A stretch of DNA of 47,856 nt from Thiomicrospira sp. (GCF_014859555.1 NZ_JACUTY010000010.1:1-47856), one strand, 5' to 3'; counted from the first letter of the stretch, positions 1 through 47,856 are shown. Program-made: numbers and translations. The notes: generated by a model not told the origin, from the sequence alone.

Positions 1-55
1 AGAATAAGTGACCTTTAAGTCCCGCAGAATCAACCAGGGGTTAATCGAGATGCCC
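1..55. repeat. Contig-terminal inverted repeat, left copy
   Basis: Bases 1-55 are the exact reverse complement of 47802-47856, and the match stops at base 56. Read outward from the unique sequence, both copies begin GGGCATCTCGATTAACC. An exact 55-base match at both ends fits a de Bruijn assembly (k = 55) that stops at the first k-mer of a multicopy repeat. An insertion-sequence end is the most likely identity, but no transposase is visible. Confidence 0.85.
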
Positions 56-97
56 GATTTAAGGCATTAAGGCTTTTCATCTGTGGCATTTCCTAAG

Positions 98-106
98 TGT
101 TATAAT
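98..106 (+). promoter_or_regulatory. Extended -10 promoter for the yajR-like gene
   Basis: TGTTATAAT gives a TGn motif followed by a perfect TATAAT at 101-106. No convincing -35 lies 17 bases upstream, which is usual for extended -10 promoters. The predicted start of transcription, near 113, supports the ATG at 156 over the GTG at 123. Confidence 0.55.
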
Positions 107-155
107 CTCGGCATTAATTATAGTGCCGAATGGTTTTAGGAATGAAAGGTTAGTT

Positions 156-1550
156 ATGTCTGAATTGTTATCGCGCCGCATGAATCCGACCGAGCGCCGT
201 GCGACCTTCTCGATTGCGGGGATTTTTACCACGCGCATGCTGGGTTTGTTTATGATTTTCCCGGTGTTTGCGCTGTTTGCCGAGCAAGAGTTTCAAGGCG
301 TCACCGGCTTACAAATCGGCTTGGCGATAGGCGCTTACGGTTTAACGCAAGCCTTGTTGCAAATTCCGTATGGCATGTTGTCCGATCGTTTTGGTCGAAA
401 GCCTTTAATTATATTGGGCATGGCGGTATTTTTTGTTGGCTCGATCGTTTGCGCATTGGCCGAATCCATTGAAATGATGATTGTCGGTCGTGCGATTCAA
501 GGCATGGGGGCGGTCGCCGCGGTATTAACCGCCAGTGTCGCCGATTTAGTACGCGAGCCGTTTCGACTTAGAGCTATGTCAATTGTAGGGATTACAATTG
601 GTTTGTCGTTTACCTTATCTTTAGTGGCTGGGCCGGTTTTGGCGGAATGGTTTGGTGTACGCGGCATTTTTTGGGTGATCGCTGGTTTGTCTGTGGTGGG
701 CGCGTTATTAGTCATGTTTGCGGTGCCGGAAATTAAAAATCAGCAATTTCAGCGTGAAGCGCAAGCGGTGCCAGCGCAAATTTGGTCGGTATTACAAAAC
801 ACCCAGTTATTGCGTTTGGATGTGGGTATTTTTGTATTGCACGCGGTCTTAACCGCGATGTTTATTGTGGTGCCATTTATGCTGCGTGACCAAGCCGGTT
901 TAGATTCGCTTAGTCATTGGGAAGTGTATTTACCGGTGATGTTATTGTCGTTTGTATTAATGGTGCCGCTTATTATCCAGGCTGAAAGTTTTGGCCGCAT
1001 GAAAATAGTATTCGCCGGTGCGATTTTAATGATCACGCTTGCCCAGCTGGGCATGAGCCAATGGCACACAAGTTACACCTGGTTGTTTGTTTGGTTACTA
1101 TTGTTTTTTACCGCCTTTAATGTGTTGGAAGCTTCTTTGCCGTCTTTGGTGGTAAAGTTATCCCCGGCGGATAAAAAAGGCACCGCATCCGGCGTCTATT
1201 CCACCAGTCAGTTTTTAGGTGCGGCGGTTGGTGGTGCAATTGGTGGTTATTTATATCAAGCCTATGGTTATAATGGCGTGTTCGGTTTTACAATTGTCAT
1301 CGGAAGTTTGTGGTTCGTGTTGGCTCTGACTATGCAAAAACCCATGCCTTGGAGTATCGCATCGGTATCAATCGGTTCAGTTGAACCGGGTGAAATTGAA
1401 GACATACAGAAAAGAATGTGTGCTTATGATGGTGTGTTTGAAGCGGTGGTGATCGCCGAAGAGCAACGAGCGTTTTTTAAAATTGATCGTAAAATAGTTG
1501 ATGAAGAAGCCCTGATTCAATATTTTCAAGAAGCAAAGGTAAGAGAGTAG
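156..1550 (+). CDS. yajR: MFS transporter, YajR-like
   Basis: A 12-helix inner-membrane major facilitator of 464 residues. The motif-A loop [11 protein letters not shown] lies at residues 73-83. After the last helix a soluble tail of about 60 residues (about 400-464) resembles the ferredoxin-like YAM domain that distinguishes YajR from other drug/H+ antiporters. The substrate is unknown. I chose the ATG at 156 because GAAAGG lies 7 bases upstream and the extended -10 at 98-106 is too close to the GTG at 123. The stop is 4 bases before ssb, so the two are probably co-transcribed, an arrangement seen in other gammaproteobacteria. Confidence 0.8.
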
Positions 1551-1554
1551 AGCT

Positions 1555-2169
1555 ATGCGTGGAGTCAATAAAGTAATTTTAGTCGGTACCCTTGGTCGTG
1601 ATCCAGAAGTGCGCTTTGCCGCCAATGGAACCGCAATCGCAAATTTAAATGTCGCCACCAGTGAGCAGTGGAATGATCGTGCCACCGGTGAAAAACAAGA
1701 AAAAACCGAATGGCACCGCGTGGTGATTTTCGGCAAATTAGCCGAAATCGCCCAACAATACCTGACCAAAGGTTCGCAAGTTTATTTAGAAGGCAAGCTG
1801 CAAACCCGCAAATGGCAAGATCAAACCAGTGGTCAGGATCGTTATTCGACCGAAGTGGTGTTGGACTTTAACGGTGTGATGCAGATGTTAGGCGGCGGTA
1901 ACCGTGGCGGCCAACAACAAGGCGGTCCAAGTGATGTCGCGTTTGATCAAAGTCAGGGTGCGTATGATGGTGGCTTTGGTCAAACCCAGCAACAAGCCCC
2001 AGCACGTCCGGCTCAACAACGCCCAGCTCCACAAGGCGGTATGGGTGGTTATGCACAAGCCCCAATGGGCGGCGGTGCGCCCGCTCAGCAACAGCGCCCA
2101 GCCCAACAAGCGCCTGCACGCCCCGCTTATCAGCCGAATGATTTTGATGACGATGATGTACCATTCTAA
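1555..2169 (+). CDS. ssb: Single-stranded DNA-binding protein
   Basis: SSB coats single-stranded DNA in replication, recombination and repair. An N-terminal OB-fold (about residues 1-110) opens with the typical [13 protein letters not shown] stretch. A Gly/Gln/Pro/Ala-rich disordered linker follows, ending in the acidic tip DDDDVPF. This is the partner-docking tail, with Val in place of the commoner Ile. At 204 residues it is slightly longer than E. coli SSB (178), the extra length being in the linker. It starts 4 bases after the yajR-like stop and is followed by a strong terminator. Confidence 0.96.
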
Positions 2170-2205
2170 AACACACCTGATAGCAAAGTTTTAATTCTGC
2201 ATTCC

Positions 2206-2240
2206 TATAAAACCTGTCTTTGAGCAGGTTTTATATTTCT
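2206..2240 (+). terminator. Rho-independent terminator after ssb
   Basis: TATAAAACCTG (2206-2216) pairs perfectly with CAGGTTTTATA (2225-2235) around an 8-base loop, followed by a T-rich stretch. It lies 37 bases past the ssb stop. Confidence 0.8.
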
Positions 2241-2358
2241 TCGTCTAGGAAAAGCTCGCAGTTAGCGGGTAGTTTTAGGTTCACAAAAGTGGTTTGTTGA
2301 ATCGAATTTGATTATATTGTTTAGACAGTCCTTAAAATTAAAAACGGGATGATATTTC

Positions 2359-3519
2359 GTGCCAAAACCAAAGCAAGCTTTGATTAACAAGCCGACTGTG
2401 TCCGAAAATGAAGTCGAGCGATTGCTGGCTTATGATCTTTATTCGAAAGCTTTAGGCACCGTGTATTCCCATGCCATATTTGGTCTGATATTTGTGTTTT
2501 TGTTTTATTCAAAAGTACCGTCCCCCTGGTTAGTGGTTTGGGGTGGTATTTTGGCGCTGAATATATTGGTTCGGTTTGTTTTTATTCGCCATTGGTTGAG
2601 TGCAGATGAAGCAACACGTCAGAAGCCTTGGATGAAACAAATGTCATTAACCACCTCTTTGGTTAATGGGGTGTTATGGGGTATGACGGTGTTTTTCTTG
2701 GATTTTGAAAGCCTGCCGTTCGAGTCCTTAGCCGCCAGTATTATGGTGTTCGGCTTGGCAGCCGGGGCTGCGGTGTATGCGGCTTACTTTTTACCGGCTT
2801 TCTATTTGTCATCTGTGCCTTATCTTGGCAGTTATATGTTATATCACTTCGAAAAACTCACCTTTGAGTCGATGCTGATGGTGCTGATTTTGGCAGTGTT
2901 TGCCTTAATGTTGTATGAGCAAGCCCGACAACTTAACTCCACTCACCGAAAAAATATTTTTCAGCGGCTCGAAAACGACCAGTTAATTGAATCTTTAAAA
3001 GAGTCAAATTTAGGTTTTAAGAAGGCCTCTAATACCGACTTTTTAACCGGGATTCATAATCGTCGTCATTTTGACGAGATGATTAAACGGGTCTGGAAAA
3101 GCCATTTAATTGAAGAAAAGCCAGTTAGTATTATCATGTGTGATATTGATAGTTTTAAAGACTTTAATGATCGTTTCGGTCATCAATCCGGCGATAAAGT
3201 ATTGGTAGACGTGGCGCAGTTGATTATTCAGAATGTGGGTTACAGTGATGCCTTACATCGTTATGGCGGGGAAGAGTTTATTCTTATTTTGCCCGAAACC
3301 GACTTGGTTAAAGCGACCGAGTTGGCTGAGCAGTTAAGGCAAAAGGTTGAGCGAATGTTGTTTGATGTCGGGCAATCCGAACAAACGCTTACAATGAGCT
3401 TTGGTATGAGTGCTCGTGTTCCTTATAACATGAACGACTATGTTGAACTGATCGCTGAGGCCGATGCGATGCTGTATAAAAGTAAACAGAACGGCCGTAA
3501 CCAAGTGAGTGTGAAATAG
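2359..3519 (+). CDS. Membrane diguanylate cyclase (GGDEF)
   Basis: Predicted to make cyclic di-GMP from two GTP. Residues about 33-190 form roughly six hydrophobic segments (a MASE-like sensor of unknown ligand). A short helical linker leads to a GGDEF domain at about 220-386. The domain keeps TDFLTGIHNRR (226-236), the CDIDSFKDFND metal-site segment (about 261-271) and the active motif GGEEF (303-307), so it should be catalytic. The usual inhibitory-site Arg (RxxD) is replaced: the aligned segment reads GYSD, so normal product inhibition is probably lost. The start is a GTG preceded by GGGATGA. The gene appears monocistronic. Confidence 0.87.
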   Translation: MPKPKQALINKPTVSENEVERLLAYDLYSKALGTVYSHAIFGLIFVFLFYSKVPSPWLVVWGGILALNILVRFVFIRHWLSADEATRQKPWMKQMSLTTSLVNGVLWGMTVFFLDFESLPFESLAASIMVFGLAAGAAVYAAYFLPAFYLSSVPYLGSYMLYHFEKLTFESMLMVLILAVFALMLYEQARQLNSTHRKNIFQRLENDQLIESLKESNLGFKKASNTDFLTGIHNRRHFDEMIKRVWKSHLIEEKPVSIIMCDIDSFKDFNDRFGHQSGDKVLVDVAQLIIQNVGYSDALHRYGGEEFILILPETDLVKATELAEQLRQKVERMLFDVGQSEQTLTMSFGMSARVPYNMNDYVELIAEADAMLYKSKQNGRNQVSVK

Positions 3520-3608
3520 TGGTGGCATACCACCCCAGCTTATAAAAAAAATAACTTCTAGCATTTAAGCTTTGTTTGGGTTGGTCGTTAAGGTGTTAGA
3601 GGTATATT

Positions 3609-4187
3609 ATGAGTACGCAAAACGATATTAGCCCTGCGGTTAAATTTTTCTTTAAGTCTTTAGAGCGACGCTCGGACGCATTAAAAAACGCAGAACGCTT
3701 AACCGAAATTCGCTATAAAGAGGTGCCGATTGATGAAGTTGAGCAGTTTTTCCGCAGTATTAAAGGGCAGAACATCTTCATTAATACGGTGGGGGTGAAC
3801 GGCAAACGTGAATCAACGATTTTGGCGAAAGCCATTTTTAACCTCAACCAAGTTGTTCGTGTGTATTACAGTATTAGCTTTGATGATAGCCAAAGTGGGT
3901 TTTTACGCATTCGCACGGATGTGGAAAACCAGACGATTGCGGTTGAGCGAATTCACGGTCTGCGACCACGCCCCGAGTTGCTTTATCAATCGGCGGATCA
4001 GTTAAAAATCGTGCGTTATATGACGCGTTGGTTGCTGCGTCGGATTGACTGGGATAAAACCAAGCTGAACAATTTGGAGCTGTATAAACAGTTTGTAGAG
4101 GCACGCCGCGAAGAGCATGAAGCACAATTGCGTGAGCAAATTGAGGGCGTAGTCGAAGAAATAGTGGATTCGAAAAAAGCCAAATAA
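3609..4187 (+). CDS. Conserved-looking hypothetical protein
   Basis: I do not recognise this 192-residue protein. It has no signal peptide or membrane segment and is highly charged. A central block (about 45-140) has alternating hydrophobic strand-like stretches, suggesting a small alpha/beta fold. It is followed by an R-W-L-L-R-R basic patch and a C-terminal Glu/Arg-rich helix (about 150-185) likely to be a coiled coil. There is no catalytic motif. It stands alone, 89 bases after the diguanylate cyclase and convergent with ispB. A link to c-di-GMP would rest on position only. Confidence 0.7.
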   Translation: MSTQNDISPAVKFFFKSLERRSDALKNAERLTEIRYKEVPIDEVEQFFRSIKGQNIFINTVGVNGKRESTILAKAIFNLNQVVRVYYSISFDDSQSGFLRIRTDVENQTIAVERIHGLRPRPELLYQSADQLKIVRYMTRWLLRRIDWDKTKLNNLELYKQFVEARREEHEAQLREQIEGVVEEIVDSKKAK

Positions 4188-4230
4188 AAGACCTAAGTTG
4201 GTAGGTTAGGCCGTTGAATTTAACCGTTAG

Positions 4231-5196
4231 TTAATGGCGGCGATTCACGGCCATATCGGCTAAGGCGATCAAGGCTTGTTTGTATTCGGAATCTTTAATT
4301 GGCGCTAAGGCTTGTTTGGCCAGCTCAGCTTCTTGTTGCGCTTTGTGTTGCGTAAACTCAATTGCGCCAGTTTGTTTGATGATCTCCGTCACCTCGGTAA
4401 GCAATGTAATGCCATCGGTCTCAATCGCGCGTTTAACCACTTGTTTTTGCGCTTCTTCGCCATGCTGCATGGCATAAATCAATGGCAAAGTTGGTTTGCC
4501 TTCTGCCAAATCATCCCCAATGCTTTTGCCCAGTTCTTCGGTGCTGGCGGTGTAATCTAACACGTCATCAATTAGCTGAAAGGCCGCCCCTAAATGCCGG
4601 CCATAAAGTGCAAAGGCCGTTTCCAGTTCAGGTTGTTGGCTTAATACCGGCCCCATTTGAGCAGCGGCTTCAAACAACTTGGCGGTTTTGCGATGGATGA
4701 CCTGCATATAGCGGGCTTCATCGGTATTGGCATCGTGGCAGTTTAGTAGCTGTAAGACTTCGCCTTCGGCAATCACGTTGGTGGCTTCCGACATCACTTG
4801 CATAATACGCATTAAGCCGGGTTCGACCATCATTTCAAACGAACGCGAATATAAAAAGTCGCCCACCAATACACTGGCGGCATTGCCCCAAACTTCGTTG
4901 GCGGTTTTTTGGCCGCGACGTGTGTCGGATTCATCCACCACGTCATCGTGTAATAGGGTTGAGGTGTGAATAAACTCAATTACCGCCGCCATCATGCGAT
5001 GTTGATTGCCGTTGTACTGACAGGCGTGCGCACTTAATAAAACAATTAAGGGGCGCAGACGTTTGCCACCGTTGTTAATAATGTAGTGGCCAATTTGGTT
5101 AATTAAGATCACATCGGATGCGAGGCGTTCAAGGATCAGTTGATCCGTGGCTTCAATGTCAGATTGAATCAGTTGGCGAATGTCATTCAGCGTCAT
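4231..5196 (-). CDS. ispB: Octaprenyl diphosphate synthase
   Basis: Trans-prenyltransferase that extends FPP with isopentenyl diphosphate to make the ubiquinone side chain. Both aspartate-rich motifs are present: DDVVDESD (first motif, residues 84-91) and DDVLD (second motif, residues 210-214), with the GGKRLRP substrate segment near residue 43. From the ATG at 5196 the protein is 321 residues, matching E. coli IspB (323). The upstream in-frame ATG at 5238 would add 14 unusual residues and has no ribosome site. The gene is divergent from rplU, the standard gammaproteobacterial arrangement. Confidence 0.93.
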   Translation of the reverse strand: MTLNDIRQLIQSDIEATDQLILERLASDVILINQIGHYIINNGGKRLRPLIVLLSAHACQYNGNQHRMMAAVIEFIHTSTLLHDDVVDESDTRRGQKTANEVWGNAASVLVGDFLYSRSFEMMVEPGLMRIMQVMSEATNVIAEGEVLQLLNCHDANTDEARYMQVIHRKTAKLFEAAAQMGPVLSQQPELETAFALYGRHLGAAFQLIDDVLDYTASTEELGKSIGDDLAEGKPTLPLIYAMQHGEEAQKQVVKRAIETDGITLLTEVTEIIKQTGAIEFTQHKAQQEAELAKQALAPIKDSEYKQALIALADMAVNRRH

Positions 5197-5345
5197 AAAT
5201 ATAAGTGTCTTAGGTTTTGAAGTCGGCCATGCTGGCAAATTTATCGGCGTATAAACGATTATGAAGTTTATTATGATTCGAGGGCTTTGGAAAGGTTTTG
5301 AACAACTTTGTCGGTTTTTTTATACAATTGATTCTGAATTTAGCC

Positions 5346-5363
5346 AGCACCAGGCCTGGTGCT
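5346..5363. repeat. Iterated palindrome, 18-bp perfect copy
   Basis: AGCACCAGGCCTGGTGCT is perfectly self-complementary over 18 bases and has the family core CCAGGCCTGG at 5350-5359. It sits 33 bases upstream of the rplU -35 box, between divergent promoters. Confidence 0.9.
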
Positions 5364-5395
5364 TAAGTTAAGCATAAAATATTTGTGTATTTGCT

Positions 5396-5424
5396 TTGAC
5401 CTGGCAAATAAAACTCTATATAAT
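5396..5424 (+). promoter_or_regulatory. Sigma-70 promoter of rplU-rpmA
   Basis: TTGACC (5396-5401), a 17-base spacer, and a perfect TATAAT (5419-5424). This is a near-consensus promoter, as expected for ribosomal protein genes. Transcription should start near 5431. Confidence 0.85.
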
Positions 5425-5507
5425 CCCGCCTTTACTGTAGCGATGACTCGATCTATTATCCGAATCGTCCAAATGAACAGAATTTTCAATCCGGGAGATG
5501 TACAAAA

Positions 5508-5822
5508 ATGTATGCTGTAATTAAAACCGGTGGTAAGCAATATCGAGTACGTCAAGGTCAAACTTTGCGCATTGAGACTTTAGGTCTGAATGAAGGTGAC
5601 AAGGTTGAATTTGACGAGGTCTTGATGGTCGGTGAAGGCGCGTCTGTTAAATTAGGCACGCCTGTTGTTGAAGGTGCAAAAGTTGCGGCAACCGTTATAG
5701 GTAACGGTCGTGGCAAAAAAGTGACTATCATCAAATTCCGTCGTCGTAAGAACAAGTCTCGTTCTAAGCAAGGCCATCGCCAGAACTATACTGAAGTTGA
5801 AATCACAGGTATTTCAGCTTAA
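5508..5822 (+). CDS. rplU: 50S ribosomal protein L21
   Basis: L21 of the large subunit. It is 104 residues, the family size, opening [14 protein letters not shown] and containing the basic segment [17 protein letters not shown] near residue 80 that contacts 23S rRNA. A GGGAG ribosome site lies upstream of the ATG. It is first in the rplU-rpmA operon, with a near-consensus promoter about 80 bases upstream of the coding start. Confidence 0.98.
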
Positions 5823-5840
5823 GTTTTAAACTTAGACTAG

Positions 5841-5854
5841 AACCAGGCCTGGTT
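5841..5854. repeat. Iterated palindrome between rplU and rpmA
   Basis: AACCAGGCCTGGTT, 14 bases of perfect symmetry, core at 5843-5852. It lies in the 61-base rplU-rpmA spacer, inside the operon. It has no T-run after it, so it would fold in mRNA rather than terminate. Confidence 0.88.
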
Positions 5855-5883
5855 GTTGAAGGCCTGTTACAGGAGATAGAACC

Positions 5884-6147
5884 ATGGCACATAAGAAGGC
5901 CGCAGGTAGTACACGAAATGGTCGCGATTCTAATGCCAAACGCTTAGGTGTTAAGCGTTTCGGTGGCGAAGCTGTTTCAGCAGGAAGCATTATTGTTCGT
6001 CAGCGTGGTACTAAGTTCCATGCTGGCGTTAACGTTGGTCGTGGTAAAGACGATACCTTGTTTGCTAAAGCAGACGGTAAAGTTGCATTCGTGACCAAGG
6101 GTAAGCCAGTGCGTACCTATGTTGAGATTGTTGAGCAGACTGCTTAA
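5884..6147 (+). CDS. rpmA: 50S ribosomal protein L27
   Basis: L27 reaches into the peptidyl-transferase centre of the 50S subunit. It is 87 residues, beginning [16 protein letters not shown], the conserved N-terminal arm, followed by the [16 protein letters not shown] core. An AGGAGA ribosome site precedes the ATG. Co-transcribed with rplU. A terminator follows 29 bases after the stop. Confidence 0.98.
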
Positions 6148-6176
6148 TCGTTTCGACCGTTCACATGCTAAAATAG

Positions 6177-6211
6177 AACGCCCTGCACACATTTGTGCGG
6201 GGCGTTTTTGT
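6177..6211 (+). terminator. Rho-independent terminator after rpmA
   Basis: AACGCCCTGCAC (6177-6188) pairs with GTGCGGGGCGTT (6195-6206), with one G-U pair, then a short T tract. It separates rplU-rpmA from obgE, perhaps partially, because obgE starts only 40 bases later. Confidence 0.8.
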
Positions 6212-6247
6212 TTGAAAAAATAATAATCGGTTAATTTAGGTTGGTGA

Positions 6248-7285
<1,038 letters not shown>

Positions 7286-7292
7286 GATTAAC

Positions 7293-8420
7293 ATGGATCG
7301 TCAAGCCTTAACAAAGACTAAACGTTGGGTGATTAAATTGGGCAGCGCTTTGCTGACGAATGATGGCTCGGGTTTAAATCAAGCTGAACTGGCCAAGTGG
7401 GTTGCACAGATGGTGCAGCTGCGCGAACAGGGGGTTGAGATCATTATTGTGTCGTCGGGTGCGGTGGCAGAAGGCATGAAACGTTTAGGTTGGTTAAGCC
7501 GACCATCCGCTTTGCATGAGTTGCAAGCCGCTGCCGCGGTGGGTCAGATGGGCTTGGTGCAGGCTTATGAATCTGAGTTTGCTAAAAGTGGTTTACATAC
7601 CGCGCAAATTTTAATGACACATGATGACTTGTCGAATCGCGCGCGTTATTTGAATGCACGAAATACCATTCAAACACTGGTTGCTCATGGCGTGATTCCG
7701 ATTATTAATGAAAATGACACCGTTGTGACCGATGAAATTCGGTTTGGCGATAATGATACCTTGGCGGCCTTGACCGCCAATTTGATCGGCGCAGATGTTT
7801 TGGTGATTTTGACGGATCAACAAGGCTTGTATGACGCCAATCCGCGTGAAAATCCGCAAGCCAAATTAATTGAGCAAGCGCAAGTGAGTCGCAAAGACAT
7901 TGAAGCTATGGCGAGCTCTGAAGGCGGTGCGTTAGGGCGTGGTGGCATGTTCACCAAGGTGATGGCGGCGAAACGTGCGGCGCGTTCGGGAACGGCGACC
8001 TTAATTGCTTCTGGACGTGAACCGAATGTGTTGCCGCGTTTGTTTGCGGCTGAAAATTTAGGCACCTTATTGGTTCCCGATTTAGAACCAATGAGGGCGC
8101 GTAAACAATGGTTGGCGGGTCATTTGCAGGCGCGTGGTTATTTAACCTTGGATGCCGGCGCAGTTAAAGTCGTGATGCAACAGGGTCGTAGTTTATTGCC
8201 CGTTGGCGTTACTCAGGTGGACGGTCAGTTTAAGCGCGGAGAACTGGTGATTTGTCAGGATGAAGCGGGTAAAGAAATTGCACGTGGTTTAATCAATTAT
8301 GATCATAACGAAGCGCGCAAAATTTTGCGTCAATCCAGCCATAAAATTGTAGAACTGCTTGGGTATGCAGGCGATGAATCGATGATTCATCGTGATAATT
8401 TAGTTTTAGTTGAGTGTTAA
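7293..8420 (+). CDS. proB: Glutamate 5-kinase
   Basis: First step of proline synthesis: phosphorylates glutamate to gamma-glutamyl phosphate. An amino-acid-kinase domain fills residues about 8-260, with the [14 protein letters not shown] start, the VSSGAVAEG segment near 50 and the INENDTV segment. A PUA domain at about 275-370 is also present, as in E. coli ProB (367 residues; this is 375). It follows obgE by 7 bases with a GAGTGAG ribosome site at the end of obgE. No proA is nearby. Confidence 0.96.
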
Positions 8421-8430
8421 AGGAACAAGT

Positions 8431-9156
8431 ATGAATCGTTTTTTAAAAGTAATGTGTGTGTTATTCATTCCGGCTTGGGTTCAGGCACAAGGTGTGGTGG
8501 CGGATCGTCCTGGATTTTCGACTGGCACGCATACTCTCGCCCCGGGTCAATTGAATGTTGAGTTGGGCTATCAGGCTGATATGTGGAATTCAACAACGGC
8601 GCATACGCTACCTTTATTGAACCTTCGTACCGGCTTAACGCACGACTTAGAGCTGGGCATTGGCTGGGCGGGTTATCAGACGATAAAAAGTGATTCAACG
8701 CAAAGTGATGTCACCTTGGCTTTGAAAAAACGCATGATTACCAGCGCAGATTACAATTTATCCGCGTTAGCTCAGTTGGACTTACCAACTGGTGACAATT
8801 CGGATAATCTAAGTGAAACCAGAATGTTGGGTGGCCTGTTATGGGATAAGGCTTTGCAATCTGACTGGGGGTTGTTTGGTGTGCTACAGCTTGAGTCGGA
8901 CTATCGGAAAGATGCACGTGAATTAAATCTTCAAGCGGCGGTTGGTACGAGTTTTACCCATTCAGGCCAAGTTGGCAGTTATGTTGAAGTTTATGCGGAT
9001 GCGCCGCTTACTTATTCGGGCGATACGGTATTAATTCTTAATGCGGGCTTAACCTATTTGCTAAATGCAAATACCCAATTAGATGTTTATATCGGTGGTG
9101 GGCTAGAAAATAGCGACACCGACTTTATCGGGTTTGGTTACGCCCGTTTGTTTTAA
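8431..9156 (+). CDS. Outer-membrane beta-barrel, phenol_MetA_deg-like
   Basis: A 241-residue secreted protein. Signal peptide at residues 1-19 or so (charged start, hydrophobic core, cleavage after V-Q-A). The mature part begins with the ADRPGFSTGTHTLAPGQLNVELG segment typical of the putative MetA-pathway transporter family (PF13557), then alternating amphipathic strands and an aromatic C-terminal Phe. It is probably an outer-membrane barrel with unknown cargo. The start at 8431 is set by AAAGGA just upstream, 10 bases after proB. It ends the obgE-proB transcript ahead of a strong hairpin. Confidence 0.75.
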   Translation: MNRFLKVMCVLFIPAWVQAQGVVADRPGFSTGTHTLAPGQLNVELGYQADMWNSTTAHTLPLLNLRTGLTHDLELGIGWAGYQTIKSDSTQSDVTLALKKRMITSADYNLSALAQLDLPTGDNSDNLSETRMLGGLLWDKALQSDWGLFGVLQLESDYRKDARELNLQAAVGTSFTHSGQVGSYVEVYADAPLTYSGDTVLILNAGLTYLLNANTQLDVYIGGGLENSDTDFIGFGYARLF

Positions 9157-9173
9157 GCCCTTCAAAACTCATC

Positions 9174-9209
9174 GCTGGATCGCTCGTGAGCGTGCCAGCA
9201 CGTTTTTTT
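9174..9209 (+). terminator. Terminator after the proB operon
   Basis: Nested stem: GCTGG (9174-9178) with CCAGC (9195-9199), and CGCTC (9181-9185) with GAGCG (9188-9192), followed by seven T residues (9203-9209). Confidence 0.78.
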
Positions 9210-9232
9210 GAGTTTTAATCGAGTTCATATCT

Positions 9233-10510
9233 ATGCTTTTTAGGCAAACCCTACTTCCCATTTCATCATTGTTTTTTGCCATCGCGTTGTTAGCGACCGG
9301 TTATGGCATGTTGATGACTTATATTGGCGTGTTTTTAAAGCAAGAAGGCATGACCGAATCGAGCATTGGTATCATAAATGCCGCGTTTTTTTTGGGCGCA
9401 ATCTTAGCAGCGATTTTTAGTCAAAAACTTATTGTTACCGTCGGGCATGCCCGAAGTTTTTCGGCCTTTTCGGCGTTAATGGTCATTTCTTTTCTGGGGC
9501 ATGTTTTAGTCTTTGATCCTTATGTCTGGGGCGTGTTGCGCCTGATCTCTGGGTTTGCTTTTTATGCTTTGTTAATTGTGTTGGAAAGTTGGTTAAACGA
9601 AAAAAGTACCCACGCAGAACGGGGACGCGTGCTGGCGATTTACACCATTATTTTCTTCTTGGCGACCGCTTTAGGTCAGTTTATTTTACTGATGGATGTG
9701 CAGCCTGAAAGTGTGTTTGTAATCGGTTCGGTGCTGGTGTTGTGGTCACTGGTTGCAATCGCGATCACCAAAATATCGCAGCCAGTCATGCGGCCATTTG
9801 AACGTTACAGTATGCCTAAACTATTGACGGTCGCACCGTTGGCTTTGGTCGGCAGTTTTGTAGGTGGGTTTTTCGTCGGCGCGTTTTATACCATGATGCC
9901 GCTTTATGTGCTTAAGTCGTTTGGTGATGGCAGTGCGGTGGCGATTTTTATGGCGATTAGTATCTTAGGCGGGTTATTGGCGCAATGGCCAGTGGGGACG
10001 TTATCTGATCGTTATGGCCGGCGTAAGTTGATTGCCTGGGCTGGGTTCTTTAGTTTTGTTATTTTTATGTTGATGCTGATCGCGCCCAATAGTTTATGGG
10101 TACTCTATGGGCTGGGTTTTTTAATTGGTATCAGTTTGTTTAGCATTTATCCGTTAAGTGTGGCGCGCGCTAACGACGTGTTTGATGAAAACAAGGATAT
10201 TGTCGAAATCAGTCGGACCCTATTATTTTCCTATGGCTTAGGTTCGTTTTTAGCACCGTTGTTACTAGGGTTTGTGTTGGGTTACTCGGTGACGGTATTT
10301 TTTATCATCCTGGCCTTATTTGCCGTTGGCTTGGGTGTGTTTGCCTTAATGCGTGAGCGGATTCCAGATGATCACTTGAGTGTGTTTGTGGCGGTACCAG
10401 CGGCCTCCGGCTCAGTTTTGGCTGAAATGGATCCACGCCAAGATGAGCAGTGGGTTGAAGAACATCGGCCGGATTTTGAGGCCGATAACACGGATAATAA
10501 GCCGTCATAA
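9233..10510 (+). CDS. MFS transporter, YcaD-like
   Basis: A 425-residue inner-membrane protein with about 12 helices. The ESWLNEKSTHAERGRVLAIYTI loop between helices 4 and 5 is typical of the YcaD-type MFS branch. A second motif-A-like loop, GTLSDRYGRRKLI, follows helix 8. The C-terminal 45 residues are acidic and cytoplasmic. The substrate is unknown. It begins after the proB terminator and is followed after 26 bases by the DUF389 gene, so the two may share a transcript. Confidence 0.82.
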   Translation: MLFRQTLLPISSLFFAIALLATGYGMLMTYIGVFLKQEGMTESSIGIINAAFFLGAILAAIFSQKLIVTVGHARSFSAFSALMVISFLGHVLVFDPYVWGVLRLISGFAFYALLIVLESWLNEKSTHAERGRVLAIYTIIFFLATALGQFILLMDVQPESVFVIGSVLVLWSLVAIAITKISQPVMRPFERYSMPKLLTVAPLALVGSFVGGFFVGAFYTMMPLYVLKSFGDGSAVAIFMAISILGGLLAQWPVGTLSDRYGRRKLIAWAGFFSFVIFMLMLIAPNSLWVLYGLGFLIGISLFSIYPLSVARANDVFDENKDIVEISRTLLFSYGLGSFLAPLLLGFVLGYSVTVFFIILALFAVGLGVFALMRERIPDDHLSVFVAVPAASGSVLAEMDPRQDEQWVEEHRPDFEADNTDNKPS

Positions 10511-10536
10511 TTGTTTGAATATAGTCAGAGGTTGTT

Positions 10537-11529
10537 ATGAAATTAATTGATATTACCTGTCATCCCGCCGCCTCACCTAAGTTAACTAAGTTGTTGAATA
10601 ATCACCAGGCCTGGTTGTTTCGACAAGCGGAATTGCAAGACGAACATAAGCATTGGTTTCAAATCACGCTGCATGACTCTCAAGTGCAGCAAGCGTTAGA
10701 TCAAATTCAAGACGTGTCTCAAGAATGTCCAGACCAGGTTCAAGTTATGGTGTTGGAGGTCGAATCGGTTTTACCCGAACCTGAAACGAAAAAAGACGAT
10801 ACCAAAGAGCAAGATGGTTCGACTACCTACCGTGAACAGCTTTATCAAACCATCGAACAAAATGCTCGCCTGAATACTAACTATTTAGTGTTGGTGGCCT
10901 TGTCTACTGTGGTGGCGGCAATAGGTATGATCGAAGATAACGTCGCCATTATTATTGGTGGCATGGTGATTGCCCCTTTATTAGGCCCTAACCTAGCCTT
11001 GGGGTTAGCGACCGCGTTGGCCGACTTGGATTTAATGAAAAAGTCCTTAGTTTCTGGTGTGGCGGGCGTTGGCTTAGCGATTGGTTTGTCGATGTTAATG
11101 GCTTTAGTGGTGCCGATAGATATTAGCGTGGGCGAACTTCAATCTCGAACTTACGTGGAGTTGCCGGCGGTGGTGTTAGCGCTGGCGTCCGGTGCAGCGG
11201 CGGCTTTGTCGGTTACCTCCGGCGTGGCGAGCGTGTTAGTTGGCGTCATGGTCGCGGTGGCTTTATTACCGCCCGCTGTGGTGTTTGGCATTATGTTGAC
11301 GCTCGGGCATTTTGATTTGGCGCTGGGTGCGGGCTTGTTATTAGCGGTGAATATTGTGTCGGTGAATTTGTCGTCCAAAATTGTGTTTTTCTTAAAAGGC
11401 ATTCATCCCAGAACCAATGCGGAACAGCAAAATGCCAAACGTTCGTTAATCATTTACTTTGTAATCTGGGTTGTGACGTTGGGATTGTTAATCGCGGCGA
11501 TTTATTTAACCCAGTTTCAACCCGTGTAA
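10537..11529 (+). CDS. DUF389 / TIGR00341 membrane protein
   Basis: Function unknown. Residues 1-85 form a soluble N-terminal domain. After a charged linker (about 86-105), residues 110-330 hold several very hydrophobic helices, including the DNVAIIIGGMVIAPLLGPNLALGLA segment typical of DUF389 and a later A-L-L-P-P-A kink. The iterated palindrome is embedded at 10605-10614, where it encodes HQAW (residues 24-27). It follows the YcaD-like gene by 26 bases. Confidence 0.85.
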   Translation: MKLIDITCHPAASPKLTKLLNNHQAWLFRQAELQDEHKHWFQITLHDSQVQQALDQIQDVSQECPDQVQVMVLEVESVLPEPETKKDDTKEQDGSTTYREQLYQTIEQNARLNTNYLVLVALSTVVAAIGMIEDNVAIIIGGMVIAPLLGPNLALGLATALADLDLMKKSLVSGVAGVGLAIGLSMLMALVVPIDISVGELQSRTYVELPAVVLALASGAAAALSVTSGVASVLVGVMVAVALLPPAVVFGIMLTLGHFDLALGAGLLLAVNIVSVNLSSKIVFFLKGIHPRTNAEQQNAKRSLIIYFVIWVVTLGLLIAAIYLTQFQPV

Positions 11530-11532
11530 TTA

Positions 11533-11556
11533 GCTGAGGCTGAGGCTGAGGCTGAG
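11533..11556 (+). repeat. GCTGAG tandem repeat, four copies
   Basis: Four exact head-to-tail GCTGAG units begin 3 bases after the DUF389 stop codon. This is a short slippage-prone tract outside coding sequence, just before the bidirectional hairpin at 11571-11596. Confidence 0.9.
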
Positions 11557-11563
11557 GGTGGTG

Positions 11564-11596
11564 AAAAAAAGCCGCGTTTGGAAAAGTCCAACGCGG
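11564..11596 (-). terminator. Terminator of the betT-like/porin operon
   Basis: GCCGCGTTTGGA pairs with TCCAACGCGGC (one bulged T) at 11571-11596. Read on the minus strand the hairpin is followed by seven U (A at 11564-11570), so it ends the porin transcript. Confidence 0.85.
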
Positions 11597-11661
11597 CCAA
11601 TTAAGTTTGTCATTCAAAGCCTGGTTTCATGTTTTGATTGCAGGCTTATTGAGTGAGTAGA

Positions 11662-12678
11662 TTAAAAGTCGTAACGGAAACCAACCGCCAGTGCATTACC
11701 ACCACCTGTTAATGAGTCAGCAAAATCGCCGCCACCGCCAGCTTTACGGTTAGCAATGGCGTTCCCACTTTCCTGCTGATAAAACTCGATAAAGGTTTTT
11801 AAGTTTTTGCTGTATTGATAGTCTGCACCGATATGCAAAATCTCCCCACCAAAGCCATCAACGTCAGCAATCATTGCTTTAAAAGTATATTGGTTTAACT
11901 GGTAGTCGGCATAAAAGTTAGCTACGTTTGAATTATCAGAGCCTTTCGCACTCCATTGTTCAAGTTTAACTCCTACATACAACTGGTCAATTTGTTGGCC
12001 TAAAGCCGCACCCAACAATTGTTCGTCAATCGCATTATCTACCTGTTCTATACCGATCGAAAAGTCAGTACCATTATTGTTATAAGTAGCGGTCAACTGG
12101 TAACGATTGTCGTCAAAGGTATCAGCGCGACCCGAATCATCCTTCATGACAACCCCGGCGGCAAACGACAAACCATTATAGTCTGGGCTATAGTAACTAA
12201 CGGCGTTGTAAGCACGGAAATAGGCGAGCGTAGCATAGCCACTATAGTAAGTGCTGAATCTATCTACCTTGTAAGAGATAGCATTGTAAAAAGGTAGCCA
12301 CATTTGGCCATAAGCCAATGACCCATGATCCGTATTGATTCCTACTTGAGCGACACGTAGATCACGTGTGTCGTTATAAGGGTCTTGTACCTTAAAATTA
12401 GCCATATCAAACGGGATTTCTAATTGCCCAAACACTTCAACTTTATTGCTAGCTTGCCAGTTGGCCTTGAACCCTAGGCGAGAGTAGGCATCACGCATAC
12501 CTATATAGCTATCGCTTTCACCTGATTGATATGTTACCCCACTATCTGGGTTTACAGTTTCAGCTTGCATGCGAGCGGAGCCGTAAAAGTTAATATCGAG
12601 ACTCGCCAGCACGCTAGCGGGCGCCGTCATCGCGATACTTAAACCTAATGCTTTAATAAGAATAGGGTTAGTTTTCAT
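11662..12678 (-). CDS. Gram-negative general porin
   Basis: A 338-residue outer-membrane porin. Signal peptide at residues 1-25 (KTNPILIKALGLSIAMTAPASVLA), then a mature protein that starts LDINFYGSARMQAE and alternates strands and loops to a terminal RYDF. The final Phe is the barrel-assembly signal. The family is the Porin_4/OmpC-like trimeric porins. GGAG lies 6-9 bases before the ATG. It starts 19 bases after the BCCT transporter, so it is probably co-transcribed and may give the osmolyte a route across the outer membrane (inferred). Confidence 0.88.
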   Translation of the reverse strand: MKTNPILIKALGLSIAMTAPASVLASLDINFYGSARMQAETVNPDSGVTYQSGESDSYIGMRDAYSRLGFKANWQASNKVEVFGQLEIPFDMANFKVQDPYNDTRDLRVAQVGINTDHGSLAYGQMWLPFYNAISYKVDRFSTYYSGYATLAYFRAYNAVSYYSPDYNGLSFAAGVVMKDDSGRADTFDDNRYQLTATYNNNGTDFSIGIEQVDNAIDEQLLGAALGQQIDQLYVGVKLEQWSAKGSDNSNVANFYADYQLNQYTFKAMIADVDGFGGEILHIGADYQYSKNLKTFIEFYQQESGNAIANRKAGGGGDFADSLTGGGNALAVGFRYDF

Positions 12679-12697
12679 TTTAATTTCTCCGTTTATT

Positions 12698-14665
12698 TTA
12701 AGGTGCTACTACTTGATTTAAAAAGTGCACGTGACGCGAATATTGTTCGAGTACATCATTCAGGATGGTTTCTTTTGGCCAGCCCATAATGTCGTAATCT
12801 TGACCGCCTTCACCTAAATGAACTTCAATACGATAATATTGACGTTCTTTCATTAAGGCCTCCTGTGTATCACGCATAACTAAAGCGGCGGGTTCGTAAG
12901 CATGTGGGCGCGCTGAATAGAAGAAGTCAATTTGATCACCGTGACGTACTTCGATCCAAACCCGTCCGTCTTCTGCCGTCTTAACGTGGGCGTCAACCCC
13001 TTGCTTAATAAGTTCATCTTTGACTTCAGTTAAAGCGGGTTTAACGGTTTTTTCAATATAGTCTAATACTTCACGTTTTGATGGCAGGCTAACTAATGTG
13101 GTTAAACGTTCTTTCCAGCTCATATGGCTGTTGCTTAAACGCGGTGAGGCTAAACTGCTATGTTTAGCCGCATCAATACGCAGCGATCGTATTAAACCCC
13201 AGGCCATTAAAATCATAATAATGGCGAAAGGTAACGCACTCGCAATGGTGGCGGTTTGTAATGCCGCTAAGCCACCCGTTACTAATAGGGAGGCCGCGAG
13301 AATACCTTGAATCACCGCCCAGAAAATACGCTGCCATGTCGGCGAATTAGTTTTGCCGCCAGAGGTTAAGCGATCAACCACTAACGAGCCAGAATCGGCA
13401 CTGGTGACGAAAAAGGTAATCACCAATAAGGTAGCGACCATGGCTGTAATACTGGAAAGAGGCAGGTGCTCTAAGAACTGGAATAGCGCAACCGATGTAT
13501 CGGCTGAAACGGCGGTTGCCAATTCACCAATTCCTTGAATCATAATCATATTTAAAGCGCTGCCGCCAAAAAAGGTCATCCACATAAAGGTAAAGCCGGT
13601 GGGTACTAATAAAACACCCAGCACGAACTCACGAATAGTGCGGCCTTTTGAAACCATGGCGATAAACATACCAACAAAAGGTGCCCAAGCAATCCACCAG
13701 CCCCAATAAAACAAGGTCCAACCACCGACCCAGTCGGTAGGTTCGTAGGCATAGAGATTAAAGGTCATTTCGAAAATATTAGAAATGTACATACCCGTAT
13801 TTTGAACAAGGGTTTGTAGTAAAAACACGGTTGGGCCAGCAACTAACACAAAGGCTAATAAAGCGCCAGCTAGCAGCATGTTTAAAATGGATAAACGTCG
13901 AATACCCCCATCTAACCCGAGCGCAACCGAACCCGTAGCAATGGCCGTAATAACCGCAATTAAGATAACTTGTGTGGTGGCAGAAACCGGCACGTCAAAC
14001 AAGTAGTTAAGTCCGGCGTTGATTTGCATGACACCAAAGCCTAACGAGGTTGCCACCCCAAAAAGGGTACCCAATACCGCAAAGGTATCCACCGCATGAC
14101 CAATAGGGCCGTGAATACGTTCGCCAAGTATAGGGTAAAGCGATGAACGAATTGTCATCGGCATACCGTGTCTAAAGCTGAAATAAGCTAATGACATCGC
14201 AACGATCGCGTAGATCGCCCAGGCGTGTAATCCCCAATGGAAAAAGGTGATTCGCATGGCTTGGCGTGCGGCTTCAGCCGTTTCGGCATCACCTACAGGT
14301 GGGCTCACATAATGCATTACTGGCTCGGCCACGCCAAAAAACATCAAGCCAATGCCCATGCCGGCAGAAAACAGCATCGCAAACCAAGACAAGTTAGTAA
14401 AGTCGGGTCGGCTGTGGTCATTGCCAAGCTTGACCTTGCCATAGCGAGAGACCGCTAATATTAAGATGAAAATTAGAAAACCGGCAACGGCTATAATGTA
14501 AAACCAACCCAACTGGGTTGATATCCAACTTAGGGTGCCAGAGAATAGAAGGTTTGCTGGTTCTTGAAAAAAACTAACAAATAAAACCAGAGCAATCGTA
14601 ATTAAAGCGGTGCTGAAAAAAACAGGCGCATTAATTAGTATTTTAGGTGGAGTGGATGTTGACAT
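12698..14665 (-). CDS. betT: BCCT transporter, BetT-like choline/betaine carrier
   Basis: A 655-residue secondary carrier for quaternary ammonium osmolytes. There are about 12 helices, with the family signature around helix 8 (FYWGWWIAWAPFVGMFIA). The long cytoplasmic tail (about 510-655), ending near GGQDYDIMGW and QYSRHVHFL, closely matches E. coli BetT (677 residues), which points to choline and osmotic control by the tail. No betA/betB lies nearby, so choline oxidation would be encoded elsewhere, or glycine betaine is the substrate. First gene of a two-gene operon with the porin. Confidence 0.88.
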   Translation of the reverse strand: MSTSTPPKILINAPVFFSTALITIALVLFVSFFQEPANLLFSGTLSWISTQLGWFYIIAVAGFLIFILILAVSRYGKVKLGNDHSRPDFTNLSWFAMLFSAGMGIGLMFFGVAEPVMHYVSPPVGDAETAEAARQAMRITFFHWGLHAWAIYAIVAMSLAYFSFRHGMPMTIRSSLYPILGERIHGPIGHAVDTFAVLGTLFGVATSLGFGVMQINAGLNYLFDVPVSATTQVILIAVITAIATGSVALGLDGGIRRLSILNMLLAGALLAFVLVAGPTVFLLQTLVQNTGMYISNIFEMTFNLYAYEPTDWVGGWTLFYWGWWIAWAPFVGMFIAMVSKGRTIREFVLGVLLVPTGFTFMWMTFFGGSALNMIMIQGIGELATAVSADTSVALFQFLEHLPLSSITAMVATLLVITFFVTSADSGSLVVDRLTSGGKTNSPTWQRIFWAVIQGILAASLLVTGGLAALQTATIASALPFAIIMILMAWGLIRSLRIDAAKHSSLASPRLSNSHMSWKERLTTLVSLPSKREVLDYIEKTVKPALTEVKDELIKQGVDAHVKTAEDGRVWIEVRHGDQIDFFYSARPHAYEPAALVMRDTQEALMKERQYYRIEVHLGEGGQDYDIMGWPKETILNDVLEQYSRHVHFLNQVVAP

Positions 14666-14712
14666 AACTTAGAGCCTTTGATGAAAATGAATAAAAGGAT
14701 TTCTTGAACCTG

Positions 14713-14744
14713 ATTGTACAGGTCATAACAGCTTCAAGTACAAT
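14713..14744. promoter_or_regulatory. Inverted repeat upstream of betT-like gene
   Basis: ATTGTAC (14713-14719) and GTACAAT (14738-14744) are perfect 7-base arms with centres 25 bases apart, in the 154-base divergent region between the betT-like gene and the EAL gene. It may be an operator. A TATAAT at 14785-14790 is a candidate -10 for the EAL gene, but its -35 is poor. Confidence 0.35.
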
Positions 14745-14819
14745 GAATCCTATGATAAACAATATAAAGTGTTTAGCTCAAAGATATAATGAGCCCTGAT
14801 TAAGTGAATAGGAGGTTGT

Positions 14820-15575
14820 ATGCCGACACATTTTCCCATTGAAGAAATCCTATCCGGTTGCGGGAAATGCCACGCTGAGCTGGGTTTTGATTTCACGTTT
14901 GCATTCCAGCCCATCGTTGATTTTTCAAAGCGTAAAATGTTTGGTTATGAAGCTTTGGTTCGTGGCCCACAGGGTGAGTCGGCTTGGAGTATTTTAAGCC
15001 AGGTTAATGATCACAACCGTTATTCATTTGACCAGGCTTGCCGAGTAAAGGCGATTCAGTTAGCCAGTGAGTTAAAATTGGGCAGCATGTTAAGTATCAA
15101 CTTTTTGCCAAATGCAGTATATGAACCTGCGCATTGCATTCAAAGTACCCTACAGGCTGCCAATAAATTTGGTTTTCCGATCGAGCGCATTATGTTTGAA
15201 ATTACCGAGTCCGAACAGGTGCAAGATGTCGCGCATTTAACTAAAATTTTCGAGTACTACCAAAAGCAAGGTTTTACTACGGCGTTGGATGATTTTGGTG
15301 CGGGCCATGCTGGCTTAAATACGCTGGCAAGTTTTGTGCCCAATATTATGAAAATTGACATGGAGTTGGTGCGAGACATTGATACCCATAAAACCAAACA
15401 AATTATTGTTAAAAGTTTGGTGGATATGTGTTGTCAGTTGAATGTCACCGTTTTAGCCGAAGGCCTGGAGACACAAGCCGAAGTTGATTTTTGCAGTGAT
15501 TTGAATATTAACTTAATGCAAGGTTATTACTTTGCCAAGCCCGGTTTTGAAAGTCTGCCGACTTATGATTGGTGA
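14820..15575 (+). CDS. Stand-alone EAL-domain c-di-GMP phosphodiesterase
   Basis: A 251-residue EAL domain without a sensor domain, predicted to hydrolyse c-di-GMP to pGpG. The key residues are present: EAL itself (44-46), N in SINFLPNA, E in FEITES (about 126-131), the paired Asp in LDDFGAGHAG (157-158), the Lys in MKID, the AEGLET Glu and QGYYFAKP. It is therefore probably active, not a degenerate receptor. An N-terminal CGKC (14-17) could be redox- or metal-sensitive. The ribosome site AGGAGG is strong. It is the functional opposite of the GGDEF protein at 2359. Confidence 0.88.
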   Translation: MPTHFPIEEILSGCGKCHAELGFDFTFAFQPIVDFSKRKMFGYEALVRGPQGESAWSILSQVNDHNRYSFDQACRVKAIQLASELKLGSMLSINFLPNAVYEPAHCIQSTLQAANKFGFPIERIMFEITESEQVQDVAHLTKIFEYYQKQGFTTALDDFGAGHAGLNTLASFVPNIMKIDMELVRDIDTHKTKQIIVKSLVDMCCQLNVTVLAEGLETQAEVDFCSDLNINLMQGYYFAKPGFESLPTYDW

Positions 15576-15585
15576 TGCTCGGAAA

Positions 15586-15607
15586 CAATCACCAGGCCTG
15601 GTGATTG
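15586..15607. repeat. Iterated palindrome, 22-bp perfect copy after EAL gene
   Basis: Perfectly self-complementary over 22 bases (arms CAATCACCAGG / CCTGGTGATTG), core at 15592-15601, starting 10 bases past the EAL stop. It would fold as a strong hairpin but lacks a T tract, so intrinsic termination is uncertain. Confidence 0.9.
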
Positions 15608-15638
15608 CGTAATTAACAATAAAAATTTCATTTTTCCT

Positions 15639-15668
15639 CTTGAAACTGGTTTTACCAGCCCCATATTA
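15639..15668 (+). promoter_or_regulatory. Sigma-32 heat-shock promoter of groESL
   Basis: CTTGAAA (15639-15645), a 13-base spacer, then CCCCATATTA (15659-15668). Both boxes closely match the RpoH consensus (CTTGAAA / CCCCATNT). The spacer itself is a perfect palindrome, CTGGTTTTACCAG. No CIRCE element is seen, so control is likely by RpoH rather than HrcA. Confidence 0.82.
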
Positions 15669-15700
15669 GCCTTGTCTTTAAATAAATAATTTTTAGTGGG

Positions 15701-15716
15701 TGCTCAAAATTGAGCA
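15701..15716. promoter_or_regulatory. Palindrome in the groES leader
   Basis: TGCTCAA and TTGAGCA are perfect 7-base arms around AA, about 35 bases downstream of the RpoH -10. It could be an mRNA hairpin in the groESL leader or an operator. It does not match CIRCE. Confidence 0.45.
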
Positions 15717-15764
15717 TCAACAGTTGTAAAACCCCTCTATCAAACTTGAGTTAGGAGAAAATCA

Positions 15765-16052
15765 ATGAGCATTAAACCTTTGCATGATCGCGTTGTTGTG
15801 CGTCGCTTAGAAGAAGAAAAAGTATCAGCTGGCGGTATCGTACTTCCAGATTCGGCGAAAGAAAAACCAGCCGAAGGCGAAGTAGTTGCAGTCGGTCCAG
15901 GTAAGGCTTCTGATAGCGGTACGGTTATCGCCATGTCTGTGAAAGCGGGCGACAAAGTATTGTTTGGCAAGTATGCCGGTCAAGAAGTAAAAGTTGATGG
16001 CGAAGAGCTATTGGTTATGCGCGAAGACGACATTATTGCAGTTTATGCTTAA
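15765..16052 (+). CDS. groES: Co-chaperonin GroES
   Basis: The 10-kDa lid of the GroEL chamber. It is 95 residues, starting [18 protein letters not shown], with the mobile loop near residues 17-32 ([18 protein letters not shown]) and the hallmark [16 protein letters not shown] ribosome site lies 8 bases upstream. It is first in the groESL operon and is followed by groEL after 54 bases. Confidence 0.98.
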
Positions 16053-16094
16053 GTCGATATCTTGTTAGACGAATAACGAAATGAATTAAATTGA

Positions 16095-17738
<1,644 letters not shown>

Positions 17739-17775
17739 TCTAATTTAGATTAGATCAACGTTTATTACGTTCAAT

Positions 17776-17813
17776 AAAAAGCCCCGGCTAACTCAGTTAG
17801 TCGGGGCTTTTTT
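17776..17813. terminator. Bidirectional terminator between groEL and the thioredoxin gene
   Basis: AAAAAGCCCCGGCTAAC pairs with GTTAGTCGGGGCTTTTT across a 3-base loop: a 17-base stem with one G-T pair, A-rich before and T-rich after. It can stop transcription from both sides of this convergent pair. Confidence 0.93.
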
Positions 17814-17835
17814 GTATCAAAATTTCTACTAAAAA

Positions 17836-18300
17836 TTAGCGCGAATTAAGCTCGTCTATCGCGACATCCAGGCGGCTGTTTAATAAGTGTCCAAAAAAAT
17901 CATAAGCCCCGTTATTTATGATCGGGCGCGCGAGTTCTTGCCCTTCACCATTTACAAACAGTAAGCTGGGTAGCTCAACGATATTATGAAATAAAGCAAA
18001 ATCTTCAGCGGTAGTGGTTTGATTATAAAAGTCGGTTAACACTTGCGGGCTGTCAATAAAAACTTCTACAAAATGGGTTCCAGCGGGAAAGTGTTCGAAT
18101 CGAATAATGGCGTTGAGCGCGCGTTGTTTAAGTTTTTCACAAGGCAAGCAATAACTGGCGTTAAAAAATATCACCAAAGGTTTATTGTCGGTCAAAGCTT
18201 GTTGTCCGACTTGGTAAAGGTTATGTTTGACTTCCATGGTGGGCTGGGCAACCACCAGGCCTGGTATCAAGGTCAGTAGTATCAGGGCGAGTTTTTTCAT
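17836..18300 (-). CDS. Periplasmic thioredoxin-like protein (SoxW-like)
   Basis: A 154-residue exported thiol-redox protein. Signal peptide at 1-18 (KKLALILLTLIPGLVVA). The active-site-like CLPC is at residues 51-54, following the strand VIFFNAS. A cis-Pro-type segment, ELPSLLFVNGEGQE, lies near 113-126. It resembles the SoxW/SoxS-type thioredoxins of sulfur oxidisers and other periplasmic thioredoxin-fold reductases, but partners cannot be named because no sox or dsb gene is adjacent. The iterated palindrome at 18255-18264 lies within the signal-peptide codons (PGLV). Confidence 0.78.
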   Translation of the reverse strand: MKKLALILLTLIPGLVVAQPTMEVKHNLYQVGQQALTDNKPLVIFFNASYCLPCEKLKQRALNAIIRFEHFPAGTHFVEVFIDSPQVLTDFYNQTTTAEDFALFHNIVELPSLLFVNGEGQELARPIINNGAYDFFGHLLNSRLDVAIDELNSR

Positions 18301-18435
18301 GGTGAATCCCGTTTTTCGGTTTAGAAGAGTTCTATTCTAAGCAAATACACGATTTCTGGGTGAAATTTCAATGCAAGCCTGTTGGGTTTCGATAAAATAG
18401 CTTAATTATCATGTCCGAAAACTAAGGAGTGGGTT

Positions 18436-19479
18436 ATGAAAAAGATTCAGGTAGGAATTGTTGGCGGCACGGGTTATACCGGTGTTGAATTGTTGCGTTT
18501 GCTAGCCAATCATCCACACGCCGAAGTAAAAGTCATCACTTCTCGTTCTGAAGCGGGCATGAAGGTCGCTGAGATGTTTCCTAATCTACGCGGGCATTAT
18601 GACTTGGTGTTTTCAGGGCCAGATATGTCGACTTTAACCGATTGTGATTTGGTGTTTTTTGCCACCCCGCATGGTGTTGCGATGAGTTTGACGCCGGCGT
18701 TGGTTCAAGCGGGGGTGCGCGTGATTGATTTGGCGGCCGACTTTCGTTTGAACGATTTACAAGTTTGGGAAAGCTGGTATGGCATGGCGCACACCTGCCC
18801 AGAAATTATGGACGAAGTGGTGTATGGTCTACCAGAATTTAACCGTGAAAAAATTAAAACCGCCAAGGTTATTGCGAACCCAGGTTGTTACCCAACTGCG
18901 ATTCAGTTAGGTTTTCAACCTTTACTAAAAGCAGGCCTGGTGGATATTGATCACTTAATCGCAGATGGCAAATCGGGTGTTAGTGGTGCAGGTCGTGGTG
19001 CGAAAGTAGGCTCTTTAAGTGCCGAAACCAGTGAAGGCTTTAAAGCCTATGGTATTAATGGGCATCGGCATTTACCAGAAATTTCAGAGGGCTTGAATCA
19101 CATGGCCGGATCGCGGGTGAGTTTAACCTTTGTACCGCACCTAGTGCCGATGATTCGCGGGATTGAGGCGACGTTATATGGCAAGTTAAACCAAGACTGG
19201 TCGCAAGAGCAGCTGCAAATCTTATTTGAAGAGCATTATGCACAAGAACCATTTGTGGATGTGATGCCTGCTGGCAGCTTACCAGATACCCGCATGGTAA
19301 AAGGCTCGAACATGTGTAGGATGGCGGTTTACCGTCCGGCGGGCGGCGATGTAGTCGTAGTGACCTCAGTCATCGACAACCTGGTAAAAGGTGCGTCGGG
19401 TCAGGCGGTACAAAATATGAACTTGATGTTTGACTTAGAAGAGACCTGCGGTTTGGAGCAAGTCGCGCTAATGCCTTAG
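18436..19479 (+). CDS. argC: N-acetyl-gamma-glutamyl-phosphate reductase
   Basis: Third step of arginine synthesis: NADPH-dependent reduction of N-acetylglutamyl phosphate. The Rossmann motif [17 protein letters not shown] is at residues 8-24. The catalytic Cys is in NPGCYPT (Cys151), and HRHLPEI near 210 supplies the active-site His. It is 347 residues, the type-1 length. The ribosome site AAGGAG is clear. A palindrome variant at 18931-18940 encodes AGLV. It stands alone, without other arg genes. Confidence 0.96.
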
Positions 19480-19509
19480 TTCGAGTTCGCAGCCATTAGG
19501 CTTTTGGTT

Positions 19510-19515
19510 TATAAT
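19510..19515 (+). promoter_or_regulatory. erpA promoter -10 box
   Basis: A perfect TATAAT with TTCGCA at 19486-19491 as a moderate -35 (18-base spacer). Transcription from here would give a leader of about 75 bases carrying the paired inverted repeats at 19525-19568. Confidence 0.55.
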
Positions 19516-19524
19516 GATCTACCC

Positions 19525-19568
19525 GGTCGATAAAACTGGGCGACCTTTTTGGGCGCTGATTTATCGAC
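19525..19568 (+). promoter_or_regulatory. Possible attenuator-like leader of erpA
   Basis: GTCGATAAA (19526-19534) pairs perfectly with TTTATCGAC (19560-19568). The same left arm can instead pair as GGTCG (19525-19529) with CGACC (19541-19545), directly followed by TTTTT. The two folds are mutually exclusive, one terminator-like and one not. The short stem is weak, so this is tentative. Confidence 0.35.
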
Positions 19569-19595
19569 ACTGCAGCATAAATTGAGGAGACGACC

Positions 19596-19937
19596 ATGTC
19601 TGAGATGCCAACCCCAGTAAAGTTTACTGAACAAGCCGCTGCAAAAGTAAGCGGTTTAATAGCCGATGAAGGAAACCCGGATCTAAAACTGCGCGTGTAC
19701 ATTAGCGGTGGCGGTTGCTCTGGTTTTCAGTATGGCTTTACATTTGATGAAGAACAGGCTGAAGACGATACATCCGTTGAACGCGATGGCGTGACTTTGT
19801 TGATCGACCCAATGAGTTTCCAATATCTTGTCGGTGCAAAAATTGATTATTTAGAAGACTTGCAGGGTGCGCGTTTTGTCATAGAAAACCCGAACGCCAC
19901 CACAACCTGTGGTTGTGGCTCGTCTTTTAGTGTGTAA
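19596..19937 (+). CDS. erpA: Fe-S cluster A-type carrier ErpA
   Basis: A-type carrier that hands [4Fe-4S] clusters to apo-enzymes, including those of isoprenoid synthesis. It is 113 residues with the three ligand cysteines Cys41 (SGGGCSGF) and Cys105/Cys107 (TTCGCGSSF). The N-terminal P-V-K-F-T-E-Q-A-A and D-P-M-S-F-Q-Y-L segments favour ErpA over IscA or SufA. A GAGGAGACG ribosome site is present. It fits with the suf operon elsewhere in the window, and no isc genes are seen. Confidence 0.94.
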
Positions 19938-19954
19938 GTGTTAAGGAAGTAAGC

Positions 19955-21160
19955 ATGCAATATATTCCAGGATTGGCGGGCGTTCCGGCCACCGAATCGA
20001 AAATTTCATTTATCGACGGTCAAAAGGGACTGCTCACGTATCGTGGGTATGACATTATGGAATTAGCCGAGCGGTCGTCGTTTGAAGAAACCACGCTGCT
20101 GTTATTGTTTGGTGAGTTACCCACGGCTAGCGAATTGGCGGATTTTGATCACCAGTTACGTAATCATCGTCGTGTTAAATACAACATTCGCGAGATTATG
20201 AAAAACTTGCCAGAAACCACCCATCCTATGCACATGTTGCAGGTGGTGGTCGCCAGTTTGGCGAGTTTTTACCCTAGTACCGAATACATGAAAGGCGGCA
20301 CTGAGAACCAAGACTACATCAACGATGTAACCGTGAAAATCATCGCTCACATGGCCACCTTGGTGGCGCAGTGGGAGCATATGCGAAACGGTTACGATCC
20401 AATTGAACCACGCAAAGATTTAACCTACGCTGAAAACTTTTTATATATGGTAACTGGCGAAGAACCCGATCCCGATTGGGCACGTTTGCTTGATGCCTGT
20501 TTAATTTTGCATGCTGAACACACCATTAACGCCTCAACCTTTACCACCATGGTAACGGGTTCCACCCTAGCCAATCCTTGCTCGGTTATTTCTTCGGCCA
20601 TCGCCTCTTTATCCGGCCCACTGCATGGTGGGGCGAACCAGATGGTGATCGAGATGCTTGAGACGATTGGCCGCCCAGAGAATGCACGCGCTTATATCGA
20701 AGATCGTCTGGCGAAGAAAAAAGTCATTTGGGGTATGGGGCATCGCGAATACAAAACCAAAGACCCACGAGCCACCATTTTGCAACGTTTATCCGAAAAG
20801 CTACTGCAAAAGAAAAACCAAAGTGGCGAGTTAAGTTTAATGTTTAAAACCGCGCTTGAAGTCGAAAAAGTCTGTGAAGAACATCTAGGGCACAAGGGTG
20901 TTTACCCAAATGTGGATTTTTACTCAGGCATTCTGTATAAAGAAATGGGCTTTGACCCGAAAATGTTCACATCCATTTTTGCGGTGGCACGCTCGGCCGG
21001 ATGGATGGCGCACTGGCGTGAACAATTACAGAACAACAAAATTTTCCGCCCAACTCAGGTTTATACCGGCGCGGGCAATTCATGTTATCTATCGGTTGAC
21101 CAGCGTGGAGAAGGTATTAGCGCGATGCTAAAAGACCCGTCCGCGGTAAGTGATCGCTAA
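19955..21160 (+). CDS. gltA: Citrate synthase
   Basis: Condenses acetyl-CoA and oxaloacetate to citrate. It is 401 residues, nearer the short dimeric type (about 370-400) than the 427-residue E. coli hexameric enzyme. Catalytic segments are present: LHAEHTINAST (first His region), GPLHGGAN (second His), GMGHREYKTKDPRA and the Asp-containing NVDFYSGI. It starts 17 bases after erpA, so it may be co-transcribed. A 2-methylcitrate synthase is possible in this family, but no prp genes are nearby. Confidence 0.9.
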   Translation: MQYIPGLAGVPATESKISFIDGQKGLLTYRGYDIMELAERSSFEETTLLLLFGELPTASELADFDHQLRNHRRVKYNIREIMKNLPETTHPMHMLQVVVASLASFYPSTEYMKGGTENQDYINDVTVKIIAHMATLVAQWEHMRNGYDPIEPRKDLTYAENFLYMVTGEEPDPDWARLLDACLILHAEHTINASTFTTMVTGSTLANPCSVISSAIASLSGPLHGGANQMVIEMLETIGRPENARAYIEDRLAKKKVIWGMGHREYKTKDPRATILQRLSEKLLQKKNQSGELSLMFKTALEVEKVCEEHLGHKGVYPNVDFYSGILYKEMGFDPKMFTSIFAVARSAGWMAHWREQLQNNKIFRPTQVYTGAGNSCYLSVDQRGEGISAMLKDPSAVSDR

Positions 21161-21262
21161 CAAATGGTGCTTAAATGCTTGGTGAATTGAATCCTACTTA
21201 AAAAACGATCCAATTCATTGGCTTATGAAAACATTTAAATTAAGCCTGAATGCATATATAAG

Positions 21263-21291
21263 TTGAAACCTGGTTGCATCTTCTTTATAAT
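21263..21291 (+). promoter_or_regulatory. Sigma-70 promoter of rplM-rpsI
   Basis: TTGAAA (21263-21268), a 17-base spacer and a perfect TATAAT (21286-21291). The leader to the rplM ATG is about 110 bases, long enough for translational feedback, though no structure was assigned. Confidence 0.82.
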
Positions 21292-21409
21292 CTCCGTTCT
21301 TATTAATCCTTCCCCCTCTTATTGCCCGTTAAACAGTAAGGATGCGGAGTTGATCTGAATAAGATTAAGTTTGCAGTTTAGGATTATTTACTAGATTAGG
21401 ATTTTTGAA

Positions 21410-21838
21410 ATGGGAACATTTGTAGCAAAGCCAGCAGAAGTAAAACGCGACTGGTTCATTGTTGATGCTGAAGGCAAAACATTAGGTCGTTTGGCGGCTG
21501 AAGTGGCTTTACGTTTACGCGGTAAGCATAAGCCTGAATATACTCCTCACGTTGATTGTGGTGACTATATCGTGATCGTTAACGCAGAAAAAATCGGTGT
21601 AACCGGTAACAAGCGTAAAAACAAAATGTATCACCGTTATACTGGTTACATCGGTAACTTAAAGACAATTTCATTTGAAAAAATGCTTGAGTCTAAGCCT
21701 GAGCGCGTGCTTGAATTAGCCGTTAAGGGTATGTTGCCACGTGGTCCGTTGGGTCGCGATATGTATCGTAAGCTTAAAGTGTATGCTGGTACTGAGCATC
21801 CACATACTGCACAACAACCACAACCACTAGAGCTGTAA
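21410..21838 (+). CDS. rplM: 50S ribosomal protein L13
   Basis: An early-assembling large-subunit protein. It is 142 residues, containing [41 protein letters not shown] and [20 protein letters not shown], both highly conserved. It heads the universal rplM-rpsI operon, with rpsI 10 bases downstream. Confidence 0.98.
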
Positions 21839-21848
21839 GGGGAATTTC

Positions 21849-22241
21849 ATGGCAGCAGAACAATATTACGGAACAGGTCGTCGTAAAAGCTCAGTCGCTC
21901 GTGTATTCTTACGCGCTGGCTCTGGCAAGATGATGGTAAACGGTCGCGAAATGAACCAATATTTCGCTCGTGAAACAGATTTGATGGTGATTAATCAGCC
22001 ATTACAAGCAACCCAAAGCGAAGGCAAGTTTGACGCTTACATCACCGTAGTGGGTGGTGGTACAACCGGTCAAGCTGGTGCAATCCGTCATGGTTTGTCA
22101 CGCGCTTTACTTTCGTTTGAAGAAGGTAATCGTACCGCTCTACGTTCACGTGATCTATTGACACGTGATGCACGTAAAGTAGAACGTAAAAAAGTCGGCT
22201 TGCGCAAAGCGCGTCGTCGTCCACAGTTCTCGAAGCGTTAA
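21849..22241 (+). CDS. rpsI: 30S ribosomal protein S9
   Basis: Small-subunit protein whose basic C-terminal tail reaches the P-site tRNA. It is 130 residues, opening with [16 protein letters not shown] and ending [17 protein letters not shown], the expected terminal K-R. AAGGGG lies at the end of rplM as ribosome site. The operon ends in a TTCG-tetraloop terminator. Confidence 0.98.
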
Positions 22242-22260
22242 TCTCGTTTCAGATTCTGTT

Positions 22261-22286
22261 AAAAAACCCGCTTCGGCGGGTTTTTT
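22261..22286 (+). terminator. Terminator after rplM-rpsI
   Basis: AAAAAACCCGC - TTCG - GCGGGTTTTTT: an 11-base perfect stem with a UUCG tetraloop and a U tract. Near-ideal intrinsic terminator. Confidence 0.97.
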
Positions 22287-22413
22287 ATTTTCTAGTCTCC
22301 GTTCCAGTTTTTAAAGAGTGTATATTTCCTTAGTTATAGACTCAGTTTTGTTTTAAACCTTTTATAACCTTGCTAGAATGTCGAAACGAATGGAATGGCT
22401 CAATGGAATACAT

Positions 22414-22854
22414 ATGAAGAAGTTTAATTTACGTAGTGAGTTGTTGTTGCAGTTGGTAGAGAGCGCGCAAGATGGTATTGTATTGGCCGAAAAAGAGGGC
22501 GACGATACGATCTTGGTTTATGTTAATCCGGCATTTGAAAAGCTAACTGGCTATACTTCTGAGGATATTTTGTATCAGGACTGTCGTTTTTTACAAGGTG
22601 ACGACACGGATCAAGCGGCGGTAGATGCGATTCGTGAGGCAATTAATTCGACACAACCTGTGAGAACAATTTTGAAAAACTATCGCAAGGATGGAACGCC
22701 ATTTTGGAATGAACTAAGTGTCACGCCATTTTATGATGAGCTAGATAAGATTACCTATTATATAGGTATTCAAAAAGACGTCACAACACAGGTAGAACTG
22801 GCATTAGAGTTAAAGGCGGCTAAAGCTGAAATTGCTCAACTTAAATCGCTTTAA
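22414..22854 (+). CDS. Short LOV blue-light photoreceptor
   Basis: A single PAS/LOV domain with short helical caps and no output domain, 146 residues from the ATG at 22414. It keeps the flavin-adduct cysteine in DCRFLQG (Cys57), where Asp replaces the usual Asn. It also keeps NYRKDGTPFWNELSVTP and YYIGIQKDVT. From memory this is very like Pseudomonas putida SB1-LOV, including EKEGDDTIL and YQDCRFLQGDD, so it should form a light-induced FMN-cysteinyl adduct. Earlier ATGs at 22378 and 22390 are possible starts. It converges on the MerR gene, the stops sharing TTAA (22851-22854). Confidence 0.9.
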   Translation: MKKFNLRSELLLQLVESAQDGIVLAEKEGDDTILVYVNPAFEKLTGYTSEDILYQDCRFLQGDDTDQAAVDAIREAINSTQPVRTILKNYRKDGTPFWNELSVTPFYDELDKITYYIGIQKDVTTQVELALELKAAKAEIAQLKSL

Positions 22855-23714
22855 GCGAGCGGTGATAGCCAGTTTGGCCAACCACGTAGTTCACAGTTAA
22901 TGCTGGGTGGCGTTAAATCTTCAATGTCGGCACTTCCCATTACCCAGGTGCGCATGCTGGCAAAGTGTTCAAACCAAACCTGCCACTGCATTGACGAAGA
23001 TTCATTTTTATCAATCAATATCACACCATAAATGTTTAATGGTTTAATCACATCTTGCAGCTTTTCAAATGGAATCATTTCATCCAAACTGATGGGCTGA
23101 AAGCCCTGTTCAAAACAAAAAACAGCGGCTAATTTTGCAATCCAATTCTGGTTTTGACTGGTGGTTTGAATAAAGATGCGTTTGCTTGGCAGGTGATTAC
23201 GTACTTGAAAGTGATGAAGCCGGACATGCAAGCGTTCTTGCAGTGCGCTGTGCCAAATCTTAATTGAGAGAGTGCTGGTTTGATTGGCCTTGAGTTGGTT
23301 ATCGAGTTCAATAAGCACTTCTAGTAAAGGGGTTAGGCTGTAGTCAGCAAACAAACGATCGAGTACACGGTGGATTTTCACCAAATTTAGTTGCGTAATC
23401 GCTTGCATGGCTTTTTCTAAAATGGCCAATTGATCAAGCGGATCGGCCTGGCCAAAACATTTAGTTTCACCGACCACTCTTTCCGATAATACTGCTTTAA
23501 CCCGACTTACCGGAATGCCTTCGTCCATTAACTTAAGTGCCTGATTTAAAAAATCTATGTGCTCTTGAGTATATAAACGATGACCCGACTCGGTTCTAAC
23601 CGGTTCGATCAAGTCATAACGCCTTTCCCAGGCGCGCAGTGTTATGGGTTTCACGCCTGTTAAGCGGGAAACTTCTCGGATTGGATAGAGGGCGTTCTGA
23701 TCAATTGAATTCAT
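22851..23714 (-). CDS. MerR-family regulator, LitR/CarH-like class without obvious B12 motif
   Basis: A 287-residue regulator. The N-terminal MerR winged helix at about 9-80 reads YPIREVSRLTGVKPITLRAWERRY...GHRLYTQEHIDFL, followed by helices and a C-terminal alpha/beta region in place of the small effector domain of classic MerR proteins. The layout is that of LitR/CarH photoregulators, but no B12-binding D-x-H-x-x-G motif is visible. This matches the class II LitR proteins, reported to work with short LOV partners in Pseudomonas. The start at 23714 avoids overlap with phrB. It is the last gene of the minus-strand operon, 25 bases after phrB. Confidence 0.8.
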   Translation of the reverse strand: MNSIDQNALYPIREVSRLTGVKPITLRAWERRYDLIEPVRTESGHRLYTQEHIDFLNQALKLMDEGIPVSRVKAVLSERVVGETKCFGQADPLDQLAILEKAMQAITQLNLVKIHRVLDRLFADYSLTPLLEVLIELDNQLKANQTSTLSIKIWHSALQERLHVRLHHFQVRNHLPSKRIFIQTTSQNQNWIAKLAAVFCFEQGFQPISLDEMIPFEKLQDVIKPLNIYGVILIDKNESSSMQWQVWFEHFASMRTWVMGSADIEDLTPPSINCELRGWPNWLSPLA

Positions 23715-23739
23715 AATTTTGCCATAATACTCTATAGGG

Positions 23740-25197
23740 TTAATTTTGCAACTGTAATGCTTGCGTATAACTTTTTTGGGCTTGCACTCGATCAAGGTGA
23801 TTGTGCCGACTTTGGGCTAAATCAATCTTTGGGATTCGATATTGTTTAGGCAGGTCAAAACCGATGGACTTTAATTCATTCTGGTGTTGCCAAGGCGCAT
23901 GCACCCATTTAGCCGGAATAGGTTTAAGTTCAGGCAGCCAGTGTTTAATGTATTCGGTCTGGGTATCAAAACGCGTACTTTGCACCACTGGATTAAATAA
24001 GCGGTAATAGGGCGCAGCATCGACTCCGCAACCGGCGACCCATTGCCAGCCCATCGCGTTGTTAGCTGGGTCGGCATCTATTAACGTATTTGCAAACCAG
24101 GCCTGGCCTTCACGCCAGCTTAGATTGGCATTTTTGGTTAACCAGGAGGCTACTAACATACGTACACGGTTATGCATCCAACCGGTTTGCCATAACTCGC
24201 GCATGCCAGCATCAATAATGGGTACGCCGGTTTGGCCTAGCTGCCAATCGCGCAAATTATCTGGGTCATCATCCCACGGGAAATTATTAAACTTAGACTG
24301 AAAACTTTGGTTTTCCAATAATGGGTTAAAGTGCAATAAATAGCGACCAAATTCACGCCAAGCGAGTTGGCGGATAAAGCTATCTATGGCGTGAACATCA
24401 TATTCTGGCTGAGCCTTTAAACCTTGTAAGTAGTGCAACAGTTCACGAACTGATAACTCACCAAACTGTAAATGTACAGACAATTTGCTGGTGGCCGGTT
24501 CAGCTGGATAGTCGCGTTGAATCGGGTAGTCATTTAAGGAATTTTCACAAAAGTTTTTTACCTGCAACCAGGCCTGGTGCTCGCCTATTTGCCAGTGGGA
24601 TATCATACGTTGCGCCCAAGCGGTTTGTCTGAGTTTGTTTAATGACGCGGGTAAATTTAGCCATTCTGGCCGGGGCGTTTGGGCTGGCTTTGTTTGTTGT
24701 AAATTATCCGGTGCGTCGTAAGGATAGTCGACTTGATTTAGCAGGGTCAGCAGTTTTTTATAAAAAGGTGTAAATACTGAATAGATCTGACCTTTTTGCG
24801 TCAGCACTTGCTCGGCTGGATGCCAGGCCTGGTCGAAGGGTTGCAAACTGATTTTATGTTGATGACAAACTTGAAGGGCTAAGTGTTGCTGGCTTAAAAA
24901 AGGTTCGCCTACTTCGTAGTGATATAGCACTTCATCAGTTTTATAATGGCTTAAAACTTGGCTAAAGTTGTGACTAAAATCGCCTTCTAGCATGAGCAAT
25001 TCGCTACCTTGTTGGCGAATGGTCTTTTGTAAATTTAATAAACTGTCGGCCAGCCAAGCATTGTTAGCTTCGCCAATGATATGTTTAGGATCATGAAAAT
25101 AAGCTATTACCAGTTTACAGTTGCGTTTAATTGCGTGCATAAGTGGGGCGTGATCACTTAAGCGCAAATCACGTTGAAGCCAGATAAGACTGGTCAT
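23740..25197 (-). CDS. phrB: Deoxyribodipyrimidine photolyase (class I CPD)
   Basis: Repairs cyclobutane pyrimidine dimers with blue light. It is 485 residues. The N-terminal antenna domain starts SLIWLQRDLRLSDHAPL. The C-terminal FAD domain carries LSVHLQFGELSVREL, WREFGRYLLHF and the core signature with DADPANNAMGWQWVAGCGVD and PYYRLFNPVVQ. The Trp pair and the ANN tract favour CPD photolyase over cryptochrome. The start overlaps the previous stop as TAATG. Three copies of the iterated palindrome lie inside it (24097, 24568, 24823), all encoding QAW. Confidence 0.95.
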   Translation of the reverse strand: MTSLIWLQRDLRLSDHAPLMHAIKRNCKLVIAYFHDPKHIIGEANNAWLADSLLNLQKTIRQQGSELLMLEGDFSHNFSQVLSHYKTDEVLYHYEVGEPFLSQQHLALQVCHQHKISLQPFDQAWHPAEQVLTQKGQIYSVFTPFYKKLLTLLNQVDYPYDAPDNLQQTKPAQTPRPEWLNLPASLNKLRQTAWAQRMISHWQIGEHQAWLQVKNFCENSLNDYPIQRDYPAEPATSKLSVHLQFGELSVRELLHYLQGLKAQPEYDVHAIDSFIRQLAWREFGRYLLHFNPLLENQSFQSKFNNFPWDDDPDNLRDWQLGQTGVPIIDAGMRELWQTGWMHNRVRMLVASWLTKNANLSWREGQAWFANTLIDADPANNAMGWQWVAGCGVDAAPYYRLFNPVVQSTRFDTQTEYIKHWLPELKPIPAKWVHAPWQHQNELKSIGFDLPKQYRIPKIDLAQSRHNHLDRVQAQKSYTQALQLQN

Positions 25198-25709
25198 TAT
25201 GATGCCCCCTTGTTGGCTAAAACGCCCAATAGTTGAGTTTTTAAGTTGTCAGACAAGGGGTGCTCACCCAGCCAGATACCAAAATAAACGGCTTTAAATC
25301 CGGGTGTGGCAATGCGAACCAATTCGTGGCCGTTGAGTTTTAAGGCGGTACCCAATTCTGGATCATGTTCTAGCAAATAGCAGTCATCTTTGTTAACGGG
25401 CTGGTAAGCCGCGTGCAAGCGGTCAACCGCTTCACGTTGTTGCTGGGGTAAGTCATCGGCTAAGGCATGATTTGCACCATCAACAAAGTTGGCGACGGTT
25501 AAGCGTCGAGCGTAACAAAGTTCAAGCTGTGCTGGCACATGGTCAGCTAAAACCTCATCAATTCGAACCGTCTCTGGCAGTTTTAACTTGGCATCATAGA
25601 GTTTTATAAAACCCCAGCGTGCCGTGCCTTCGCCGGTTGTTATTAAAGACTGCGCCTGGACGGACAAAGAACCCGCTAGGAGGCTGATTAAAACCGTGGT
25701 GCGCCACAT
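25197..25709 (-). CDS. Exported chalcone-isomerase-like protein
   Basis: A 170-residue protein with a signal peptide (cleavage after V-Q-A, about residue 19). The mature part GTARWGFIKLYDAKLKLP and the later V-Y-F-G-I-W-L-G near residue 150 fit the bacterial chalcone isomerase-like family (PF16036). A periplasmic lipid- or fatty-acid-binding role is possible; no isomerase activity is claimed. Both ends overlap neighbours by one base (TAATG), so translation is coupled. Such genes recur in photo-oxidative clusters with photolyase and Cfa-like proteins. Confidence 0.75.
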   Translation of the reverse strand: MWRTTVLISLLAGSLSVQAQSLITTGEGTARWGFIKLYDAKLKLPETVRIDEVLADHVPAQLELCYARRLTVANFVDGANHALADDLPQQQREAVDRLHAAYQPVNKDDCYLLEHDPELGTALKLNGHELVRIATPGFKAVYFGIWLGEHPLSDNLKTQLLGVLANKGAS

Positions 25710-26248
25710 TATGGTTGATCCGGTTTTTGGAAAAATAAGGTCACTTCACCCACGCGGAATCCCCATTTGGTGACTTTGGCACGGTTAAGCATGACTTGAT
25801 CGGTTTGCAAAAACATCCAATCATCGAACTTCACATGGATACTTGAATCTTTATAGGGTAAATCAAGCGTGTAACGCCAGTTAAAAACAGCTCCGGATGC
25901 TTGGCCAGTCGCTTTGCCGATCACATCACCAGCGGTACCTTCGTACTGATTATCGCCGACTTTTTTGATGGTCCAAATGCGTTGTTCGGTTTCACCATCG
26001 TCATACACAAATTGTTCGTCTAATACTAAGGTATCGGCTTTAACTTGGCCGTTAATATCAACCGTAAAACGGCGTTGCAGCTCGCCGGAGCGAGATTGAA
26101 ATTGACCCCAGGCTAAGGTGTGGCCTTCGAAATAATCGAATAAATCCAGCTTGGGTTCGGTGTGTTCATAGTTGGTTGGGCTCATGCTGCTACATCCTGT
26201 GAGTAAACTAAGGCTTAAAGCGAATATTAAGACCATTCGGGTTGTCAT
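25709..26248 (-). CDS. DUF3833 lipoprotein
   Basis: A 179-residue predicted lipoprotein with lipobox L-L-T-G-C (Cys19). The mature region starts LDLFDYFEGHTLAWGQFQSRSGE and has many beta strands, including the W-R-Y-T-L-D-L-P and V-K-F-D-D-W-M segments typical of DUF3833. Function is unknown; a lipocalin-like role has been suggested for similar proteins. It overlaps the methyltransferase upstream by 4 bases (ATGA) and the next gene by one, so it belongs to one tight operon. Confidence 0.82.
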   Translation of the reverse strand: MTTRMVLIFALSLSLLTGCSSMSPTNYEHTEPKLDLFDYFEGHTLAWGQFQSRSGELQRRFTVDINGQVKADTLVLDEQFVYDDGETEQRIWTIKKVGDNQYEGTAGDVIGKATGQASGAVFNWRYTLDLPYKDSSIHVKFDDWMFLQTDQVMLNRAKVTKWGFRVGEVTLFFQKPDQP

Positions 26249-27465
26249 AATGCGTGCTCCAAAGTGATTTGAACGACATCGGTGCGCTGGGTTTCAAAAC
26301 CCACTCGGCAGTAATCCAAGTAATAATGCCAGATACGTTGAAAACGAGCGTCGTAACCCAGCTTTTCCAGCGCCGGGCGTTGTTGATCAAATCGCTGACG
26401 CCAGAGGTTAAGGGTGTCAGCATAATCTTGACCAAACGCTAACTCGTTGGTAACGTTAAAACCATGTGCTTGTGCTAATTCATGCAATTGGGTTTTTGAA
26501 GGCAATAAACCGCCCGGGAAAATATAGGTTTGAATAAAGTCGACCCCGTTTTGATAGGCGTCGGCATAGTCTTCGTCGATGGTGATAATCTGTAATACGG
26601 CTTTGCCGCCTGGTTTTAGGCAGCGTTTGAGTTGTTCAAAGTAGTCGTTCCAATATTCTTTACCAACCGCCTCAAACATTTCAATACTCACAATATGGTC
26701 GAACTGTCCATCTTGATGACGGTAGTCAGTTAGGCTTAAGCAGGCCTGGTGGTCGAGCCCGGCATCGCGCAGGCGGTGTTTAGCAAATTCAAGTTGTTCG
26801 CGCGATAAAGTAATACCCGAAATTTTGGCGCCTTGGCGTGCCGCTTGTTCAGCAAAACCGCCCCAGCCGCAACCGATTTCTAAAATATGTTCGCCCTCTT
26901 CAAAGTCGAGTGCATGCAAAATGCGCTGGTACTTAAGAACTTGAGCCTCAGTTAAGTCTTGCTCAGGGTGCTTAAATAATGCGCTCGAATAACTCATGCT
27001 TGAATCAAGCCAAAGTTGATAAAAGTCGTTGCCTAAATCGTAATGCGCTGAAATGTTTTCACGACTATTTTCAATCGAATTATGGTTGGCCTGATGGCGT
27101 TTAAGCAGGCGTTTATAAAACCAGCTATGGCCTTTTAAAGTGCGAGCTAAAGCGGTTTCGTTGTCCGCGCCTAATTTCAGCAGGCTGTGCAAGTTTGAGG
27201 TTTCAATTAAACCATTGGCATAAGCTTTAGCAAAGCCGAGTTCACCTTGGGTGACTAGCAACCACATAAACGTCAAAGGTTTCAGCAGAATTAGATCCGC
27301 ATGCACGCCGGCTTGTTGTCCATTAAAACGGTGTTGGTGTTCACCAATTTTTACCGTGAGTGAACCCACATTGAGTTGATTAAATGGCAGTTTCTTTAAC
27401 AGCATCGCGCCATAAAAAGGCGCACGTTTAGAGCTGAGGGTGTGTGATTGAGTTTTGCTTAACAT
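26245..27465 (-). CDS. Cyclopropane-fatty-acid-synthase-like methyltransferase (UfaM candidate)
   Basis: A 406-residue SAM-dependent methyltransferase acting on membrane acyl chains. The SAM site is EIGCGWGGF (196-204). Compared from memory with E. coli Cfa, two bicarbonate-site residues differ: the MSYSS segment (157-161) has Ser where Cfa has catalytic Cys139, and the L-Q-I-I-T segment has Gln292 where Cfa has His266. The Glu (E265) and Tyr (Y348) are kept. The enzyme may methylate without closing a cyclopropane, like the furan-fatty-acid enzyme UfaM. The variant palindrome at 26740-26749 encodes HQAC. Confidence 0.8.
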   Translation of the reverse strand: MLSKTQSHTLSSKRAPFYGAMLLKKLPFNQLNVGSLTVKIGEHQHRFNGQQAGVHADLILLKPLTFMWLLVTQGELGFAKAYANGLIETSNLHSLLKLGADNETALARTLKGHSWFYKRLLKRHQANHNSIENSRENISAHYDLGNDFYQLWLDSSMSYSSALFKHPEQDLTEAQVLKYQRILHALDFEEGEHILEIGCGWGGFAEQAARQGAKISGITLSREQLEFAKHRLRDAGLDHQACLSLTDYRHQDGQFDHIVSIEMFEAVGKEYWNDYFEQLKRCLKPGGKAVLQIITIDEDYADAYQNGVDFIQTYIFPGGLLPSKTQLHELAQAHGFNVTNELAFGQDYADTLNLWRQRFDQQRPALEKLGYDARFQRIWHYYLDYCRVGFETQRTDVVQITLEHAL

Positions 27466-28256
27466 AAGAACATCTCCGAATGACTATACTGAACGGATTT
27501 CAAGTGTTTAGGGGTGGTGTTAAATTTGCCGCCTTTTAACCAGATTTTAAGCGCCCACCAATGAATCAGACTGATAACTTTGAGCATGCTTACAGGCGCA
27601 ATGCCAGCGAGTTTGAGTAGGTTGGTGTTATTTAAAGGGCGATATCTACCCGTTTGGCTGGCGTAGAAAAACGCGTCGCCGTCTCGTGTTTCTTTAATGT
27701 AGGTATAAACTTGATCGGTCGGCGGGCGTAATCGAAAGTGGTAACGTGCTTGCATATCGATAAAAGGCGAAACATGAAATACCTTATCGGCTTGGGCTTT
27801 GATATGACTGGCTGAATCGGAATCCGATTTCGAGTCCTGTGGCTCAAGTTTAAGCAAATAATGATGCCATTGACCAAACGTATTGCTGACTTCGGCTATC
27901 ACTGCGATTAACTGATTTTGCGCATTATAGGCATACCACATCGCCAACGGATTAAAGGCATAACCTAAAATACGCGGATAACATATCAGCTCCACTCGAG
28001 CGGGGCGAGCTAGGTTGTATTCGGCCAAAAAGCCGTTAATCCACACTCGCCAAGATGTGCCATCGCGTGCGCCGTGATCACGTTCGTTTAGACTGACAAG
28101 GTTGAATTGGTTAAAACTTAACCAGCGTAATTTGTCCGACTCTTGTTGGATTTGATCAATGTCCACCTTGATGCTGGTGGTGGCGTATTTAAAGTGATAA
28201 GCCACCGGTTGCATGCGTTCGTGCATCACCTGTCCAACGTATAGATTTGACGCCAT
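27459..28256 (-). CDS. DUF1365 family protein
   Basis: A 265-residue protein. The family is recognised from the opening LYVGQVMHERMQPVAYHFKYATTSIKVDID and from G-Y-A-F-N-P-L-A-M-W-Y near 105. No catalytic role has been established. It is almost always beside a Cfa-like methyltransferase and an FAD amine-oxidase-like protein, as here. It overlaps the methyltransferase by 7 bases and follows the flavoprotein by 1 base. A membrane-lipid role is inferred from context. Confidence 0.85.
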   Translation of the reverse strand: MASNLYVGQVMHERMQPVAYHFKYATTSIKVDIDQIQQESDKLRWLSFNQFNLVSLNERDHGARDGTSWRVWINGFLAEYNLARPARVELICYPRILGYAFNPLAMWYAYNAQNQLIAVIAEVSNTFGQWHHYLLKLEPQDSKSDSDSASHIKAQADKVFHVSPFIDMQARYHFRLRPPTDQVYTYIKETRDGDAFFYASQTGRYRPLNNTNLLKLAGIAPVSMLKVISLIHWWALKIWLKGGKFNTTPKHLKSVQYSHSEMFLC

Positions 28257-28257
28257 C

Positions 28258-29538
28258 TTACACCTCCCACGGCAAATTAATCTGCCAGTGTTTGGCGAGT
28301 TGGGCCGAGCTGGCTAGGCCGTCTTCATGAAATCCGTAACCGCAATAAGCCCCCACAAACCAGCAGTTTTTGTGACCTTGTAAATTAACCAATTCTATTT
28401 GGGCTTGCATGGCCGCGCGATCAAACACCGGGTGTTCGTATTCAATTTTTTGAATTACACAATCGGCTTTGGGTTCGGTAATCGGGTTTAAGGTGACAAA
28501 CACATCGGTTTGAATGCCGAGTGGTTGCAATTGATTCATCCAATAAGTCACCGCGACCGCTTGTTTGGCTTGACGATCTTGACCACTCAGATAATTCCAC
28601 GAAGCCCACGCCGAACGAATGCGCGGCATTTGCTCAACATCGGTATGCAACCAGGCCTGGTTGGGCTGATATTGGAAGTGGTTTAACAGCTCAAAACCTT
28701 GATCTTTTAATAAGGCATAAGACTGGTCGGCATGACACGCAAACACGACGTGATCAAACTGGTAGGACTCGCCATCCGCGCTTATGATTCGCACCCCCTT
28801 ATCACTTGATGAAGTGAAGACTTCGGTGACGCCTTGTTGAACCACTTGAAAGCGTTTGAGCGCTAAAATTTTCTCTAAATATTGATGTGCGCCCTGTTTG
28901 ACCGTGCGCCATTGTGGACGGTCGTTGACATTTAACAAGCCGTGGTTAGCAAAAAACTGTAAGAAACTCTGTGCCGGAAAATTCAACATAGTGTCGGTCG
29001 GGCAAGACCAGATCGCCGCGGCCATCGGGAGCAAGTAATCACGCTGCATGGTTTCGCTAAAGTTATTTTGGGTTAAATATTCACCCAGGCTTAAGTTGGG
29101 GTTTAAGCCACCTATTAAATCTGCTTTGGCCAGTTTGTTAAAACGCAGAATGTCTTTAATCATGCGCCAATGTCGAATAGAAAACAGGTTTTTGCGTTGT
29201 GCAAACAAGGTGTTCAGATTGTTGCCTGCGTATTCCAATCGACCTTGATCTATGGAGACCGCAAAACTCATATCGGTTGGGTGGGTCGCCACCTCTAAAT
29301 GCTTAAACATGGCTTTAAGCAAAGGATAGTTAGGTTCGTTATAAACAATAAAGCCAGTATCCACGGTGGTCGGCTCACCGCTGACTTCAGTTTCGATGGA
29401 ATTGGTGTGGCCGCCGAGTTTGGCGTTTTTTTCGAACAAGGTCACATCATGGCGTTGGCTTAAAAACCAAGCCGCGCTGATTCCGCTGATGCCACTGCCA
29501 ATCACGGCGACCTTGTATTTTTTATCCTGCTCAAACAT
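28258..29538 (-). CDS. FAD/NAD(P)-binding amine-oxidase-like oxidoreductase
   Basis: A 426-residue flavoprotein. The dinucleotide-binding motif is VIGSGISGISAAW (about 12-24) with the E-K-N-A-K-L-G-G-H-T-N-S FAD segment (about 36-47) and the C-terminal G-L-A-S-S-A FAD contact. It belongs to the COG2907-like branch, not true monoamine oxidases. In Rhodobacter a protein of this type is reported to act with a Cfa-like enzyme in furan fatty-acid formation. It is the first gene of the seven-gene minus-strand operon; its promoter lies in the 70-base divergent gap. Confidence 0.85.
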   Translation of the reverse strand: MFEQDKKYKVAVIGSGISGISAAWFLSQRHDVTLFEKNAKLGGHTNSIETEVSGEPTTVDTGFIVYNEPNYPLLKAMFKHLEVATHPTDMSFAVSIDQGRLEYAGNNLNTLFAQRKNLFSIRHWRMIKDILRFNKLAKADLIGGLNPNLSLGEYLTQNNFSETMQRDYLLPMAAAIWSCPTDTMLNFPAQSFLQFFANHGLLNVNDRPQWRTVKQGAHQYLEKILALKRFQVVQQGVTEVFTSSSDKGVRIISADGESYQFDHVVFACHADQSYALLKDQGFELLNHFQYQPNQAWLHTDVEQMPRIRSAWASWNYLSGQDRQAKQAVAVTYWMNQLQPLGIQTDVFVTLNPITEPKADCVIQKIEYEHPVFDRAAMQAQIELVNLQGHKNCWFVGAYCGYGFHEDGLASSAQLAKHWQINLPWEV

Positions 29539-29573
29539 TTGCTTTGTCCGTCGTTAGTTTGTTATATTATATT

Positions 29574-29599
29574 TATACATAAATTGTACAGATGTACAA
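29574..29599. promoter_or_regulatory. Candidate LitR-type operator in divergent light-cluster promoter
   Basis: TTGTACA (29584-29590) and TGTACAA (29593-29599) form a perfect 7-2-7 inverted repeat. A related TATACA lies at 29574-29579. The gap between the two divergent operons is only 70 bases, so a protein bound here would cover both promoters. On the minus strand the repeat overlaps the -35 region of a TATAAA box (29572-29577). Confidence 0.6.
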
Positions 29600-29608
29600 G
29601 GGGGCGAT

Positions 29609-30376
29609 ATGAAAAAAAACACACAGAACAAAAAAATTTGGATTGTGGGCGGATCACAAGGAATTGGTTTGGAACTCGTCAAAATTTGGTTGGCACAAGG
29701 GCATAAAGTCGTCGCATCTGCCCGTAATGCTGAATCATCGGTTGAGTTAGCGGAGTTAAAACGAGCTTATACAAACTTAAGTTGTCTAAACTTAGATGTC
29801 ACTGATCCGCAAGATTGTCAGGTTAAAAGCCACCAGGCCTGGTCGTTGTACGATGGCTTGGATATGTGGTTTTATAATGTTGGCGCTTATCAGCCCATGA
29901 CGATTAAAGAGTGGGATTGGCAGAGTTTTAATTTTATGAACCAGACGAATTATTTAGGTGCGGTGTCGTTAATGTTGGCATTGCAACCTTTGTTTGCCGA
30001 GCAGGGAACAGGGCGCTGGGTTTGGAATACCAGTCTTGCTTCCTATTTTGGTCTGCCTTATGGCGGTGGTTATTCGGCTCCTAAGGCGGCGTTGGTGAAT
30101 CTGGCCGAGTCATTACAGCCAGAGTTGGCGCAAAATGGGTTACAACTGCAAATCATCAATCACGGTTTTGTTAAAACACGTTTGACTGAAAAAAATACGT
30201 TTGATATGCCAGGCCTGGTGGAACCAACTCAAGCCGCGATATTAATTAACCAAGGGTTAGAGCGTTCAAGTGGATTTGAAATCCGCTTTCCATTTGGCTT
30301 GCGTGTTATGCTCAGTTTGCTAAAAGTGTTGCCTTATCGCTGGTCGTTGGCGTTTACCAAAAAGATGCTGCATTAA
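29609..30376 (+). CDS. Short-chain dehydrogenase/reductase
   Basis: A 255-residue NAD(P)-dependent oxidoreductase. The cofactor motif is GGSQGIG (14-20), catalytic Ser142 is in NTSLAS and the YxxxK pair is Tyr155/Lys159 (YSAPK). The substrate is unknown. It is the first gene of the plus-strand arm facing the FAD oxidoreductase; AAGGGGGCG precedes the ATG as ribosome site. Two palindromes lie inside (29833 encoding HQAW, 30209 encoding PGLV). Confidence 0.9.
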   Translation: MKKNTQNKKIWIVGGSQGIGLELVKIWLAQGHKVVASARNAESSVELAELKRAYTNLSCLNLDVTDPQDCQVKSHQAWSLYDGLDMWFYNVGAYQPMTIKEWDWQSFNFMNQTNYLGAVSLMLALQPLFAEQGTGRWVWNTSLASYFGLPYGGGYSAPKAALVNLAESLQPELAQNGLQLQIINHGFVKTRLTEKNTFDMPGLVEPTQAAILINQGLERSSGFEIRFPFGLRVMLSLLKVLPYRWSLAFTKKMLH

Positions 30377-30409
30377 GCTGGGGCTTTTAAATCCGAACAG
30401 GAAATTAAT

Positions 30410-30844
30410 ATGAACATTCAACATCAGTTAGACATCTATAAAAATTTGTTTGAAAACCTAACACCCGAGACGATTGATCAAGAATTTGTTCAGGTGTTTG
30501 ACCAAAAGATATATTTTAAAGACCCATTTAACGAAGTGCGCGGACTCGTGTCGCTTAAACAGATTTTTAAACATATGTTTGAAACCCTGCATGAACCGTC
30601 ATTTCGGATTCATCATATGGCGGGTGCGGATAAAACCGGTTATTTGGAATGGCGGTTCTATTTCAAGTTAAAGCCCAATGCCGATGTTCAGCAAATTAAT
30701 GGCATGAGTAAAATTTTGTTCAACGAAGCTGGCCAAGTGATTGTGCATATGGATTATTGGGATACCGGCGAATACGTGTATCGCAAAATTCCCGTGCTAG
30801 GTTGGTTTATTAAGTTAGTCGCTAACCGACTGAAAGCCCGCTAA
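30410..30844 (+). CDS. NTF2-like (SnoaL-type) protein
   Basis: A 144-residue cone-shaped alpha+beta fold candidate: an N-terminal helix, then F-D-Q-K-I-Y-F-K-D-P-F-N-E-V-R-G and the strand D-K-T-G-Y-L-E-W-R-F-Y-F, then V-H-M-D-Y-W-D. These are typical of NTF2/SnoaL-like proteins. The ligand is unknown. The gene lies between an SDR and an MFS transporter, an arrangement I recall in singlet-oxygen or light-response operons. Confidence 0.8.
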   Translation: MNIQHQLDIYKNLFENLTPETIDQEFVQVFDQKIYFKDPFNEVRGLVSLKQIFKHMFETLHEPSFRIHHMAGADKTGYLEWRFYFKLKPNADVQQINGMSKILFNEAGQVIVHMDYWDTGEYVYRKIPVLGWFIKLVANRLKAR

Positions 30845-30850
30845 ATACCA

Positions 30851-32125
30851 ATGAGGATTAACCCGCGCACAACCCAGCCCATCGTTTACGGCTTGCCATC
30901 TTGGTCTTTGGCGATGCTGGGCATTCCGTTATATGTGTATTTGCCGACTTATTATTATGAGTTAGGTGTCGAGATGGCGCTGGTAGGTTTGATGTTGTTA
31001 TTGGCGCGGGTCACGGATGTGGTATCCGATCCGTTAATTGGTTGGTGGCGTGATCGTCTCAGCCATCGCGGGCGTTATGGCCTGATGACTTTGGGTTGGG
31101 GTTTGTTATTGGTGAGTTTGTGGCAATTGTTATTGCCCAATAATCCCAGCGCTTGGCATTTGTTGGTGTGGGCTTTGTTAGTTTATTTGGCTTGGACTTT
31201 GATTATGATTCCCTACCAAGCTTTATCTGCCGAAGTCACCCAAGAACACCATGAAAAAACCCGCTTTACCGCAAGCCGTGAAGCCTTTGCGATACTGGGG
31301 GTAGTCAGTGTCTTGTTGTTGCCTTTAGCCCTAAGTGATCCCAACGATACCCGCCTGTTGTTTAGTTGGTTGTATCCGATTGTTGCGATTAGTTTAACGC
31401 TGGGTTTGGCGCTAATGATGTGGCGACTTAATCTGGTGGCTTTGCCGGCTAGTGCTTCCGATTCAACATCAAACCAAAGTTGGCGCTTAAATTGGGCGCA
31501 AGCCAAGCAGGCCTGGTGGTTAATTAAATATGACTCCGCCAGTCGCCAACTTTGGCCAGCTTATTTTATTAATAGCCTGGCGAATGCGTTTCCGGCGACC
31601 TTGTTTTTATTGTTTGTGCAGCATTACCTGGATTTGACGCCGCAGACAGGTTTATTGCTGATGACGTTTTTTCTAGCCGGTGTCTTGGCCTTGCCGTTTT
31701 GGGTTAAGTTATCCAGCAAAATAGGCAAATACACCGCTTGGCGTGCTTCCATTTTATTGGCTTGTTTAAGTTTTGGCTGGGTGTTTACTTTGCAATCCGG
31801 CGATTTATATGGCTTTATGCTCATCAGCTTTTTATCCGGTTTAAGTTTGGGCGCCGATGTCGCCTTACCCGGTTCGATTCAGGCCGATATTGCACAAGAC
31901 TTAAGTCAAAACCAAGTGGCATTGAGTGGTTTACTGTTTGGCGTGTGGGGCATGTTAACCAAATTGGCGTTGGCCTTAGCCGTCGGTTTGGCTTTTCCGT
32001 TGCTCGATTGGATGGGCTGGGATGATAAAAGCGCCGCAAGTTTTACAACCCTAGTTTGGCTGTATGCTGGTGTACCGATCGCCCTAAAACTACTGGTGTT
32101 GGTTTGGTTGACAGGCGCGAAATAA
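30851..32125 (+). CDS. MFS transporter, GPH/MFS_2-like
   Basis: A 424-residue membrane protein with about 12 helices. The N-terminal L-L-A-R-V-T-D-V-V-S-D-P-L-I-G-W-W-R-D-R segment (about 46-65) is the D-x-x-x-D-P-x-x-G signature of the GPH/MFS_2 cation symporters. The substrate is unknown; a lipid-related cargo would be inferred only from the neighbours. It starts 6 bases after the NTF2-like gene and ends the plus-strand operon. The variant palindrome at 31507-31516 encodes KQAW. No terminator is obvious in the 138 bases that follow. Confidence 0.84.
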   Translation: MRINPRTTQPIVYGLPSWSLAMLGIPLYVYLPTYYYELGVEMALVGLMLLLARVTDVVSDPLIGWWRDRLSHRGRYGLMTLGWGLLLVSLWQLLLPNNPSAWHLLVWALLVYLAWTLIMIPYQALSAEVTQEHHEKTRFTASREAFAILGVVSVLLLPLALSDPNDTRLLFSWLYPIVAISLTLGLALMMWRLNLVALPASASDSTSNQSWRLNWAQAKQAWWLIKYDSASRQLWPAYFINSLANAFPATLFLLFVQHYLDLTPQTGLLLMTFFLAGVLALPFWVKLSSKIGKYTAWRASILLACLSFGWVFTLQSGDLYGFMLISFLSGLSLGADVALPGSIQADIAQDLSQNQVALSGLLFGVWGMLTKLALALAVGLAFPLLDWMGWDDKSAASFTTLVWLYAGVPIALKLLVLVWLTGAK

Positions 32126-32263
32126 AGAGTATTAAAAATAACAAAACTGGGCTTTAATAGCACCTTATAAAAGTAGGTTTTTGATGTTAGTCTGCGACCG
32201 CTAAAAATTCTTGCTTGGTAGAGCTAGATAGACATGCAAATATTTACATTTTTTGTAGTAGAT

Positions 32264-33817
32264 TTACATACTTAGTTTTTGGTTGCTATCCGGCAATCCT
32301 GTAGCCACATCCTTAAATGCAGCCAGTGCAGCTTCTAAATGGTCAATGATTTCTTGTTGAAGAATGTCGGGGGGGGGCAAGTTGTCAAGGTTATCCAAGC
32401 TATTATCTTTAAGCCAAAACACATCAAGACTGGCTTTATCACGGTTGATTAACTCATCATAACTATAATATTTAAAGCGTTCAGTTTCTTCGCGTTCGTG
32501 GCGATTTTTAGGGTGATAGCATTGAATGAAATCTTTAAGATCATGCAGCGTCATTGGACGTTGTTTTAACGTAAAGTGCTTATTGGTTCTTAAGTCGTAA
32601 AACCAAACTCCCTTGGTATGCACTTTTTCATCCCGTGGTGCATTATCAAAAAACACCACATTGGCTTTCACACCATTAGCATAAAAAATACCTGTCGGTA
32701 AACGCAAAATGGTATGTACATCGCAGTGAATCAACCACTTTCGGCGAATGCGCTCACCCGCACCACCTTCGAACAATACGTTATCAGGTAATACAACGGC
32801 GGCTTTACCAGTATCTTTTAAGCTCGCCACAATATGCTGCAAAAAGTTAAGCTGTTTATTGGTTGTAGTGGCCCAAAAATCTGAGCGCTTGTATGTCAAG
32901 ACATCCTTATCTTCGCCACCTTCAGCATTAGTAATGGTCATGCTACTTTTTTTACCGAACGGTGGGTTAGCTAATACATAATCTACTTTGTTGTCGCCCT
33001 TTATTGCTGTAAGCAAAGCATCCGCGCGCTCTATCTTTGGTTCACCATCAATACTGCCAATATTATGTAAAAACAAATTCATTAAACACATACGCCGGGT
33101 TGAGGGCACGATTTCATTACCAAAGAAGGTCTCATCCCGTAAAAAGTTCGCTTGGTTTTTATTGAGTTTGGTTTTGGCAATTGTGCTGGGGTCATGTTTA
33201 GACGGATTCCAGTGGTTCATGCCTTTCTCAATCCACCTCTCATCGCCATAAGTGATCCAGTCGCTGGCACTTAAAAAGAAGCCGCCTGTGCCACAAGCTG
33301 GATCCAGAATCGTTCTTTCTGCTTCAGGTCGAACACAAGCCAGCATGGCATCAATTAATGGGCGTGGCGTAAAGTACTGTCCTGCTCCACTTTTTGTGTC
33401 TTCAGCATTCTTTTGCAGCAAACCTTCGTATAAATCGCCTTTGGTATCGGCATCTAGGCTGATCCAGCTTTCTTCGTCGATCATTTTTATAATGCGTGAC
33501 AGTTTTGCTGGATCAGGGATTTTATTTTCCGACTTATAAAAAATAGCGCCCAGCATACCCGGGGCATCAGATAGTATATTCAATACATTACGGTACTGAT
33601 TTTCTAGCTCCATACCAGTTAAGTCAGTTAATGAATCCCAGTTGTAATCGTTAGGTACCTTGGTATCGCGTGAATAAGGGGGCTGTGAGTATTCGTAAGC
33701 CATTTTTAAAAACAATAAGTAGGTTAGCTGCTCCAAATAATCGCCATAGCCAACACCATCGTCACGTAAGGTGTGACAGTAATTCCAAACTTTCTGTACT
33801 AATGCAGGAGCGTTCAC
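32264..33817 (-). CDS. hsdM: Type I restriction-modification methyltransferase subunit HsdM
   Basis: N6-adenine methyltransferase subunit of a type I system, 517 residues. An N-terminal HsdM helical domain (about 1-135) precedes the SAM motif DPACGTGGFF (172-181) and the catalytic NPPF (284-287). The start is GTG, overlapping the previous stop (TAGTG), with GGAAG about 8 bases before. It is the last gene of the defence operon. Usual order is M-S-R; here S is first, M last, and hsdR is missing on both sides. Confidence 0.95.
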   Translation of the reverse strand: MNAPALVQKVWNYCHTLRDDGVGYGDYLEQLTYLLFLKMAYEYSQPPYSRDTKVPNDYNWDSLTDLTGMELENQYRNVLNILSDAPGMLGAIFYKSENKIPDPAKLSRIIKMIDEESWISLDADTKGDLYEGLLQKNAEDTKSGAGQYFTPRPLIDAMLACVRPEAERTILDPACGTGGFFLSASDWITYGDERWIEKGMNHWNPSKHDPSTIAKTKLNKNQANFLRDETFFGNEIVPSTRRMCLMNLFLHNIGSIDGEPKIERADALLTAIKGDNKVDYVLANPPFGKKSSMTITNAEGGEDKDVLTYKRSDFWATTTNKQLNFLQHIVASLKDTGKAAVVLPDNVLFEGGAGERIRRKWLIHCDVHTILRLPTGIFYANGVKANVVFFDNAPRDEKVHTKGVWFYDLRTNKHFTLKQRPMTLHDLKDFIQCYHPKNRHEREETERFKYYSYDELINRDKASLDVFWLKDNSLDNLDNLPPPDILQQEIIDHLEAALAAFKDVATGLPDSNQKLSM

Positions 33818-34884
33818 TAATGGTCTTCCAAATCCTGAGAGGTATTATTCAATAAAGGGCGCTGATTATACCTGTCTTGTGCTGTACGGATAGCCTGTTG
33901 TAGACGTTGATGCAAAATTTCTCTGTCGGGTAGCACGGCTAAGTATTCAGCGACATGTATACCGGCACTATCCATTTCTAAAAGTTCAACCTGCTCCTGA
34001 TTTTTCTCGGCGCACAAAATAATGCCAAGAGGCGCCTGCTCACCTTCTTGACGTTCGTACTTATCTAGCCAGCGAAGATAAAGCTCCATTTGGCTTTTGT
34101 AGTGATGTTTGAATTTTCCTAACTTTAAGTCAATGACCACTAAACGCTTGAGTTGACGATTGTAAAACAACAAGTCGATATAAAAGTCATCACCATCAAG
34201 CTGAATACGTTTTTGCCGTGCGATAAACGAGAATCCAGCGCCAAGCTCTAATAAAAACTGTTCTAGCTCGCGTAAAATAGCATCCTCTAAATCTTTTTCG
34301 AGATAATGGTCATTGAGCCCTAAAAAATCCAATACATAAGGGTCTTTTAGTAATAAGTTTGGAGTAACCTGCTGCTGCGCCAATTGCGCTAGTTCTAGCT
34401 TTATCGTTTCTTCAGGCTTTTTGGACAATGCTGTGCGCTCAAACAACATACTATTGATGCGCTCACTTAAGGTCCGTACGCTCCAAAATTCTGCGGCACA
34501 CATCTGTGCATAAAACTCACGGGCAAGCGGATCTTTTAAGCTAATGAGCTGCCTAAAGTGGCTCCAACTCAATTTTGCACACAGTGAGTGCAAAATTTGT
34601 TGATCTGGAAATTGTTCATTCAGTTGCATCATGTAGGCGATGTTTCTTGCACTCCATCCCTTACCAAACGCTTGAGTGAGTTGCTGAGCTAAATTGGCCA
34701 CAATCTGCTTACCATACTCTGCCCGCTCACCCTTGAGTAGTTCTTGGTTAATACGCTGACCAATTTGCCAATACATCATGGTTAGCGCGGCATTAACTGC
34801 CACCGCCGTTTGTTGCTTGGCTTGGGTGATTAATGTTTGAATTTCACCAAATAATTCAGTGTTAGTGACAATTTCTTTACTCAT
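33817..34884 (-). CDS. DUF1016/YhcG-type PD-(D/E)XK nuclease
   Basis: A 355-residue protein. The N-terminal helical domain (about 10-180) carries A-L-T-M-M-Y-W-Q-I-G-Q-R-I and Y-G-K-Q-I-V, as in DUF1016. The C-terminal nuclease-like domain has an Asp (FYIDLLFY, about residue 240) followed by I-D-L-K-L-G (about 258), the D...(D/E)xK triad. DUF1016 proteins are often embedded in type I loci, and the exact role is unsettled. It overlaps the HNH gene by 4 bases and hsdM by 3. It might supply cleavage where HsdR is absent (inference). Confidence 0.87.
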   Translation of the reverse strand: MSKEIVTNTELFGEIQTLITQAKQQTAVAVNAALTMMYWQIGQRINQELLKGERAEYGKQIVANLAQQLTQAFGKGWSARNIAYMMQLNEQFPDQQILHSLCAKLSWSHFRQLISLKDPLAREFYAQMCAAEFWSVRTLSERINSMLFERTALSKKPEETIKLELAQLAQQQVTPNLLLKDPYVLDFLGLNDHYLEKDLEDAILRELEQFLLELGAGFSFIARQKRIQLDGDDFYIDLLFYNRQLKRLVVIDLKLGKFKHHYKSQMELYLRWLDKYERQEGEQAPLGIILCAEKNQEQVELLEMDSAGIHVAEYLAVLPDREILHQRLQQAIRTAQDRYNQRPLLNNTSQDLEDH

Positions 34885-35756
34885 CCTACCGTCCTAATAA
34901 GTTCACCTATCCATGGATGCAGCGCATCCTTATCGCTATCTTGCTCAAGCTGATATACAAGAAAACCTAAATAAGTATTTTTATTATTAGGGTGAAACCA
35001 TTTCCCTATTTCTCGAAGCTTTTGTTCAAAGTAAGCATCGGCGCCTTGGTCTTGACGAAGTTTTTTTAAGTACCATTTTTTTGTTTCATTTATCAGTGGC
35101 TTAAAAAGTTTCCATTGAGCGATCCGGCCTTCATTTAATCTTTTTTGATCAAGGTGATACAGTCGAATAGAGAGTTTTACTTTAATATCTTCCGGCGACC
35201 CCTCTTCAAATCGAGAAAATGGCACACCTGATTTGTCATAAGAAAGTAACCGCCAATCCAATCTTTTACATGGATCGAGTAAGACAGGCACTTCATTGTC
35301 TTCATCTAACTCTTCATAGGCACGTTTTTGTTCATCGACCAAGGGAAAGTAATTCCATTTACCACCTGCTGTTCCTTGGAGGTCTTTTCTGTACTCATTG
35401 CAGTGTTGGCAGGAAAAACGAAAGTTTTCAGGTTTAAATGCTGTCCATTTATAACCAGAATGTTCAGGTTCAATGTCATATCGTGTTAAGGATTTGCCGT
35501 CAGCAGTTAATGCAACACCTTGAACCTTGCCTTTAGGCCGATAATGGTCGACAGCATTATCGGCTCTCGGGATATTCGTTTCGCAATACCAGCATCTCCC
35601 ATTTGATAGGGTTTCTAGGCTTTCTTTTAACTCTTTCCAAATGGCACTACGATCATCAGCAACAATGTTACCTGCTAATAACTCATTTTTAGCAGCCTCG
35701 GCTTTATCTTCCCAGTTGGCAGGTAAATTGATAAAAGTATTATCAACAAATCTCAT
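34881..35756 (-). CDS. HNH endonuclease, Septu PtuB-like
   Basis: A 291-residue HNH-type nuclease candidate. The Zn site is Cys55/Cys58 (CWYC) and Cys116/Cys119 (CQHC). The catalytic His lies in V-D-H-Y-R-P-K (His71). The Asn is in C-Q-H-C-N. The H-Y-R-P-K motif is typical of the PtuB/TIGR02646-type family paired with ABC-like ATPases. It overlaps the ATPase upstream by 4 bases (ATGA). With the ATPase it forms a probable Septu defence module. Function is inferred from family and pairing. Confidence 0.8.
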   Translation of the reverse strand: MRFVDNTFINLPANWEDKAEAAKNELLAGNIVADDRSAIWKELKESLETLSNGRCWYCETNIPRADNAVDHYRPKGKVQGVALTADGKSLTRYDIEPEHSGYKWTAFKPENFRFSCQHCNEYRKDLQGTAGGKWNYFPLVDEQKRAYEELDEDNEVPVLLDPCKRLDWRLLSYDKSGVPFSRFEEGSPEDIKVKLSIRLYHLDQKRLNEGRIAQWKLFKPLINETKKWYLKKLRQDQGADAYFEQKLREIGKWFHPNNKNTYLGFLVYQLEQDSDKDALHPWIGELIRTVG

Positions 35757-37510
35757 TGTTGATCCTCTTTCAGCAACTTAGCGATAACCTGCTTAGCAAT
35801 TTCATCTCGTTTTTCTTGCGATAAACTTAGTGCAAAGTTTACTAGTTGCTGGTAATCATCGGTTCCGGATTGTTCTTTCAAAAGTGAATTCCTGATTTTG
35901 ATATAACGCTCATAGTCATCATCGCGTTGAGACATGCTAAATCTATCATTATCCAACCATTCAGAAATGACCTGAAAACGAAGTGCTTCAAACTTGGTTT
36001 TGTTTTCGATGCTTGCAAGCGCTCGATATGTTTCAAGTCGTTTTTGAGTTCGCTTATCAAGGCTTGAGCCTAAACCAAACATATCACTGGTGATGATACC
36101 TGCGTACCCCATGCCTTGAGGGTCATGCTGCGGCTTATGTGATTCAATGGTGCGAGTATCATCGTCGCGGCTTAAGATTTGAACTTGATCTCGAGTTAAT
36201 TCAGCGATGGCGATTGGGTTGTGAGTGGTTAACACAATATGACTGTTATTTTCACCCTTAGAGCCAGAGGTGACAAACTTATTGAGATAGTCGATGTAAT
36301 CTACGCTCCACTTGGGGTTTAAGTGGGTGTCGGGCTCATCTAACAAGAATAGACTTTCTTCTTCAGCGGTAAATCTCAGTAGGCCTAACACAGTTAATAG
36401 CTGCTGCTCGCCTTCACTCAGTTCGCGAAAGGTCACACTACCATCGTTCTTTTTAAGCTTAACGCGAATACGCACTTCGCTGATTAACTCAGAAACATAA
36501 GTGCTTTCAAGGTCGCGGAAAAACTGTCTAGGCTCTTGGTCGCCAACTAACTCAGTGAGCTTATTAATGTCCTTGATGAACATATACAAGTATTCACGGC
36601 CTTTTTTATTCCATAAGGTTGCATCATCATCACGTCTAATTTTAATTGGCGCGGTAGCGACGTTATGCACACGATTTAAAAAATCGCGAACCACACCTTC
36701 AGCGCCCCAAAAAATATCAGGCTTATCTTGGCATGCTCCATAAGTACCTTTGGGAGCCTTACTCTTATTTAAATTCCATGAGGGCTCATTAAGTTCAAGC
36801 AATACCGAGTCGATACTTTCTGCATTTTCATCAGTTTCTAGGCCGAGCTGGGTATCTAAAAAATGCCTGACTAGATCGTCTTGGTTAAGCACAAAGGCTA
36901 ATAGCACAAATTGGCTGTGCACAGGCAGTGCATAAAACAAGCGTCTTAGCCCTGGGTCTTCCGACTTTGAGTTGCGTAGCTTTTTATCATATTGCTGAAG
37001 ATAAGGGCGAAAGACCGACTGCATGCGGTCACTATGGCCTGAATAGTAGCCAAATACATATTTAGGCAAAAACTCATCTTGGCGCTTTTTGAATTCATTA
37101 AATTTAAGTGACGCTAATACGGGTTTGTCTGACAAGACACTTAGTAAATCCACTTGCAAAGTGCTGCCCGAGTCTTTATTCTCACCTAAATCACGGTAGC
37201 TGACTAAATAAGTATTTTTATCGCGTTCAGGGTCGGCACTGATTTCTATTTCTTTGTTATGGCAAAAGTATCTTAGGGTATAGGAAAAAGAAGGTTTATC
37301 TTTTTCATTCCTATCGTTTTTACCCATAATTAAATCACGAAAAAGTACAGCCAAGGCCTCAAGTACGTTAGATTTACCCGTGCCGTTCCAGCCAATGACA
37401 AGAGTGATCCATTCTTGCTCTTCAAAGTCGATGGTGACATTTTTTAGGTTTTTAAAACGCTGGCACTCGCCTTCGCGATCTGATCCGATAGTAAATGAAG
37501 CTAGGCGCAT
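35753..37510 (-). CDS. ABC-like ATPase, Septu PtuA-like
   Basis: A 585-residue ATPase related to the OLD/RecF/SMC-like AAA_15 group. Walker A is GWNGTGKS (40-47), the signature L-S-E-G-E-Q-Q near residue 360, Walker B F-L-L-D-E-P-D-T-H-L-N-P near 390, and the H-loop L-T-T-H-N-P near 425. Both ends lack membrane segments. No TOPRIM nuclease domain is seen, so it is not OLD-like; the HNH partner next door supports a PtuA-like assignment. The start shares one base with the hsdS stop (TAATG). Confidence 0.83.
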   Translation of the reverse strand: MRLASFTIGSDREGECQRFKNLKNVTIDFEEQEWITLVIGWNGTGKSNVLEALAVLFRDLIMGKNDRNEKDKPSFSYTLRYFCHNKEIEISADPERDKNTYLVSYRDLGENKDSGSTLQVDLLSVLSDKPVLASLKFNEFKKRQDEFLPKYVFGYYSGHSDRMQSVFRPYLQQYDKKLRNSKSEDPGLRRLFYALPVHSQFVLLAFVLNQDDLVRHFLDTQLGLETDENAESIDSVLLELNEPSWNLNKSKAPKGTYGACQDKPDIFWGAEGVVRDFLNRVHNVATAPIKIRRDDDATLWNKKGREYLYMFIKDINKLTELVGDQEPRQFFRDLESTYVSELISEVRIRVKLKKNDGSVTFRELSEGEQQLLTVLGLLRFTAEEESLFLLDEPDTHLNPKWSVDYIDYLNKFVTSGSKGENNSHIVLTTHNPIAIAELTRDQVQILSRDDDTRTIESHKPQHDPQGMGYAGIITSDMFGLGSSLDKRTQKRLETYRALASIENKTKFEALRFQVISEWLDNDRFSMSQRDDDYERYIKIRNSLLKEQSGTDDYQQLVNFALSLSQEKRDEIAKQVIAKLLKEDQQ

Positions 37511-39309
37511 TAGTTTTCCTTAACGTCTTGCGTGGTCAATTTTAATTGGTCGAAGTGACCTAGACGATGAATTTGGATTTTGCCTGCTTTTTCTAATTTA
37601 CGCAGTTCGCTGTAAATTTCTTCGATACGATCGGTTGAGGTTTTATCCACAATGCCACATTTTTCAAAGGCATCTTGGGCATCAAGCCAGCCATCAGCTG
37701 CGGTTAACACTTCGAGTAAGGTATTCATCAGATTAACTTTTTTTTTAGGTCTACTAGGTTTACGGGGTTTAGGCATTTTGGCTAAGGCTTCACGCTCACG
37801 TTTGATTTTTTCGAGCAACACTGAAGCAGATTCGTCATTAGGGTGTTGCGGTACCAGTTGTCCTGAAAACGCCGACTTTAAGATATTTTTACGCTGGGCT
37901 TGGGAAGCTGTTAGAGCCGCGAGCGTATATTCCTCTTGTTTTGCTAGAAGAGTTAACTCTTCCTCAAGCAATTCTATTATTCGCTTTTGCTCTACTGCTG
38001 GAGCTAATGGCACAGGGAACTTTTGCAAAATTCCTTTGTTAATTGAGGCAAGATTCGTCGTTTGTTTACCTGCATTCTGAAACCATAATTTTCCAAATGT
38101 GTTTCCGTGATGTGAGATAAACTCGGGGACTAAATCAGTCACAAAAGCCCGCATACGAAATACATGATTTTGATGAATACAATTATCCACTTCGCCATAC
38201 CATACCCATCCACGACCTAACTTATCCCTGTCACCGCCTTCGTTAAACAAAATATCACCTGGCATTAACGTATATTTTTTTATATCAGATTCAGTGGCCA
38301 AAATAGTCTTGATCTCATCAAGATCCAAGAAGCCCCGCTGTACGTTAGCAACCCTAAGGTAAGGTACTTCACGCATTTTTATTTCAGCTTTTCTTTTTGT
38401 GCCTTTTGTTACACCCGAAACGATATCTCCCAACATATCTAAACTCGCCCATACCCAACCTTCTGGCAGTTCCGGTAAATCGGTAGTATCTGGTTGAACC
38501 GGTTCTGGGTATGCGTCTTGCCAGTTTTTAGGGTGTGTTTTGCCTTTTTCGGCAAACTCGGCAAGCTTTTGTTGCTGCCACTGCTCCCTACGCTGTTTTA
38601 AAATTCGCACTAACAGTTGTTCACCCGTTTCTTGCACTTTGGTGCGATTTTCCTCTCGCCATTGCTGGGTCAGTGAACCTTCAACGGCACTTTTTAACAG
38701 AGATTGACGATATTGGTTGAGTTTGATTTGTGCGGCTTGGAGTTCATTATCCCCAGCCTCAAGTTCAGAGAAAAGTTCTTCGAGTTTATCTACTATGCGG
38801 AGCTGTTCAGCTTTGGGAGGCAAATTAAATGGTAGGTTATTTAGAACGATTGGATCTATGTGTGGGATGCCAACGCCCTTTGTCTGCGCATTAAGTGTTT
38901 TGTAAATAGATTCAAAAAAATAGGCGAGGAGCTTAATATCGACTAAGTCTGATGTTACTTTAGCCAACGTTGAACCCACGTACCCACTAATTCCGCGTCC
39001 TGATAGCCCGGCTCTTGCTCCATCCCACACTAATAAAACATCTTTTTGAGTACAGCAAACGGCTTCTTGCTCTGGTGCATATTCAGTAATTATGCCTTTT
39101 TCAAAAGCTTTTATGTTGATGTATGGGATTGTTCTTAATTCTGACTTTTCACCTAAATCACGAGGCTTTTTACCTTTTTGAGTCTGAATGACTTCCGACA
39201 AAGGTAAAGTTAACCAATTTTTGGGAAGTTGAGCCGTTTCGATTTCACTCACGCAATATAATCCTGATTTATTTCGGTCGCGGGGCACCTGGTTCGTTGC
39301 TAATGGCAT
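37510..39309 (-). CDS. hsdS: Type I restriction-modification specificity subunit HsdS
   Basis: DNA-recognition subunit, 599 residues. Two target-recognition domains are seen (about 30-185 and 280-440), each followed by a helical spacer rich in K-A-E-Q-L-R-I-V-D-K-L and V-E-Q-K-R-I-I-E-L-L and ending L-L-K-S-A-V-E-G / I-L-K-S-A-F-S-G. It is longer than the usual 400-470 because of an added C-terminal tail (about 535-599) with D-G-W-L-D-A-Q-D-A-F-E-K-C, which may be a winged-helix-like extension. It opens the five-gene operon. Confidence 0.92.
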   Translation of the reverse strand: MPLATNQVPRDRNKSGLYCVSEIETAQLPKNWLTLPLSEVIQTQKGKKPRDLGEKSELRTIPYINIKAFEKGIITEYAPEQEAVCCTQKDVLLVWDGARAGLSGRGISGYVGSTLAKVTSDLVDIKLLAYFFESIYKTLNAQTKGVGIPHIDPIVLNNLPFNLPPKAEQLRIVDKLEELFSELEAGDNELQAAQIKLNQYRQSLLKSAVEGSLTQQWREENRTKVQETGEQLLVRILKQRREQWQQQKLAEFAEKGKTHPKNWQDAYPEPVQPDTTDLPELPEGWVWASLDMLGDIVSGVTKGTKRKAEIKMREVPYLRVANVQRGFLDLDEIKTILATESDIKKYTLMPGDILFNEGGDRDKLGRGWVWYGEVDNCIHQNHVFRMRAFVTDLVPEFISHHGNTFGKLWFQNAGKQTTNLASINKGILQKFPVPLAPAVEQKRIIELLEEELTLLAKQEEYTLAALTASQAQRKNILKSAFSGQLVPQHPNDESASVLLEKIKREREALAKMPKPRKPSRPKKKVNLMNTLLEVLTAADGWLDAQDAFEKCGIVDKTSTDRIEEIYSELRKLEKAGKIQIHRLGHFDQLKLTTQDVKEN

Positions 39310-39440
39310 TAGTAACCTTGTTTAAGCTAAACCTAAACGGTTTCAGGCTTTTTGTAAACCTCCTTGTCGAAAAAGAGATTGTAGACAAATCCATTAAGCT
39401 CGGCTTGATCAGCTAGCGGTAAAAGATTTTAGCTCTGAAC

Positions 39441-39477
39441 CTATTCTAATTAGCAATTTGAATAGGGGGACATTATA
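39441..39477 (-). promoter_or_regulatory. Candidate promoter and operator of the defence operon
   Basis: On the minus strand a perfect TATAAT (39472-39477) is followed by the inverted repeat CCTATTC - N12 - GAATAGG (39441-39466), which would cover the start of transcription. A good -35 was not found. A repressor of the hsd operon could bind here. Confidence 0.4.
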
Positions 39478-39571
39478 TCGGTGAGGTGCAGTTAGTTACT
39501 GGTTTTTTCCTTGTTATTTGTGGAGTTTACTATAGCTGTAGTCGCAAGAAACATGATTAACGAAGGGTTTT

Positions 39572-39591
39572 AACCACCAGGCCTGGTGGTT
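39572..39591. repeat. Iterated palindrome, 20-bp perfect copy
   Basis: AACCACCAGGCCTGGTGGTT, perfectly self-complementary over 20 bases, core 39577-39586, directly after the znuB stop. It sits between znuB and the hsdS promoter and could act as a hairpin at the end of the znuCB message. Confidence 0.92.
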
Positions 39592-39592
39592 G

Positions 39593-40381
39593 TTATTTTT
39601 TGGGTTTTAGGAGCAAGATAAGGAAGAGTGTCATAGCGCTCACGACAATGGCAGGGCCGGATGGTAAATCTAGATAGTAAGATAAGATTAAGCCGGTTGC
39701 GACACTAAAGCTGGCGGTGAAAAAGGTGTAACCCAACATTTGTTCGGGCGTATTGGCTAAACGGCGAGCGGTGGCGGCGGGTAAAATCAGCAGTGAGGTG
39801 ATGAGTAAAATGCCCACAATTTTCATGGCGACCGCAATCACCAATGCGAGCAATAGGGTCATTTGCAATTGTAGGGCTTTGACTTTTACACCTTCAACTT
39901 GCGCGAGTTCGGTGTTGAGGGTGAGGTTAAGCAGGTCGTGCCAGTTGCGGTAAAAAAACACAAATAACAGCACCCCCAAACCGAGCATCCAATATAGGTC
40001 CTCGCGATGCACACTCAGAATATCGCCAAATAAATACCCCATAATATCGAGCTGAATATTGCCTTGTAAACTAATCACCACCAAGCCTAGCGCTAGACTA
40101 CCGTGCGCCAGAATACCTAGTAAAGTATCGGTGGCTAACAAGGCACTTTGGCGCAGTTGATGCAGACTAATCACAATAATAAACGAGGTGATGAGAATCG
40201 CGAGGGTTAAATGGATTTGTAAAATCAGCCCCAAGCCGATCCCTAATAAAGCCGAGTGCGCGAGGGTTTCACCGAAGTAAGCTTGACGTTGCCAGACTAC
40301 AAATACGCCCAGCGGCGCGGCTAACCAAGCCGCCAACAACCCGGCGCTAAGCGCATAAAGCATAAAGGGGTCTAGCGTCAT
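39593..40381 (-). CDS. znuB: Zinc ABC transporter permease ZnuB
   Basis: Inner-membrane permease of the high-affinity Zn uptake system, 262 residues with about eight helices. The A-P-L-G-V-F-V-V-W-Q-R-Q-A-Y-F-G-E-T-L-A-H-S-A-L-L-G-I-G segment (about 22-49) is characteristic of the ABC-3 (ZnuB/MntB) family. It starts 5 bases after znuC, so the two are one operon. A Mn/Fe permease is possible by family alone, but the His-rich ZnuA next door favours Zn. Confidence 0.92.
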   Translation of the reverse strand: MTLDPFMLYALSAGLLAAWLAAPLGVFVVWQRQAYFGETLAHSALLGIGLGLILQIHLTLAILITSFIIVISLHQLRQSALLATDTLLGILAHGSLALGLVVISLQGNIQLDIMGYLFGDILSVHREDLYWMLGLGVLLFVFFYRNWHDLLNLTLNTELAQVEGVKVKALQLQMTLLLALVIAVAMKIVGILLITSLLILPAATARRLANTPEQMLGYTFFTASFSVATGLILSYYLDLPSGPAIVVSAMTLFLILLLKPKK

Positions 40382-40386
40382 AAAAA

Positions 40387-41148
40387 TTATCCGTGTTTAC
40401 AGTGGTCGTGGTGATGTTGATAAAGTGCGTGCTCGGGCAAATCTGTACCAAATTGCGCGATAAAGCTTGGGTGGTCGCGCAAGCTTTGAACCGTACCTGA
40501 ACAGCACACGTGCTGGTTTAAGCAAATGACTTCATCGGTGTGTTTCATCACCAAATGCAGATCGTGGCTGATCATTAATACACCGCATTGGCGTTTTTGT
40601 TGTTGCTCATGAATAAGCTGGTATATTTGACTTTGGCTTTGTAAATCAATGCCTTGCACCGGTTCGTCCAGCACCAATAAATCTGGGTTACGAATTAGCG
40701 CACGTGCCAATAAAACCCGCTGCATTTCACCGCCCGATAAGGACTGCACCGCTTGGTTTAAGTGGCTTTCGACCTGGAGTTCTTGTGCGATGGTTTCGAT
40801 CTGTGTGGTATTATGTTCTGCCTTTTTTAAGCCCAGTTGTAAAAAACGTTTAACGGTTAAAGGCAGGGTCGGATCAATTTGGATTTTTTGCGGCATAAAG
40901 CCAATCACCAAGTTTTGGTGATGCACGACCTGGCCTTGGGTAGGCTTAAGAATCTTCAGCAGAATTTTAACCAGGGTGGATTTACCCGCGCCGTTCGGTC
41001 CAATTAGGGTAATGATTTGATTGCGTTTAATTTGAAAATCAATATCGTGCAACACACGATTGTCACCAAAACGGTGTTGAATCTGGTGTGCACTAATCAA
41101 TAAATTAGATGGTGTGTCGGCCGAGGCGCTGGGTTGGGTCTGGTTCAT
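40387..41148 (-). CDS. znuC: Zinc ABC transporter ATPase ZnuC
   Basis: ATPase of the Zn importer, 253 residues from the chosen ATG at 41148 (an upstream in-frame start at 41178 would overlap the znuA start). Walker A is GPNGAGKST near 44, the signature L-S-G-G-E-M-Q-R near 132 and Walker B L-L-V-L-D-E-P near 155. The C-terminal tail is His-rich (H-H-H-D-H-C-K-H-G), probably metal-binding. Divergent from znuA by only 30 bases. Confidence 0.92.
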   Translation of the reverse strand: MNQTQPSASADTPSNLLISAHQIQHRFGDNRVLHDIDFQIKRNQIITLIGPNGAGKSTLVKILLKILKPTQGQVVHHQNLVIGFMPQKIQIDPTLPLTVKRFLQLGLKKAEHNTTQIETIAQELQVESHLNQAVQSLSGGEMQRVLLARALIRNPDLLVLDEPVQGIDLQSQSQIYQLIHEQQQKRQCGVLMISHDLHLVMKHTDEVICLNQHVCCSGTVQSLRDHPSFIAQFGTDLPEHALYQHHHDHCKHG

Positions 41149-41178
41149 AATGGCTATTTTACAGGGAGACGCAAGCAA

Positions 41179-42114
41179 ATGCGAAGCGCGATACGGATTT
41201 TTATATTAAGCCTGAGTTTATTGGTAGCGAATCAAGTTCAGGCTTTAAATGTGGTGGTGTCGATTCCGCCCTTAGCCGCGATGGTGATGCCGTTATTGGA
41301 TGAAGATGATGAGTTGCATGTTTTGCTCAGCCCGGGGGCGTCTCCGCATGGTTTTCAGCTCAAGCCCAGCCATATGCGCCAAATTCAAAACGCTGATATT
41401 GTAGTGTCGGTCGGCACCGGAATCGATGCTTGGCTGCTGCGTGCGCTGCGTAATTATGATGGTAGCCAAGTGGTGATGCGCCAACAACCAGGCCTGGTGC
41501 TTTTACCCAAACGCGATGGTGGGATTTGGCAAGATTTGGATCACGATCATGCACATGAGCACGATCATGGTCATGCTGAGGATGAAGCGAAACCGCTTGA
41601 GGATATCCGAACCGATGGGCACATTTGGTTAAGTTATCAAAACGCGCGCCTTTTAATTCAAGAGTTTAGTCAGCAGCTTCAAGCCTTGCAGCCTTTACGG
41701 CAAGGCGCGATTGTGGCGCGTGAGCAGGCCACGTTAGACAGCTTAAATGAAGCTCACCAGGCCTGGTGGTTAAAAATGGAACCTTATCAAGCCCAGCGTT
41801 TTGTGGTGATGCATGATGCCTATCAATATTTTGAACAGAGTTTTGGTTTGCAAGCCTTAGGCACCATTCATGTGAACCCGGAGGTACCGCCTAGTATGCG
41901 TGCGGTGCAAGATTTACGTGAATTGATTCGAGGCCAAAAAGTTAAGTGTATTTTTAAAGAACCACAGTTTCCAGAGTCGCGTTTAGCGCCAGTTTTGCAA
42001 GGCTTGGAGGTGTCAATCGGCACGCTTGATCCGCTCGGTTTTGATGGTAAAGTTCAACCTTACGAGGCGTTTTATGATCGGCTAGTGAGTGATTTCACCG
42101 CATGCTTCCAGTAA
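41179..42114 (+). CDS. znuA: Zinc ABC transporter solute-binding protein ZnuA
   Basis: Periplasmic Zn-binding protein, 311 residues. Signal peptide at 1-22 (MRSAIRIFILSLSLLVANQVQA). The mature protein has S-P-G-A-S-P-H-G-F (the first metal-ligand His), the His/Asp-rich loop DHDHAHEHDHGH (121-132) and later metal-site segments (V-M-H-D-A-Y and L-G-T-I-H). The His loop marks ZnuA over the Mn-binding relatives. The start at 41179 has CAGGGAGA upstream. Two palindromes lie inside (41488 encoding PGLV, 41757 encoding HQAW). Confidence 0.94.
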   Translation: MRSAIRIFILSLSLLVANQVQALNVVVSIPPLAAMVMPLLDEDDELHVLLSPGASPHGFQLKPSHMRQIQNADIVVSVGTGIDAWLLRALRNYDGSQVVMRQQPGLVLLPKRDGGIWQDLDHDHAHEHDHGHAEDEAKPLEDIRTDGHIWLSYQNARLLIQEFSQQLQALQPLRQGAIVAREQATLDSLNEAHQAWWLKMEPYQAQRFVVMHDAYQYFEQSFGLQALGTIHVNPEVPPSMRAVQDLRELIRGQKVKCIFKEPQFPESRLAPVLQGLEVSIGTLDPLGFDGKVQPYEAFYDRLVSDFTACFQ

Positions 42115-42791
42115 CCCCTTGTGTTTGTTTATTGGGTTGGCCGGGGGCGGGTAAAACTCGTTTGCTAAATGGCTTGCAGGCTAATCAAGCTTTAAACTTA
42201 AGAGAAGCACCAGGCCTGGTGTTTGATGTGCGAGATGATGAGCAGGGTTGGGTGGTGATTGATGCTCGCAGCCCGATTGAAGATAAAGCTGAACTTACTC
42301 AGTTGATGAACGCGGGCGATGCGATTGTATTAATGTTTTGGCAGGAGGTAACCCTCGACCAGCAGGCCTGGTGGTTAGAGCAGTTAAAACAGATGGCGCC
42401 TCAAAAACCCTATGCAACCAGTTTATATGAAAGCTTGTCAGGTGCGCGGATTAAAGCTTTGCTAGCCGCGCCCAAAGCGGCGCTTAATCCAGGTTGGCCT
42501 GAGTTGCAAAGTTTTGAGTTTTCGCTGCCTAAAGTGGTACTCGAGCATTTAATGTTTGTGCTGGACAGTGCCAAACAAAATCTGGCGGTTGATTTTTGGC
42601 GTGTGCAGGCTGTCCTGAACACGCAGGAGTATGTTAATCCAGTCGCACTCGAAGGCACACGGTTTAGATGGGATACGTTTGGTGCTGATAAAGAGTCCAT
42701 CCCAATAGGGCAGATTCGTATTGTGGGGCGAGGTTTAAATGAGAACGATATAACCGCTTGGTTAGATGCTTGTCATGCGCCTGCAGGCTAG
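42102..42791 (+). CDS. Reduced G3E/CobW-like P-loop protein
   Basis: A 229-residue P-loop protein overlapping znuA by 13 bases. Walker A is GWPGAGKT (12-19). The C-terminal part (about 160-229) ends G-Q-I-R-I-V-G-R-G-L-N-E-N-D-I-T-A-W-L-D-A-C, the pattern of the CobW C-terminal domain. It is shorter than usual COG0523 metallochaperones (300-400), and the metal-binding G-C-x-C-C motif is missing. A role in zinc allocation is inferred from the znuA overlap. Alternatively it is a degenerate relative. Two palindromes lie inside (42210 and variant 42362). Confidence 0.7.
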   Translation: MLPVTPCVCLLGWPGAGKTRLLNGLQANQALNLREAPGLVFDVRDDEQGWVVIDARSPIEDKAELTQLMNAGDAIVLMFWQEVTLDQQAWWLEQLKQMAPQKPYATSLYESLSGARIKALLAAPKAALNPGWPELQSFEFSLPKVVLEHLMFVLDSAKQNLAVDFWRVQAVLNTQEYVNPVALEGTRFRWDTFGADKESIPIGQIRIVGRGLNENDITAWLDACHAPAG

Positions 42792-42817
42792 ACTTTTTCT
42801 GAATAACCAACTAAAAT
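42789..42817 (+). promoter_or_regulatory. Candidate promoter of sufBCDS
   Basis: TAGACT (42789-42794), a 17-base spacer and TAAAAT (42812-42817), both 4-5 of 6 matches. It overlaps the stop codon of the CobW-like gene. Transcription near 42824 favours the sufB ATG at 42849 over the one at 42816. No IscR box was recognised; TTGTT-TT-AACAA at 42826-42837 is a short palindrome at the start site. Confidence 0.45.
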
Positions 42818-42848
42818 GGTAAGAATTGTTTTAACAAGTGAATTTTCG

Positions 42849-44339
42849 ATGACGCAGACCACTCAATACCAAGAAATTAATGATATTTTGCAAAAAAACC
42901 AGCACTACAAAGAAGGTTTTTTTACTACAACAGCAGTGGAAACCTTTGCGAAGGGTTTGAATGAATCCGTCGTACGTGCGATTTCGGCGAAAAAGCACGA
43001 GCCACAGTGGATGTTAGATTTCCGTCTCAAGGCTTTTAAACATTGGCAGACGATGATTGAGCCGCATTGGGCGAAAGCCGAGTACGAGCCGATTGATTAT
43101 CAGGATTACAGCTATTATTCCGCCCCCGAATGCGGTAGTTGTTCTGAATCCTGTGATAAAGCATTGGACGGCAAAGATCATACTCAAGCCAATCAGATTG
43201 ACCCAGAAGTAGCGAAAGCTTTCGCTTCACTAGGGGTGCCGATCAATGATGATGGTGAAGCCAATATTGCGGTGGATGCAATTTTTGACTCGGTGTCGAT
43301 TTCGACCACCAAGCGTGATGACTTGGCTAAATTAGGCATTATTTTTTGCTCCTTCTCGGAAGCCGTGCATGATTATCCTGAACTAGTTCAGCAGTATATT
43401 GGTACGGTAGTGCCGCATCACGATAACTTCTTCGCCGCCTTAAATTCAGCGGTCGCGTCGGATGGGACATTTGTGTATGTGCCACCGGGGGTGCGTTGCC
43501 CGATTGATTTATCGACTTATTTCCGTATCAACGAAGCCAAAACCGGCCAGTTCGAGCGCACCATTTTGATTGCTGATAAAGGCAGTTATGTGAGTTATCT
43601 GGAAGGTTGTTCGGCACCGGTACGTGATACCTATCAGTTGCATGCCGCGGTGGTTGAGGTGATTGTGCATGAAGACGCCGAAGTGAAATATTCCACCGTG
43701 CAAAACTGGTATCCGGGTGACGATGATTGCCAAGGCGGGATTCTGAACTTTGTAACCAAGCGTGGAATTTGCGAAGGCAAAAATTCAAAACTGTCTTGGA
43801 CCCAAGCGGAAACCGGTTCGGCGATTACTTGGAAGTATCCAAGCTGTATCTTAAAAGGTGATAACTCAATTGGAGAGTTTTATTCGGTAGCCTTAACCAA
43901 CCGTCGCCAACAAGCCGACACCGGGACTAAAATGATCCATATCGGTAAAAACACCAGCAGTACGATTATTTCCAAAGGCTTGTCGGCTGGGCGCAGTGAT
44001 AACACCTATCGTGGTTTGGTTAAAATTCTACCGTCAGCCGAAGGCGCGCGTAACTTTACCCAGTGCGATTCGATGTTAATTGGTGATCAATGTGGCGCAC
44101 ATACCTTCCCTTATATTGAGGTGGAAAATCCAACCGCTCAGGTTGAACACGAAGCCACCACCTCGCGCATTGGTGAAGACCAGTTGTTTTATTGTCAACA
44201 GCGCGGCATTAGTGAACAAGATGCGATTTCCATGATCGTAAACGGTTTCTGTAAAGAAGTGTTTAAAGAGCTGCCGCTCGAATTCGCACAAGAAGCGGAA
44301 GAGCTGTTGGCAATAAGCTTGGAAGGCTCGGTCGGTTAA
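42849..44339 (+). CDS. sufB: Fe-S assembly scaffold protein SufB
   Basis: Scaffold of the SUF Fe-S machinery, working as SufBC2D. It is 496 residues from the ATG at 42849, the E. coli SufB size (495). The S-C-S-E-S-C-D-K segment near residue 97, the beta-helix core with [26 protein letters not shown] and [17 protein letters not shown] are all typical. It heads sufBCDS. No sufA/iscR-like gene precedes it, and erpA lies elsewhere. Confidence 0.97.
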
Positions 44340-44351
44340 GTTTAATTCGGT

Positions 44352-44392
44352 TCAGCAAGTTGGTTTTGTATCTATTTAAACCAACCGGCTGA
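44352..44392 (+). promoter_or_regulatory. Hairpin in sufB-sufC spacer
   Basis: TCAGC-GTTGGTTT (44352-44366) pairs with AAACCAAC-GCTGA (44378-44392), with a small internal loop. The 97-base gap between otherwise tightly packed suf genes is mostly this hairpin, with no T tract, suggesting mRNA processing or differential stability. Confidence 0.6.
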
Positions 44393-44436
44393 GCAAATAC
44401 AATCCAATTTTTAACGCAAAAGCAAAGACGAAGACT

Positions 44437-45195
44437 ATGTTATTAAACATTAATAATCTACACGCCCAGGTCGAAGAAAAATCGATTTTGAAGGGCATAA
44501 ATTTGCAACTGAACCCAGGTGAAGTCCATGCGATTATGGGGCCAAACGGCTCAGGCAAAAGTACCTTGTCGAGCGTTTTGGCTGGCCGCGAAGAGTATGA
44601 AGTAACTGAGGGAAGCGTTCAATACGACGGTGAAGATTTGCTGGAAATGGATGCCGAAGCGCGAGCACGTAGAGGCGTGTTTCTGGCGTTTCAATACCCG
44701 GTCGAAATTCCAGGTGTATCCAATAAGCTGTTTATGCAGACGGCTCTGAACGCGGTGCGTAATGCACGAGGCCAGCCGCCATTAGATATGTTTGACTTTG
44801 AACAGGTCGCGGCCGAACAAATGAAAAAACTCGAAATGTCGCCGGTTATGTTGGAGCGTTCAGTGAATGTTGGCTTTTCGGGCGGCGAAAAGAAACGTAA
44901 CGACATTTTTCAGATGGCGATGTTAGAGCCTAAACTTTGCATTATGGATGAAACCGACTCGGGGTTAGACATTGATGCTTTGCGCATCGTGGCAGAAGGG
45001 GTCAATGCTTTGCGCTCACCCGATCGCAGCTTTCTAATTGTCACCCACTATCAACGTTTGTTGGATTACATTAAACCCGATCACGTGCACGTATTGTATG
45101 ACGGCCAAATCATTAAGTCGGGCGGTTTTGAATTAGCACAAGAATTAGAGGAGAAGGGGTATGACCACCTTATCCAAGCCTATCAAGAAGCATAG
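44437..45195 (+). CDS. sufC: SUF system ATPase SufC
   Basis: ABC-type cytosolic ATPase that drives Fe-S assembly on SufB-SufD. It is 252 residues. Walker A is GPNGSGKST near 36, the signature is F-S-G-G-E-K-K-R-N-D near 147 (the K-K-R-N variant typical of SufC), and Walker B I-M-D-E-T-D-S-G-L-D near 170. It overlaps the start of sufD by 35 bases. Confidence 0.97.
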   Translation: MLLNINNLHAQVEEKSILKGINLQLNPGEVHAIMGPNGSGKSTLSSVLAGREEYEVTEGSVQYDGEDLLEMDAEARARRGVFLAFQYPVEIPGVSNKLFMQTALNAVRNARGQPPLDMFDFEQVAAEQMKKLEMSPVMLERSVNVGFSGGEKKRNDIFQMAMLEPKLCIMDETDSGLDIDALRIVAEGVNALRSPDRSFLIVTHYQRLLDYIKPDHVHVLYDGQIIKSGGFELAQELEEKGYDHLIQAYQEA

Positions 45196-46492
45196 TCCGG
45201 TCGCGCAAAACGCGATGAGCTTTTATCAGCAGCAGGTTGAGGCGTTAATCGCGTCTGAGTCGGATGTGGCTTTGGTCGCGTTTCGGCAACAAGCCAGCCA
45301 ACACTTTGCCGAGCAAGGTTTTCCGACACGTCGCGACGAAGACTGGAAATACACACCGCTAAATGCGTTTTTACAAACCCATTATCACCGTACCGGTGTG
45401 GCGCATGTCAGTGACGTTGATATTAAGCCGTTTTTACCACCGTTTGATGTGATGCATTTGGTGTTTGTGGACGGTTATTTTAGTGAACGTTTTTCAGATG
45501 ATTTGAGTGAGTTGCCGGATGGTTTGAGCATTGAGTCAGTTAAAGATGCACTGGACTTTAAGCAAGGTTATACCGCGTTTTTATCGCATGAAATGGGCAT
45601 TGAAAAAGAAGCCTTTGGCACTTTAAATTCGATGCTGTTTGATGACGGCGTGGTGATTCAGCTTGAACCGCATTGTGTTGTTGAGCGCCCCATTTTATGT
45701 ACCTATGTGCAAACTCAGAATGAGCATGCCAATACAATTCGTAACCGTGTCACCCTAGCACACGGCGCGCAGTTAACCTTATTGCAGCAACACGTTAGCT
45801 TGAACAATGAACTAAATGCGTTTGATAATGTGGTGACCGAAATTAATGTGGCCGAAAACGCCCTGTTAAACCAAGTGGTATTGCAGGCGCTTAATTCATC
45901 GTCTGTGTATTTTGGACTGCAGTTCGTCGATCAAGCTAAAAACTCAATGTTCCGCACTCATTATATTGGTTTGGGTTCGAGTCTTTCGCGTCATCAAAAT
46001 GTGTTGCGTATGACTGAAGAGCATATTGAATCCGAACAAAGCAGTGCTTGCTTTGCGAATGGGCAGCAAATTATGGATACACGTACCCATACTGAGCACC
46101 AGGCCTGGTGGGGCAAAAGCCGTCAGTTGCATAAGTTGGTGTTAGATGATCATGCAGTGGGTGTATTTAACGGCATGATAAAGGTGGCGCGCGAAGCACA
46201 AAAAACCGACGGTCAGATGGATAATAAAAATCTGTTGTTATCCGATAAAGCCAAGGTAGATAGTAAGCCACAGCTCGAAATATATGCCGACGATGTGAAA
46301 TGTTCACACGGTTCAGCTTCCGGTCAAATCAGTGATGAGCAGATATTTTATCTGCGCGCTCGTGGGATCAATGCCGATGACGCACGCCGTTTAGTCACGC
46401 AAGCCTTTTTGCTTGAGCCGCTTGAGTCGATTAGTTTAACGCCGGTGCGTCATTGGTTAGCCGAAAAACTAATGCATAAGCTAAACGCTTAA
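45161..46492 (+). CDS. sufD: Fe-S assembly protein SufD
   Basis: SufB paralogue and partner in SufBC2D, 443 residues. The N-terminal R-R-D-E-D-W-K-Y-T-P-L motif near 56-66 and the C-terminal K-C-S-H-G-S-A-S-G segment are typical of SufD. The start at 45161 is fixed by GGAGAAGGGG directly upstream, although it lies within sufC (35-base overlap), so translation is probably coupled. A palindrome copy at 46099 encodes HQAW. Confidence 0.95.
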   Translation: MTTLSKPIKKHSPVAQNAMSFYQQQVEALIASESDVALVAFRQQASQHFAEQGFPTRRDEDWKYTPLNAFLQTHYHRTGVAHVSDVDIKPFLPPFDVMHLVFVDGYFSERFSDDLSELPDGLSIESVKDALDFKQGYTAFLSHEMGIEKEAFGTLNSMLFDDGVVIQLEPHCVVERPILCTYVQTQNEHANTIRNRVTLAHGAQLTLLQQHVSLNNELNAFDNVVTEINVAENALLNQVVLQALNSSSVYFGLQFVDQAKNSMFRTHYIGLGSSLSRHQNVLRMTEEHIESEQSSACFANGQQIMDTRTHTEHQAWWGKSRQLHKLVLDDHAVGVFNGMIKVAREAQKTDGQMDNKNLLLSDKAKVDSKPQLEIYADDVKCSHGSASGQISDEQIFYLRARGINADDARRLVTQAFLLEPLESISLTPVRHWLAEKLMHKLNA

Positions 46493-46513
46493 AACCCTAT
46501 CGATCCGTCTTTA

Positions 46514-46551
46514 TCACTCAAGCTTTCTTCCATGAAAATAGTCTTGGGTGA
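46514..46551 (+). promoter_or_regulatory. Hairpin in sufD-sufS spacer
   Basis: TCACTCAAG (46514-46522) pairs with CTTGGGTGA (46543-46551), with one G-U pair and a 20-base loop. Like the sufB-sufC spacer it has no U tract, so it is more likely an mRNA stability or processing element. Confidence 0.45.
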
Positions 46552-46574
46552 GCTAACAATTTTCAAAGGTGAAT

Positions 46575-47792
46575 ATGTTTGATCAGGCCGCGCTAAAAGC
46601 ACAATTTCCAATCTTATCTTTATTTGAAAAAGGCCATCCTTTGGTCTATTTGGATAACGCTTCTACTAGTCAAAAACCCATAAAAGTTATTGAAGCCGTT
46701 AATCGTTACTATCGCGAACAAAATGCCAATGTGCATCGTGGCGTATATGGTTTAAGTGAACGCGGCACCGAAGCTTTTGAAGCGGTAAGAGAGCAGGTTC
46801 GGAGTTTACTTAATGCGCGTTCTTATAAAGAAGTGATTTTTGTCAGAGGGGCGACCGAAGCGATTAATTTAGTTGCGCAAAGTTGGGGGCGCGCTAATTT
46901 GGTGGCGGGTGATGAAGTGATTGTGTCTGAAATGGAGCATCATTCAAACCTCGTGCCTTGGCAAATGCTGCGTGATCAACTGGATATTAAGGTGGTTAAA
47001 TGGCCAATTAATGCGCAAGGCGAGTTAAGTTTGGATGATTTGGCTAAATTGATTAATCCACGCACCAAGTTGATTGCGGTTACCCAAATGTCGAATGCGC
47101 TGGGTACGATTAATCCAATTGAGCAAATTGTAAAACTGGCACGCAAAACGGATATAAAAGTTTTGGTGGATGGAGCGCAATCCATTTCGCATATGGCGGT
47201 GGATGTTCAGGCGTTAGACTGCGACTTCTTTGTGTTTTCGGGTCACAAAATGTATGGACCAACTGGTATTGGCGGTTTGGTTGCCAAGCAGGATTTATTA
47301 GAAGCCATGCCACCGTATCAAGGTGGTGGCGACATGATTTATTCGGTCACCTTTGATAAAACCGAATACAACGAGCTGCCCTATAAGTTTGAAGCCGGCA
47401 CACCCAATATTGCCGGGGTAATTGGCTTGGGTGCCGCTATCGAGTTTATTCAGACGTTAGGATTTAAACAAATTGCGAGCATTGAAAACGATTTGCTGAA
47501 ATACGCCACCCAGCGTTTAACTGAGATTGATGGCTTGCGTATTATAGGTACCGCGAAAAATAAAGGAGCGGTGGTCTCGTTTGTTATAGAAGGCGCACAC
47601 CCACATGATTTAGCGACCTTGCTGGATCAAGATGGGGTCGCGGTGAGAGCCAGTCATCACTGTGCAATGCCAGTGATGCAAAAGTTTGATGTGCCGGCCA
47701 CCGTGCGTGCTTCGTTTGGTGTTTATAACACCTGTGAAGATGTTGATCGTTTAGTAGATTCTGTGAATGAAGCGCTGGATATGTTACGCTAA
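46575..47792 (+). CDS. sufS: Cysteine desulfurase SufS (group II)
   Basis: PLP enzyme that takes sulfur from cysteine for Fe-S assembly. It is 405 residues from the ATG at 46575, chosen because AAAGG lies 5 bases upstream; a GTG at 46569 is in frame but overlaps that site. The PLP lysine is Lys225 in F-S-G-H-K-M-Y-G, the persulfide Cys is Cys363 in S-H-H-C-A-M-P, and the short active loop is group II-like. It would need SufE or SufU; neither is in the window, which ends 64 bases later. Confidence 0.96.
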   Translation: MFDQAALKAQFPILSLFEKGHPLVYLDNASTSQKPIKVIEAVNRYYREQNANVHRGVYGLSERGTEAFEAVREQVRSLLNARSYKEVIFVRGATEAINLVAQSWGRANLVAGDEVIVSEMEHHSNLVPWQMLRDQLDIKVVKWPINAQGELSLDDLAKLINPRTKLIAVTQMSNALGTINPIEQIVKLARKTDIKVLVDGAQSISHMAVDVQALDCDFFVFSGHKMYGPTGIGGLVAKQDLLEAMPPYQGGGDMIYSVTFDKTEYNELPYKFEAGTPNIAGVIGLGAAIEFIQTLGFKQIASIENDLLKYATQRLTEIDGLRIIGTAKNKGAVVSFVIEGAHPHDLATLLDQDGVAVRASHHCAMPVMQKFDVPATVRASFGVYNTCEDVDRLVDSVNEALDMLR

Positions 47793-47801
47793 TCATCAAC
47801 T

Positions 47802-47856
47802 GGGCATCTCGATTAACCCCTGGTTGATTCTGCGGGACTTAAAGGTCACTTATTCT
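47802..47856. repeat. Contig-terminal inverted repeat, right copy
   Basis: Exact reverse complement of bases 1-55, beginning GGGCATCTCGATTAACC just 9 bases after the sufS stop codon. See the left copy for interpretation. Confidence 0.85.

Follow-up and report, generated by a model that had tools for sequence, protein, structure and literature searches.

The window analyzed in this study is a stretch of 47,856 nucleotides from Thiomicrospira sp. (NZ_JACUTY010000010.1:1–47856), and all positions are counted from its first letter. Five genes were read on the minus strand in the 5′ to 3′ order hsdS, ptuA, ptuB, a DUF1016/YhcG nuclease gene, and hsdM, with adjacent ORFs overlapping by 1–4 nt. The genes were assigned to families by using Pfam, PADLOC, and NCBIfam. 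The hsdS gene (37510..39252) encoded a type I specificity subunit of 580 aa from a GTG start at 39252 (PF01420, 1.5e-20; PADLOC Specificity_I, 4.5e-114). It was followed by ptuA (35753..37510), encoding the ABC/SMC-type ATPase of Septu with 585 aa (PADLOC PtuA, 6e-204), and ptuB (34881..35756), encoding an HNH nuclease of 291 aa (PADLOC PtuB, 1.7e-94). The fourth gene (33817..34884), an optional member, encoded a PD-(D/E)XK nuclease of 355 aa (DUF1016_N PF17761, 3.4e-48; YhcG_C PF06250, 4.2e-49). The last gene, hsdM (32264..33817), encoded the N6-adenine methyltransferase subunit of 517 aa (N6_Mtase PF02384, 9.8e-67; HsdM_N PF12161, 8.9e-13). The five-gene order claimed in an earlier note on this DNA was therefore real: the ORFs were present and overlapping, and the families were confirmed.

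The longest hsdS ORF started at an ATG at 39309 (39309–37510, minus strand). The GTG at 39252 is the more likely start, since most close relatives start at the aligned position and the resulting protein has 580 aa, as in relatives. HsdS consisted of two recognition domains followed by a conserved C-terminal domain. A C-terminal extension of about 90 aa with a winged-helix look (window 37510–37930, minus strand) was conserved among those HsdS proteins of the clade that are linked to PtuAB and is a possible docking surface. All five ORFs were intact with their catalytic motifs, including DPACGTG and NPPF in HsdM, Walker A (GWNGTGKSN) and Walker B (LLDEPDTHLNP) in PtuA, and DHYRPK in PtuB. In the DUF1016 protein, residues were conserved across the 6 sequences compared, and a sequence search against solved structures found no relative.

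The PtuA profile matched solved PtuA chains (4.6e-13), and the best Foldseek matches were PtuA and retron-Septu proteins. The PtuB profile matched solved PtuB chains (2.3e-5), and the top 11 Foldseek matches were all PtuB; a single PtuB sequence gave nothing reliable against solved structures. TM-scores by query length were modest, at about 0.25–0.37 for PtuA and 0.36–0.48 for PtuB, with single-chain models of moderate confidence. The features of Septu, an ABC/SMC-class PtuA ATPase and an adjacent PtuB HNH nuclease, were found, and Walker A and the HNH [DE]H motif were conserved in all related loci, Walker B in all but one. The proteins were nevertheless diverged from solved PtuAB (about 10–17% identity in Foldseek alignments), PtuB was longer than the 215–266 aa or so of Septu PtuB, and the pair was linked to hsdS/hsdM wherever the locus could be read. 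An origin from retron I-A (Ec78/Ec83) was rejected: no reverse transcriptase was found among the ORFs read, the neighbors were hsd genes, znuB, and an MFS gene, and there was no Rfam match. PtuB scored 29 bits against the 150-bit cut-off of the NCBIfam retron Ec78 PtuB equivalog. The restriction system-associated AAA ATPase family TIGR04435 of NCBIfam was related to PtuA, with 156 bits, below the cut-off of 300 bits.

Compared with type I R-M systems, HsdM and HsdS were complete, but the HsdR translocase-nuclease was deleted and hsdS and hsdM were set apart by three genes. The earlier note had stated that no HsdR lies in or beside the operon. This statement held, and searches with the HSDR_N profile and the HsdR proteins of two relatives (L015 and L014) also gave no match in the assembly of the organism (2,115,224 bases, 146 contigs, completeness 100), so that no cognate hsdR was found elsewhere in the genome. 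The negative result is meaningful because a relative's HsdR query recovered full-length genes in three other genomes (G030, G428, and G429).

The operon of the closest relatives opened with an intact hsdR encoding 927–956 aa. These were Nitrincola tibetensis (L015), Shewanella sp. OPT22 (L016), and a member of the window's own family (G030/L014), with PtuA and HsdM 76–94% identical to those of the window. The protein lengths in the Nitrincola operon were 945 (R), 579 (S), 568 (A), 291 (B), 361 (DUF1016), and 512 (M). A scar of the hsdR 3′ end was found at 39249..39277 (minus strand) in the window. It consisted of 25 nt before the hsdS start (39253–39277) and a TGA stop overlapping the GTG start exactly as in L014, L015, L016, and L018. 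The 25 nt were identical to L015 at 20/25 positions; no other of the 95,662 25-mers in the window matched as well, the next reaching 17/25. The scar coded for EINQDYIA and a stop, compared with EMNQELIA and a stop in relatives, and this 8-residue stub ranked 1 of 2,941 stop-ending octamers. Judged from the intact hsdR in the same operon of the nearest relatives and from the scar, the window locus once carried hsdR, and its absence is a deletion. The view that the system is designed to lack HsdR was contradicted by these relatives of R-S-PtuA-PtuB-(DUF1016)-M order and by the scar.

Related loci were surveyed with PtuA alone as the query, and linkage to hsd genes was no selection criterion. The survey covered genome contigs, plasmids, IMG/VR, E. 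coli genomes, and genome sets sampled from the family (63), the class (369), two orders (395 and 391), and the phylum (249). Its counts refer to PtuA-bearing loci, and a loss of PtuAB with R kept is invisible to a PtuA-anchored survey. The clade was rare, with 2/369 in the class sample and 12/395 and 8/391 in the two orders. Of 36 related loci, 34 were readable 5′ of ptuA, and all 34 had hsdS immediately in front; ptuB came straight after ptuA in 36/36, hsdM was kept in all 31 scorable loci, and no locus surveyed had lost hsdM or hsdS. Two arrangements were observed: (R)-S-A-B-(D)-M, to which the window belongs, and (R)-M-(D)-S-A-B. About 1,500 genomes were searched, and none yielded a PtuAB pair of this clade standing alone; the PtuA query had no match in annotated phages. 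Relatives were found on six IMG/VR contigs.

DUF1016 was present in only 6/31 scorable loci, at two different positions, so it is an optional member and no core part. The order S-A-B-D-M without a full hsdR was found again in Pseudoalteromonas peptidolytica (L018), behind a 121-aa hsdR tail. The hsdR-less M-S-PtuA-PtuB loci included plasmids and one E. coli chromosome. The latter, in strain MB06233 from seawater (L044, 8799–14498), was complete and located in a genomic island near ygbA/flhA; the search of 5,426 E. coli genomes, at its given sensitivity, gave no other match. In one hsdR-positive locus (L071, 8288–9165), ptuB was split into two ORFs by a frameshift or sequencing error. Fic/Doc or Abi genes recurred beside or within four operons (L011, L081, L013, and L045).

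A full hsdR was found in 19 of the 31 loci with enough context. The 12 without an intact hsdR were the window, L018, L019, L009–L012, L025, L026, L044, L079, and L084. In the tree of the PtuA core, the two groups were intermixed, with 8 changes in the best tree and 6 forced by well-supported branches; the tree by itself makes no distinction between gain and loss of hsdR. At least 5 of the R-minus loci kept hsdR remnants in the canonical place: the 25-nt scar in the window, 121 aa in L018, 20 codons in L019, about 90 aa in L026, and broken pieces in L079. The L019 remnant was 60% identical with an E-value of 0.76, which is weak by itself, and was at the exact position. Matches at L011 were weak (E 0.25 or worse) and were left out of the count, and no remnant was found upstream of L009, L010, L012, L025, L044, and L084. 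If losses were proportional to the lengths of R, M, and S, the probability that six losses all fell on R would be about 0.01, a value that is only indicative since a locus that still has R cannot safely give up M. R would be harmful in the absence of M, and the bias of loss toward hsdR is thus partly expected. Since hsdR was lost several times in other bacteria with the remainder intact, the sequences suggest that the methylase alone can be enough for the inserted Septu module to work.

Within the near clade, the PtuA core (residues 1–482), HsdM, and HsdR were 62–94% identical between loci, and HsdS 37–56%. In some near-clade pairs, the PtuA C-terminus and PtuB fell together to 21–34%, while the core was still 82–94% identical. 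The exchanged segment (34881..36110, minus strand) comprised the C-terminal helical domain of PtuA, from about residue 470–482, and all of PtuB. Sliding identity over about 36110–34900 was 84–98% between the window and Nitrincola and mostly 38–64% between the window and L018/L014, with flanking ptuA at about 78–83%. Over 30 loci, the PtuA C-terminus correlated with PtuB (r 0.89, partial 0.80), and the PtuA core with HsdM (r 0.83, partial 0.41, Mantel p 0.0005); the correlation of the core with HsdR was 0.94 over 171 pairs. In the near clade, the PtuA core followed HsdM and HsdR more closely than PtuB. The exchange occurred in at least 3 clades (window/L015/L016 versus L014/L017/L018/L019; L009 versus L011; L022 versus L023/L078).

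The AlphaFold model of PtuA (mean pLDDT 70) had a low-confidence hinge at about 453–483 and a separate helical domain at 486–582, which would place the exchange point close to a domain boundary. From the joint drop in identity, the correlations, and this position, the PtuA C-terminus and PtuB appear to form an effector cassette, and the PtuA core appears to belong to the type I unit. The covariation fits a PtuA–PtuB complex, in which the C-terminal domain of PtuA may bind PtuB. Some of the pattern of co-inheritance and cassette exchange could come from linkage in one operon alone. The co-inheritance was not absolute: between L022 and L044, the PtuA core was 79% identical and HsdM 42%, so the core can also move to another HsdM. 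The recognition domains of HsdS were likewise exchanged as cassettes. The second recognition domain of the window (37900–38450) was nearly the same in L077 and the first differed, an instance of recognition-domain shuffling. The dN/dS values against Nitrincola, obtained by YN00 for near pairs only because distant pairs were saturated, were 0.05–0.07 for ptuA, 0.23–0.26 for ptuB, 0.04–0.11 for DUF1016, and 0.04–0.06 for hsdM.

The operon was flanked by znuB upstream and an MFS gene downstream. The znuB–MFS interval (window 32125–39593, compared with L139, L140, L141, and L142) was a variable insertion site in the genus. A sister genome (G001) with a 97% identical znuB had two unrelated genes there, two congeners (G008 and G006) had CRISPR-Cas genes and a long repeat array, and a third (G003) had another gene. 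No sigma-70-like promoter match was found between znuB and hsdS (window 39278–39590), so expression of the operon may be poor in this organism. The native promoter may have gone together with hsdR.

Several known systems resemble this locus in part. PrrC in the EcoprrI hsd locus also nests an ABC-type ATPase and a toxic nuclease function in a type I locus; its linked type I enzyme keeps it silent, and phage Stp sets it free (PMC2610378). PrrC combines ATPase and tRNase domain in one protein, whereas the ATPase and the nuclease here are two proteins; their linkage to the hsd genes and co-inheritance with them are read from sequence, and guarding by M-S is putative. TgvAB and DarTG2 are two-gene defenses inserted in type I operons (PMC11411939; PMC12255303), but their effectors are unrelated to PtuAB and their loci retain hsdR. 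TgvAB in a V. cholerae type I locus acts without HsdR activity, and outside the cluster it works alone but 10–100-fold weaker, for which its authors give stoichiometry as the reason (PMC11411939). Septu embedded in Hma systems has also been cited. Published PtuAB systems attack DNA or tRNA and stay inactive until a phage cue arrives. The pair of retron-Eco7 degrades tRNA-Tyr, and E. coli Septu is reported to attack nicked DNA (PMC11555353). The Ec83 PtuAB is released on msDNA degradation (PMC12948488), and for Septu, phage SSB is listed as the cue that it detects (PMC12904381). MADS shares a methylase, an S subunit, and an AAA ATPase without HsdR. Membership in MADS was rejected, with scores of 105 bits for MAD2 (cut-off 720), 31.7 for MAD3 (420), and 29 for MAD5 (400), and with no other MAD genes seen.

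The ATPase–HNH pair is no chance neighbor of the type I genes, given the contiguity of hsdS, ptuA, and ptuB in 34/34 loci, the presence of hsdM wherever it could be scored, and the recurrence of hsdR-less versions that are otherwise intact. On the same grounds, a hybrid system, as the earlier note had proposed, is the better reading. The locus is best explained, with a probability of about 0.5, as a composite of type I R-M and Septu in which PtuAB is coupled to the HsdMS complex and HsdR is a dispensable parallel output. PtuAB is probably a PrrC-like guard of the M-S complex or an alternative effector; we infer both this coupling and its trigger. The type I operon would carry a built-in Septu effector of PtuA and PtuB, with DUF1016 as an option and hsdR deleted. 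HsdM2S would methylate the host sites, the PtuA core would dock on or monitor the M-S (R) complex or its DNA, and the PtuA C-terminal domain would carry PtuB. Anti-restriction proteins of a phage, or unmodified or damaged phage DNA, would disturb the HsdMS complex. PtuA would then release or activate PtuB, which would cut DNA or tRNA and stop the phage. HsdR could be lost as a parallel output, while M-S and PtuAB would not be lost from each other. By analogy, the published cues of PtuAB, the silencing of PrrC, and the weaker action of TgvAB outside its cluster would favor such coupling. The gene order, motifs, scar, hsdR-positive relatives, recurrent hsdR loss, co-inheritance, and cassette exchange were read from sequence. 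Against coupling, the persistence of M and S after loss of R has other possible reasons, and orphan methylases are common. The ability of TgvAB to act alone, if more weakly, the possible contribution of operon linkage to the co-inheritance, and the possibly poor expression of the window operon also count against it.

It can also be suggested, tentatively, that PtuA is a stable subunit of the methylase complex. Here M2S would recognize the target sequence and mark self, the PtuA core would replace or complement HsdR as motor or sensor, and the PtuA C-terminus with PtuB would be the swappable nuclease. It seems somewhat doubtful that PtuAB is an autonomous Septu system sitting in a safe type I seat, with M-S an orphan methylase after hsdR loss and the two independent of each other. 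Such independent systems are documented in type I operons for TgvAB (PMC11411939) and DarTG2 (PMC12255303), as well as for Septu in Hma, and known PtuAB functions without M-S. A passenger of this kind is at odds with the invariant position behind hsdS, the retention of hsdM, the lack of a standalone pair of this clade in the roughly 1,500 genomes searched, and a PtuA core that, in the near clade, follows HsdM and HsdR more than its own nuclease.

The proposal that HsdMS marks self while PtuAB or DUF1016 takes over from HsdR the direct restriction of unmethylated DNA, in the manner of MADS, BREX, or DISARM, is improbable. HsdR-less M-S-PtuA-PtuB loci do recur, on plasmids and the E. coli chromosome among others, and M, S, and the ATPase have weak similarity to MAD2, MAD5, and MAD3. 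Most relatives still possess HsdR for that job, however, and PtuA had no match to HsdR-like helicase or translocase families. The known triggers of PtuAB are not methylation status (PMC12904381; PMC12948488), and the MADS scores were far below the equivalog cut-offs. Least probable of all is a decaying relic, little expressed since deletion of hsdR and probably its native promoter, and with the other genes not yet degraded. The scar and the missing promoter match fit such decay, but five intact ORFs with catalytic motifs and the low dN/dS do not, although the comparator of the latter (L015) still has hsdR. Loci without hsdR and with intact S, A, B, and M on several independent branches also argue against it.

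Defenses embedded in type I operons, Septu in Hma, and the restriction-associated ATPase family TIGR04435 are already known. No description was found, in open-licence papers excluding preprints, of a PtuAB clade that is locked to hsdS/hsdM, has lost hsdR repeatedly, and exchanges the PtuA C-terminus and PtuB as a cassette. Effectors nested in type I loci are usually taken as passengers, whereas the nested ATPase here is inherited with the methylase, the nuclease is swapped as a module, and it is the classical cutting subunit that disappears. If PtuA is a subunit of the methylase complex, M-S-PtuAB would be a composite class in which recognition and effector cassettes are exchanged and HsdR is optional. 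If PtuAB is read out through HsdMS, this would be a new sensor for Septu, and the trigger of PtuAB would be directly testable, for example with the anti-restriction proteins Ocr or Stp. The locus is also a warning that orphan HsdMS pairs may be part of a working defense system.
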